Both the position numbers and the translations under genes were made by a program. Shown here piece after piece: positions 1 to 64,000 of a stretch of 64,000 bases of DNA; the first letter of the stretch is position 1, and the number at the start of each line of letters is the position of its first letter. Under the pieces are notes generated by a model. The model saw only the letters and a list, made by a program, of their open reading frames with translations, was not told the origin of the DNA and did no database searches. This DNA comes from Mortierella sp. BCC40632. Taxonomy: Eukaryota; Mortierellomycota; Mortierellomycetes; Mortierellales; Mortierellaceae. The stretch spans positions 117,001 through 181,000 of the forward strand of contig WAEK01000007.1 of assembly GCA_011634665.1 (NCBI GenBank). The letters are read 5' to 3'.

Positions 1-450
1 GGAGAAGAGTATCAAGAGTCTCAGGAACGAGAGTATCAAGTGCAGGAGTTAACCGTCAGCCAAAACTAAGGGAGATAGAAAGTATTTCTCCATCATCACC
101 ACTGGGGGAACAAAATATATATATTATATAGACCGTCACTTAAAAAAAAAAAAAAAAAAATTGGCTTGTACTTTTATCTTCATTGTCCCAAAAAAAAAAA
201 AAAAAAAAGCGAAAACAGGGCCTCTGGAGTGTAGGAAAGCGGAAGAGAGAGTGTGAGTGAGTGAGTAATAGAGAAGAAAATGACATGGGCCCTTTCGTGG
301 TATACTGCAGACTCCTTAGGCTAGACTCCTTTGGCTTGACACTATAGCCAGACTCCTTCCCGATTCCTTTTAACGCAGACCGTCACCCTGATCAGAGTGA
401 AAGGAGAAATGAGAAGCGACAGAAGGAGAATATATGTATATATATAAAAA
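1..450. other. 3' flank of ATG3, no gene seen
   Basis: No open frame with recognisable content is present. The stretch holds two A tracts (about 142-159 and 189-208), a short TA-rich run near 114-130 and A/G-rich sequence. It lies downstream of the ATG3 stop codon and probably contains its 3' UTR and polyadenylation region. Confidence 0.5.
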
Positions 451-852
451 CTAAGCAGAAATAGTGTTGTCGTAATCGATTGTGGGAACCACAGAGGACA
501 TAAACTTGAGGAAAATGATCAAGTACCTAAAGATAGTCCAGCAGAGAGAGAGAAAAAGAATCGATTAGTCCCTATCCTCCAGTAACAAGTAATATCTATT
601 TAAAAAAAAAATAAAAATAAAAATAACTTACTGGTCAACACGAACAGCCGCTCCGTCCTTGCCTTCATCGTTGGCAACCTTTTCGATAATCTTTTTCATC
701 ACGGCTCCGTGCCTGCATGGGTGGATGCTCGCCAGAGACATGTTGAGATGAGGGTGGGTCTCGATAGTCACTGTCTTTTTTGCATAATCTTGAGAAACAT
801 CTTCGAAGATCTGAGACGACACCAAGGGCCGACGATGCTGTAGAGGCAAAGC

Positions 853-894
<42 letters not shown>

Positions 895-2133
895 TTGGCA
901 AGCGCTAAATGATACAAGGCAACAAAAAGAATAAACAAAAGTAAACGACCCCTCGTACCTCGTCATATCCAAAGAGCCACATCCTGGGCGTCTGATAATA
1001 CTTGTCATAGGTAATAAAGACATCGTATGTTCGGACGTTCAAGATCTTGTCACTATTTGAGAGTGAATCATGATAAAGAAAAGAAAAAGAGAGGAGGGCT
1101 TGAGCACCAAGACTCTTGGAGAGCTAATTCTGAACACAGGCTAAAGTCACCAAGTAATTATAAAAGTAAAAAAAAAAAAAAAAAAAAAATAGCCTTCATA
1201 CCCTGGGTCAGCTTGTGCCTTTTGTGGAGCAAGCACAGCCTAGGATCAAGTTGAAAAGAATTGATGATGATCAGCCCGACGTTTTTTTTTTTTTTTACCA
1301 CTCTCAGATAACAAAACGAATCATTGACCGAATAGCTTCCAACTTACGGGATCAGCTTCTTCTTCCATGGCATCATAGTCGTCCATGTCTGGAATATCAT
1401 CCATATCTGGAATATCCTCCTCATCAGGTTCATCATCATCGTTCCCAGACTGGGCCTTGGTCGACGTCTCCTGGAGCTTCATCCGCTCCATGGCCCGAAT
1501 AGCCATCTGAGCATCTGCCTCTGCCTGCGCCTCTTCGTCCTCGTCATCTTCGTCCATACTGCCAGCGATCTCTTCGATCGATTGTCCTGGTTTCCGAGAA
1601 CTATGGGACATGAGCCACGAGTCTGTGCCGTCCTCGCTCTCGATCTGCATTTCCGCATCCTCATCCGTGTATTCCATTTGCTTGACTCTTCGCAAACAGG
1701 GCACTATATAAATGTTAGGGAGGGGTTGGGGGGAGGAGAAAAGAAAACGGGCCAATAGTTGGTTAATAAGGAAAAGTCGATGAAAGGATGCTTGGCAAAA
1801 AAAAAGACAAATCGCTACCCTCCTCGGTAGGTACCATTTCGAGTGATCAAAAACTGTTTTTCGGGCAAGAGGTAGTCGCGTCGCTTGCTGGGTTCTCCGC
1901 TCTCCCTATCGACAGAAAAAAAAAGGGTAATAGACCCCACAGCTTAGTTTCCTCTCAAGTTCAGAGAAAAAGCGCATTGACACACACATTCATACACAGA
2001 GACAGACAGACAGAAAAAAAAATCAACCTCCACCAGCTCCAGGTTGAACATTTTGTAAACGAGAAAAATCGCCTGTTGCTTCAAACCATTTTTGCCGGAA
2101 AAAAAAAAAAAAAAAAAAGGTGGAATATGTGGA

Positions 2134-2169
<36 letters not shown>

Positions 2170-2437
2170 GGATCGATCGTTTAAAAAAAAAAAAAGCCCA
2201 AAATGAGTGAACTCTTTCCAAAAAAAAAAAAAAATGTCTGCGTTGCTGTTACTTCCTCACTTCTTTCTCTCTCTCTCTCTCCACACACATATTATAAATG
2301 TTCTCTTTCTCATGGAGAAACAACATGGGACATACTTCTTCGGGGGTGATGCATCCTGTTTCCTTGAACTTTGAGTTCTTGAGTACTGGACTGAGATACT
2401 CGCGGAAGCTGAAAAAGATGTTTTGCACCGAGTTCAT
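451..2437 (-). CDS. ATG3: Atg3, E2-like enzyme for Atg8 lipidation
   Basis: Atg3 is the cytosolic E2-like enzyme that passes Atg8 from Atg7 to phosphatidylethanolamine during autophagosome growth. Exons read on the minus strand: 2336-2437 (starts MNSVQN, ends ITPEE), about 2034-2086, 1835-1905 ([17 protein letters not shown]), 1348-1703 ([12 protein letters not shown], then the acidic flexible region), 1202-1239, 959-1052 ([21 protein letters not shown]), 632-837 (catalytic HPC in [15 protein letters not shown]) and 451-526 ([21 protein letters not shown]). Introns are GT-AG and phases agree, except around exon 2. There the conserved GDF, LVYK and C.TWSW blocks lie in three successive frames, split at T5 and A4 runs, and no AG acceptor is seen just before the exon. 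Either two one-base homopolymer insertions are sequencing errors or the gene is damaged. All other family landmarks are intact. A GA dinucleotide run (about 853-891) fills one intron. Confidence 0.9.
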
Positions 2438-3138
2438 GGTGTGGGTGTCTGTCTTGGGAAGGGACAGGGGTGGGAAAGTCTTGGATAGGGCGGTGAATGA
2501 ATGAATGAATGAATGAATGTAGAGAGAAAGAGCGTTTGTGCGGAAGAGAGAATAAAAAGAATGGATGAATGAATGGATGGATGGATGGATGGATGGATGG
2601 CAAAAAAAGTCAAAAAGCTCTGTGAACTCCTCATTTGGTGTGAGCGCATCCACCTCTCTTCCCACCGGTGCGCGTGACTTGCAGCAAGGCAGGGGAAGGC
2701 AGACGACGTTCCTCCGCTTTCTCTCTCTTTCTTTCTTTCTTTCTCTCCGCGCCTCCCGCAATTCACGTCTCTCGCAAAAGTGAGAGAGATAGAGAGAGAT
2801 AGAGAGAGAAAGGGGCGGGACGGGGTCCCAAGGAGAGGGGTGCGCGCGTGGGGGTGTGAGAGTGAGCAAAAGAGTGCAAGAGTGCACGGATACAAAAAAA
2901 AAAAAAAAAAAAAAAAACTCTCTCTCTCCTTGCGGCTCCTTCTCTCCGTTTTACATTTCTCGGCACATAGCTTTGTGCCTGCATCTCGACCGTCCTCATG
3001 GCACCCAGCCAGAAACCCGGTTCACCGACCAAGCTTTTTTTGAATATATTCGTTGTTGTTATTGTTTTTTTATTAGAAGAAGGAAGGTGGGGGGGAAGGC
3101 GTCTGGCCTAATTACTAAGCATTCCTTCTCTTTCTATT
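2438..3138. other. Region between ATG3 and PPR gene, microsatellite-rich
   Basis: Both flanking genes are on the minus strand, so this holds the ATG3 promoter and the PPR-gene 3' end. It carries a GAAT tetranucleotide run (about 2494-2518), an ATGG run (about 2561-2600), CT/GA runs (2720-2815) and an A tract (2894-2917). Open frames here are low-complexity translations of these repeats. Confidence 0.6.
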
Positions 3139-5961
3139 TCAGATCCGGCGAGTCCCCTGGATGATCCTTGTCGCAAGTGGAACGTACAAGGGCCATCGTT
3201 GTTCCACAAGTGCGAGCATCCTTTCTAGCTCCTTTCCCAGAAACGCATACTGTGCCAGACCTGTAAACAACAGCTCCATATCCTCGGGCCGTGGTAGGAT
3301 ACCAACCTCTCGACAGGTTTCGCCCAAAAGTTGCTCAATCTCTTGGAAGCGGTTATGAGTCAAGAGTGCGTTCAAATACGCCGTAAACACCTCGGGTGCA
3401 GGCGTAATCGAGATCGGCGTCCTGATCACTTTGGTCGAAGAAGGAGAGGGTGACAATGACTGCATCGATGGTGTCGTGGTATCCGCCCCTTCAACGGAAA
3501 CGGAAGAAGGTAAGACAGGGTTGTATCCGACTGTGGCTGCATGCCAGACGGTATGCAAGGTGTCGATATACCCGCGATCCCGACAAGCTTCGATGAGATG
3601 TAGAAAGACACTCGTGCTGGGCTTCCAGTCCAATGGTTTGTCGAACCGCTGCAAGCCATTCCAGATCTTGACCAATCGATCCGGCATATGATGTTGTCCA
3701 TAGGCTTCCATGAGTACCTTAAAATATTCCGCAGATGGTACAAGATCATTCTCTTCCATGATGGCTGAAACCTCGTCAATTCTCGTCAAGTTCAGCTGTG
3801 GCAACATCACATAGGAGCCGATGATGGTTCTCAGAGTAATCTCGTCAATCTTGATCTCCTTTCGTTGCATCTCTTCATAGATAAACTCGACCATCTCGAC
3901 ATTGGACAAGTCCGCATAAGTCTGCATCAAGAGAGTATAAGACTTGTGATCCGGCAAGAAACCTTCCTCTTCGATCGCCCCCCATTGCTCCCTGACTTTT
4001 TGGAGATCTCTTTGAAGCGAGTAGACATGAAGCATGGTCGTCATCGACTCTAGGTTGGGCTTGATACCGTCTTGGACCATTCGTCCATGCACGGCGATAC
4101 ATGCTCCAAAGTTCTTTTCACGTATAAAGGCATTGATCAGAACTGTGTAACAGTTCACATCCGGGCGAAGTCCAGAATCCAGCATTTGTTGGTAGTATCG
4201 CAATACGCCCCGCATGTCCTTGCTCTTTGACATGTAGTCAATCAACATTGTAAATGTCTGGATCGAAATGGCCATATTGGAGTTCTGCATCACCTGTAAC
4301 ATCCTCTGTGCTCGGTTGAGGTTATGATGTTCTAGGAAAAGTTGAATCATTCGGCTGCAACTGATTGCGTCTGGCTCAATCCGGTATTGGTTCATTTGAT
4401 GGTAGTAGTGTAGCGCGTCGTGGAGATTACTGTCCTTGCAACATCCAGTGATCATGATACTATAGGTCCAAGGAGTGAGCGGACGGGTATTGCGGACAGT
4501 AAAGTGTTCATGAAAGATTTTGTTGGCTGTTTGATTATCGCCTGCACGCACATGGCCATCGAGAAGAGAGTTGACAATGACCTCGTTGACTGATCGACCT
4601 TTGGACAGCATATGCTGGTAAATATCCATGGCTTCTGAGAGGTTTCTGCGTTTCCCGTATACGTTCATCAACACACCAAATGTTAGATCGTTCATCTCTC
4701 CGACAGGCAATGACTTCATAAGTGATTCGAGACGCTCGTCAATAATTCCTTCCACTTTTGTGTGTGCAAACACTTTCATGGCGCAGGTGATCGTCTGGGC
4801 ATTGGACTGAACGTTGTTCGCCGCCATCTCCTTTTGGATCTGAGCAATCCCCTCCTCATTTCCATCCACCGCATATCCATTGATAAAGGTAGTGTATGTT
4901 ACAATGTCGGGTTCTAATCCAGACTCCTTTATCATTGAGATAACTTTGGTGGCACCATCGTAGTCCCTCCGCGCAACGCACCGATCGACGATCGAGTTGA
5001 AGATCCACAAGTTGGGTTTGATTTTGTCCTGAAACAAGTGCGCCAACACTGCATCCGCATCCGGCAACTGAGCCTTCTTGGCATAATAGTTCATCAGGGT
5101 TGAATATGTAACAACATCAGGGCGAACCGGATGTATACCCGCTCGCATCTCGTCATAGATCTTGCGTGCTTCTGCTTCCCTTCCATTTTCTGCGAATCCT
5201 CGAAGGATGATGTTGTAGCTTTGGATATCCGGTTCGAGTTTTGCCTTTGCTGCTCCAGTCTTGAAAAAGTCGATTGCCCAATCCAGATCCTCATAGCGGA
5301 TCAATATATCCAGGACACAGTTCAAAGTCGAGAGCTTAAGTGTATGAAATTTCGACAGCTCATCATATACTTTTAGCGCCCACTTGGCTGAAATGGGTTT
5401 CCTGTACTGCTGAAAACTGTGAAGGATCTGGTTGTAGAGAATAGGTGAAAAAGGATGTCGGACTCGATGGGCATCTGATTTCCTTTTGCGCCAGGTGATT
5501 TTTTTGTTGATCGTCAGTAGGTTGAACGTATGCCAGATCTGTTGAGGGTTCTTGGAGGCAACTGCCTCCCACATCATGAACGAGTGTGAGAATTGATTGA
5601 ACCTTGTCTTTTTATCAAGGCGGACGGAGGGCTTGGTCTGTTTAACATTGTCGGCAAAGGTCCCGTATGGGTTAGGATGCCTGAGGGTTTCAGGGGCAGA
5701 CAAAAAGTCATGAATCAGCGACTCTTGTCGTTGTGGTATCCGAGCTGTGGAAGGTACAGAGTGAGAGTGTAACGTGGTCGAGTGCCCTTGCTGTATTCTT
5801 GTCGATGTATGGTACGGGTTCAGCAGCCGTGGGAGACGTTGAGGGTATTTGTGGTGCCCACAGTCGAGCATTTGTACCATAAAAGTCGCCAGCGGACTAT
5901 CCCAGGAACATGGCGTCTGCTTGCCCCAGGCAGCCAGTCTGGCAGACCTAATGGCATGCAT
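3139..5961 (-). CDS. Mitochondrial pentatricopeptide repeat (PPR) protein
   Basis: Single-exon protein of about 940 residues. The first ATG in frame is at 5961 (MHAIRSARLAAWGKQ); the frame opens six codons earlier only with a TTG. The N-terminus is rich in Arg/Ser/His and poor in acids, as expected for a mitochondrial presequence. From about residue 240 to 720 it is a run of roughly 35-residue degenerate PPR repeats, for example PDIQSYNIILRGFAENG, PDVVTYSTLMNYYAKK, PDIVTYTTFINGYAVDG and PDVNCYTVLINAFIREK, at least twelve in all. The C-terminal 200 residues are helical with a Ser/Thr-rich insert. PPR proteins bind organelle RNA sequence-specifically and act in its processing, stability or translation; the RNA target cannot be read from sequence. 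No frame breaks are seen. Confidence 0.88.
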   Translation of the reverse strand: MHAIRSARLAAWGKQTPCSWDSPLATFMVQMLDCGHHKYPQRLPRLLNPYHTSTRIQQGHSTTLHSHSVPSTARIPQRQESLIHDFLSAPETLRHPNPYGTFADNVKQTKPSVRLDKKTRFNQFSHSFMMWEAVASKNPQQIWHTFNLLTINKKITWRKRKSDAHRVRHPFSPILYNQILHSFQQYRKPISAKWALKVYDELSKFHTLKLSTLNCVLDILIRYEDLDWAIDFFKTGAAKAKLEPDIQSYNIILRGFAENGREAEARKIYDEMRAGIHPVRPDVVTYSTLMNYYAKKAQLPDADAVLAHLFQDKIKPNLWIFNSIVDRCVARRDYDGATKVISMIKESGLEPDIVTYTTFINGYAVDGNEEGIAQIQKEMAANNVQSNAQTITCAMKVFAHTKVEGIIDERLESLMKSLPVGEMNDLTFGVLMNVYGKRRNLSEAMDIYQHMLSKGRSVNEVIVNSLLDGHVRAGDNQTANKIFHEHFTVRNTRPLTPWTYSIMITGCCKDSNLHDALHYYHQMNQYRIEPDAISCSRMIQLFLEHHNLNRAQRMLQVMQNSNMAISIQTFTMLIDYMSKSKDMRGVLRYYQQMLDSGLRPDVNCYTVLINAFIREKNFGACIAVHGRMVQDGIKPNLESMTTMLHVYSLQRDLQKVREQWGAIEEEGFLPDHKSYTLLMQTYADLSNVEMVEFIYEEMQRKEIKIDEITLRTIIGSYVMLPQLNLTRIDEVSAIMEENDLVPSAEYFKVLMEAYGQHHMPDRLVKIWNGLQRFDKPLDWKPSTSVFLHLIEACRDRGYIDTLHTVWHAATVGYNPVLPSSVSVEGADTTTPSMQSLSPSPSSTKVIRTPISITPAPEVFTAYLNALLTHNRFQEIEQLLGETCREVGILPRPEDMELLFTGLAQYAFLGKELERMLALVEQRWPLYVPLATRIIQGTRRI

Positions 5962-6324
5962 AGAGTCGAGAACGATCAACCCTGACTAGTCCGATCCTTT
6001 GTGTCCAAGTACAAGATGACTTTCTTTCTTTCCTCTGGTAGCGGTGGCGCAAAGGAGAGAAGGGGTGCTAGTGGAGGTGCGAATGGCGCGTGGAGGTGGG
6101 GAGGTGTGAGGGCTGTCTCGTCTCGGAGATTCCGGTGCTTTTTCAGAGTGATGCTACAACACTGAAGCCCAGTGGCAACATGTTGTGATTGTGGCTTACA
6201 GTCGATCCACGAACCACCCCCCAAATATGGGAGAATTGGTGACCACCCACCACACCCAAAAGGGAGGGAGGCACCAGAGGCCTTCGTCTGACAGTCTGTC
6301 AGGACGACTTGGCCCAAACGCATT

Positions 6325-6362
<38 letters not shown>

Positions 6363-6598
6363 TGGTCAACGGACTCATCCAGCAATCCCATCCCACCAGC
6401 CCAAAGCACAAAGCACAAAGGGAACACACACATCCCTACATTCACACAACATACACAGTAGCCGCTCCAAGGGTGCAACCCTCGGCTGAATAAAGTGGGC
6501 AAAACTGGTTTGTCGGAACGGGGCAACAAGAGCCATAGCCAACCATCGTATTGGGCTCAAGCCTAGACATTACACCATTCCATTCAACCATTTTGATC
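5962..6598. promoter_or_regulatory. Divergent promoter region, PPR gene and PIG-Y
   Basis: Lies between two divergently transcribed starts, so it must contain both promoters. A 35-base T tract occupies 6327-6361. No conserved element beyond this is recognised, and small open frames across the tract are homopolymer artefacts. Confidence 0.5.
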
Positions 6599-7350
6599 AT
6601 GCCAGATGCAACCTCAGACCGGCCGCTCTCTGCGTCGACACCATCATCCCCCATTCTCAATGGAGTCCCTAATGGTCCGTCTCAAGACTCTTGGGCATCA
6701 CTCGCCCAAAAGAAACAGGGGTCCTATCCCCATCTCAGTCACAACTATCGCGCCGAGACATCCCACTATCCCAACTTTTACCATCAACAACAACAACACC
6801 AGCATTACCAGCGCATGTCAGAGGATTACGAACGAATGATGCGACGAAGACGCCTTTCTTCCGTCTCTTCCTCCTCAAAACAGCAGCAGAAACAGCAACA
6901 ACAACAACTAGTAAATAATGGTAACCTTTCAGCTTCAGGGTCTCCTCCGAGTCTTGGACCTGCCAAGATACCTAATACCCCTCACCACACTCGTCGATTT
7001 ACGACATTGATATCGGACGAGGAACCAGATACGACCTACCTCTGGGGATATCTCCTTTTTTTCTGCACCATGGTCGGGTTCACTGTGAGCATGTATGCTC
7101 TAGTGGCCAGTAACTACATGCCCATGACAGGGAACAAGGTTCCGTACCCGCACTCTGCTTTCTTTTTCTTTTTCTTTTTTTTTTTTTTTTTTTTCTAACC
7201 ACTCATCTGCTTGGTCAATCCCTTTGTTAGATTCTGGATTGGATAAAGCAGGACAGCCACTACTGCATGCTGGTCCCTGTCACTATCCCAGTAACGGTCC
7301 TGGCAGTCCTTTTCAATTGGCTGGGCATGAAACTCTTTCGACACAATTAG
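6599..7350 (+). CDS. PIGY: PIG-Y-like subunit of GPI-GlcNAc transferase
   Basis: Two exons, 6599-7138 and 7231-7350, give about 219 residues. The N-terminal 140 residues are low-complexity (Gln, Ser, His). Two membrane segments follow: TTYLWGYLLFFCTMVGFTVS with its continuation, and a C-terminal hairpin after the splice. The last exon (ILDWIKQDSHYC, VPVTIPVTVLAVLFNWLGMK, ending FRHN) matches PIG-Y, whose C-terminus has the same PITIPV...W.G.KLFRHN pattern. PIG-Y is an ER membrane subunit of the complex that adds GlcNAc to phosphatidylinositol, the first step of GPI-anchor synthesis. The donor is GTTCCG, weak but GT; the acceptor is TTAG and the phase is 0. The ATG at 6599 is chosen because the frame upstream has only a TTG. 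The long N-terminal extension is unlike the roughly 70-residue human protein. Confidence 0.8.
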
Positions 7351-7791
7351 ATTACAATCCAGGGTCTGTTTTTTTTTTTTTTTTTGCCACTTGTCAAACA
7401 GGTGTTCTGTGCGTTGCCTAGGGGGATATATTGCATTGACCCCCATTCCCCATTTTATTTTTTTTTTTTTTTTTTTCACTAGAGTCTATCAGCATATACC
7501 ACTCTTTTTTTTTTTTTTCTTTTTCTTCTTCTTCTTTCTTTCTTTCACACTACTTTAATTTGCGAAGCCATTTGTACTTTTATTAAACCTTTCTTACCCT
7601 GAATTGATTTCCCACTCCCAGGGTTTTAAGAGATGAAAAAAAAAAAAAAAAAAAAAAAAGCCGGGTATATTAGATTATGGATGAGGCGATATAAGACTCT
7701 ATGGACAGAAACAGGAAACAGAAAGAAAGAAGAAAGAAAGAAAGAAAAGAGCACTTTCTATAGTACTAGTTGAGTAGAAGGTGCTTGATCT
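7351..7791. other. Convergent 3' region, PIG-Y and EHD gene
   Basis: No gene is seen. It contains several T and A tracts (7370-7385, 7459-7476, 7507-7519, 7636-7659) and GAAA repeats near 7722-7748, and sits between two converging transcription units. Confidence 0.5.
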
Positions 7792-9893
7792 CTAGTACAT
7801 ATATGGGATCATGGTTCTAGGCAAAGTCTCAGGCAAAACTCCCTCACCACCACTCTCAACCGCTCGAACCAAATGCATCGCCACTGCAAACTCGTTCTCG
7901 TCCAAGTATCCATTCTGATCCCAATCCGCCAATGTCCACACCTTGGCCAGAATTTCGGTCGAAAGACCTGTACTCATCAGATATGGCTTTACGGCTGCTC
8001 CCCCAACCCGACCATCGATCGGATGGAGGGACAGAAAGGTGGGCATGGAGCTTGCCTTATCCACGGACGAAAAATGCCAGTAGCTCGGAGGGATCTCACT
8101 ACTACCACTCAGGGGTGGACTGTCTGGGACAAGGAACGGATTATTGGGTACCTGCTCCACAACATGGTTACTCTGTGGGAACCGACGCATCAACCTTGGC
8201 AAATCGATCGAGAGCGCCTCCTCGACTATAGCCAGAATCGGTTCCTTCAACTTTGAAAAACTCTCAAACTTGTATGCACGCAATGAAAGTCGAAACTTTT
8301 CGACCTCTGGAAAGTCACCCTCGGGAACACCATTGATCTGTTGAATCTTTTTGAATTCCTTATCTAGATCTCGGATCAGATCCTGTTGACGATTGGTCTT
8401 ACCAAAGACTGCTGGCATCTCCTTCTTGAGATGACCAATGATATACGCATGCACCTTGGCCTGTCGAGCACGCTTCACGATTTCGTTCACTTTTCGGATT
8501 GCTGCATTCCGAGGTAAATCATGCAAGTCTCTGACGAGATCTGCCTGCTCTGCATCCAAAAGTGCTCGACAATCCTCAAAGGCGTTGGGAGGTCGATGAA
8601 TCCAAAACGATCCCAGATAGACTCTCATAACCTCAGGTGTCTGAATGACTTTACCAAGGGACCACATCAATGCACCGTAGACACGCATCAGTTGTTGCTG
8701 GTTGACCATGTCACTCTTGTTTAGAATCACACGGACTTTCTCCTCATGACCCTTGAGCGCATGGATCGATGACTTGAACTCGTCCGAGATGTCGAGTTTA
8801 TGAGAGTCGAAAAAAAGGAGGATCAAATCCGCTCGTTCTGCAAACCATTCGATAGTCTTTGTAAAGTCATATCCACGCTCGACCCGTTGTTTGTTTCCCG
8901 CCAAAATTCCTGGTGTATCGATCAAGGTCATATTTTCGAGTAACGGGGATGGACATTGAGACACCTGGAACCGTGTTAGAAACGCTTGACCAAACTTGTT
9001 AAGACCTCTGAAGGGCATGTCTGCTGTCACGGCTGCAGCATTGCCGGGAATGACGCGGGGCTCGACCCCGTTCATGATAGCCACGAATCGATCCGTCTAA
9101 GGAGAAGGGGGAGGAGGGGACAAAAAAATGGAGAGGAACCAAACGAACCTCACTTAGTCCTATCAACCTGTGTAAGCATCAGTTATTTGTAGCTCAATTG
9201 TCCATTTTGGACAGTACCGTTGGTTCGACTCCCACATGGGATCCCGGGTAATCACATTCTGTCAAATGTTTGATAAACGTCGTTTTGCCCTAAAAACACG
9301 AGAGCGAGAGACCTCAAGGTGAATGAGCAAAGGGTTGAGAGGGCAATGGACAATCAAACAACCCCTTCCGCTTCGATAAAAGGATAGCTTACGGTAGAGT
9401 ACTGTCCTAATAAAAGCACGATCGGTTTAGCCTCAATGTCACTATCCGATAATGGTGCTGAATGAAAGCCTTCAAAATTATAGGTAGTCTCAAGAGGTCG
9501 AATTTTTCGTCGATATGTTTCCTTGAGTTCATCCATCAAAGGTCGGTAGTCATCGTGGATCAAGTTTGAGAACGATCCGCCACCCCCTATCCCATGATAG
9601 GCATGCGCTGCCGATGAGGATATAGGGTGATGACCATTAAATCGGGTCACTGAAGGCGATGCGTCTACTGTGATACCTCCATGACCATGAGAACCACCCC
9701 GGCTGAACTTGTTCTTGATATGTCCTTTCAAACTCCTGGTCTTTCCTGACTCTGCAGATAGTGAAGGACTGGCGCCTGCTTTGCGAGAGTCTCCTTGTCC
9801 ATATCCAAAGTGACTGTAGTCGTCCGTTAGACCCGGTCCAGTACTGGAGAGAGCCATTCCTCCAACGGCCGTTGAATGAGATGGCATAGGCAT
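7792..9893 (-). CDS. EHD-family dynamin-like ATPase with C-terminal EH domain
   Basis: Three exons, 9393-9893, 9218-9289 and 7792-9096, encode about 625 residues. EHD proteins tubulate endosomal membranes using ATP and act in endocytic recycling. The P-loop GQYSTGKTTF is split between exons 1 and 2. The conserved VGVEPTTDRFVAIMNG follows, then DTPGILAGNKQR (switch II region), NKSDM (base recognition) and the helical/membrane-binding part. The C-terminal EH domain (about residues 540-610) has the calcium loop DWDQNGYLDENEF. The N-terminus carries about 110 Ser/Gly/His-rich residues before the usual EHD start (MDELKETYRRKIRPLE). All introns are GT-AG and phase 0. The ATG at 9893 was chosen; a longer in-frame ATG at 10001 precedes a hydrophobic stretch and seems less likely. 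Confidence 0.92.
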
Positions 9894-11080
9894 TGGGTAT
9901 ATTTGTAGATGATTAAGAATGAGAAGCAAGTCGCTCCCAGATATAAACGAGAGAGAAAGAGAAGAGATGAGAGAGCGGAGAGCAGCGCTTGTCCAGAGCA
10001 AAGTTGGGTGTGTTCCTGATTTCTTTTGACCGTAATCTATCGGTCTTGGATCTGGTCTAGTGGATGAAGGACGTCGAGGCGAAGCAGGGAGATGGATGTA
10101 GGGAGTAGAAGCGAATTCAAAGGCAAGTCTTCTTCAAGGGTGGTGGCCGTTCGAGCTTGTATTGGTATGGGTGGATGTGTGAGGAGGGATTGAAGGAGTA
10201 AAAGAAAGGAAATGCCAATGATGGGAGATGCTGGACCATACAGCACACATGGCAACATCCTAATGGGAGTTTGTCAGACAGCAAAGCGCTTGGAGCAGGA
10301 CCCCGGCAGGTCATCAGGTTGGGATGGCATTCCCAAATGGTCGACTCTCCGTTCTCGCTCACTTGAAATGCTTGCCTCTCTTCTCCTTAATTTCTAATAG
10401 GCACACAGCATTATTGCCAACGACCGAGCCGTCGGCTATTGCATCCCTTCTGGGTCAGTGAACTGATACCGTCCTACGGCCAAGGAGAAAAGGGAGCGGT
10501 AACCGTGCGGACTTTTGTAGACCTTTTAAGGACCTAGCACGAATGGTCCTTGGTGTTTGTGTGCGGATAATCAAAAGCAATGCCAAGAACAGGCTTCCTC
10601 CCTCCTTCCTCCCCCCTCCCCCTCCCCTCAGCAAACAAGAACAGAGCCACCTTGGCTCTCCAAGCTGACGGTATGACACTATGCACCAAGTACGTTGCGG
10701 CCATCGACAACAGGTCGGAAGATCATTCCACTCTGAGCTATCCCTCTTAGACCGAAGAAGGGGGAACGTGGGTCACAGATAGTGAAAATCGAGAAAGAAA
10801 AAAATTAGTGTTCAAACCACTGACCGTTCTCTTTCGTATCCAGTCGAATCTTGATAGAGCTAGGGCTGAGACCTTTACTCGAACGACCCTTCTCATCTAC
10901 CTCCATTCAAGCGCCTTTTTTTTTTTTTTTTTTTTTTTTTCCTTCCTTTTTGTTTTCTTTCAGTTTTTTCTGATCCCAAAATAGTCGAGAAAAAAAAAAG
11001 AAAGAAAAGAAAAGAAAGAAAAGAAAAAGAGTCGTTGTTCAATCGTTTTGCCTTTTTGTACCGAATAGTGCTTCCTTAGG
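9894..11080. promoter_or_regulatory. Divergent promoter region, EHD gene and lipase-like gene
   Basis: About 1.2 kb between two divergent starts. It contains a T tract (10918-10940) and a GAAA-rich stretch (10989-11030). No coding frame with recognisable content was found; short frames near 10037-10679 look like shadows of A/T- and C/T-rich DNA. Confidence 0.45.
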
Positions 11081-13991
11081 ATGCCATTTGTTCAACCCAC
11101 AGGGATCGTCGTTACTCGCAGCCGATCCAACTCAATCAACCATGACCCAAGCCCAAGTGGCTCCGGAGAACCGAGCACTGGCCCAGGAGGAATCAGGAAC
11201 AGTCGCAGCGCTCCCAACCTCCGAGGTGTCCAGAAAGATACATTCGAACCAGATAAGGCCTGTCGTGTAAAGAATGAGTGGATCAAGAGCTCCATCCAAT
11301 TGCATGGAGGCTCGAGTAATTCTGAGAATGGCCATCTACCCACTCATGTCTTTACCAAAACATGGAAACCCATCGGACAGCCTGTCCAATGTGTCGTTGT
11401 GTAAGCTCTTGTTGCATTTCTTTTTTATTTTCTCAGACTCGAAAAAGGGAGGTTGCTCTCGAGATGTTAAGCAAGGGACTCTGCATTTACTTTATCTCTA
11501 TTATCTGCAATGTTGCATCATAGGTTTGTCCACGATATCATTGAGCACTGTGAGCGGTATCAACCCTTGTTTGCATATTTTGCTAGCAAGGGAATAGAAG
11601 TTCAAGGATTCGACCTTCCAGGCTTTGGCGAGACTGGAGTGCGAGCAGAAGCTTCGGGCTATACAGGAGGGTAAATTCTTGTTATGTAGTAAACGAAACT
11701 GTTCGAGAGAGAGGAGAGAAGAAAAAACAGAAAAATAGCCTTGTATTTTTGACTCTTTGGATTCATTCACTCTGTTCCCATGGATAATTAGATATGGTAT
11801 GCTGATTAGTGAAATCGACAACGCAATTGGACGAGCAACGGCATCATGTCCATCCAAGCCAGTGTTCCTTATGGGCCATGGAATGGTAAGTGGCTCTCAA
11901 GACCCTTTTTTTTATTGTTATTTTAAATACCTCCTGTATTCTTTGATTCGAAACCAGACGGCTCTAACAATATGAAATTGTGTGATCTTTTCCTCGCTCC
12001 ATTGCGTTTAACAAAATTTTGCATTAAAAAATGACGCTGGATAAAAAAAAAGGGCGGTGCACTCGTCTTGAACTATGTATGTGGACTCGGTAAACGGATA
12101 ACGGATCTCGCTGGTATCATTTCATCCTCTCCATACTTGAAACCAACGCTCAAAGGAGCAGGATCCAGATTCCCGAGTGCCTACAATCGACTCGGCAAGT
12201 GGTACCCTAATGTTACGGTCGGATTCCAGGTCGCTCCTGAAGAACTCACCCGCGACAGAGCTGAGCAGGAACGATACAACAGCGATGGTCTCCTTCGTGA
12301 TGTCGTCTCCTTGCGTTGTCGTAAGTACTGTTTTTGTTTCTTAGGTGCGAATGTGTCTAGTTGGTCCCATGGTCTCCAAGATCGAGATTCTCTTCTTGAT
12401 TTGAAGATGTTAAAAGGGGTCTGCACTCTCTCTGTCTGTCCGAAAAAAAAAAAAAAAAAAAAAAATAGTCGGCGATATGATCTATCAGGGCAACAAACTC
12501 CTTTTAAAGCGGTGGAAACACTTCCCAGCCCCACTTCCGACATTGCTTGTACATGGAACCGACGATCCTATTAGTTCTTATGCAGCCACATCGATCCTGA
12601 GTACACAGCTTTTGAAGCTTGACCCAGCCAATTTCATCTTCAAGTCCTGGAAAGGAAGTAGACACGATCGTATGTTCCCTTTCTCTTAACTCTAAATCGA
12701 TCATTTAATAATGTCTCGAGAATCCATTGTTTTCGTCTGTTTTTTTTACTTCTACTTACAACTCATCTATGGCATGTCCTGTTTCACAAAAAAAATGGCT
12801 GTAGCACACTGGGATTTGGATGCGCTGGCAGTCAAGAGCGAGTACACCCAATGGATTAGTAGCAATTACCGCCATTTTGTAAAGCTGCCTCTAGAACCTA
12901 GCATGGTCCGTCATGACACTTTAAAGTCAAGTCGGGCCAAAAATTCTAGCAAACTATCCGGTCTCGGCAGCGCCACATCCTCCATATCCAGTGGACGTAG
13001 AGGAAGTAGCGCCTCTGAGTCTTCTCGGACCACCAAGTCGAGCTCATCATTGTCCAAAAAGCAGGACAGCAACATCGAGAGTAAAAAAAAGGAGAGCAAC
13101 GCCGAGAGTAAAAAAAAGGACACCAGCAACAACGAAAAACGACTCAAGCCCAGTCAATCGATCCGTAGTCTCTCCAGGACAGGCAGTATGATGAAAGAAA
13201 AGATTATGTCTAGACGATCTTCTAGAGCCGGAAAGTGCTCCATGTCTTCTGCCAGCGTCAAAGATTCATCTGTGGGGTCACCTACAACATCCGTTGGTGC
13301 CGCCTCCAATGCTTCATCACCCTCTCTTTCCTCTACCACCAAGGAACCTGAGGCTATTCAAGATCTTGAAGGCTTGCGCCGACAACAACAACTAAAGCAA
13401 CAGCTTGCTGAACAAAAGCGAAGAGAGTATGGTATTTCAGTTGTGGAAGAACAGCTCAAACAATCACCCTTGGCTCAGTCAAAATCTGCCAAGGGTAGCA
13501 ATAGCGCATCCCCCGCCCTGTCTTCTAAAGATAAGGCCGAGGATAGTGACGATGGCTCATTAGAAAAGAAGCAAGGACAAGAATCAGAGGCAACAAAAGA
13601 CCAGGAATCCGAATCCAAGCCTGAAACAGCTCAAGTTCTACAAATCAAGGAATCAAAATCTGAATTAGCTAGTCCATCAGACGAGTCGGATTCATCTCAA
13701 CCACCCCCTGTGCGGAAGGAACAGTCCGAACCAAATGAAAAGGGTAGTCCTAACAATGACTCCGCCAAGGGATCTGACCCTATTGAGACATCTGCTGTCG
13801 AGGGGAGACCAACCCTAAAAGTCAATGTTCCAACTGCGCCTGCTCCTTTATCGGCAAGAAGTCAAGAAATCCCAGTGAGTGCCATCCCAGTAGAAAGAGG
13901 AAAGGGTTCAACGGACGGACAAGACCAAAACTCTGGTCCAGTGATCTCTAAGAAGAACGTCTCTTTGGAAGATTATCCAGACCAAGAATAG
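11081..13991 (+). CDS. Monoacylglycerol-lipase-like alpha/beta hydrolase, probable pseudoenzyme
   Basis: Exons 11081-11400, 11524-11670, 11792-11885, 12053-12320, 12469-12669 and 12805-13991, all GT-AG with matching phases, give about 738 residues. The first 340 are a serine-aminopeptidase/monoglyceride-lipase fold: FTKTWKPIGQPVQCVVV, HCERYQPLFAYFASKGIEVQ, DLPGFGETG, VLVHGTDDPISS-type Asp loop, and the His loop GSRHDPHWDLD. The nucleophile elbow, normally GHSMGG, reads GHGM|GG across the exon 3-4 junction, so Gly replaces the catalytic Ser. The oxyanion motif HGF.EH reads HDIIEH. Asp and His survive. Active relatives release fatty acid from monoacylglycerol; this one is probably catalytically dead and may bind lipid or scaffold. 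The last 370 residues are Ser/Lys/Glu-rich and disordered, an unusual tail for the family. Confidence 0.85.
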
Positions 13992-14292
13992 AAACAGGCC
14001 CCCCCCTTTTTTTTTTTTTTCTCCACACACACTCTTCTCTGACCTTTTTCATCCAATTCAGGACTTGGCTATTCAACAAAATTATGCATCATAACCATGT
14101 AGTAGTATTCTTTTTCTACCTTAATGTCAAAATCAGAATTTGCTCCGCATTTGCCATTTGCATCGTTTAAAAAAACCAATTTTTTTTTGTTTGTTTGTTT
14201 CTTCAGAAAAAGAAAAGAAAAGGATAACAAACTCTATGAAATGAACATCGGCTATAAGACAGTTCAGCCGATGAGAAGGGGGTCTGACTCTT
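13992..14292. other. Convergent 3' region
   Basis: Short spacer between the lipase-like gene and the PDI gene. It holds T tracts near 14007-14022 and 14180-14188 and no gene. Confidence 0.5.
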
Positions 14293-16160
14293 TTAAAGCT
14301 CATCCTTGACAGGAGCCTTCTCCTTCTTTGCCTCCTCCATCGAGACCTCAAACGTATATGGGAAAGAACGAACACGTCCGTTGGTTGCGTCCAAAACCCA
14401 CTCCTGAATACCCGCAACATCAAATTGACCCACAAAGGGAACAAAGGCCTTCTTGCGATGGTTCATCAAGAACAGACCCGGGATATCGGACGAGAGCTGG
14501 AACTGGTTCCTAATCTCATTCACTCGGGAGTCAAGAGCATCCATCCACATGACGTTCAAAGGTCGGTTCAAATCATGAATGGCCTTCTTGACCTTTTGCA
14601 ACACCTCCAGGTTCTCTTCATGGATCTGAACAGACTCGGGGAACTCGGGCTCAACAATCAACAAAGCGATAGCACAAGAACCGATGGCTCGGTCAAGGCA
14701 CTCACGCTTAAAAGTCTCCTGATCAACAATCTGGTGCACCTTGGGGTCAAACTCAACCTTGGGGGCTTCCTCCTCTCTCTTCTCGTTAGTCTTTTCCTTG
14801 TTACCCTCCTTCTGTGACTTTCCTTTGGTGCTGGGTGTCGCGTGTTGGTTCAAGAACTCGAGCATGGGATCATGCTTCAAGTCACCTGTGAAGAGAACGG
14901 GCTCCTGACTGCCCTTAGGGAAAACGACAAGACGAGGAAGAGACTCGATGTTAAGCTTGCTCAAGACCTCGCTGCTAGGGTTACGCATCTCACCCACAAT
15001 CATCCTGTCCTTCATGTCTGTTGCCAATCCTTTGTACATGTTGCTCGAGCTAGTCTTCTTTGTCAACAATAGTGCTCGTGCAGCATCCTATCAATAAAAA
15101 ACGAGATGAAAATATAAGGGGAAAATCGTTAGACGTCTATTTCGCTCGCATCCAACTCAAAGGGTCCAAAAATTCACAAAAGGAAAGGACTTGATACTAA
15201 TTCATACCTCGTTGGCTGTGTACTCATCAATGTTGGTAATCTTTTCGCTTGAAGGGTTGGAGGAGACAAGTTGAATGTCATTGGGAATCATGCTCACCAA
15301 ATGGTCCACGATGGCCTTGGCAGTGCGGGCGCCCTGGTAGTCGCTCGGGTATTTTGCTTTTCTCTTGCCACGGATGGCTGGGAAGACTTTGATGGTTGGG
15401 AATCCTAGTAGAGATCCAGGAGAGGTATTTCCTCATGCAAATTAGTGAAACTGATCTTTCACGCGCCCATTCTACTATTCATTCCAGACCGCCTCACAAG
15501 ACACAAAATACGCGCTCCATTTGTTTTTGGTTTGCTTTTGTTTTCCTCTTTTCTGCTGCGTTGTTCCTGAGGCTCTTGTTTCTTTACCTTGGATGCCATA
15601 TTGCGAGCAGATGGGTCTGTTCTTATCATCGTCACAGTCGATGGCTCCCAACTTGACAATACCCTTGAGGTTCTTGGCTGCATCCTTGTAATGGGGTACC
15701 AGGCTATATTATCAGAAGAGGAGGGGGGGCTCTGTCCATTAGAACATAATTCATGCTTGAAGCACAGCAACAACAAAAAAAAAAAAAGTTTTTGACCCTT
15801 ACTTTTTTGCAGTGTCCACACCAGGGAGCGTAGAACTCGAGCATGACCAGATGCTGGAGACAAAAAAAAATAAGAAAAAAAAAAGTGTGCGTGAGAGAGT
15901 GAGAGAGAGAGAGAAAGAGAAAAGGAATTCCGTGTTCGAGTAGAAATGCACCCCACTCCATCGACAAGAGTCCATCCAGAGACCCTTTTCCCCTCCTGAT
16001 GTCGAGATTGCATTCTCCTTACGTCGGCATCCATGACCTCGGCCTGGAAATTATTAACGGTGATGTCAATGACATTGTCTTTTGCAGAGTACAGGCCAGC
16101 CCAAGCGGTTTGCGTCAACAGGAGCGCGCCCAGAGCGGCGGTTGTGAGGCTGTACTTCAT
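14293..16160 (-). CDS. ER protein disulfide isomerase, single active thioredoxin domain, KDEL tail
   Basis: Exons 16023-16160, 15803-15853, 15588-15703, 15208-15404 and 14293-15087 give about 400 residues. A signal peptide (MKYSLTTAALGALLLTQ, cleavage near AWA-G) leads to a thioredoxin a-domain with the catalytic CGHC (EFYAPWCGHCKK), then LVPHYKDAAKNL and the cis-Pro segment GFPTIKVFP. A second, inactive thioredoxin-like domain and a Lys/Glu linker follow, ending in the ER retrieval signal KDEL. It resembles Mpd1/P5-type isomerases that form and shuffle disulfides in the ER lumen. Exons 2 and 3 do not join in frame: the donor follows TGC AAAAAA, whereas a five-A run would give the canonical CGHCKNLVPHY. 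The extra A is probably a homopolymer error. A (GGTGA)n run lies just upstream of the start. Confidence 0.88.
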
Positions 16161-18362
16161 CTCTGTGGAGCACTGTAGGACAGACGGTGTAAGTAGGGTG
16201 AGGTGAGGTGAGGTGAGGTGAGGTGAGATGAGGAGAAGGGAGTGCAAATGAAATGCAAAGGTGAGACGAGAGAAGAAAAGATGGAGATGAAAAAGAGAGA
16301 GAGGCCTATGGGAGACATGGACCCTCAATACTTTCTCTCTCTCTCTCTCGGCCCAGGACGGATTGACGCGGAAGCCGTTGATTGGCCGAGTGGATCCAGT
16401 CCTACAACGCTCCACAGATCGTCCCCACGATTAAAATACAACCAACCTTGCACCGACAAGGGACAAAAAGCGACGCGTCTCTCTCGGGCATCCCTGTTAC
16501 TCGAATAGTAGCGACGGAATTTATCCAAATCCTTCACATCTGGGCACCCGGTGCTTCGTGATGACGGGCTGCACTTTTTTTTTTGGCACTACTTTGGTGA
16601 AGTGCTCACTTCTTTTAAGATTTTTTGATACCATTCATTTCCTCAAGATTGCTGGCCGAGAATGGAAACTCTGTCTCTGCTTGGGAAAGGGGAAACGACT
16701 TTAAAGATCTAGCTAGCAAGGAGCATATTGACAGCATGACACGAAGGAATGGCAGCACCGATGCACTCAGACCATTTTCCTCTTGGCCATCGATGATACG
16801 ACGCGAACGCGCCATCCCCAGTGGGGTCGAAATACTTACAGAACATATCGAATAGCCCCTGTGTTCATTTAGGCCAACCAAGCCGTATTGTTGCTCAAAA
16901 CGCCTTCCCCCTTTCTCCCTGTAGCCAAAGCGATCATGTAGAATCAGCGAGTATGATGAAAATGAAGACCAGTGGGCGGCTCCTGCTATGACTGATCCCT
17001 GGGTTGTTTCGTGCCACCGCACTCTCTGTTGGTTATTTTTTTTTTTTATCTATGAGTAGTGAACTGGGGTTTTGTGAGAGTCATCGAAATGAAGCAATGA
17101 GGCACAAAAAAAGTGCTACAGCAAAAGGGAAAAGGTCGTTGATCAACAATAGCCGTGGGGGGTTGATATTCAGTGTCCATTTGTGGTCCGTGCATGTCCA
17201 GAGTTAAGCGAACAGGATGGACTAGGAAGGAAAACGCCGTGGACTGGAATCTTGGACAGAGAGAAGGAGACCGTCTTTTGTTGACTCGGCTGCATGCCAC
17301 TCCACTGAAAACAAGATGTGTGGTTGTTCGAGTGCTTTTAGCATGTGAGGAAGGGAACGAGTTGAGATTCATCTCATGTGGAGAATGACCAATGTCTTTT
17401 TTATCCCACTCAGGCTAACGTTCAAACAGCGCTCCAGGAGGGTCGTTTAGGGATTGGCAAGCAAGCAACGTTAATCAGAAGACCCCTTTAGCAACCATCC
17501 CAAGGAGCAACCGCGAACTCCATTCTCTGTCAACCTGTCACTCCTAACGCCCCTTCCTCCTATCTCTCTTCAGCACCCAGGCTGTCGAAGGGATTACCTC
17601 ACTCGTCGTGACTAATGTATACCACGAAGGGAGAGTTTAGGAGTTGATGGAATAGTCTCTCCAGATCTGTCGAGGATGGACAAACGCATCTAAATAATTA
17701 ATCGACCGGTTTTCCAAAAGATGCGCCTTTCAGAGTGCTATATTGCTCAATAGAGCTAGCGGCAGAAGCGGATCATCCAATCTCTCTTATCTCTCTCGCT
17801 ATAGAGTAGACTCAACAGGCACCGTCGCTCTGTTATTTGTTCCTAAGCTACTGCAGTATCGACTCGACATTTCCTTTGGACTGAGCACAATTAAGCACGC
17901 CAGAGTGCGACATCTGTGATAGCAGCAATGTGGCAAATAAAGGCTGCGAGGTGCTGTGAGAAAAAAAAAAAGTTCTATCGCATTTTTCGGCAAAGCAGTT
18001 CAGCAGGGATCGGAGTGGAGCTTTTTTTTTTTTTTTTTTCTCTCTGTTCTGTGGTATTAGGTGCTACTCACTTGACTACTCTTTGCTAGCCCATAGCACG
18101 CGAGTAGTAAATGCCATGAGCAATTCGTTGTTGTCAAGGCAGTGGCGAATGTTCTTTCAAGAGCAGAACCACAGTCAGTTTTGTTCATGAATCCTCAAAA
18201 GGGAGTACTTCTGACCCTGCTTTTTTTTTTCTTCTTCTTCTTCTGTCTCTCTTCTCTCTTTCCCCCAATATCACGGGAACGGGAACATACACACCCCTTT
18301 TTAGAAATCACCTTTCTCCATCTTTCTTCCTTAGCTCCTACCCATCTCTCGCTACAACCCAA
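16161..18362. promoter_or_regulatory. Divergent intergenic region, PDI gene and MAEA/FYV10
   Basis: About 2.2 kb without a supportable gene between two divergent starts. It contains a pentanucleotide GGTGA array (about 16197-16227) 40 bp upstream of the PDI start, a CT run near 16333-16350 and a T tract (18022-18040). Several open frames of 60-130 codons occur but none has recognisable content or splice support. Confidence 0.45.
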
Positions 18363-20465
18363 ATGCCAAAACCGAGCATTATGAACAAAATCAACCATGA
18401 CCAGCTCCTCTCTTTGGAGCATCCCTTTGTGAAGGTGAATGCCAAGAGTCACCTTCCATGCACCCCATTACTCTCCGAATGCAACGAAACAGTGGCATGC
18501 TGTCATGAGCCGCCTGACCATTACCCCAGTGAACATGTGCCACAAATCCAAAATAATGCGCGATGGCTGGGCGAAGCGCGCTGCCTTTGGTTCAGACAAA
18601 GCGAGGATATATGGAACTTGGGTTCAGCATCGTTGATACGGTAGCCTCTTCTATCTTTTCTTTTCTGACTTAGATACCTGTGGAAAAGTACCGGTCGGCA
18701 CTCAAGCTATCCCAGAAGCACATTGAAAAAGAAATTGGCAACTTGACCAACACTGTCACGGAGATTATCAAAAAGTCAGCACAGGGCAATATTGACGCAA
18801 AACAAGTAGAGACTGCACTGGACGCCATCATAACCCGACTGAGCACTTTGAAGCGAAAGGTAGGACTGGACCCAGCACGAACCAGATTCCTTGATATCAC
18901 AGCGACTGGGCACCACTCTCTTTGATATCCCTACTAACCAGTTCCTCTCTACAATCACTCTATTAGCTTCGTGATATCCGTGCAGAAGAAGCACTATACT
19001 CTCAACGGACCAAAGCGCGACTACAACATCTTGAAGATTTTTTGTCTATCAACTCACTGGACTCTGATGACTTTTCGCGATGGAGCCGTGTCCGTTTAAA
19101 CCGAATTTTGATCGACTATATGCTCAGAGACGGCTTTAGGGAATCAGCGGCTCTGCTGGCCAAGTCTGAGAATATTGAAAAAAAAAAAAAAAAAAATATT
19201 AAGACTTCTTGAGACGTAAAGAATGCTTTTTAACTGTTCTGTGTTGAAAAGTCTTTATTTTTTTTTTTTTTTTTTTTTTGTCCTGCGAGTCCTCACCTCC
19301 CCTACTTCCTTTCTTCCCCCCTTTTTTTCCCTCTCCCCTTTGAATACCTGTGGAACATACGCACGTACAGCAATTGGTCGATATTGAGTTGTTTGTGCAA
19401 TCTGGGAAAGTTGAGCAAGCACTTTTGCGGTACAGTTGCACAGAATGCCTACAATGGTGTAATGACAACAAATCCAGCTTAAAGAAGATCAAGGTAAGTG
19501 TTCACTTGGTACAGACTATTGCCATCAACTGCGTTGACAAATGCTGCGGATATTAGTGCTGCGGACTAAACAGTGTGCCTGTTCAACACTATGGAATATT
19601 ATCTTTGCTTAGAGCACGCTGGAATTTAGTCTGAGGGAGCAAGAGTTTATTGAGCTTGCACGAGAACGAAGAAAACAGGATGCGATCGCATATGCAAAGA
19701 AGCATCTTACACCTTGGCATGACACACATATGAAGGAGATCAGCCAGGTCATGTGTCTTCTAGCCTTTTCACCCGAAACAAAATGCCATCCATACAAGGT
19801 ATTGTCTTTGGACAAGATTAACAGGATACCTTATCCCGCCGAGTGTAGCAAACATCCTCACTGACAATTGTTTCTTTCTTTCTTTTTCTTCTTTCTTTCT
19901 ATTCGCAAAATGATCCTGTAGAGATTATACGACAAGTCGCGATGGGCAGACTTGATTTCACAATTTCGATCCAACAACTTTGCGCTGCAGTACTTTACAC
20001 CCGAGCCACTCTTGACGGTCACACTCCAGGCAGGATTATCGGCTCTCAAGACGCCGATGTGTTATAAACCGGAACACCGAAATGTCAACTGTCCTGTGTG
20101 TGACCCCAATATGCTTGGAGCTCTGGCGACCGAGTTGCCCCTAAGTCATCATTTCAACTCGTCGATTGTGTGCAGGATGAGTGGTCATATCATGAACGAG
20201 GACAACTTACCTATGGCTCTTCCTAACGGCTATGTTTATTCATATGATGTAAGGATGTGATGTGATGTGTTTTGTTTTTTTTTTCCTGCTTTTTTTGCAG
20301 ATTCTAAAAAAAAAAAAAACCCCCCTCCCTTTTTTCCTTCTTCTTCTTTCTCTTATCGGATAGGCACTTATGGAGATGGCCAGTCTAAACAACGGCAAAG
20401 TCACATGTCCCAGGACAGGAAGTGTCTTTGACATCTCGGACGTAAAGAAGGTCTTTATCTCCTGA
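18363..20465 (+). CDS. FYV10: MAEA/Fyv10 (Gid9), RING-like subunit of the GID/CTLH E3 ligase
   Basis: Exons 18363-18434 (NHDQLLSLEHPFVK), 18674-18859 (IPVEKYRSALKLSQKHIEKE), 18967 to about 19179, 19371-19493, 19613-19798, 19922-20248 and 20364-20465. The order is an N-terminal helix, LisH (RVRLNRILIDYMLRDGFRES), CTLH (VDIELFVQSGKVEQAL, CLQWCNDNKS), CRA, and the degenerate RING with CPVCDP, SIVCRMSGHIMNEDNLP, LPNGYVYSYDALM and CPRTGSVFDISDVKKVFIS. In yeast the GID complex ubiquitylates gluconeogenic enzymes after glucose return. Exon phases fit except after exon 3. There NIE runs straight into 19 A residues with no GT donor, while the next exon starts cleanly after GTACAG with QLVDIELF. The donor may be lost to tract expansion or to an assembly error. 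Everything else is intact. Confidence 0.9.
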
Positions 20466-20605
20466 ACGAATCTTTTTCAAATAGGAACCGGTACAGTTGC
20501 TCAGAAAAAAAAAAAAAAAAAAGGGGAGGGGGGGGGAGAAAAAAAAAAGGCTGGAACAAACGAAATTGGTGAGGGGAACTGCGCGGTATGAATTAAAGTG
20601 ATCCT

Positions 20606-20837
20606 TTTTTTTTTTTACAACGATCTTATTAACGAGGACCTCTTGTGAGCATGTAGCCTTTTTTTTCTTTTTTTTGTTAACGGAGGCCCCATGTGGGCAT
20701 GCAGAGTTTATGGAATACCGGGGCTACTACCCCGTGAGCATTTTTTTTTTTTTTTTTTCACTATGACACCACAATATTGGGGTCTATGATTTATTACAAA
20801 TGGGTTGCTCTTGAGAGTGCCCCGTGAGCATGTAGCC
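20606..20837 (-). mobile_element. Serial 5'-truncated LINE 3' ends
   Basis: Three short stubs lie in a row, each starting with a T tract followed by sequence like the 3' end of LINE families A/B (GTTAAC, then a GGCCCCATGTGGGCATG-type block): about 20606-20655, 20656-20740 and 20741-20837. The T tracts are poly(A) tails read on the plus strand. Each stub is under 120 bp, as produced by strongly truncated target-primed insertions landing at the tail of an earlier one. They begin about 140 bp after the MAEA stop codon. Confidence 0.6.
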
Positions 20838-20850
20838 GGGGGGAGGTTGG
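20838..20850. repeat. Target-site duplication of LINE A (partner 35515-35527)
   Basis: GGGGGGAGGTTGG directly abuts the poly(T) of LINE A at 20851 and recurs at 35515-35527, at the far side of the nested block. The right copy sits inside an eight-G run, so the exact left limit is ambiguous by two bases. This pair closes the outermost insertion. Confidence 0.7.
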
Positions 20851-20910
20851 TTTTTTTTTTTTTTTTTGTTAACAAGGACCCCATGTGGGCATGCAGAGTT
20901 TATGGTATAC

Positions 20911-20932
20911 CAGGGCGGCCGGGGCCGCCCTG
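20911..20932 (-). other. GC-rich 3' hairpin of LINE A
   Basis: CAGGGCGGCC and GGCCGCCCTG form a perfect 10-bp stem with a GG loop, 44 bp inside the poly(A) junction. LINE B has an imperfect equivalent near 21828-21852, and the copy at 52255-52639 keeps a degenerate one. A conserved 3' stem is a typical reverse-transcriptase recognition feature in LINEs; that role is inferred here. Confidence 0.6.
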
Positions 20933-21757
20933 TTGTCACTGGACCTTAAACGAGAAGGAATCTCGCAAATGGATACTACAGAACCTAGTCTACAGTGTCC
21001 TTATACTCTTCGGCATCACTCACATCGCATGAATGGGTCGAGTATTGTCCGCCCACCGCCTACGTGGCCTGTTGCGCTCATTCGTCGTCTTTTAGCCGGC
21101 GTCCATTGTCAACACTTTTTTCCAGCTTCCTAGCCGCTCCATCACATTCAGCTTAGTCTTTCCCTGCACATACTTCAGAACTGTTTCATCCGCCTCTCTG
21201 TACGCCTCTCTGAGGTCGGGCTTCGGCCGCTGTGGACTGTTCAAGTCTGAGAAATCACTGTGGCTAGGTTGGTGTCTCCCATCACCATTGCGTCTCCCGG
21301 CGCGTTTGCTCACCGCAGTGATTCCTTTCGTCTTTTTCCCAGTCCACTGTGGCTGTACACCTCTGTCCCCAGATCTGCGTGCGTCCAAATTCCTCAATGG
21401 CTTCGATAAATCGAGTCGCCATATCCTTCGCTATCGGTCTTGTCGTCCTGTGCATTCTCTTCCAGCTTGTTATCATCACTTCAGGTACCATTCCCTGATA
21501 CGCCTCCATGATTTGTGTTGCGGCTCTGCATTCCTCCTGTGCCTCGATCTCTGTTCAACCTCCCTGGGTCTGATCTCTTCAACTCCTTCAAAGATCCCTC
21601 CAAGGAGTCCCAAAGATCCCCTTCACTCTTCTCCGTGAACGTTGGTTTTCCTCTTGGGTGAACCACCGTTCCTCCTAGCGTCCCTCGCTTCCTCCAACCA
21701 CGCCTTGCACTCTCTCTTCCACTTCCTCTTTTCCACTCTCCTTCACGGCCTTCACCG

Positions 21758-21775
21758 CCTCTCGCCACCCTTGGT
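21758..21775. repeat. 18-bp target-site duplication of LINE B (partner 35493-35510)
   Basis: GCCTCTCGCCACCCTTGG is identical at 21758-21775, immediately before the poly(T) of LINE B, and at 35493-35510, at its 5' end. The left copy lies within LINE A, so LINE B inserted into LINE A. Confidence 0.9.
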
Positions 21776-22048
21776 TTTTTTTTTTTGTTAACAAAGACCC
21801 CACGTGGGCATGTAGAGTTTTAGAAGACCAGGCGGGCTCCGGCCGCCCTGTTGCCACTTTGGTACCAAAACGGGATTACACCCGCGAATGAAAACTATCT
21901 AAACAGCCTCCAGACACTCAACAGCCATCACCCACGTACGCATGAGTGGTCGTATTGCCAGCTCCCTACGTGGCCCCGTTGCGCTCATTCGTCGTCTATG
22001 AGCCTGAGTCCATCGCTAACACTTTTTTCCAGCTCCCTAACCTCTCCA

Positions 22049-25000
22049 TTACGTCCAACTTTTTTTCTTTCCCAAGACATACGCCAACACCGTCTCGTCT
22101 GCTTCCCCATATGCCTCTCTGAGGTCTGGCTTCAACCGAAGTGGATTGTTCAAATCCGAGAAATCACCGTGGCTACGTTGGTGTCCTCCGTCACCGTTGC
22201 GTCTCTCAGCGCGTTTGCTCACCGCGGTGATTCCTATAGACTTTTCCCATTCCACTGTGGTCTCACACCTTTTGACCCCAAATCTGCTTTCTACCATACT
22301 CCTCAATGGCCTCAAAAGAACCGTGTCGCCATATACTTCGCTGTCTTGGTTGACGTCCTGTGCATCTGCTTCCACTTTTGGACCACCACGTCTACAACCA
22401 ATCCCTGGTATGCTTCCCTAATAATCGTGTGTGGCCTGGTCACCTCTTTCCTCCTCCTGTTCTCTCTCTCGCTCCCCCCGGACGGATGTCCTTGATGCCT
22501 TCAAAGATACCCTCCAATGAGTCCCACAAGTCTTCCTCATTCCTCTCCCTGAATCCCGGCTTCTTCGAATGGTCCGATCTTCCTGCTTTCCTCCTTCCTT
22601 GCTCTACCCATGCCTTCAACTCCCTCCTGTACTACTGCGTCCGTCCATACTCCTCGACCTTCTCTGCTTCTCCTTTCCAATGCTCTCCTTGCTCCTTCAC
22701 TGTTGCCTTGCATTCCCAAACGTGCCTCGTCGTCTCTGTCTCTTCTCTACAGACCCTGCACTTGTCATCCTCGTAGAGTTCTGGGTGGCGCCTCTTCATT
22801 TCCGTCAGAGTTGGAAGCATCCCATGGAGTTTCTTGATCCTGTGCGCCCTCCTCTTGCAGTCCCCCTCGCTGGTATACAGACTTCTCGGTGGGTTCTTCT
22901 CGTGAAGTATATCCAGTGTGGCGCTCCATTCAACACGTCTCCAATCTTGGATGTTTTCCTTTGTTCTGTTTTGCCGTACCCAGTGTTGATGCATTCGTGA
23001 CGCCGACTGCAGCTTCAATACCTGTCGCACATCGTCCTCCACTATTTGTCCAAGAAGGGTTGCCCTGCAGCCGTATCCCTCCTGGACCCTTTCTGGCAGA
23101 ACCCAAATGCAATTGACTTTGTCGTGCGCTTTTTTTCGCCAATCGATCTGCTGCCTCGTTGCCCATGTCTCCCGAGTGTCCTTTAACCCACTCGACTTCT
23201 ACTCCCTTCCCCTGATCGCAGAACGCTTGATCTACGACTGTCCACCATTCTGCGTATGTCGCCCTATGTTTCCTCCTCCGGGTTGCATCTATTCTCCCCT
23301 TCACTAGTTCCTGGAATCCATCAACAACTGCCGAGTTGTCTATCCTGATCAGCGCTTCCTTCCCCCGTGGGCAACAGAGGATTGCAGCCAGCAGTCCAAC
23401 CAGTTCTGCCTTGGTTGACGATGCAAATCCATTTACTGCCCCAGTCATCATATCTTCGTGTCCCCTCCTCCTCTTGACCACTACCCCAAAGGTCATTTTG
23501 ATGCTGCTCTTTGCGTAGTCTCTCAGTGATCCATCCGAATACAGTACCAAGTCTGTAACACCCTGGAGCTGTTCTCTCCAGTGCTCGATCTTGTTCACTG
23601 TCTCGGCGTCGAGCTGCAGTCCCTCGAAGCCGCTCTGCTTCTCCGAATTACCACTTCTGGTTCCAAAGGGGTGTGCCCTAGACGTGCAGCAGCGTGGTCT
23701 GCTTCTCTACTGACAGCACTCTTCTTCCTTCCTTCTCCATTGACGACTCTTGCCAGATCTGCATATCTTTTCTCTAGGGGCCTTCTTCGTCTCCTCGCTG
23801 TTTCCTTAGCCCCACTTCTCGCGCAGTCTTCGTCGTTGGTGTATCCCACTACTCGCTCTCTTCTTCTCTTTTGCTCCATTCTCATCCTTTCTCGTTGTTC
23901 CTTCTTTTCTTCTATTTTTCTCAGCTCTACTTCTCTCCTTTTTTTTTTTTTCTTCATTTCTACTTCTCTCCTTTTCTCTTTTTTTTTCTCAGCTCTACTT
24001 CTCTCCTTTTCTCTTTTTTTTTTTTCTCGTTTCCAATTTTTTTTTTTCTATTTTTCTCTCTACTACTTCAAACTCGACTTCCAAATTTTCTTTTGGGATC
24101 CACTTATTCCCTCCTCTGTTAACCATTCGATTCGTCGTGTTGCCCCACTTTCTTTCCTCTCTTCTCTTTGGGCATACGTTTTCCTGCAATCTCTTTTTGT
24201 CTGCCTGATTTTTGCATCGAAAATCTGCCTCTCTTTGACTTCATCTTCTGGCTCTTCTCCTCTCTGTCTTTCCTCGTCTTCCTGTTCACTTGATTCTTCA
24301 CTTTCCTCTTCACTTTCTCTTCCGCTTTCCTCTTCACACTCTCTCCTTCACTTTCCTCTTCTCTTTCTTCTCTCTGTTCTTCTACCTCTTCCTCTTCTGT
24401 GGTGTACGATGCCTCAGTTTCTATGTTGTCCAGCAGTTCTTCTACTCTTGCCTTTTGTTCATCTACCCACCTCTCGCGGATGTGTCTCTGTCCTACGTTG
24501 TCACCGAATGCCTCTTGTAGTCTCTGGAACCACCGGGGCGGTAGAGACCTATTAACGTGCAGCTTCTCCCTCAGGTCGCTCCACGCCATGATATTTGTCC
24601 TGCGTTGATCCAGTATCTGTTCGACAAAAAAGATTTCTCTTCTGTACAACTGCGATTTTGTTGTTTCGTCCAGTCGTTCGCCAATCCATTCGTGGATGTT
24701 CACAGCTCCGGTTTGTAGGCCGAGATCTTTTTCCAGATGTACTTGGAGTGTCATCTCTCTCTCCCCCAGTATCTGACATACCCCACTTATTATACTGTGC
24801 CTTTGTAACTTCACTCGCTCCGGTATCATGGTGGGTGGCATTGGTAAGCGTTGTATACGCTGTAGCGCCAGCAGTCGTGCCCGTGTGACCCTCCCGACAA
24901 GTCCTGTGTCTCCCATTCTAAGCCATAAGCTGGTAATTTGTTCCTCGGCCTGCACATCTTCCAACCTCCTGACAGATCCTAGTCGGTTGTGATGGATGAT

Positions 25001-27900
25001 ACTATTTGTGTGTGGTTTTGGCAGGAGCATCTTCCTTTTGATCACTGCCATGTAATTCCCTGTCAACCGTTTAAGAGCTGAGGGCGGCAATATCTGGATC
25101 GAGATCTTGTACAATACTCTTGGTATCAAGACCGCGTTTACAATGTAAGCGGCCTGTCTGTCCGTTAGTTGCTTTCTGCGTATGGTGCTGCAGATCGTAT
25201 CGACATCATTGGATATAAGCTCAACCGTCGGTTTTGTCCGACCTGCTGCATTGACCCATACTCCTAAGATGCGCGTTGCTTCTGCTTTTGTCGATTGGTT
25301 TTATCAGCTCCTGATCTTTTCCAAATCGCAGCGTCCTGTCTTCTCCCCTTCGGCTTGATTGTCAGCACAACTGTCTTCTTTGTGTTGATCTCCACTCCAT
25401 TCAACGTGAAGAAGGACATGGCCGTATCCAACGTCCGTTGGGTCGCCTCTTTCGATCTAGCAATCCACGTTGTATCGTCTACAAAAGCGACGTCTGCTAT
25501 TGACATCGGTATGCCTCCTCTGTTCATCACGTACCCGTTCTCGCTTTCCATGATCTCACATAGCAGTGGGTCATATGCAATCCTCCATAAAAGCGGACAT
25601 TCCACTCCTCCTTGGTCCAGGCCACACTCCGGATGGTAGTTGTCCGTTAATCCGTATTCCGTTATCACTCTGTTGACTTTAGTGCTCGCGATGTTGGTAC
25701 ATAAACTAATAAACTCTTCAGGGACCTTGATTCTCCTTAATCCTCTCACCAACATACCATCTTCATTGCAGTTCACCGAGTCAAAGCATCTCTTCATGTC
25801 TTGGAAGACTACCCACATCTCTTTTTTGTTTTCTCGAGCGTCCTCCATGGCACCATGCAGTACATGGATCGGATCTTAGTGGTGGTCCCTCTCAAGACTG
25901 AGTAGTTCGGCCCCTTCAGAATATTATGCCTCGATAGAATTTTTCCCAGCCGCTCCATTAATATGATGAATAGTAGCTTCCTGCCATGCTCAAGGAGTGT
26001 GATTGGTCTTACTTCTGCCAAATTTCCAGACCATACCGGCTCTTTCGGGATGCAGTACAGGATCCCGGTCTTCCATTCTCCAGGCATATTCCTCTGTGCG
26101 ATGCTTGCTGCGATAATTTGATACAAAATCCAGTCACCGATTTCACCCTGTTTTTTTGAATAGATCATTAGCAGTTCCAGAGACTCCTGGGGCCTTATTC
26201 CTAGGCGCTTTGCTGACCGCCCTGTTGTACTCTTCCAAGCTAGGAACTCCCATGAATCCGTTGTACCACTCCTCTTCAACCCAATCCAATGGTTTGTATT
26301 GCTTTTCCCAAACTGAACGAGGTTCGATTGGTTGGGTTGGGCGGGGGCCATGCCACTTGTTGAACCATCCCCTGACGTGATTTTTGATTTCGTCCGGCTC
26401 CAGCATGGTTGTGACCACCTCGTTGTTGGTGAACTGTACTCTATCGATGACTACTTTCCCTCTGTGTCTTTCCAGGATGCTATCAATCATTCTCCTCGTG
26501 GCCGTCTTCATCTGGTCGCACCTTCGTTCAATAGCCTCTTGGATAAACTTACTTTGCTGCTGCTTTCGTCTCTGCCTGAACTCTGCGCAGAATGTCCATC
26601 CATAAACTCTTCACTCTTCCAGTCCATTTTCGCCACTCTTCATCACTCTCCTTCCATCCTGGTACCTCTCCGATTACCATCAGATCATCCTGGTTGCTTG
26701 CGTTATGGGCGTCGATTTTTCTCCTTGATTATGTCTCTCAATTCTCGCACCCTGTACCACGCTTCATCAGGATCACCCATGCGTGCGCTCTTCTTCACTG
26801 CGGCTGCTGCGTGTTTTCGTCCGCATCACGTAGTGGATGACATGTCGTAGCGACACTTCTTTCCCTGGTTTCACCCCCTGTCCTTCCTACTATTTTTCCA
26901 GGTAGAGACTCCTTTGCAATCAATACTAGTGTCTTTGAGTACCAATTCCATGCTGCGTTGAGATCCAGTTTCTTGAGAAGCTCTTCATCGATCGTCTTTT
27001 CTTGTTCGATTGGGAACCTTGCGAGTCCAATTCTGGTTGCTTTACCACTCGTAAACTCCCTTGTCGCTCTCTCTACAAACTCGTTCCACTGTTCTTCCTT
27101 GGTCTCCCGGAATTGAAAGCGGAATCCTTTTGCTCTTTTGTAATCGGTACTGTTCTTTGGGGCCAGATACCTCATTCCATGCATGGAGAATGTTACTCTT
27201 GCCATTTTGTGGTCTGATTCGCATACACCCTCCATGTCCTGGATGTTCGCCTTTTTTGTTCGCGGGGCTAACTGAGCGTTAGTGAATATCATATCAATTC
27301 TGCTTTTTTCCTGACAAGTGTACGCTCTGGTGATCTCGTTGACAGACCGGAATGTATCGAACAGTGGTTGTGTTGTGATCCAACGTAGCAAGCCTGATTC
27401 CGGACTGACTCCCTGTCCGTTGTGTCGGTCCAAAGAAGGTCTTATCACACCATTGAAGTCGCCCATTAGTATAATGGCCATTCCTCTATTTTCTGCTTCT
27501 TCTATGACTTTCTGGGTCCATGTAGTTGTACTCCTGTGCTCTTCTGTTAGAGCGCTGGGAATGTAACAGTTTATTACCCTAATAGCTAATTCACCGCGAA
27601 AGTGAAAGTCGACTGCCTGCCTCGCCCCCTCATGGGATTGGCGCTTGTAATAGTGTTTTGCCCAGAATGGAGCAACCAACAATGCTACCCCCCGTCCCCA
27701 TCTTCCTTTCCACTGGACCATTATCCCAATACACCACATACTCTTCGTGCTGTGGCACTTTCCTTTCTCCCCTCCTCTTATTCTTGTGAATACTCCCTTT
27801 TCTCCAGCCTTTGTCATTTTGGTTTCCTGAACCCCAATGATATCCATTTTTTTTAGTGCACCCCATTCACACAGTGCATCGAATTTTTCCTGGCTTATTG
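22049..27900 (-). pseudogene. LINE B ORF2: endonuclease, reverse transcriptase, RNase H, CCHC
   Basis: The reading is split over several frames. The endonuclease (about 26800-27880) shows GVQETK, MGDFNG, RIDMIF and CESDHKM, the APE catalytic motifs. The reverse transcriptase (about 24900-26500) shows RPITLLEH, FQDMKRCFDSV, GLDQGGVECPL and FVDDTTW, with Phe-Val-Asp-Asp in place of the commoner Tyr-x-Asp-Asp. A highly charged Lys/Glu/Arg linker (about 23700-24500) precedes RNase H (about 23000-23560), with YSDGS, STKAEL, RIDN and WVKGHSGD. A CRVC...HVWEC knuckle (about 22730-22790) closes the protein. It nicks the target and copies its own RNA. At least five frame breaks make this copy non-coding as sequenced. 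Confidence 0.88.
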
Positions 27901-28044
27901 GCCCCTCTAATGTTGAATGATCCTACTTTCAGCTCTTCTTCTCCAGCACTCTCTTCGTATCCACTCTCTATTCTATCGTCGTTTATCATTAATCAAATGA
28001 TTGTTTGCTTTCCCTTTTGTCCCCTTTTTTTCTTTTCTTCTTCG

Positions 28045-29879
28045 TTAGTTCCACTCTTCATTTCTTCCTCTGAATGTCTGCCTGGGTCTTTTTTTGGCTG
28101 CTGCCTCAGTTGCAATTGCCGCTATACCAGCTATGGCTTCGTTAACAACGTTCCTGTTGTATGCCGGTAGCTCCGCCGATGGAGTTTTTTTCCTCTTGTT
28201 TACTACCCTTTCAAGATCCTCTAGCGACTCTGCCACCTTTTTGCTCCTTCCCTCTTTGTCACATTGACATTGATGCCCTGAAGTAAATTCATAACGATCG
28301 TGATGATAAGTCTGTTTTGCTCTCGAACCTCATTCAAAGCTTCATTCAGCGTTTTCACTGTCTGCGTTAAATTCTGGATCTGCTCTTCAGCTCCGCTATC
28401 GGTCTTGCCCATCGGGTTTTGCACCTGTTTGCGCGTCCCTTATTGTCGGGAAGTTGACCTCGTTGACCTCCATGGTTCTCTCTGTCTTGGATTGCCCCAT
28501 TGTTTTACCATTCCCCGTATTTGTTGCCGTTGCCGCCGCTGCAAAGATTTCCCTTTTTGAACAGGGTTGAATACTCCTCGTCTGAACGCTTGCGTTTCTC
28601 TCATTTGGATTCTGTTGTTCACCCATTGCCTCTGAATCTCACAACTTCTGATTCCGTGTTCTTTCCCGTTGCATCGATAGCATAGTTTTTCGTTCAGGTG
28701 ACACCATGCCAATTTTTTATCCCTGAACTCCACTCCCATTGTCATGGCGTTTTTCATATCTTCCTGCGTTCGGAAGTACACAAATGCTTCTCTGATATAC
28801 CTGCATTCCTTACCTTTGTAATATCTTGGTACCTCGATAAAGTCAGCCTGTACCTCTTTCATGAGATCCATGAGGTCCAGAGATGTGGTTCTGGTTGGGA
28901 GTCCCGATAGCTTGCATGTGAAGTCCAGTGCCCATTTGATTTTCTCCCCTCCTATGACACCAATGCGGGCAAGGTCCCTTCCTATGGCGATCATGCGTGT
29001 GTCGCTCTCCTTTATCTTCTTGATCGTCTCCTGATCTTCGAAGACAATCTCTGCCTTCATTTTCTTTCCGTTAGGCACCGCAATGAGCTTAAGTCCCTGG
29101 ATCGGTCCTAGCATGTTTGCCGCCATCCTGACAAAACTGTCCGGGGTTGTAGGGGCGATACCGTAAACCTCCAAAGTTCTGGCTATCTCGGACGCCTTGA
29201 TAGCCTCAGTGTCGATTATCGAAAAAATTTTGATTTTTCCGTCTTCCTCGTCTTCTTCTTCTCCAGCATCGTGTTCCATGTCTTCGGTGTCGGTTTCGTC
29301 TCTGTCAATCGCTTGGATGTCCTTCTTGCTCGCTGTAATGTCAAGTAGTTTGTTGACGTTGTCCTGCGTCTCTACTTGAACTTGGAATTGCTTCCGTCCG
29401 TCGATGAACACCGTTTTGGGGAATCTGACGAGATTCACTTTCTGTCCCAAGAGAATTCGTTCCAATTCCATTTTCTTCGCGCTCATCGTGTTGCCTACGA
29501 TCCACGCCACTGGGACCTTGAGAGTCAGTTTTTTCTCCCTGTGGGCCTTGATGGTGCGCCACTCTTGATCGTCCTCTTTGATCTGTCCTTCTTCTGTGTC
29601 GCTCTGTTCCGTGTCGTCAATCTCCATAGTGTTTGCTGCTATGGTGGATGCATTCTTTGCGGCAACCAAGTAAACATAACCGTGGATTACATCGTAATGG
29701 TCCACTGTTGTTGTTCTGCTTTCAGCACCCTCAGTTGGTTTCAAGGGTCCATTCGTGTTCCTGTCTTCATTTGGTCCAACTCTTTTTTTTTGATGGGTTG
29801 ATTCATCAGCAGATTCCTCGCCATCAGACCGATGATGGACGAGATTCTTGGCTGTCCCGTGACCCTGGGCTTGGGGCAT
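28045..29879 (-). pseudogene. LINE B ORF1, gag-like RNA-binding protein
   Basis: The longest frame runs from an ATG at 29879 (MPQAQGHGTAKNL) to 28440 and holds an acidic region (EDMEHDAGEEEDEEDGK), an RRM-like section and one CCHC knuckle, CYRCNGKEHGIRSC, near 28660-28700. After a frame change, 28045-28440 continues with a coiled-coil segment (IQNLTQTVKTLNEALNEVRE) and a basic Lys/Arg-rich tail. ORF1 proteins of this clade coat LINE RNA. The 5' leader of only about 100 bp contains the LINE C insertion. Confidence 0.8.
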
Positions 29880-29950
29880 GGCGTTGCGCGAGCTGGGCGG
29901 TGGTGAGGTGTGGGATTTGGGGGTAGATCTGTGGGGAAGTGTAGTTAGTG

Positions 29951-29967
29951 CCCAGATCGCGGTAGAT
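29951..29967. repeat. 17-bp target-site duplication of LINE C (partner 35461-35477)
   Basis: CCCAGATCGCGGTAGAT is present without mismatch at 29951-29967, next to the poly(T) of LINE C, and at 35461-35477, at its truncated 5' end. Both copies lie in the LINE B leader, so LINE C is the youngest of the three insertions. Confidence 0.92.
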
Positions 29968-30040
29968 TTTTTTTTTTTTAACAATCTGTTTCTGCTGGAA
30001 ATAGCTATGTAGGCTAAGACTAAACTAAACTAGCCACAGT

Positions 30041-30055
30041 CACCGCTCTGCGGTG
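30041..30055 (-). other. 3' hairpin of LINE C family
   Basis: CACCGC TCT GCGGTG forms a compact stem about 60 bp from the poly(A) junction. The related copy at 36301-36319 keeps it as an 8-bp stem (GCCACCGC TTT GCGGTGGC) while the flanks differ, which suggests it is maintained. Confidence 0.55.
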
Positions 30056-30153
30056 GCAGTCCTCCATAATACCATAACAGCTCACGTTGCCGAAGCCCCG
30101 CGCAACGATTGCCGCCTTTTTCAAGACGATTAAAAGGTTGAAAAAACAGACTG

Positions 30154-33100
30154 TCACCGGAAAGGAATCCTCCCCATCCTCTCCATCACCTCCAAATGTC
30201 GCTTGCCTGCTAGACTATCTAGCAGGGTGGCATCAGCAGATGCCATATCGTTCTGAGCACCAGGGCAGCGTTGCTCGAGGTGATCAGCCAAGGGTGCACC
30301 ACAACGGCATACACCAACAGGGCATGCGAAACCGTCACCATCACTCCATCGTCCTCTTTCTCCTTGAAAGGCGCCTTTCTTTTCGAGGGAGTGATCCCAT
30401 GTCGTGCTTCCCATGCCACGGTAGCCTCACATCTGTCCTTCCATAGGACCTCGGATGCCTTTCCTTCGATGAAACGGACGAAATGGTGTACAATGACTGT
30501 TGCTACTTTTTGGGGACTGAGAACATAGGGGCCCAAATCGTAGGCAGATTTGCTGGTGTTAGGCCACGGCAGAGGGAGCCAAAGGTCCAGAAGGTTGTTG
30601 GAAGCGTCGATCCGTCCTCAAGTTGATTCGGTGTATGATCAGGAGTCCCGCGAATGAAGTTGAGACTCTTGATTATTGCTCTGGTAGGCGCCCCTCGCCA
30701 AAACAATCTTCTGGGTGCCCTGATCCCTCGGATCTGGTTCGCCACTTGTGCCTTGAACCTATCCTTCGCTTCTCTGTTTGCCTTGTCGACCTCACTGGGA
30801 CCCCACTCGTCTATCAAACGTATGGCCTCGTCCCAGATGTCGCGCTGTTGCTCCTTTGTTGCCAGACATTCCCATACGTGGTCGTTGTCTTCGGTCTCAG
30901 CTGCACACATCCTACAGCCTCCGTTAGGGTACACATCAGGGTGTCGAGCATGCATCACTTTCCCTGTCGGCAACATTCCAAACATCTTTTTGATCCTATG
31001 TGTTCGTTGTGCTGTGTCCTTCATGCTGCTGTAAAAGGTGTGTACTTGGCGTCTGTCGTGAATATGGGCCAGAGTTGAACTCAATCCACCTCGTCCACAC
31101 TCTGGATGGCACGCTTCGTCCTCTTCTGTGCTAGCCAGGCTTGGTGTCTCCTTATCGTTGTCTGTCGTTTCAGAAATTGACGGATGTCGATTTCGATACT
31201 GGTTCCCTCGCACCTAGCTACCAAGTTTAGCTCATCCTGTGCACTCAGATCTACCTTCCAAGGATCGGTACGCACGCCAGCATTTGCCTTTGCAACCTTA
31301 TCAGCAGCGATGTTCCCTTGGTTATCACTGTGGCCACGGACCCAAACCACTTGAACGCTTCCCTCCCCTCCTTTACCACTTTTGCCAACACTGCCCATAG
31401 CGCGGCTAGATTGGTGCGTTGTCGTTTCCTGGGCAGGGTGGTTGATCTGTTTACCACCATCTGTCTGAATTGATCAACGACGCCCTCGTTGTCTAACTCC
31501 ACTCTGAGGTCCTGATCTGGTGGTGCTGCTACTACTGCAGCAATTAGACCCATGAGTTCCGCTTTGGTTGACGAAGCGTGGCCACCCACGCGTCCTCCAA
31601 ATGATACGATCTGCCCTGAAGAGGTGTCCACGATTCCGCATGCCATGGATATCGCCTCTGTTCCTGCCCCGATGAGGGATCCATCTGTGTGCAGGGTACG
31701 TGCCTCTGGTGTGCGCTGAGTGTTCCTGAGCTGTAGCATTTTGTCTCTGACAGATGCTTGGACGAAAAGAGGGCCTATAGACTGCCATCCCTCGATGGCG
31801 GGCCTCTCATTCACCCATCCCTGAAACTCTTCCCTCAGGTCTTTTTCTCTGTATCCTCGGTCTGATCCTCAACATAGGGAGCGACTCCACGCCTTCGCCT
31901 CAGTTCCCTGCGATCTTCTTTTCGCTGTTGCCTTTCCTCCTGGTCCTTTTGAAGATGTTGGGTCAGTCCTTCCGCCAGCAGAATTGCATGATCGCGCGTC
32001 CGCCTTTTTTCTGATCTCACCCTTTCTTCAAACTGTGAGAGGTGCACCTCGTGCTCGCGTTGTGCGGCGTCTTTGATCGACTGGAAATGTTCCTGCAGGT
32101 GTCTTTTGTCGTTGTCCAGGATCTTTTGTGAAGACAACTGCAGCTGCGAATAATAATGCTCTCTCTCGCCCTTTCGTGCAAGACCCTGACTGCAATAGCC
32201 TGGTTCTTTTTGGAAGGGCTGTAACTGTCGCTCGAGTGGTGTAGCACATCCCTCTCATACGACTTTGCGTACTTTTGCACTCGTTGCTGCAACATGTGCA
32301 TAACCTGCTGGGTGCCCGAGTCATACTCCTCCTGGGCTGCATCCATTTGGCTAGTCGTGTCTCTATCCAGTCTTGCTGTCTGCGTCCTTAACTGCTTGTC
32401 CGCTCCCTGTGGCAAGTGGAAGCCGAAAGAGGTAAAGGTGGCAGATGCTGACCTCGTGACAGCTAGGAGATCACCATCTGGGGGGGTTCCGGGTTCTGAT
32501 TGCTGTGCGGGCGATGGGGGCGGCCCATCCACTCCCCCACCCTGTGGCTCATCCTTCAAAAGACACCCTTTCGCTCGTTCCCCGCTTCTCATTCTCTCCT
32601 CTCTCCCTCATTCCTCCTCCTCTCCTCCATCCTTCTTTCCATGGCCGCTCTCGACCCTTCTTCTGCCACTGCCATCCGTCTCTCCTTCCTTCTGTCCACC
32701 AACGGCTCATCCTCCGACTCAACTTCCATCATCACTTCAGCTTCTGTCTCCATGTCCTCCTCCACCCTTTCTTCATCTGTGGGTTGTGGCTCCTGTGATC
32801 GTGGTTGGACTCCCAGATGATGACATACCACCACATACCAGGCTCTTTTCACGCCCGTCAGGAAAAACGATCTTTTCACTACTGTCCATGTTTTGGATCC
32901 GTGTAACTTCTTCGTTTGTCACATCATGCACATAGAAAATCCCATCCGAGGCAAGCTGTCTCGATACTTTGGCGAAGACCTTTGGCGGTAGGGCGTTTGA
33001 TAGCAACTTTACCGTGGTGTCGTTTAACCCAGGGGCGATGAAATCAATTTTCCTTTTGCCAGCAACTGACAGACCGATGTTTGAAAGTTATGTTGCTTTT

Positions 33101-35460
33101 TGATGCTGCTGCTGCTGGCGATTCGAAAAGGATGGCAGCGAAGACCGGACTCCACCTGCAATGCTAAGGCTCTCGCAGCCATAACCTTCCCAACCATGCG
33201 TTTATCCTGGAAACGTAACCACGCTGTCGATACCTGCTCTTCCTCGACCACATCCTGGATGTGCCGGAGACCATAGAAACGCCTGTGCTGTAGGATACTG
33301 TTGGGCGTTCCTTTTTCGCTAGACCCAGCTTCTGTCGGATCATGGACGTGTATTTCCCCGCCCACCTTGTTGATACTGAGTCTGGCGCCACCATTATCGT
33401 CATTCGGTATAGGATTCTCGGGATCAGCACGTTGTTGACAATGTATACTGCTTGCTTGTCCGTTATCGCTTTCCGGGACAGGATGTTACACGTTGTGTTG
33501 ATTTCCTCGAGGACCATATTCCTGGTGAAACGGTCGTTACCGTCAGCCGAAAACCACACACCCAGCATCCTAACGGCGACGTCGGGCGGGTGAGCTTTCA
33601 CGGTGTCAGCGCTAATCTGGATCTCTTGCTGGTCCGTTGTTGGGTTCACTATGATCAGCTCTGATTTCTTCGGGTTAATATCGATGGAGTTCAAACGGAA
33701 AAAACCAGTGGCGATGTCGGTGATCCCCTGGAGCCCTTCCTTATCTGGTGCAATCCATGTCGTGTCGTCCATGTACGCCAGACAAGGGACAACTAGCGCA
33801 GTGTCCTCCCCTTGCTGTAGGTAGTACGGGATGGGGAGTTGTCGATGCTCGAATAAAGCCTTTTTACTCATCATCGCGTATCCGAGTCCAGACTCCATGA
33901 CTGCATTCAGTAGAACGTCGTAGACTATTCTCCACATAAGTGGACATTCCACTCCACCTTGATCCAAACCACAGCGCGGGTGATATTCATCCGTTATCCC
34001 ATACGCCGTGATGACCCTGTTGGTTTTGGTTGTCGCAATGTCCAGGCTTAAGCGGATGAATCTTGGATCCATCTTAATGCAACGTAGGCTCCGATCCAGC
34101 ATCCCGTCAGGTCCACATGAGACCGAGTCGTAACATCGGCGCATGTCCTGAAAGAGAACCCATGCTTCCTTGTTGAATTCTCGGGCATCCTCCATCACCG
34201 CGTTGAGTATGTGGATCGGGTCTTTGGTCATCGTCCCCTTTTAAAACGGAGAAGTTGGGTCCTTTTTGAGTACGTTGTGTTGCTCGCAGACTGCTGTGAT
34301 CCTGTTCACTAAGATTGTGAACATGATCTTCCTCGCGTGTTCCAGTAGAGTGATCGGCCGTACGTCTGCTAAACGCCCTGACCATACCTGGCGTTTCGGG
34401 ATACAATAGATGAGGCCTTGTTTCCACTGTGTTGGCACTGTTTCTTGAGCAAAGCATGCTTGGACTAAGATCGCGAATACCTTTTGATCCTCTTTTACCG
34501 AGCTTTTGAAACATGTCCCCTGTAACACCTGACAGTCCTGGCGCCTTGTGATGTGGTGCGTGTGCTACCGCGACAGCGATCTCTTCTTCTGTCGGAATTG
34601 CCATCGTCTCCTGGAACCAGGTTTCATCAATGTCATTCCTAGGACGATACCTTTCTTCCCAAAAAGGATTATCGCTGAGTGATTGGCATGTTCTGGGGGC
34701 GTGCCACTCATCCTTGAAGTAACGAAAAACCTCTTTCCTGATTTCCTGCGGGTGGTCAAGAACATACGGTTTGTCGTTGTTGTCGTCCACGATGACGTGA
34801 TCTATCACGACGCTGTTCTGCGGTGCTTCAAGTATGCTGCGTATCGACCTCTTCGTGTCCGTGGCAAACTTTTCATTCCTCCGTTCTATCGCCTCCTTGA
34901 CGTAGCGGTGGAAATGTTTTTTGTTGTAGTCACGGTGAAGCATCCTGTTCTCTCGCCAGGCCGCCTGGATTTCCCTCAACCAACCATTCCAACACTCCTC
35001 CCCGTCCTCCACACTTGGGATTTGGTTGATGTTCATCTCCAGCTTGTTCGCTTCATACCAGTTCTTGATAGGGGTAAAGGTTTGATGCTTCAACTCCTCC
35101 TGACAGTCGTCTGATAGAAAATGCATCCGAACAGCTTTGATAACTCTTCCAAGATCACTTGTCTTTGCCCTCCATCGCGCCTCTCCCGGTTGTACACCTG
35201 GCAGACCACCGGTCTTAACAACCGGCAGATGTCTTTTTGCAGCTGACATGATTGTCTTCTGAAGCGTATCCCAGAGATCTTCCAGCGCGATTTGTTCCAG
35301 CGATTCACCTGTGAATTCTACTTCTTCAGGGTTGTCCTCCGTTGTTGTAATTCCAAACCGCTCCAGATGTCCATATTCGATGAGAGCTTCTTCGGCCTGT
35401 TCTTGAAACTCGTCCCAATGTGTCTTCTTTGCCTTGGCTGTCAACACTTTCTTTGTACGA
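30154..35460 (-). pseudogene. LINE C ORF2 fragment: reverse transcriptase, linker, RNase H, CCHC
   Basis: The upstream palm/fingers (34107-35460) carry APHHKAPGLSG and RPITLLEHARK. The palm (33164-34231) carries FQDMRRCYDSV, GLDQGGVECPLMWR and YMDDTTW, so the YxDD motif is intact. A linker of about 300 residues (about 32000-32950) has an acidic-then-basic stretch and a coiled coil. RNase H (31081-31814) shows HTDGSL, STKAEL, LDNEGV and VWVRGHSDNQGN. The C-terminal knuckle CRMCAAETEDNDHVWEC lies near 30880-30930. Frame breaks occur near 34240, 33020, 32030, 31400 and 31090. It lacks the endonuclease by 5' truncation. Confidence 0.85.
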
Positions 35461-35624
35461 CCCAGATCGCGGTAGATGGGAAAGGTGAGGATGCCTCTCG
35501 CCACCCTTGGGTGGGGGGGGAGGTTGGGGACTAGGTCGATCCACCAATCCGAAAAAGGAGATGAGACTATCCAATATGGAGAAAATTACCAAAAGAGGAA
35601 TTTTTGGCCACGAATCCATGAATT

Positions 35625-35707
35625 GGAGAGATGGCCGAGTTGGTCTAAGGCGCCACGTTAAGGCCGTGGTCTATTCGTAGGCGTGGGTTCGAATCCCACT
35701 CTCTTCA
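35625..35707 (+). tRNA. tRNA-Leu (AAG anticodon)
   Basis: An 83-base class II tRNA. The acceptor arms GGAGAGA and TCTCTTC pair over 7 bp (one G-U). The D arm has the A-box-like TGGCCGAGTTGG. The anticodon stem CCACG/CGTGG carries the loop TTAAGGC with AAG at positions 34-36. A long variable arm follows, then the T arm GTGGGTTCGAATCCCAC. No intron is seen. A T run near 35725-35732 can end Pol III transcription. LINE A inserted 98 bp upstream. Confidence 0.93.
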
Positions 35708-35744
35708 CTATTTGCCCTCTTGGTCTTTTTTTGGAAAAATTCTA

Positions 35745-36016
35745 TCCGACGTGCCAGGCGCTGTAGGCTCCAGGAATCAACATGGAGGTTTTATTTTAGT
35801 ATGGGCCGATAGAGATTGCTATTTTATACAGGATATCAAAGTTCTGGGAGCCGGGACCCCAGGTTGAAGCACTTGTAGCCCAAAAACTTTGTCGTACTAG
35901 CTCCGTGTAAAAATCACCCAAAAGACCTCTGCACTACTCCCCTATACTTTTCTCCGCACTAATTAGGTGTAACATCTCCCGTACTAACTCCATGGGAGAG
36001 GGGCCGGTACGTCGGA
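35745..36016. mobile_element. MITE-like element, TIR about 15 bp, TA flanks
   Basis: TCCGACGTGCC at 35745-35755 and its inverted partner GGTACGTCGGA at 36006-36016 differ at one position. Similarity continues weakly inward (AGGCG versus GGCCC). TA dinucleotides flank both ends (35743-35744 and 36017-36018). The 272-bp interior has no open frame of note. Size and TA duplication fit a Tc1/mariner-type MITE, but short inverted repeats can arise by chance. Confidence 0.45.
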
Positions 36017-36228
36017 TAGCAATCGCCGTACCATACGGCGGATAGATTCGTCCTTTTTTTTTTTTGTCTGTTACTTTTTTCTTTATTTTGCTAGCCCACA
36101 ATCGTACCCGGGACCTGAAAAACTCTACACTCTCACTCTAGGAATTCACAAAGTCGCGCTGGCGATCAAGGCCCCGCAAGAAACCAGTGTAAAAAAAAAG
36201 AAAATGCGAAAGAACACAAACCTGTAGG

Positions 36229-37560
36229 ATTTTTTTTTTTATAACAATCTGTTTCCGCTGAGATAGCTGTGCACGGCAAAACTAAACTAATCTAGCCCCG
36301 GCCACCGCTTTGCGGTGGCAACCCTCCATCAACCATAACAGCTTCCTGAAGTATAAGTTGTGGGTCCCGAATTTTAAGAAGCTATGGGCCCCGAACTTTA
36401 AGAGGCAAAATGACAGTCCTGAAGTTTAGCTTTCTCCACCTGAAAACCGGGGATCGGGAACCGTTAAGTTCTGGAGAGCCCTAAGTCTAGCTTTTTGGAA
36501 GTATCTAACTGTAGTAAAGGGTGTGATTCCTTCTTGATCAGTTTAACTACAGTGCAAGCAAGGGGAAAGGTGCAGTTCAGTCGACTGGTTAATAGCAGTA
36601 CTGACGGATTCTTATCTGTAGTGCCATGCTGGCTTTTGGGACCCTGACGATGAAGTTTACACCAATTTGGTGTGATAAATCAAGACAGAGCACAGGGGTG
36701 AACAACCAAGAAGGCAGTTCAAGGGTAGCTTTGGCCATATTAGCTTTGGATGAATGTCCGTCTACGCGGCCACCCAAAAACACTAGCTGTGCCCAGAGTT
36801 ATCCACCGCTGCACATGCTATTGGGATCCCCGGCGTGCCTGCTCCAGTCAGAGGTCCGTTGGTGTGTACCATCCGTGCTCCAGGCATTACTTGTGAGTTG
36901 TATGAGTATGACTGGTTCATGATCAAACCAGTTGCTCCTGGCACCGAGAGTGGGTCCATTGAGTGTACATCTTTTGTCTGCCTCTGTTCATCCAGTTGGT
37001 GGCGCTCTTCTCGAAGCTGTATTTTTTACATAACCCACATCGGACATAAAAGGTGCCTTGACTGCCGTTCTTCTTTGTTCCCTTCGGTCCTCCTGTCAAG
37101 ATTTGTTTTCCTCCACTTTTCTCAAGTGGCGGCGTAGTCCTCCTCTGAGGTGTGTAGTATGAACATACATCTTTCGCTCTACTGTCTCAACCCTCTCTTC
37201 GAATTGCGACAACAACCCATTGTACTCTAGCTGTCCTGAGCTTTCGATGGATCTCTACTCCGTTTCTAGTTGTTTGTTTTCTTGATCAGTTTCTCTCTGC
37301 GAGGCAACTTTGAGATCCTTGTACATTTTCAAGGCCGGTTCTTGAGTGACATCCAGAGCGATCCTTTGGTTCCTCTCTGACAGCCCTCAGGCAGGGCAGG
37401 GGCACAATTCGACACTGCGTTTGTAAAACTCCCTCAATATGGGCCATAATTAAGTTTTCGGTTGGTATGAGTTTTGCCTCTGCTGCATCCAAACTTTCCA
37501 TTATTTTTAGGTCCAGCTTATCAGCCATCACCTAGAGTGTCAGATCGGCATCTGGTGGCA
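36229..37560 (-). mobile_element. Decayed LINE C-family copy
   Basis: A T tract at 36230-36240 is followed by sequence closely matching the LINE C 3' end (AACAATCTGTTTCCGCTG, CCACCGCTTTGCGGTGG, CATAACAGCT). Further along, minus-strand readings match LINE C: FLGGRVDGHSSKAN (36720-36783) corresponds to the RNase H segment FGGRVGGHASSTKAE, and 37286-37531 corresponds to the coiled-coil linker. Many stops and indels show it is old. It is interrupted by the MULE-end remnant at 36354. Confidence 0.65.
36354..36437. repeat. Diverged solo end of the MULE family
   Basis: Sequence such as GTTGTGGGTCCCGAATTTTA, GGCAAAATGACAGTCC and GAAGTTTAGCTTTCTCC closely follows the right terminal repeat of the MULE at 51871-51998, in the same orientation. 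No matching left end is seen nearby. It is probably the remnant of a deleted or rearranged copy that had inserted in the LINE fragment. Confidence 0.65.
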
Positions 37561-37755
37561 ACTTGGGACTGTATGCAGAAAAAAAAAAAGTTGGGCGAAG
37601 CGACTGAAAAAAAAAAAAAAAAGCCCAGATATACACGTTTTGGGTGTGTGACTTGCTTGAGGACAGACGCGAGGAAGTGACAGCCCTCTGAGTACTTCTT
37701 CTCATTTTTTTTTTTTTTTTTGTCTCAGATTCTCATTACTTCTGCTCCCCCTCCA

Positions 37756-40638
37756 ATGGACCAAAAGACACAGAATGCTTCTGGCGATGCACCGCCATCG
37801 AAAACTGCCAGGCCTATGTTGCCGCAGGAATGTCTAGAAATGATCATTACTCATGCCCGTCATGACCTTGCCACCCTGTACAATCTACTTCGGGTCAATC
37901 GACAATTCTTTCAGCTGACTGTCCCGGTTCTCTACCGCAGCCCTTTCAAGCTCGCTGGAGAGACACTGAACCCGCCTTTACCCTCGACTACGCTGACTCC
38001 ACCTCAAATTGCCCACACCACCGTCCGAAGGCCTGTCGAGAACTGGTCCCGATTTTTGCGCCGGACCAAACACTTGACCATGTTGCTGATTTGCAACCTT
38101 CAGCTGCCCCCACTTGGTAGTGGAAGGACTTGGGATAAGTCTTCCTCGATCTTGGACTCGCCTATACCAATGCTAACACCCATCAGTGCCTGGGATCCAG
38201 ACGACGATGCGGCCTGGAAACCTGATGCCTTTGCAAGCGACGAAGAAACGCAAAAGGATGACGATGACCAGATCGACAGAGGCAACAACGCTGTTTGGGC
38301 TTGGGATGAGGCAAGCTCGGGGTCACACGGGACTCAGTCCTTGTCTAGAAGAAGCCAGCATCTAGCCGCGACTAGCAACGACTTTTCAGATCTGATTACT
38401 TTCGATCACGAATCACCTGATGCTTCGAATCATGATACCGAGGACAATCCTGTCAAAGAATTGGGGCTCCTTATGGATTACTTTTATTTTTACACTCATC
38501 AAGATCACAGAGCAATTGGTTCCGTCATCCGAGAGATCTTTCCAGGAGCTGGGCGCCGAGAGTATGACCGATACCTTGCAAAAATGGAAGTTGCTATCCT
38601 GAAGCATAATCCGAGCCAAGTCGAGTCCATTCAAATCACTGCGCCGGACATAATGATACCTTGTCTAAGCTCCAACATTCACCTCTTTGGGCGGCTGTCG
38701 CGGATCGAGCTCTTGGATTCAGTCTGGTCGGAACAAAACCTTGCACTCGTGAATGAATTTCTAAAGGCACACACATCCATGTTCACCAACCTTGGAGCGT
38801 CGAATGGGGAAGAGGTTTATAGTTCTGTCAATGACAAGAGTGCTGAGAATACCGGAGGTGGCTTGGCCTGGCACCAGCCTGGACCTAACGAACAAGGAAC
38901 TCGGATCTGTACGCCAACTATCCAGCATGTCAAGTATCGCACTAACAGATCATATGCCGATGTGGCTCGATTGGAAGGGGAACAATTTCACCCGACTATG
39001 TTCTTCAAGTCAATAGGGCCTGGTCTCAAAACTATTGACACTGTACACTGGATCAGAGAAGGCGCTGTGGATATTGAAGATCTTGGCGTAGATAAGCTGA
39101 CTTCTCTCCGAGTCTGTTTCCTGTCAACTCCTTATGGGGACTCATCATTCAGTCGACCAGATTTTTTGGAACGATGTCGTAAACTACGTGATTTGGAGTT
39201 GTTTACGGGCTCTAGTGAGCTCTTTTCATGGGCAGTTCAGGACTGGAACAACGCCAGAAAGGCTACAAAACTCAAGTACAGTGCTGCAGGACCATCAAGT
39301 GAGCTATCAACATCACTTTCCTTGACAGGGACAAGCACGCTTGGCACTGAAGACCCGATGGGGGTCAGATTCAATACTTGGGATAGAACCTCGACTTTAC
39401 CGAAATCAGAGTCGCGACCACTTGTCAAGTTGCAACGAATTCGTCTACATGCACCCACAGATCGTGTAATGTTCGATGTCCTCCGAGATGCGCTCTATGG
39501 TTTCCGGGAGACATTACAAACCCTGGATGCCAAGACAGATACCGAACACTCTACCTTTGGAGAAGAGGGGTTTTTCACTCGTGCATACACTTCACCTTTT
39601 GGGCTTGGACGACAGTCGACCCACTGTATGGGAGTCTGGGATGTAGACTATTCACCTAATCTCACCGGAGACTTGCATCGGCTACCGCGATCCAACTTGT
39701 ATGATTACGAAGGGGAAGTTGTTGATACCATGTCTGGCCTGCATATCGATGACCAAGAGGATGGCCCGAATCTCCCTTCCTTCTCCGATGGACTCCTCAC
39801 TATCCGATGGACGATACCCTATCTGACACTCCTCGACCTCTCTGGACCTATAGCTGCGGGCTTTGATATTGAATCCATCCGATTCATGCCTCGACTTCAT
39901 TCCCTTTGCCTCTCTATTTCTACAGGTCCTCAGAATGGTCTCGAACGGAGATGGCGAATGTGTGCTGGTTCGAGACAGGATCCCTCGGATAGTTGGATCA
40001 AAGGGTTCAACCTGACCTCACTTCCTCTTATTACGACGCGATCTCTGAGGCGGATCATGTTGCGAGGACCATGGCCCGAGATCACAGATAAAAGTCTCTA
40101 CACCATGTTAACGACTGTGCCCCGATTTTTGAGGGATCGATCACGGAATCGACACAACCGACTACAGAGGAGTCGTTCCCAGGATCCTTCTCGAAAAGGG
40201 ACAAAAGTCGATCCAGATACTTACGACCAGCAGGAGGCTGTGACCGATAACGAATGGGGGAACTGGCTCTATGAGCTAACAGTTCTCGACAATGATCAGG
40301 TCACACTCCAGGGGATGTTGGATCTTGCGCGGCAGATGGAGCAGTTACAAGTCATGGGCTTGACGCTGGTGAACCCAAAACCTGCCAAGGACCCTATGGA
40401 GGAAAGTGGTATGCTCTATGCGAACCCCTTTTTGGTTCCGGCTGGTCAACGTCAATGGAATAATCGGCGTCAATGGAACAATCATCTAGAGGAACAAGAG
40501 GAACTTTTGACAGTGGCTAGAAACACGCTCCTGAATGCACAGCTGGAAATGCCTTATATTGATCTAGGACCGGATGCTTGTCATCTAGGTCGCCGCTCCC
40601 GACGCAGTGAATATCTGAGTCGGGGTTGGATCATTTAG
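37756..40638 (+). CDS. F-box-like protein with leucine-rich C-terminal region
   Basis: Single-exon protein of 960 residues. The ATG at 37756 is the first in frame; the frame opens 12 codons upstream only at a TTG after a T tract. Residues about 18-60 (LPQECLEMIITHARHDLATL, LLRVNRQFFQLTVPVLYRSP) have the F-box pattern LP.E.L..I......DL..L..V....... An acidic, disordered insert follows (SAWDPDDDAAWKPDAFASDE). The remainder has scattered leucine-rich blocks, for example SLRVCFLSTPYGDSSFSRPD, LRKIRLH-type strands and TLLDLSGPIAAGFDIESIRF. Such proteins link substrates to SCF ubiquitin ligases. The substrate is unknown, and the F-box call rests on pattern alone. Confidence 0.75.
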   Translation: MDQKTQNASGDAPPSKTARPMLPQECLEMIITHARHDLATLYNLLRVNRQFFQLTVPVLYRSPFKLAGETLNPPLPSTTLTPPQIAHTTVRRPVENWSRFLRRTKHLTMLLICNLQLPPLGSGRTWDKSSSILDSPIPMLTPISAWDPDDDAAWKPDAFASDEETQKDDDDQIDRGNNAVWAWDEASSGSHGTQSLSRRSQHLAATSNDFSDLITFDHESPDASNHDTEDNPVKELGLLMDYFYFYTHQDHRAIGSVIREIFPGAGRREYDRYLAKMEVAILKHNPSQVESIQITAPDIMIPCLSSNIHLFGRLSRIELLDSVWSEQNLALVNEFLKAHTSMFTNLGASNGEEVYSSVNDKSAENTGGGLAWHQPGPNEQGTRICTPTIQHVKYRTNRSYADVARLEGEQFHPTMFFKSIGPGLKTIDTVHWIREGAVDIEDLGVDKLTSLRVCFLSTPYGDSSFSRPDFLERCRKLRDLELFTGSSELFSWAVQDWNNARKATKLKYSAAGPSSELSTSLSLTGTSTLGTEDPMGVRFNTWDRTSTLPKSESRPLVKLQRIRLHAPTDRVMFDVLRDALYGFRETLQTLDAKTDTEHSTFGEEGFFTRAYTSPFGLGRQSTHCMGVWDVDYSPNLTGDLHRLPRSNLYDYEGEVVDTMSGLHIDDQEDGPNLPSFSDGLLTIRWTIPYLTLLDLSGPIAAGFDIESIRFMPRLHSLCLSISTGPQNGLERRWRMCAGSRQDPSDSWIKGFNLTSLPLITTRSLRRIMLRGPWPEITDKSLYTMLTTVPRFLRDRSRNRHNRLQRSRSQDPSRKGTKVDPDTYDQQEAVTDNEWGNWLYELTVLDNDQVTLQGMLDLARQMEQLQVMGLTLVNPKPAKDPMEESGMLYANPFLVPAGQRQWNNRRQWNNHLEEQEELLTVARNTLLNAQLEMPYIDLGPDACHLGRRSRRSEYLSRGWII

Positions 40639-40873
40639 AGCCCAGTGTATTTTTGACATCCCCCCTCCCCCCAAAAAAAAAGAAGAAAAAGGTGGTTGGT
40701 GTCATAAAGCTCTGTAGAATAGATTTTTTTTTTTCTTTATTCATTTTGTCTACATGTCCAGCCTTGTTCCGTAGTAGCAAAGGTGATGGGAAGAGGAAAA
40801 TGTGGAAGTAGATGAAAGGGCTGGTCTGCTGAAAAGCAATTTGGCTCACAACAAGTCTCTCCTTTCACTCTAT
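40639..40873. other. Convergent 3' region, F-box gene and CAP
   Basis: Spacer of 235 bp between two stop codons. It has short A and T runs and no gene. Confidence 0.5.
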
Positions 40874-41414
40874 CTAACCAGCATGCTCAACAGCTGTAGT
40901 GACGAGCTTGCCGTTGACAATCTTGGTCATGAGCTGCTCAGGAACTGGTCTCTCTGTAAAATCTCCATCTTCTTCCTCAGGTGGAGTCAAGATATTAACC
41001 GCCGAAGACTTGGCAGTCAAGATTTCAACATCTAAGCAGTCCTTCGAGAGATAGACCAAGCACGAATCCACCTTGTCCAAACTGACGGTCGGTACACGTC
41101 CAAGAATCTGAACCTGAATCGACTTGGAGTTGACAAGATCCAGTTGGGAGATCACAGAGTCGATACAAAGTCCTGTCTTTGAGCACGAGTCAAGAGCCAC
41201 TGTGGTGGCCTTGCCCTTGATCTGGATGGTCGAATTTTTGCATCCGTAAATATAAACTGAATGGTTGATCTCGACTCCATCCAGAATTACTTCGTGGTTG
41301 TTCTCAAAGTTTTCCTGTTTGGATTGGGTTGAATGAGAGAAAAGAGCCTTGTTAATATACAAAGACTAGAAAGGTGTAATAGAGTTGACCACTCCATGGA
41401 CTTTACGAACCAGA

Positions 41415-41448
<34 letters not shown>

Positions 41449-43308
41449 GTCAACTTACAACAACCCACTTGTTGCCCTCCAGTGCCATTTTTGGAGGCTT
41501 CTTGAGCGTTAATGATGCAGGCTTGGGTGGAGCGCCAGGTCCAGCCTTCTTTGGTGAGTTTGGCTTGCCTGGAAAGAGAGGAGGGAGAGACAATGCGAAT
41601 GAGTGTTTCCTGTTCTCTAAAAGATATTCCGAAAACCAAACCTTGCTCTTCCGAAACGTATCTTAGAGAGCTCCACAAAAAAAAAAAAAAAAAAAAAAAA
41701 AAAAGAAAAAAAAAAGTCTGTACCAGAGCTAGTTGTGACCATGCCTGAAGCGCGGAGCTCGGGATTCTTGTGCGTCATCTTGCTCTTGTCTACCTTTCGC
41801 AGTCCAGAAGTGATAGCCTCTCCTTGGTTCAACTGAGCAAAGACGGCCGACATGTCGGCATTGGTGGGCTTCTTTGGGGAAGGGGTGTCAAGAAGTCCAG
41901 GTGGAGGTGGGGGAGGTGGAGGAGGAGGAGGACCTCCGGCTCCAGGTGCTGGGGGAGCTGGGGGAGCTGGGGGAGCAGGTGCTGCGGGGGCGGCGGCTGA
42001 GCGCTTGATATTGTTAATATCTAGTGCTGTTCCCTAGAGAAGCGTATCCGGACCAAAAAGGAATGGAGATAACCAAGAGTCGTTATTTAGGATTTGCAGT
42101 CAGCGAGAACCACCACAGAAGATTACAATTGTAATTTGACGCTTGTAATACCTTTGGATTCCAGACGAGGCCGGTGGTGTGGAACTTGCGGACATAGTTT
42201 TGCAGTTCTGTCAAGAGGGTCATGAAAGAGCGAGCCCAAGGAACGTGGCTCGGGTCCCTAAGGTGTAAAGTGTTAAAAGAATAAAGATATGACGATATCC
42301 AAAATGGATACTGGTGAGAACACAGTGGTTGGCCATGGGTCTTCTGTTGGTTCTAGCTTTCTCTTCCTGAAATGCGCACGATTTGTAGTTTGGCATCGTA
42401 CTTTTCCTTCCATTCTGCGATAACACGGTTGGCATAAAACTGTGCAATATCCTTAGTCTCTCCAATGAATGGTGCCGGCTTGGGTTCCTACAAAAGACAA
42501 AGGAGGAGAGGGAGATAAGCCGGACGAGCGATTAGATATAAAAAGCACATTGTATTGTGAGTTGCCAAGCCGTGGGAAAGCTCATTGACTTTGGCTATCC
42601 TGCGAACAAAACAGGACACAGCAGAACACGAAGAAACAACTGGGAGAAACATACGACGCCGACCCATCCAAGGGCAGGGATACCCTCGCTGATCGTAGAC
42701 AGGTGGTTATGAAGTGGACTGGAACGGTTCTTTTCGCGGACTTGGATGACCTTGGTCAATTCGGCTTGAGTCGGCTGCAACAGCTGATGGAAGACATCTG
42801 AGGTCAACGGAGGCTTCTGGCTCATGGTTGCGATTAACACCATCTCGCGTTGAGCGGCAAACAGACTGCAGACATAATTGGCCTAAGGAAAGAGAGAGAA
42901 ATGCATCGACACAGACGGACAGACGGAAAAAAAAAAAAAAGGTGAAAACTCGTGTCTGCAAAAAAAAAAGAGACAGATGTATTGTTCTCGATGCACGCGC
43001 GATGCTCAGCATGTCATTCATACCTGCTCCTCAACCAGTCCTCCTATAGCCTTGCTAAGCTCCATGTAATTCTTGACAGGTCCATCCAAGAGTTCATCAA
43101 AGCCCTCAACATGGGGATGGCTTGCCTCCTGCTGTACGCCGGCAGAGCTGTCGCCCAACTGAGAGAGCTGTCCATGAGGAACGCTGCTACCAGTCAAGGA
43201 GGAAGAGACGTTGGCAGCAGAAGCACCGGCCATGGCCAAATCCTCCAACTTTGTTGTCGCGGCCTCTAGCCGGTTTAGGAGAGAAGAGAGTGAGGAAATC
43301 TCTGTCAT
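40874..43308 (-). CDS. SRV2: Adenylyl cyclase-associated protein (CAP/Srv2)
   Basis: Seven exons with matching phases: 43024-43308, 42655-42882, 42402-42487, 42152-42257, 41724-42033, 41459-41568 and 40874-41314, about 519 residues. The N-terminus ([20 protein letters not shown]) is the oligomerising, cyclase-binding helix. The helical folded domain includes [25 protein letters not shown] and [14 protein letters not shown] polyproline tract and a WH2 ([17 protein letters not shown]) precede the C-terminal beta-helix CARP domain ([40 protein letters not shown]). CAP recharges ADP-actin with ATP, speeds filament turnover with cofilin and, in fungi, couples Ras to adenylyl cyclase. The polyproline exon reads through GGAGCTGGG repeats on the plus strand. 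The 41674-41709 A tract lies in an intron. No damage is seen. Confidence 0.95.
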
Positions 43309-44165
43309 TTGTTCTTTTTTTTTTCGAGTGTAGGCGTGTGCTTTTTTGGGGGGAGGGGTAGGTGGGTGTGTCGCGTTGTCGAGACGAAGAAAAGAAAAAA
43401 GAAAAAGAAGTGAAAGTGAGAGCGAGAGAGAAAGAAGAATGGGCTGGTGAATCAAAGGTCAATGGAAAAAAAGGAAGTTAAAAAAAGCGCGCCATACAGG
43501 GCTTTTTCATAATTGGGGCTCTTCCCCCCGATTCACCCCTTGTGACGTTTTTGTCCGCATGCCACGCGCACGCGTTCACCCCCCTTTCTATCTCTCTCCG
43601 CCCCCCTTCTTCTTCCTCCTTCCTCAGACTTTGCTTTCACGCGCCGTGTAGATTCTCGATTCACACCTTTGTAAGTTGATCGGAGGTTATTCTCAAGAAA
43701 CCAGCAGCTAGGATAGGAGAAATAAGACTAGTTTGGACACCCACATTTTCAACTCACAGAAGCTCTAATACAGACCGTGATTTCCAATAATCTACCGCCC
43801 CCAAATGATGGCCTTTCTCGATCTCCTCCACCTCTTTCAGTTTGATTGTTATCATCACCACTTAACTACGCGTTACAAGTAAAGGCTAGTCAACGACAAT
43901 CACATAGTGCTTACTATCATCACTCTCCAAACGATGTTAACTTTCACCTTTCTTTTTTAATTTCTCTATCTAATGAAGAGAGAATAATATACTTCTGATA
44001 GAACCAAGGCTCCATGACGGCACAAGGACCCTATATGACTTTGAGGCAGCTAGGTAGCGTTTTTGGGAGAGGGAAGAGTAGGAAAACATGGTTTAAAAAA
44101 AGAAGAAGGATGCATCGACACAGAATCTGGTATAAATTGGCCTCATTTTCTTCTCTTTCATAGAA
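43309..44165. other. CAP promoter region, no further gene seen
   Basis: Contains the CAP 5' UTR and promoter, GA-rich near 43380-43440 and CT-rich near 43580-43640, then A/T-rich sequence up to the tRNA. No supportable coding frame. Confidence 0.45.
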
Positions 44166-44238
44166 GCTCGTTTAGCTTAGTCGGTAGAGCGTCGTGCTAA
44201 TAACGCGAAGGTCGCAGGTTCGATCCCTGCAATGAGCA
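44166..44238 (+). tRNA. tRNA-Ile (AAT anticodon)
   Basis: A 73-base tRNA. The acceptor arms GCTCGTT and AATGAGC pair over 7 bp with discriminator A. The D arm contains TAGCTTAGTCGGTAGAGC, the anticodon loop CTAATAA carries AAT, and the T arm GCAGGTTCGATCCCTGC is canonical. A T run at 44261-44270 provides a terminator. The MULE target duplication begins 66 bp downstream. Confidence 0.95.
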
Positions 44239-44303
44239 GCTTCTTTTTGCCTTTCTCATATTTTTTTTTTGAAAAAATTTATTTCACATATATCCCGATT
44301 ATC

Positions 44304-44313
44304 GCGGGTTGAG
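44304..44313. repeat. 10-bp target-site duplication of the MULE (partner 51999-52008)
   Basis: GCGGGTTGAG is identical at 44304-44313 and 51999-52008, exactly outside the two terminal inverted repeats and in direct orientation. Mutator-like elements make 8-11 bp duplications, so size and position fit. Confidence 0.93.
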
Positions 44314-44441
44314 GGACAAAGCTAAACTTCGGGACTCCCGAACGTTAGTTATCGTTCGGGACTGTCATTTTGCCACTTAAAATTCGGGACCCACAACCTC
44401 TTAAAATTCGGGATTGCGGTCGCTTAAAATTCGGGCTGCCA
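44314..44441 (+). repeat. Left terminal inverted repeat of the MULE
   Basis: Pairs with 51871-51998 with one substitution near the tip and two single-base indels. It contains an 8-bp stem (CCCGAACG at 44337-44344 and CGTTCGGG at 44353-44360) and TAAAATTCGGG boxes at about 44378, 44402, 44424 and (just inside) 44447, spaced 22-24 bp, about two helical turns. These look like transposase-binding sites; that role is inferred. Confidence 0.92.
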
Positions 44442-44771
44442 CGTCATAAAATTCGGGATTGTAAACTTCGGGAGCAATTTACATCTTTCGTGTCTACGTG
44501 TTCTTGCTTTCGTTATTTTTTTTTTTACGCGGGTTTCCTGCGATGCTCTGGCTGTCAGTGCGATGTTGTGCACTCCCAGGGTGATAGTGCAGGTCCCAGG
44601 TAACGATTATGGGCTCTCAAAAAAAAAAGTAACGGACAAAACAAACAAACAAAAAAAAATAAATAAATAAATAAAAAAAAAAAAAAATCATCATCAATCT
44701 TTTTGACCTACCACAACCACCCGCCCTGTCACATCCACCCGCCTAGCCACAACCACTTCCAAGAAAAAAAG

Positions 44772-46403
44772 ATGACCGCTATCGAGATCAACGAGTCTGC
44801 CCCCTGTTAGGGGCTTATGACTACCAGAAGCTGTATGGCATGTCAGCAAAGATCTTCTATTCCAAGAAGTGGGCTCCTGGTCGACAGTCGTTCCAAGTGG
44901 CTCTGCTTGATTCAACCACTGTCGATCCTGCCGACGTTATGACAGACACGGCGATAAAGGATGCACCCACCATCCCGGACAACCTCGCAGTCAACAAGGC
45001 CTACATGCTACTCGGGGAAACGCAGAACAGAGCGCACCTCAAGTTCGCTTGCTTTTTGGTACTGTCGATGTCGCTGGGCTTGCAGCGTTACAACGCGCCA
45101 ATCATGCTCTGACACCATCGAAGAAATGCAAGCCCTGATTGCTTGGCTCAAGAACAACCAAGAGAACCCTAGAACTGGCAAATTTTGTCGTCAGCTTTTG
45201 GAATTAATCCCAAAAAAAACCCAATGTCGTTCAGGTTCACTTCGTTTTACAAGCATTCCAAGAGCCTCACGATGCACCAAGTTTCATTTTTCCGCCCAGG
45301 GTGTGGCTCGGAGACGAGCAGATCGATACCATCCTCCACACCCTGGAAAAAAAGCACGAGGGTACAAGCAAGTCCAAGTTCCTCATTCTGCCGCTAGAAC
45401 TAGTACGAGCCCATGTCGACGCTATTGAGTGCAAGAGATCTGTAACCGTTGCCTGGGAAGAAGATCGCCGCAAGGTTATGCTCGACTTGCAAGACTATGC
45501 GGATGCCAACCCGGGCTGTAGTGCCAAGGCGTTCACAGTTCTAAACACTGTTAACCATTGGGCCGTTTTCGGTTTTGACCTTGCGCTCAAGAGACTTCTT
45601 TTCGGTGATTCATTGGACCGTGGACGCCTCCGCCGTGCGCGCCCAAGCTGGCTCGATGCTGCAAGACACTTGCTTCAATCCTGCTGCATTGGAGATCGAC
45701 GCATCCGCTCCGAAGAGTGGAATTTTGAACCGGTTAGATTCCCAGTCTCGCAACAAACCGATAGCAGCTCTTGCGGCATTATAGCGCTTAATGCTATTGA
45801 GCACTACGTGCAACCGTCAGTAGAGCGATGGACACAAAAGCGAAGCGACTTCCATCGACTGAAGTACTTAATGTACGCAACATCAGTCTACCGCCCAGTA
45901 AGTTTTTTGCTAGCAACCATTCACAAATTCATCCCCCTATGTCTGCAAAATAATAAAAAAAAAAAAAAAAAGTCTCCATACGCCAGATGCTGACACAAAA
46001 TGGATTCTGTAGGCTACTTTCATCAAAAGTACCCCCCAGGGAAAAGTCACGCCCAAGAATAAGGACTCGGTCACCGAGGAGTCTCATGAAAAAGAAGAAC
46101 TTGTCGAGAAGAGCAAAGTTAAAGGGGAAAAATTAAACACTGGAGAAGAGGCCGCCGAAGAAGAACGCCAAGAGGTGCGTGAGGATGAACTCAGCACTTC
46201 CGAAAAGTCGCTTGAAAAGGAGGAAAGAATAGCCAAGAGTGATAAAGCAAGCGCTGTAGAGGAGACCATCGAAGAGGAACGTCAAGAGACGAATGACGAT
46301 CGATCCAAATCTGACTCGGAGTATTCCGAGTCAGAACATGGCAACACAGAGACGCATGATACTCTCGCGAAGGTAGGCACTGTTTTTTTTTTAATTCGCG
46401 TTT

Positions 46404-46448
<45 letters not shown>

Positions 46449-48433
46449 AGAAAGCTCAGGGCCAATGATCGACAGGACAACAGAGCATGTTAGTCTTAGT
46501 TCAAAGCTTCTTACCTTCAACTGATCTCTTCCACAAAATAGGACGGAATAAATGGTGACGAGGAGTATCCGTGGATAAACGATCAGTTCGTTGACATTGA
46601 CCATGCTCTTAAAGTCATTGGTGAATGGGCACTCAAGCGAGGCAACATACTTCGCAAAGGGAGCTCTAAGAGGTCTTTAAATTACAGTATGTCGACTTCT
46701 GGTACTCGCTGCAGGGTGTGTGGATCAATTGCCGTGGACTAATGCAACCTCTTGCTCCCTTCTCTCCAGGGCAACTTGAATGTTCTAGGGCAGGGAAATG
46801 TGCTCCTGCGAAGGCTATCGACCCCAGAAAGCGACGCGACAGAGGATCCGAACGATGTGGTTGCAAGTTTATGATCCAGCTGGTTCACGAAGGCTCGTTC
46901 ACAGGGCCACTCTCTGTTGACAAGGTCAGGACTCACCCTGACGCCAGGCCAGAGGATGATGGCCATTGCCATCCTTCGGATCGACAAGCAAACGATCACA
47001 GCCGACAGGCACGGGCACTGAACGATGACCACAAAGATGAGATTCGGCGAAATGCAACTAACAAAGCAGGCATGGCTGCAACCATGAATGCTCTCAAAAG
47101 AACTTTTTCCTGACAAAGTTTTCGATCGCAAAAGGGTTCAATACGTGTACAGAAATGCTTGTGATGAGATATTGGATCAGGTTCGAACTCAAGCTGGGCT
47201 CAACGAGGCTCAAGCCGTCCTTGAACTGTTACTCGCAAAGCGGCGGCAAGATGGTGCGTGGTATGTCGCATGGGATCATGATAACGAGAACCGACTAACC
47301 CGGCTCTTCTGGATGAGTCCTTCACAGAGACTATTGTACCGAAGGTATGTGTTAGCAGTGTATCAGTACCGGGTTCTCATCGAACATTCGACACCGTGCT
47401 AGAGCCATGTAAAAATTTTCGAATCGAATATTCGACGAGAAACAATTATTTCAGTACCAATAGAGCATTTTACATTTTGCAAAGACGGAATCTAATACGT
47501 TCATAATTCATCACACATACACACACTCAAGATACTACGATGTTGTTTGGAATGACAGCACCTTCAATTCAAACCGGTTCAGGTTCTACCTTAACGCTAC
47601 CGTCGTCGTTGACTGTGATGGCAAAACCCGCCTAACAGCTGTTGCTTTTAATCCAGCAAGAAACGACTGAGAGCTATACTTGGATCCTCGAACACCTCAT
47701 TATTGCAGGCAACAACCAACGCCCAACGGTTATCATGGTCGACGAAGCTAGAGCTATGGAAGCCGCCATTTTGTCAGAGTTGCCCGATACTACTCTCATC
47801 AATTGCCTCTGGCATATTGAAGAGAATCTCAAGAAACATTGTCCAAGGGGCTCGGCGACCAGAAGTGATGAAGATGTTCAGGAGAGCGCTAGCAAGTATT
47901 ACTCCTGACGAGTTTCAAGGTGCATGGGACCTTTTGAAGAACCTGGCTGGAAGCAGTGGCCAACTTAAGGATCACCTCAAGAGGCTTCTCGAGAGACGCA
48001 AGAACTGGGCACGCGCTTTTGTGGGTTACCACTTTACAGCCGGCGCCAAGACTACACAGAGGGTGGAGAAGATGCACGACCTCGTGAAAAAAGACCTTGA
48101 TACTAGATCCTCATTAGACCAGTGTCTTGCTGCGGCTGTCGAACGTGAACACAGTGAGTTCCTCAGGCGTGAGACGCTCCTGTACAAAAGGAGTATTATC
48201 CCAAGGCTACACTCCAAACACGCTGCTGAAGAATTTAAGGCAGTAGTTGATGAGAACTTTGAGTTCCTCGGAGATTTTGCCTGCTTCTCAATGATGGACG
48301 AGATCGCACTGTCCTACTTCTATGATGCGCGAGTTACTGATCTTGAAAGTCTTGAGGTAACGATTGGACATTTAATCTCAAAATCAAAAATGAGTACCAT
48401 TCTGGAGTCTAAAAAGTCTAACTTTATATTATT

Positions 48434-48470
<37 letters not shown>

Positions 48471-49530
48471 ATCGTCCAGTTGAGCTAGAGGAGCACAAGA
48501 AAGGTAGTACTGACAGTGAAATCACTGGGAACAGCGACAATGATGACAACAGTCTTGACAGCAGCGACAACGATGACAACAGTCTTGACAGCAGAGACAA
48601 CGATAACAGCAGTCTTGACAGCAGCGACAATGATGAGAGCAGCCTTTACAACAACGACAATGATGGCAGCAGTCTTAAAAGCAACGGCAGTGATGACGGC
48701 AGTCTTGACACCAGCGGCAAGAACAAAGACGATGGAGGCGCCAACTGCAACAAGAATAACGATTGCGAGAGCGATGAGGAAGATCATGGAGCATGTGACA
48801 AGTCCTCTCAACAGCTCCGTGAGCATGCACAGAGGGTTATCCTAGCTACTCTAGGCAGAGATAATGTCACGTCTGCCTATCATGTTGAGTGGCGCAAGAA
48901 AAAAGTCGACAGCAGCTCCTCTTCCTTTTGAAAGATGGGAGCTACTTCTGTTGCTGTCTGCGCCTTCAGAAGGTTGGGATTGTCTGTCGCCACTTTTTCA
49001 AGGTCATGAGAGAGACTCCTGAGGCGAGGTACCATGTCAGTCTTCTTCCTCAGAGGTGGTTTAAGGAGGATATGCAGAGTGACTCGATCGACCACCTCAG
49101 AGACCGCTCGTTTATCGGTTATGATGACGAGCAAGGCGATAGAGAGGATGCTGGGGAACCAGGCGCCAACTTTATGCAATGTCTGGAAAATATTTCGCCG
49201 ACAAAGATCCAGGATATCTCAATGAGAAACCTGGAGCAAGTCAAGGATGAAAGCAGGCGCCATTTATTGAAGCGCCAGGCCAACGCATTCATAGACGGAA
49301 TAGACACGGTGTCTGCGGGTGATTCTGAGATGGTCTCCGGGTGGATTTCTGGGTTGGAAGACAAGTACGATGCACACAAGCGCGGTGTCGTGCCTGTGAA
49401 AGACCCAAAAATTGCTACACCCAAAGTAGGAGGTCGGCCACGCTCTAAGAGACTTAAGTCAGTGTATGAGGTCCAGAGCGAACGGGCAGCCAGAAAAAAT
49501 AGAAGAGATAGTCCTGATCAAGAAGCTTAA
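44772..49530 (+). CDS. Fused Ulp1 (C48) protease and MULE transposase
   Basis: A spliced reading that joins a SUMO-protease domain to a transposase. The C48 domain (about 45200-45897) has WLGDEQID, catalytic His in NHWAVFGFD, Asp in GDSLD, Gln in PVSQQ and Cys in SSSCGIIALN. The donor GTAAGT at 45898 and acceptor at 46012 join it in phase 0 to an acidic Glu/Lys linker (46013-46372), then exon 46542 onward. There a Cys/His region (LECSRAGK, RCGCKF, HCHPSDR) resembles WRKY/GCM1-type fingers. The transposase core (47088-48355) has Asp in WNDSTFNSNRF, Glu in QQETTESYTW, Asp in VMVDEARAM and CLWHIEENL. An Asp/Ser repeat linker (48520-48690) precedes the SWIM finger (CCLRLQKVG, VCRHFF). Frame changes at about 44810, 45115, 45213, 46690, 47096, 47650, 47838 and 48900 mostly fall on A/T runs, so the gene may be intact in the organism. 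Confidence 0.8.
48524..48690 (+). repeat. 27-30 bp tandem repeats in the transposase linker
   Basis: Five to six imperfect copies of a unit encoding about SSDNDDNSLD, keeping the reading frame. The result is a flexible acidic spacer between the transposase core and the SWIM finger. Repeat number probably varies between copies. Confidence 0.75.
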
Positions 49531-49640
49531 GTCCTGTTCTTTGTCCTGCCCTTGCCCTCTGTTGTGGATCACAACATTTTTCTTGGCTAAGTCGATAAAT
49601 AGGAACCAAAATAGAGAGCCAGATGAGACGTTTATAGGAC

Positions 49641-49717
49641 GTCTGCAGCGAGAGCTGCAGACAGGACCATTTTTATTCCCCTGGCGGGCGAAGAAGGGCC
49701 AGTATAAATACTGGCCC
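49641..49717 (+). other. Two adjacent perfect hairpins after the transposase gene
   Basis: GTCTGCAGC (49641-49649) and GCTGCAGAC (49654-49662) pair with a GAGA loop, a GNRA tetraloop. GGGCCAGTAT (49696-49705) and ATACTGGCCC (49708-49717) pair around AA, and the centre reads TATAAATA. They lie 110-190 bp after the transposase stop codon. They could be RNA structures in the 3' UTR, or the second could be the TATA box of a transcript running right into the second gene. Confidence 0.65.
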
Positions 49718-49895
49718 TAGCCCTTGAATAAACTACACACCAATCTCACCGACTTCTCTGACCCTACCCTCAAAAATATATCACCCTCAATCAAAGACAC
49801 GGCTAGTCTTGTTAATCCACATAATTCTCTCTCTCTCTTGTCGAAGATAACTTTAATAAAAAGAACTTATTGTCTCGTAACGTATCAGGTACCAC

Positions 49896-49898
<3 letters not shown>

Positions 49899-49947
<49 letters not shown>
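49899..49947 (+). repeat. 49-base T tract inside the MULE
   Basis: The longest homopolymer in the window. It lies between the hairpins and the minisatellite. The length is unlikely to be exact in any sequencing technology. Confidence 0.8.
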
Positions 49948-49950
<3 letters not shown>

Positions 49951-50035
49951 TTCGATGATGGGTCCAGCTTCCACGCTGCTTCACTCTAGACACGCATGGG
50001 CCGCCCTTCCCAGACCTTTTTTTACGTTCTTGGCG

Positions 50036-50540
50036 CATTCAATGCTTCAATGCGGCCTTGTTGTTTTTTCCGCATTCAATGCTTCAATGCGGCCTTGTTC
50101 TTTTCCGCATTCAATGCTTCAATGCGGCCTTGTTCTTTCCGCATTCAATGCGACTTTTGTGCTTCACGCATTCAATGCTTCAATGCGGCCTTGTTCTTTC
50201 CGCATTCAATGCTTCAATGCGACCCTTGCTCCTCCCGTATTCAATGTCTCAATGCGACCCATGCCCCTATTCAATGTGGTTTTATGCTTCCCGCATTCAA
50301 TGTCTCAATGCGACCCATGCCCCTATTCAATGTGGTTTTATGCTTCCCGCATTCAATGTCTCAATGCGACCCATGCCCCTATTCAATGTGGTTTTTATGC
50401 TTCCCGCATTCAATGCCTCAATGTGGCTTTTTGTGCTTCCCGTATTCAATGTCTCAATGCGAGGTTGCCCCTATTCAATGCTTCAATGTGGTTTTTTTTC
50501 TTCCCGCACTCAATGCCTCAATACAGCACATACTCCTCCC
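50036..50540 (+). repeat. Minisatellite of hairpin-forming units inside the MULE
   Basis: About 13 units of 31-57 bp built on CGCATTCAATGCTTCAATGC followed by a pyrimidine-rich spacer. Within a unit CGCATT and AATGCG can pair around a 9-base loop. Three central units share a longer form containing CCCATGCCCC and TATTCAATGTGG. Units are phased irregularly. Long open frames across it are repeat translations and not protein. It sits just upstream of the second MULE gene. Confidence 0.85.
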
Positions 50541-50748
50541 ATCTCATCAGTCTTTCTTAAGTCGAAGGCTTAAATACAAGATATTCAGCTCCTTGGTTCA
50601 CTACACACACTCACTCACTCACATTCTCTTTTTTTTTCACACACTCTCTCCCCCAACTTATCTCTCGCCCTTCCTCTACTTCTCTTTTCTCTCTCAAAAT
50701 ATGCCAAAGGTCTCCCAGTGCTCCTTTCATAAATGTGCAAAAATCTAA

Positions 50749-51660
50749 ATGATGATAACAGGGAGAACTTTTTGTACTTCTGAGGAATCTCATTGGAGAG
50801 CATGCCACACCAATGAACCAGCCAAGTTCCTTTGTCCCTTTTACGAATAAGACAGTTGAAATCCATCGAAATTCGGAGAAAGACTACAAGTTCACCTGCG
50901 TGTGCGAAAAATCATTTATCCTTAACGCAGGGTCTGTAAGGCGTCACTATGAATCTTGTACAGTAGCCAAACGGCTGGCTCTCCAGGCTGCTTCAACAGT
51001 TCCAGATACACAGGCTGCTCTTGCAACCCCAGAAACACAGGTTGCACCAGCAGCGGCCCAGCCTCACCAAGCATCCAGCGAACTTCCAAGCCCATCTCAG
51101 GCTCAAGATAAGAGTCCTTCCCGAGAGACAAGTCCTGCAGCGATATCGTCACCAGGGACCATTGTTTTCCGGGATGGTATTCTTGACTGCTTCCTTAATA
51201 AATGCTGAGAATGAGAATAACTCAATTATTGCACTGGAAGGTAGATACTAACAATAATCTACTTTAGGTGTTACGGAAACTTTAGATGATGTTCTGTGGT
51301 ATGTCCGCCGAATGGACGAAAGACAAGAGCGAATAGAGGACTACCAGTTGTATTTGGGGCGTACTTTGGAACAATTAGTTGGATTTGTGAAAGGGAACCC
51401 AGCAGGCGCAAGTCCACGGACGCCTTGTGAGTTAACCATTTCGTCCATCATAGTGCAATCAGGATGAGTGTTGACCATTAGGCTAATGTGCTACTTTCTA
51501 GTAAGTCTCGTTCATAATTATAGGCGTCCTACACCATATCCGGCCCCACCGAAGGCAAGCGGTAGTGAAACAACAAGAAGATAGGGAACAGCTGAGATAT
51601 TTAAACAAGTGTAAAAAAAAAAAAAAAAAAAAACAACAACAACAACACTGTGAAGAATAA
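50749..51660 (+). CDS. Second MULE gene: zinc-binding and helical protein, function unknown
   Basis: Three exons: about 50749-51176, 51268-51426 and 51524-51660 (an alternative third exon starts at 51502 and stops at 51584). Intron 1 has donor GTATTC, a perfect TACTAAC branch site and acceptor TTTAG, which supports a real gene. The N-terminal part has Cys/His clusters (FCTSEESHWRACH, FLCPF) and a finger FTCVCEKSF...RRHYESC with C.C...H...C spacing. An Ala/Gln/Pro-rich middle and a charged helix (LWYVRRMDERQERIEDYQLY) follow, then a basic, Lys- or Gln-rich tail. The finger and the upstream cluster are in different frames unless one T is removed from a T4 at about 50838; the open frame without that change starts at 50813. 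A 15-codon frame at 50701 ends at an in-frame TAA. I do not recognise the family. A DNA-binding accessory factor for transposition is a guess. Confidence 0.6.
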
Positions 51661-51767
51661 ACCAAAAGAGAAGACTAAAAAGCCATCAACCGATGGGTTT
51701 AGAAGCGAAAGATAGGCTAGGAGGTTGGAGAGACGCAGGTTAAAAAAACTAGCAACCCATTGATGGA

Positions 51768-51855
51768 CTCTGTTAGGCGAGGCGAGCCACAGGAGGAGCT
51801 GAGAAAGGTATTAGTGGTGCGAGTTACCGACCCTCGATCCCGAAGATTAAGGTTC
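51768..51855. repeat. Diverged direct repeat, copy 1 (copy 2 at 52664-52750)
   Basis: GACTCTGTTAGGCGAGG, GAGCCACAGGAG, GTATTAGTG, GCGAGTTACCGACC and GATTAAGG recur in the same order and spacing at 52664-52750, outside the MULE. Identity is roughly 75%. Copy 1 is internal to the element next to its right repeat, so copy 2 may be the remnant of another element of the family. Confidence 0.6.
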
Positions 51856-51870
51856 CCGAATTTTAAATTT

Positions 51871-51998
51871 TGGCCAGCCCGAATTTTAAGCGACCGCAAT
51901 CCCGAATTTTAAGAGGTTGTGGGTCCCGAATTTTAAGTGGCAAATGACAGTCCCGAACGATAACTAACGTTCGGGAGTCCCGAAGTTTAGCTTTATCC
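51871..51998 (-). repeat. Right terminal inverted repeat of the MULE
   Basis: Inverse of 44314-44441, ending GCTTTATCC. It carries the same stem and three CCCGAATTTTA boxes plus one further inward at 51855-51866. The second duplication copy GCGGGTTGAG follows at 51999. Confidence 0.92.
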
Positions 51999-52008
51999 GC
52001 GGGTTGAG

Positions 52009-52607
52009 TGCCTCAACTTGCGATCTTTTTGAAATCATCTGGTAGGAAAGATCGCTCGACGCCTCCTGACGATTTTCTAGGGGATGGGGCCTTGGGTTTG
52101 TGCGTCAGGAGTCCAAAGACCAAATTTCTTTTCTTTTCTATGGCCCCGTTAGGGGTTTTATTCGTCGGCGCGCTTCCGCCTCACGATCTGCGGACGTGGC
52201 CAACTAGCTCTCAAAGCTACACTACCCTACAACAAAAGAATAGAGAGTAGAAAGAAAAGTCGGTTGAAGCCAGACCTCAGAGAGGCATGTGGGGAAGCAG
52301 ACGAGACGGTGTTGGCGTATGTCTTAGGAAAGAAAAGAGTTGGACGTAATGGAGATATATTAGGGAGCTAGAAAAAAAGTATTAGCGATGGACTCAGGCT
52401 CATAGACGACGAATGAGCGCAACGGAGCCACGTAGAGAGAGCTGGCGTTACGACCACTCATGCGTACGTGGGTGATGGCTGTTGAGTGTCTGGAGGCTGT
52501 TTAGATAGTTTTCATTCGCGGGTACAATCCCGTTTTGGTACCAAGTAGCAACAGGGCAGCCGGAGCCGCTCTAGTCTTCTATAAACTCTATATGCCCACG
52601 TAGGGTC

Positions 52608-52642
<35 letters not shown>

Positions 52643-53327
52643 TAAAGAAAAACTTCGTTAGCCGACTCTGTTAAGCGAGGTGAGCCACAGGAGTATTTGG
52701 GAAAAGTATTAGTGAAGCGAGTTACCGACCATTTTGTTCCTGAGGATTAAGGCACGATTTCTATGCCTCTTTCAATGGTTTTATTCATTTGCATGCATAG
52801 CATAGCCACCACTGCCTCTTCTTTCTGTCTTAGGAAGGAGAGGAGGACCCATAAATGATTGAAGTGGAATAAAAGTTAAATGCAGATAGGAGAGTGTAAG
52901 ATGGGGCATAGGGGGGTGACGATTATCAGTGAGAGGCATGTCAAAGGCAGTTCTTCAGCTAGGGCCAGAGAGCCCCGAAGGGTCTTGGAGCGGCGATGGC
53001 GGTTCCCAATCAAGCAAATCGAAGGAACCAATTTGCCTAGTGTTTGAAAGCGTGTAGTCTCAATGCCAGAGAGAGTTACTAATCTTCGTCACTCGCAGCA
53101 AATATGCTCGCAGGATCCTCTTACATCCATATGAGAATAAACCCATGTTTAGGGACAGGAGAGTTGAGCCAACTGTCAGGTAAACCTCATCTCTATTGAC
53201 GCGCTCTCCTGTACGCCTGCCATCCATCGAGAAGTAACCGATCTATGGAACGATATACAGCTACTGCAGCACTTCCAGTTTGTGGTCATGATATGTTGGT
53301 GTGTAAATAAGCTGTTGTTCTTTAATG
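52009..53327. other. Spacer with repeats, no host gene seen
   Basis: Besides the LINE stub (52255-52639) and direct-repeat copy 2 (52664-52750) there is no supportable gene. 52750-53327 is unique A/T-balanced sequence downstream of the TMEM16 gene and probably includes its 3' UTR. Confidence 0.5.
52255..52639 (+). mobile_element. 5'-truncated LINE A/B-family end, plus strand
   Basis: The sequence is the reverse complement of the LINE B 3' region near 21800-22140 (CAGACCTCAGAGAGGCATGT, CTCATGCGTACGTGGGTGATG, CAATCCCGTTTTGGTACCAA) and ends with GTTA and an A tract at 52615-52639. Its orientation is opposite to the nested LINEs. It starts about 245 bp from the MULE right end. Confidence 0.85.
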
Positions 53328-56300
53328 CTACATTCGTTGCTCTTCCAGCATGACCCATTCTCCATCCATGGCAGTGTTGCTTCGCTGGAGCGGTTGTTGA
53401 TGCTGGCTCTGTGTACACAGGGCTCGAGGATGAAGATCCCGTGTTACCTGTGTTGACCTTGGGTTCAATCCCAGTGCTGCTCCATTATTAGTAAACCCAA
53501 TACTGCTCAATTCTGGACCTAAGAAACTATCCTGTCGTTTCCTTGCTCTCCACTCTAGTGGTGAACCCTCTTGACCCACAGACTGCTGAGCCGTCTTTCC
53601 ATTAAACAGATCCATAGCCTGAGTAGAATCCTCAGGAAAGACGGTTTTGGTATCAACTGTAGTAGCATCAGCACTGTCAGCGATTTTCTTGTCCAATCCC
53701 TCCCCTGATCTTTTGTAGCGACCCAAAAATCGGCGAAATCTTAGACCGGCGTTCTGTCTTGAGGTCTGCTTACTCTTTCCTTTCTCCCTTTCACCACTTT
53801 CTTTCTCCACTGAATTGACACCCACGGCGCTAGTACCAGCAGCAGTAGTGATTGTCGAAGGTAGCGGCTGCGAGTGTGAACGTGGGCGACTCTGCAATGG
53901 TAATTCAGATTCTGAGCAAAAGGACGAACAGCTCTCTAGCTCACAATACTCGTCCTCATCAGATGGGCTCAAACTATCGATATCCAGACCTTCGTCCAGC
54001 TCTGAATCCACACCCTCATTAGCAATCCTCGTCATATACTTGGAACGCTGCACCGCGAGTTTGATCGTCAGGGGCACACTTGGGATAGCCGCTCGGAGAA
54101 GAATCTTGAATAAAAAGACGACATGTTCAAAGACAAGGATGAATCCTAGGCGTGCTGCCAGCAGTTCACCTTCATTTCGTGCGTGCAGGACTCCATCAAA
54201 GAGGTTCTGCTTGATCCAGAGAGAGCTGAACGCAATGATTGCTGCATTGGTGATCACAGAGGTGAACGAAATAAACTCCATTATCTTCTCCCACATTCCT
54301 GTCAGACCATCCGGAAAAGATGCCCAATAGAGTAGAGTAAAAAAAAAGAGTGAGAGAGAGAGAGCAGTCATGAGTGAGGTGCTTTGTTCTGGACCAACAC
54401 AATTGATAGGCACTCGCCAAGGTTCTTTCAGTATAGATCTAGACGTTACCAATGTCTTGGGCTCGGAGAGCAATTGGCCGTCGGTACTGAGTCGAGAGTC
54501 TAAAGGCCTCCATACGAATGTCAATCCAATTGTTGATTAACGCAAATGCTGGCGCCACTGGGAATGAGGTGACGAATAGCGTACAAAAGCCAAACTGAAT
54601 GACTAGATCCCAGAGAGAAAGAAAAGATGGAGTTTAGGCATGCGAGGTGAGTACAGAAGTTTAACCGAAAGATGAAAAGGATATCTTGGTTCTCCCACTC
54701 CACTCTGCTGAAATCGTACCAGTCTTGCGATAGCATTTCAAGATTCTACCCTCGTAGCTTGGGAGGTCGTCATCCTTGACCCACTGGGGGGCCCTTTCCC
54801 GTTCTCGGGTCTCAAGGTACTCGCGTCGTTTAAGTGCTTTCTCTGCCAATATCTTTTTCCGGTTCCAGGTCCGGTTGATCCACCTATAGCATTAAAAAAA
54901 AAAAGTTAGAGTACATTGGATCAAGTTTCTCTTTGTTTGTCGAGGAGGCAAGTCTTTAGCTTTCCACTCTTTTCCTGCTTCCGACAGATGTTCAGTCACT
55001 CTAAATGGGGCCATACGGGAAAAACATTTCATAAAGTCCATTCAGGAATTGCTTGCCGATAAAGACAACCGCCAACTGGACGGTCAGTTCAGTGATACAG
55101 GCATCATATAAACATGCATCCTGCAAGTCTGGTCGGTCCTTGAACACTTTACTACCAAGCTAAAAAAAATAAAAGAGCCCTTCCCCAAGCCCAAATAGTT
55201 AGGAATCTGATTCAACTGTCGTAGGCTCAGCCATGGCGAGTGGAAGTGGAATCTTACAGGTGCCTTGAAAAACGCGTAGTAGAATAGTGTGGAGTACATA
55301 TTTGTAAAGTCGAACAGGTACCGCTTTATAATGAGAGAGTCTAAAGTCATTGAATAGACAATTTTGAGTTAGGGCTAGTATTTCTGGTGGCTATTCCCTT
55401 CGTCTTATTTAGGTTATTGGAAGTACTTCCTACCTTCATATGCATCCGTGTACTTGTGATTTTCCTTGTCAGTTAGCCATTCAGCCAGGCGGCACCATAT
55501 CTGCCAAAAAATGAACGGCGGAGGTTAGAATGCCAGAATGGCAGGTGGGTGAGTTCTTCCAAAAGAACAAGCTGCGCATGAGGAATACTTACCTCGCCAA
55601 GTATGATAATAATAATTAGATTCAGTATGGCGGTTGCCAGCACACTAAGATATGGGCCTCCGACGTGGTAGCTACACCATGTCTTGAAAATCATCAGACA
55701 CGCCACTGAGCCTATGACAACTGCAACCTACCATTCCCCACCTCCATAAGACGATTAGCCACTTTTGTTTCCTGGCACAAATGTGACTTTGTAGAGGGAC
55801 AAAAGAAAAGGGGGGAGGGGGAGGGGAGGTTCTTACAGCCAGAAGAACAGCAATAGAACTTGCGAATATTCGGAGTGCTTTCCAGTACAAAGGGTAGTAA
55901 AGCTCTTGTTTGCCCGTGACGGCAGAATAGCGAACCCTAGTCGGTCGGAATTCTGTCCTTGGGAGCTCCACTCTCTCATAATCATTCATGTTCCATCGGA
56001 AGGCGTAATATTGATTAGAACGTTTCCAGAACTCGATATAGACGGTAGACCATATTGACATGAATAAGGCGAATGGCATAGTCAGAGCATTGTCAAAAAT
56101 GGCGAAGAGTGTATTTGGAGTCGCATCCAGCTTTTTCAGCCTTAAGGAAGTTGGAATGACGCCCGCATTTTGGTGAAGCAAGTAGAGAAAGAGCGTCAGA
56201 GGTCTAAGAGGAGGCAGGGATATTTTGTGGGATTGCAAAATGTCAAGAGGCGTTGTGACGGCTACCTTGCAGCGTTAATGATCCCAAAGACAAAGACACC

Positions 56301-57205
56301 AACTCCAACGACGGCAGGGATAGTTAGCCACTTTGTGTAGTGACCTAGCCATGCAAAATATATTCCGATCCGCTCTCCATAGTAGGCATTGACAAGGTCG
56401 AGTGGCTGACCCCGCCAAAATCGCTTCGCCCAGTTAACCCGAAGCTGAGCTCGGTCATTGACTTCCCGCCTTGGCATATGGTGGGTCTTTGAAGATCCAT
56501 CATGCAAGGCATACCTAATGTTCCCCGGGCGGATAAAACGAATTTTCAGAGTCAGCATCTTGGATAGCTTTTGAAATTATAAAAGTACAAGGGTTGGAGG
56601 AAGGTGGCTGATATCTCTAGAACCGTACAATTTCGAGTAGGCACCGTGTTGGAGTGCAGAGCGAAGACCCATCTTACGTCCAAGTGAGTTGTTTCTGCAC
56701 TCTGTTCGCATCATGATGCTGTTGACCTTGAGTAGTAAAATAAATAAATAAATAGGCAAGATCAGAGGGAGCGATGGCAATCGATTAATGTATGTGCAGC
56801 AAGTAGCCTTTGTAAGCAATAATAACAGCAACAACACTTACCAAATATCCGCGACGACTTGTCTGGAAGAATCCAGGTCTGCCATCCGAGCCAGAGTGAG
56901 ACGATACATGAGAACCATCTCTTCGAGTTGCACCCGCATGACGCACGACATCACTCCACCTTCGACCTGGCTCTGCCAGATGGAAATCCGTCAGCCGTGC
57001 CTTCTTAAAGAGTACCGCCTCTCTCCGTTGTTCCAGTCCTGGTTGTTTTAGACATGGAAGTAGCCTTGTCAGGTGAGGAAACATCCTTGATGCGTAAGGG
57101 ATCGAGGGCAGGATTGTACTCTGGTCAACAATTTTTTTTTTTTTTTTTGTAGAGGACGCCAGCTTTAGTCAATGCAGTCATATCGGGATGATCGGATGAT
57201 CGATA

Positions 57206-57242
<37 letters not shown>

Positions 57243-59218
57243 AAATATAACGTACTGCAAGATCGGCTTTGCACATCGTCTTTTGCGCCTCATCTTCAAG
57301 TCTCCAGAACGGCGCAATCACTTTCACATACACTGCGTCTGAATTGATCGACTTCTCAAGCTCAAGAAATAGTCCCTCTTTTAAAAGTGCCAGTTGAAAG
57401 TCCCGTCGACGTAGTTGCGTCTTCCACTCTCGTAGCTTGGCCTTGGTTGGTCGACCTTTTTTCTTTTTCTTTTTCTTCTGTAGTGGTCCGTTTCCAGACG
57501 GTGCCTCTCCTTCATCAGGCACTGCCTGCCATTGTGAGTCAGTTTGAGGAGGCGATGTTTGTGTATTCTGTGGGATAACATTGGTCCTGCCATCAATCGT
57601 TATCCCCATGACCAGTTCCTGAGGTGGTACGCATTCTTCTGCGACCGTAGATGATTGAGTACTCGGAAACAAGTCCGTGGAGCAATCAATCGGTTTCAAG
57701 TACTGGAGTGTAGCAGGCCTCTCTACTGAATGAGTGATCGTCGAAGGCGATATAGCCACTGAAACGTGGTCTTGGTTGCAGTGCTGCATGCTGCTCATGG
57801 ATGGACCGCAGTGCTGCTCGGGTCGAGGTGAAGACTGGTTAGACTTGGAGGCTGATCGGAGTGAGAGCGCTCTCGAAAGAAGTCGTGATGGCGAATGCTT
57901 CAGCCGAGTCAGCCTGGAAGGAGACCCCAGGTCAAGAGCAGATGGACACGTGGCCGAGCACGACGAAGGTGATCCAGGTGGTAGAGGCGATCCAGGTGGT
58001 GGCTGTAGACTAGAGGCGGGCTTTTCCAGTTCAGAGATATGCCTACATGCGGTGTTATTGATGCAACACGTGTCGAAAGAATGGCGTCTTCCAGGAATCT
58101 GTGGGTATTGAGTAGTGCTGTTCTTGGCATGGTAGTCAAAGATCGGGGCTAGGTTCTCGTGCGAGGCGTTGTACTTGAGAATGGCATCAAAGGCTTCAGT
58201 AGAATAAACTAGGTTCGCCAGCGCATCTGCTCCTCGAGCAGTAGCTGTCGCGTGAAATCAGATGAAATGACATCCTGGTTAGCAAAGAGGGCAGGTTGGT
58301 GGACATTTTAACGCGCCCTCATGGTATGCAAGTGGTTCGCTAATTACCAAAAGCATCGATGGCATCATCAACCCAAAGAGTTGGGTGTGCTTCCTTCCAT
58401 TTCTGAATGGCATCGAACAGATCGGCGTCCGACTGGAAAAGCAGGTGTACAACACGGTAGCTGCTCATGTGTCGCGATATTACTTTGACATTCTGTTGGT
58501 TTGTCAAATCATCGGTTGCTATTCTAGCTACATCAGAGGGCGAGCCTGTACCCGTTGGACGAAAAGATGAGGGCGATTGCAAATGTCTATGCGAACCTCT
58601 TCCGGAATGCAGAGATGATAAGGGTGTGGTAGGCGAAAGTGGAGAGGATGGGCTAGGTGCGTGACGCCGATGTGTCGACCCATGGCGGTGGATATTGGGT
58701 GAAAGTTGGTTGCTCTCGTACCTCCTTCTTAAGCTTTTGCTCCGTTGACCTTGGTGAGGATCCATGTCAGGAAGAGTAGCCGTCTGAGATCCGGAGCCTG
58801 CATTCTGTGGGATTGGAACTAGTTGAGGCATAGATGCAGACGACAGGCGATTTGCTTTTCTGATAGCTCTCAGTCGCGCTGCTTCTTCTTTACTGACCCT
58901 GAGCGAGCGTCTTGAAGGCGAGATCGACTCTAATGATCCATGGGGACGAGGGTTATGGTGGTGGGCGTGATGGTGGTGGCGAGGCAGGCAAGCGGCCTGA
59001 CTTGGCTCCCCAAGATTGCCTAGCTGGACTGGCGGCTGTCGCACAGAGGTCTTGTGCGCATGATCAAAGTGTTCATTCCGCTGCTGTGCAGATACTACAG
59101 ATACTGATGGCTGGCCTTTGGCCGTAGATGGCGTTTCCTCCGGCTCGTCTTTGACCATGGAGTCTGCAGATCCAATGGAAGCTTGTGTCCGGAGAAGACT
59201 CGGAGATACAGGCCGCAT
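53328..59218 (-). CDS. TMEM16/anoctamin family membrane protein
   Basis: A large multi-exon gene. Clear exons: 58348-59218, 57256-58244, 56842-57120, about 56630-56740, 56266 to about 56550, 55837-56203, 55593-55727, about 55438-55500, about 55256-55345, about 55023-55161, about 54740-54890, about 54450-54605 and 53328 to about 54326. The first 600 residues are Ser/Pro/His-rich with no membrane segment, then a cytosolic dimerisation region. Anoctamin hallmarks follow: LVNAYYGERIGIYFAWLGHY, WSTVYIEFWKRSNQYYAFRW, YSTLFYYAFFKAP, ELTVQLAVVFIGKQFLNGLY, IQFGFCTLFVTSFPVAPAFA and MEFISFTSVITNAAIIAF. The C-terminus is a long acidic/Ser-rich tail. The family are calcium-activated lipid scramblases or channels; yeast Ist2 tethers ER to plasma membrane. 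The start at 59218 and the junctions near 54660-54745 and 56560-56630 are uncertain. A (CAA)n run (57204-57242) lies in an intron. Confidence 0.88.
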
Positions 59219-59689
59219 GCAGGCCGCAGCGACGAAACGCGTCTATCAGGGTGTCTGATGCAGGAAGTCCGACGGGTAGAGGACGGGGTGCAGGGCTAGA
59301 CTAAGTGGGAGGCGGTGGAACACAGGACGAGGAGAAAGAGGAGGAGGAGGCAGACTCGATGGACGTGAATGAGGAGAAATGGGGCATGAGCAGGACATTT
59401 TGGTGATGGATCCATTACAAGAATGAACCAACTAAGAATGACGACGGAGCAGGACGGCTTCTTGGAAAGTGTCATGTCCTGTCAGGAGACAGTATCCAGG
59501 AGAAGGAAGGAGGCAACAACACCGCACCAGCAACACTGCAGCCAGGAGGAAGGAGTGGAATGGACCATTGACTCCTGATGCATTAAACAATGTGAATGTA
59601 GATGCGATCTGGATGCGATCTGGATGCAACCCATTCTGCATTGGATCTTTTGGGCTTTTCAAGGCCAAGTGTTCACAACCGGTGCGCGC

Positions 59690-59731
<42 letters not shown>

Positions 59732-60828
59732 CACAGCCTCTCTTTTCATTATCCCTTCATTCCACGACGACAGCGACAGCGACCGCGTGTCGGGCAGGAC
59801 CGGGTCCTGCAGCGCGTGGACGTCTGGTATGACGGGCGTGGACGGGCCGTGCAGGCCACGGGGCCAGGGGTTTTGTTAGACTGGATCGTCGTCTGTTAGA
59901 GCCATTGGCCAAGCAAGGCCAGGTTTCAGAGACGGCTGGCCACGGGCTCGCTAGTGCTTACGCAATGGCGCTGCGAGAGAAGGAGAGAGAGAGAACGAGA
60001 AAAGAAAAGAGAGAGAGAGAGAGACGGACGTACCCCCAAGCCTGCTGGACATTTTCAATGAATGGGCCGTGCGCCTGACGAAAAGTCCTTTGTTCTTGGG
60101 CCCGGCTGTTCTGTGGCTCTCGTCTTGTCTTGGCATTCCTTGCCTTGCTGCTGCACAGCGTCTGGCCCCTCTCCACAGGCACCCTGGTTTGCAGATCGAG
60201 CTTCTGTCATGCAAAAAGGCGAGTCCAGGTAGAGGAGAACAAACTAGGCGGGTTGACCGAGAGAGCATCCCCAGGTGGTGTGTTGTGGTGCGTTGTTTGC
60301 GTGGTTTGTGCCACACTGGTTTGTACACAACACACATGGCAGCTCCAGGCCATGCGTTGGCCCATGGGGGTACTTTGGGACAGCAAACATTAACCGAAGC
60401 AATAGAAGCGTTGTGCTGCGCGAGCAGCGTGTGGAGTGAGCGGACTTGTTTGGCATGTCTCGACTCTCTCTGTGTGTCGTCTCTCACTCACTCACTCACT
60501 CACTCCTCGCTCGCTCTCTCTCTTGCCACTTCTTGATATATATCTCGCTACCCCAAGATTCGCTCTCGACTTGACGCTCCATCCCTTTTCCATCGCTGTC
60601 TTTTCCTTCCATCTGTATCCACATCTGCATTCAGTTCTGTATCCACATCTGCATCCATTTCTGCATCCATTTCTGCATCCGCATCTCTGAGCCGTCTGCT
60701 CTCATTGTTCGATGCTCTAAGGACCGCAAGTCCGAGTCCCCCCCCTCCCTCCCTCTTTCTCTCTCTCTCTCCTTCTCTCTCTCTCTCTCTCCTCTCTCCC
60801 CACATACCCCTTCCCCCTTTCCTTCACC
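59219..60828. promoter_or_regulatory. Divergent promoter region, TMEM16 gene and methyltransferase
   Basis: About 1.6 kb with no recognisable gene. It contains a 38-base A tract (59692-59729), GA runs (59976-60026), a CACT run (60486-60505), CATCTGCAT-type repeats (60621-60686) and CT runs (60750-60795) just before the methyltransferase ATG. Frames of 60-180 codons here are low-complexity. Confidence 0.5.
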
Positions 60829-63630
60829 ATGGGCAATGTCTCGAGTGCAGACCACGACAGGCTCAACGAGCTCCTCACGCGCAGAGCAAAGAAGAAGATC
60901 GTCCACTCTAGCAAACAGAAGCAGAAGCAGCAACAACCTGAACAGCAGCAGCACCAACAACACCATCCACAGCAGTCCTCCGGTGGATCGTCCTTCTTTA
61001 CCCATCGTCAAAAGGCCGCCTCGACTCCGTCAAAGACTCCCCAGCCGTTGTTGAGTGATGAGCTTTCGCCAGCACCTCCCTCGCAAGAAGAGTTCTACTC
61101 GCGTGCAACCGTTTATTCTCCACTCACCCCAACCTCTCCCACAACGTCCTTGTCCCCGGCCTTGGTTGCCCAGCCAGGTAGCGACTCGCACAAGCTCAAA
61201 CCTCCGGGAACCGTGTTCAATGGCCCTGCTTCTTCCCAGGATGCATCGATCTACATGTCTCGGCCTCCACCCGACGATCGTTATCTCTCATCCGCTAGCC
61301 ATGACACTCCTGACAACTATGCACAAAGTCAACGAACACAACAACAACAACAGCAGCAGCAACAGCAGCAACAGCAGCAACAGCAGCCTCTGACGGATTT
61401 ACATCTCCTTGGAACCTCACCTGAAGCGAAAGACTGGCTCAAGCAAAAGCCAACTCGGTCAACGGCCCATCTGATTCATCAGTACAACTTCCAGAGCCAC
61501 CAGTACTACCAGGCGCCTGGGAGTATTAAGATCAATGCCGGAACTGGGCGCACTTCGTCCACATTTACGCATGCGCCATTACTTGTTCGCGCCAGTTCTC
61601 TCACCAACGGCACAAGCACTGGCCAAGCTGCTTCTGTCAACACCAGCCCAGCCTCGAGTCCTGGCCTGCCAAAGCCCAGACCTAATTCGATCATTGCTGC
61701 TACTGCTACCGCGACAGAGCCAACCGAGCCGGTCATCCAAAAAGCTGACACTCTGGGCCAAGGCACCATGTCCAAGGACTCAAGTGAAAGAAAAGTCCGT
61801 GTAGATGAGACTCAAGTGCCACCGTCAGGGCCCGAACATTTTGATGGGCATTTCTATGGCCATGGTCATGGCACTTCGTCGACCCACACCCAGCCTCATC
61901 CGCTTCATATTCGACTCTTGTCCAAGAAGGAGCCTCGGACCGGGCGGCTGGTCATGTCTCGCTCGAAACTCAACTCTCCTTCCGTCTCATCACTCTCTTC
62001 GGCTGTCTCGAGTTCATCCTCGCGTCAGTCAGTGTCCACACCAGGCTCGCCTATGGACATGGGCCCCCTGGAGCCACCAGTTGTCTGCGACTGGCAACCA
62101 CACGACACCGAGCCATTTGGGCTTGGCTCGCCTCGAAAAATGCGGCCTAGCTCGACTCTCTCCTCACTCCGTTCGCTACTTGGCAATCACCCCCAGGGCC
62201 TGTCGCTGGCCGAGTCCCTGGAAGAGGACTCGTACGGAGAAGGAGGAGACGACCTCGATGACACCGACTCAGTCTCCGAGCATGAGAGCTACAATTCAGA
62301 CTCTGTTCTAGGCAAGGGAGCCAACCTTGTTAATGCAGGCCGGGGCTCGTACCCACTCAATCGTGTTCAGAGGCCCTTACACACTGATCATCGTCGTCGG
62401 CCACCACCTCGGTTCGAATGGATGGCTGAGAGAGAGCGGTTTTGCACAACGACTCTTTCGACTATTGCTCTGGATATCCAGGACAGGTACCGGGCGTTAG
62501 TGCATGGGGATTATTTTGCCACAACAAGAGTTCCATATTTTGTGGGACGATTAACAGAAATGATCCATTCTAACCTGTCTCTGAGCTTACTTCACATCCA
62601 CTCTAGCCAAAAAGGTCAACATGCACTGTGGAAGTACATTGGCGGAGGAAATGTACATGCGCCGCTTGACAGCGACATTGGTCGGATCCTAGACTCTGGC
62701 TGTGGTTTGGGCGAGTGGACTATGGTAAGGGCATGCGCGAGAGGTTGGGGCATGGGAATAGCTCGCTCGCTCACTCTACAATGTAAAAAAGTTTCGCCAT
62801 GCGAGACTCGTATCACACGAGAGCCAGTGCACTCGCTATTCTCTCTATTGCACCTTTGGTATTTGTGCTCCCACCCCACTCCAATCGTCTCTTTCTCCAA
62901 TTCATTTGCCCTAGTTGACTAACTGCACGATATCATTTTCCCCCCTTTCTTTGGATCATGATAGGATATGGCCACTCTTTATCCGAATGCAACCATCTAT
63001 GGAGCGGATATCAACCCAGAACTTTTTCCTGGTCCTCAACAGCGCGTGCCGAGTAACTGCCTGTTTACCCAAGCCAACATCCTGACTCGACTCTTGTTCC
63101 CTGACGGTTACTTTGACTTTGTTTATCAGCGCTTCCTCTTCCTTGGACTCACCGTCGATGACTGGCCCGTGGCCCTGCGCGAGCTAAAGCGGGTGTTGAG
63201 ACCTGGAGGATGGATCGAGCTGTTCGAGCCACGCATGCGTGTGCATCGTGCTGGACCTCGTACACGCGAGGTCATGCGCTGGGTCTCACGGCTGCTGCAG
63301 GAGGAGCGGGGCCTTGACTTTGATTTTGCGGGTGAGAAGATGAAGCACTTGTGCGAGTCGGACGAGATTGGTTTTCGCAATGTAACATTGGAGCGGCTTT
63401 CAATCCCTGTAGGTCGTTGGGGAGGTCGCGTAGGCGAAGCCATGGCAGAGAATATGGTACTCATGTTCCAGAGTCTACAATCGGCATTGTTAGAACATGA
63501 GGGGACCCAGCCGCGCGACATTGCGGCAATGAAGGCATTTGATGCGATGGTCCAGAGCTGGATCCGAGAGTGTGAAGCAAACCAGAGTTACATTGACTAT
63601 TATATTCTCGTTGCTCAGCGGGCGTCTTAG
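60829..63630 (+). CDS. SAM-dependent methyltransferase with N-myristoylation signal and polyQ
   Basis: The protein starts MGNVSSAD, with Gly2 and Ser6 as in N-myristoylation signals, so it is probably membrane-tethered. Residues up to about 520 are disordered (Ser/Pro/Gln) with a glutamine tract (about 61338-61387). The C-terminal class I methyltransferase has FEWMAERERF, motif I ILDSGCGLGEWTM split by an intron (62725-62964), motif II acidic residue in IYGADINPE, FPDGYFDFVYQRFLF and LKRVLRPGGWIELFEP. Exons are 60829-62486, 62607-62724 and 62965-63630. The 62487-62606 intron is 120 bp and in frame, so it reads through without a stop, but removing it gives DIQD-SQKGQHALWKYIGGGN, the usual family pattern. 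About 813 residues. Fungal relatives are often called UMTA/LaeA-like; the substrate is unknown. Confidence 0.85.
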
Positions 63631-64000
63631 GAAAGTGAGCTGGATGCTTCGAGATGGCGAGCCTTAATTAGGAGACAGAAATTGTACAATAGTGAATACG
63701 GCAGAACAAATGACATCTCGCCAGCGATGGCGAGATGCCATTTCCGAGTCATCTTTTCCAACCACACTTGGACTAATTCGGGTCACTGGCAGGGGCCAAT
63801 CTAGGAGTTTTGAGGATCGATCTGGCTTGTGTTCTTTTGTTCCAATACCCTATTCACTCTCTTTCTCATTCTCTTTTGCTTCAAAGGAAGGCGGGGGGGG
63901 GGAGAGCGAGTTTGTTTTTTTGAGATTTTGGTCGATTGTGTTCAATGGCCATCGGCTCTGAGTGCTCTCGCTGTTGACTTTCTAGCCAAGGGCAGAAGGA
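63631..64000. other. 3' flank of methyltransferase gene
   Basis: No gene is seen. It contains a short inverted pair GACATCTCGCCAGC / GCGAGATGCCA (63710-63742), which could form a hairpin, and a G run near 63891-63902. Confidence 0.4.

Follow-up and report, generated by a model that had tools for sequence, protein, structure and literature searches.

We found that a Mutator-like element (MULE) of Mortierella sp. BCC40632, in which an Ulp1/C48 protease domain is predicted to be fused to the transposase, has copies just downstream of tRNA genes and is probably guided to these rather harmless sites by the Pol III machinery. The window, i.e. the whole stretch of 64,000 nucleotides that was analysed (C7:117001-181000 of a 49.9 Mb genome), holds one copy of 7,685 bp with near-perfect inverted ends and a ten-base duplication outside them (Table 1). 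Exon borders were drawn from open frames and GT..AG ends and were then looked up in other copies.

Table 1. Features of the element copy in the window and of its immediate flanks (window positions)
Feature	Position	Strand	Basis
Host tRNA-Ile(AAT) gene, 3' end toward the element, 75 bp off	44166..44238	+	Rfam 67.9 bits; ARAGORN
T5 run, Pol III terminator-like, between tRNA-Ile and element	44244..44248	+	sequence
Target site duplication, left copy GCGGGTTGAG	44304..44313	.	sequence comparison
Left terminal inverted repeat	44314..44438	+	98-100% complementary to 51875-51998
Exon 1: N-terminal region and Ulp1/C48 domain	44772..45897	+	frames; PF02902
C48 domain, single open frame	45298..45897	+	sequence
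Presumed C48 catalytic codons (His; Asp; Gln; Cys)	45556-45558; 45607-45609; 45754-45756; 45772-45774	+	assumed Ulp1 pattern
Predicted intron 1, GTAAGT ... CTGAC branch-like ... TAG, phase 0	45898..46012	+	junction conserved in relatives
Exon 2: ATFI start (same start in P0010) and acidic linker	46013..46372	+	frames
Exon 3	46542..46686	+	frames
Exon 4: FAR1-like DNA-binding region (PF03101, under cut-off); frame broken	46770..47344	+	frames, Pfam
Exon 5: MULE DDE transposase domain (PF10551); frame broken	47532..48356	+	frames, Pfam
Exon 6: acidic repeats, presumed SWIM-like CxC..CxH motif, C-terminus; frame broken	48470..49530	+	frames
Minisatellite-like repeats inside the element	50026..50540	.	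self matches and sequence
Possible second gene, Cys/His-rich motif (CVCEKSF...RRHYESC)	50701..51560	+	open reading frames
Right terminal inverted repeat	51875..51998	-	complementarity to left end
Target site duplication, right copy, same ten bases GCGGGTTGAG	51999..52008	.	sequence comparison

A search of the genome with the C48 open reading frame found eleven further near-identical copies and one diverged copy on C24, and the left inverted repeat gave at least 40 matches. Both ends could be defined for 19 elements, nine full-length and ten short (0.62-0.74 kb); for element M2 the right end is approximate, with the last bases missing. The full-length copy on C12 extends to 14.6 kb owing to an insertion. 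Eight full copies showed 0.39-1.05% substitutions over ~7.1 kb, with a mean of 0.43% in the gene part. Since full copies differ by only ~0.4-1%, the element family is young and has spread recently. Of 18 elements compared, 15 had a target duplication of 10 bp, two had one of 9 bp and one had none. Target site duplications of MULEs span 8-11 bp; those found here fall inside this range, and the long terminal inverted repeats expected of a MULE are present.

A tRNA gene faced one element end, 37-101 bp away, in 17 of the 19 two-ended elements (9/9 full-length, 8/10 short). The distance had a mean of 65.6 bp, a median of 63 and a spread of 64 bp, and the 3' end of the tRNA gene always pointed toward the element (17/17). 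We thus observed a fixed side and a narrow distance over many isotypes, as looked for in a tRNA-targeting element. Full copies had genes for tRNA-Ile, Val, Thr, Ala and Cys at the left end, and the four without a left tRNA had Ser, Val, Glu and Ala at the right end. The short copies adjoined Asn, Gly, Arg, Met, Pro, Tyr and Ala, as well as one tRNA called SeC, which contains an intron and is of doubtful identity. No tRNA gene was found within 1.5 kb of the short elements M3 and M6. Two elements known by one end also fitted (C5, Ile, 55 bp; C2, Arg, 48 bp); the single ends on C10, C11 and C35 and at C2:2145519 and C7:398536 had no tRNA in the flank examined. For the partial copies on C10 and C11, facing tRNA genes lie 2.5 and 3.6 kb off; these were left out of the count.

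No tRNA gene was found at the second end in any of the 17 elements, some flanks being examined over only ~0.4 kb. The 182 kb examined contained 21 distinct tRNA genes, of which 19 were neighbours of elements, one gene that was called twice being counted once. The chance of 17 in 19 was 4e-44, assuming 1,589 tRNA genes (first-look candidates in the genome, 63 of which were scored) and a distance band that was picked post hoc. The idea that the tRNA is a part of the element was rejected, as the isotypes differ and the tRNA lies outside the target duplication. Element F7 has a second tRNA gene farther out on the side of the first. The sequence-only reading was concerned with positions 45200..48960 and did not see the tRNA pattern, which lies outside that interval.

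We examined the C48 domain of exon 1 both by profile and by fold. As had been claimed from the letters of the window, the Ulp1 catalytic set is complete: His, Asp, Gln and Cys, which we take to follow the Ulp1 pattern, all lie in one open frame. The window's C48 open reading frame alone scored 21 against PF02902 (cut-off 20.7). In an alignment of ten C48 proteins His, Gln and Cys were invariant and Asp was present in nine; because these residues are nearly invariant, catalytic activity is probably under selection. When the C48 part was searched by sequence against the PDB, no protease came up, and a fold comparison was therefore adopted. The predicted structure has the Ulp1 fold, with NEDD8 and ubiquitin proteases among its matches; this rests on the best model, the sole good one of five. 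A model of the related protein P0003 was poor (pLDDT 53.7) and was set aside. The C48 domain would act on SUMO or a SUMO-like protein.

For the remainder of the gene we used a joined exon reading, a composite of two copies that served only as a search query. It matched PF10551 (MULE) with 67.7 bits (cut-off 27.6, E 1.3e-18), and window exon 5 alone gave an E value of 1.5e-11. PF21056 and PF00872 were also matched, and PF03101 (FAR1) was found under its cut-off. The D, D and CxxH transposase motifs were present in 11 of 13 copies, three copies having frame breaks between motifs; the third acidic residue of the DDE set was not located in the element's MULE domain. The exon 6 motif that we assume to be SWIM-like gave no Pfam match, nor did one of the open reading frames of the possible second gene. 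A protein database search with the joined reading had a sole match, the FAR1/MULE protein P0001, for which no C48 domain is listed, and no relatives turned up among the viral contigs scanned. Frames are broken in four exons of the window copy, including exon 1, which is open throughout in the C11 copy (L026), and most other copies also carry breaks. As other open reading frames in the window reach 948 and 985 aa, the breaks may reflect decay or poor polishing of repeats, and many copies are possibly dead.

The variable distance, the single side, the many isotypes and the mostly unrelated target sequences suggest that the element may follow a protein address, by analogy with dictyostelid elements beside tRNA genes. 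This address is likely supplied in trans, because the short elements follow this pattern too and yet have no room for the gene. We infer that contact with Pol III, TFIIIB or TFIIIC would be the address: Pol III factors bound at the tRNA gene would hold the transposase complex, and the held complex would insert into the DNA just past the terminator. The downstream bias would then arise at integration and not through later selection.

The sequence-only reading had suggested that the protease could desumoylate host silencing or repair factors; the insertion pattern points instead to the Pol III machinery present at tRNA genes, and the protease may plausibly be linked to targeting. The C48 domain would most plausibly act at the target on Pol III factors that carry SUMO or a SUMO-like protein; if a SUMO protease came in with the transposase, it could bind SUMO marks on Pol III or clear them. 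When Pol III is defective in yeast, SUMO on Rpc53 leads to a SUMO-ubiquitin-Cdc48 route repressing Pol III, and mutation of the SUMO protease ulp2 rescues a Pol III mutant (PMC6128692, available part). A simple model in which the protease frees Pol III fits poorly with this rescue by loss of ulp2 reported there. An unlikely further proposal is that the fused protease serves as a homing device, reading SUMO on Pol III or on Pol III factors at tRNA genes and removing it. Were it one, a DNA transposon would find harmless sites by a protein modification mark and not by DNA sequence.

We give an even chance to the alternative that the C48 domain is carried along as a passenger or plays some other role, be it self-processing, anti-silencing or action on another ubiquitin-like substrate, targeting then coming from elsewhere, e.g. 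from the Cys/His-rich protein of the second gene. The NEDD8 and ubiquitin enzymes among the fold matches agree with such a role, and so does the hypomethylation of related elements caused by KIU-carrying Vandals, as described in the accessible portion of PMC13317346; the conservation of the catalytic residues, and the selection on activity that it makes probable, argue against it.

The sequence-only reading had placed the C48 domain and the MULE transposase in one spliced gene, and this was supported by a conserved donor codon, by the junction in protein P0010 and by the order of the two domains at distant loci. Eight relatives of exon 1 were found, and the close proteins with species names came from Mortierella sp. 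AD032, Mortierella sp. 14UC and Haplosporangium gracile. Six relatives that look unspliced (P0002-P0007) all have R-E or R-P followed by a Val codon (GT) at the same place, with a stop soon after. The NCBI model P0008 ends at the donor position, and P0009 goes on with AAFD. The H. gracile protein P0010 has ATFIM after the junction, followed by a linker and the MULE region; the window splice yields ATFIK. BLASTP aligned P0010 with the joined reading from C48 across the junction into the MULE region (29% identity, 920 columns). P0010 is an annotated model, in which Glu replaces the Gly after the catalytic Cys and stretches of the joined reading are lacking, the first DDE aspartate included; it had no PF02902 match, and its PF10551 score (23.7) was under the cut-off. 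The profile search that had been proposed as a check of the joined reading succeeded for MULE only, PF02902 reaching 17.4 in the full reading (cut-off 20.7).

Past the intron 1 acceptor, 8 of 12 copies keep the frame in register and four have it shifted. At least one of the shifted copies has an open frame that starts from an ATG at 46000, which would permit a separate downstream gene. There might accordingly be two adjacent genes, a C48 gene ending shortly past 45898 and a transposase gene starting from that ATG. The ATG frame enters the linker in copy L029 and apparently does so in further copies with a shorter base run; moreover, the plant MULE group of Kaonashi/KIU has three coding genes, Kaonashi/KIU among them, according to the part of PMC13317346 at hand. 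Two genes are nevertheless improbable, given the GT at the same codon in 6/6 unspliced relatives, the one annotated protein that spans the same junction and the distance of only ~100 bp between the parts. Order and strand are also kept at distant C48 loci of the genome: 10 of the 12 have a same-strand MULE match located 1.7-2.0 kb to the 3' side (the other two being C5:1169579 and C4:2579160). The transcript of a single gene would be spliced as drawn.

We also considered whether the transposase reads a DNA motif downstream of tRNA genes, e.g. the T run of the terminator, and not the Pol III machinery. In 19/19 stretches a T run of at least four begins within 13 bases of the tRNA, with the insertion beyond the run, and only 8.6% of random window positions meet this criterion; such runs are, however, expected at any Pol III gene, and T runs occur at many other positions of the window. 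Some target sequence preference is possible, because 3 of 17 target duplications (F4, M4, M9) have 6-mers in common and C is the leading base at position 1 (9 of 15). Against this, 14 of 17 share no 6-mer and the distance ranges over 64 bp, and a motif reader seems quite unlikely. Untargeted insertion, with only tRNA-adjacent copies outliving selection, is highly improbable even though the surroundings of tRNA genes are regarded as safe in compact genomes (PMC5006619, in part), since copies with ~0.4% substitutions would hardly have been confined so fast by selection to a band of just 37-101 bp that lies 3' of a tRNA gene and is always faced by it. Guidance by Pol III factors at integration is our preferred reading.

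Kaonashi of plants had been named as the precedent for Ulp1 in Mutator elements. It is not special in this respect, as Mutator transposons of hydra and lancelet are listed with Ulp1 in the portion of PMC2836005 available. With Ulp1 known from Mutator elements of plants, hydra and lancelet, the fusion alone is a variant. Kaonashi/KIU MULEs of the Vandal group likewise combine a Mutator-like element with an Ulp1/C48 domain, but they are non-TIR and have Ulp1 in its own gene, one of three (PMC13317346, partial text); the Mortierella element is fungal and tRNA-adjacent, with TIRs and a predicted N-terminal fusion, and falls outside that group. Ginger1, like the hydra and lancelet Mutators, shares with our element an Ulp1 domain in a DDE transposon protein. 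It differs from our element by a Gypsy-type integrase and a C-terminal protease (Ulp1 or OTU), and the same portion of PMC2836005 describes no tRNA targeting; here we found a MULE domain, an N-terminal protease and no integrase among the Pfam matches of the joined reading. The fungal MULEs Hop, which has 99-bp TIRs and a 9-bp duplication, and Mutyl are alike in kind, but neither a C48 domain nor a tRNA link is mentioned for them in the accessible text of PMC5014426. A literature search covering few subscription papers gave no report of an Ulp1-fused fungal MULE, nor of a MULE targeted to tRNA genes.

Targeting to tRNA genes looks like the surprising part of the element, distance-guided targeting being known from retrotransposons. 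The retrotransposon Ty1 reportedly inserts near Pol III genes. The dictyostelid elements TRE3 (~100 bp) and Skipper-2 (7-136 bp) likewise lie downstream of tRNA genes, but they are retrotransposons, whereas the Mortierella element is a MULE with a DDE transposase (PMC5006619, as excerpted). Dada DNA transposons also have tRNA genes as targets; they insert inside the RNA gene (tRNA or snRNA), with 6-7-bp duplications and family-specific genes (PMC3706591, in the part available), whereas our element inserts outside the gene, at variable distance, beside any isotype and with a duplication of 9-10 bp, and does not belong to Dada. Maize Mu insertions near rRNA/tRNA genes resemble random loci, according to the text seen of PMC7337890. 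If our reading is true, a MULE with this habit (3' side, many isotypes) would be a separate invention from that of the retrotransposons. The element would be a defined system for asking what the transposase touches on the Pol III machinery, and its fused protease would open to testing the question why transposons carry Ulp1 domains. Finally, the C48-MULE loci C11:276118 and C4:307019, whose element ends are unreadable, have a facing tRNA gene at distances of 4,321 and 4,346 bp, measured from the start of C48, which hints at similar targeting by a second subfamily.

The diverged C48-MULE subfamily was found at two loci on other contigs of the same genome (G000:C11:276118-280511 and C4:307019-311437). 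Each has a facing tRNA gene, and the spacing from C48 exon to tRNA was nearly equal at these two loci. A full copy of the element itself, in the stretch read as L025 (C12:640429-654992), reaches 14.6 kb because of an insertion, within which we noted, by eye, ORFs resembling a retroelement polyprotein.

Inside the element, a minisatellite-like array has a unit of roughly 34 bp as judged by eye. For the possible second gene, the one ORF tested gave no Pfam match. The repeat CCCCGTTAGGGGTTTTATTCGTCGGCGCGC and its variants recur in the DNA flanking several element insertions.

Features of the element and its flanks
Feature	Location	Basis or character
Possible second element gene	window 50701-51560	Cys/His-rich motif
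Minisatellite-like array	window 50026-50540, within the element	sequence and self matches
CCCCGTTAGGGGTTTTATTCGTCGGCGCGC-type repeat	window 52145-52175; flank stretches L044, L048; variant forms in L043, L040	

Another tRNA gene lies in the window at 35625-35707, with ORFs about 40 bp away on the opposite strand (34107-35585). By eye, these appear retrotransposon-like, and the region looks like another element adjoining a tRNA gene, here on the 5' side of the tRNA.
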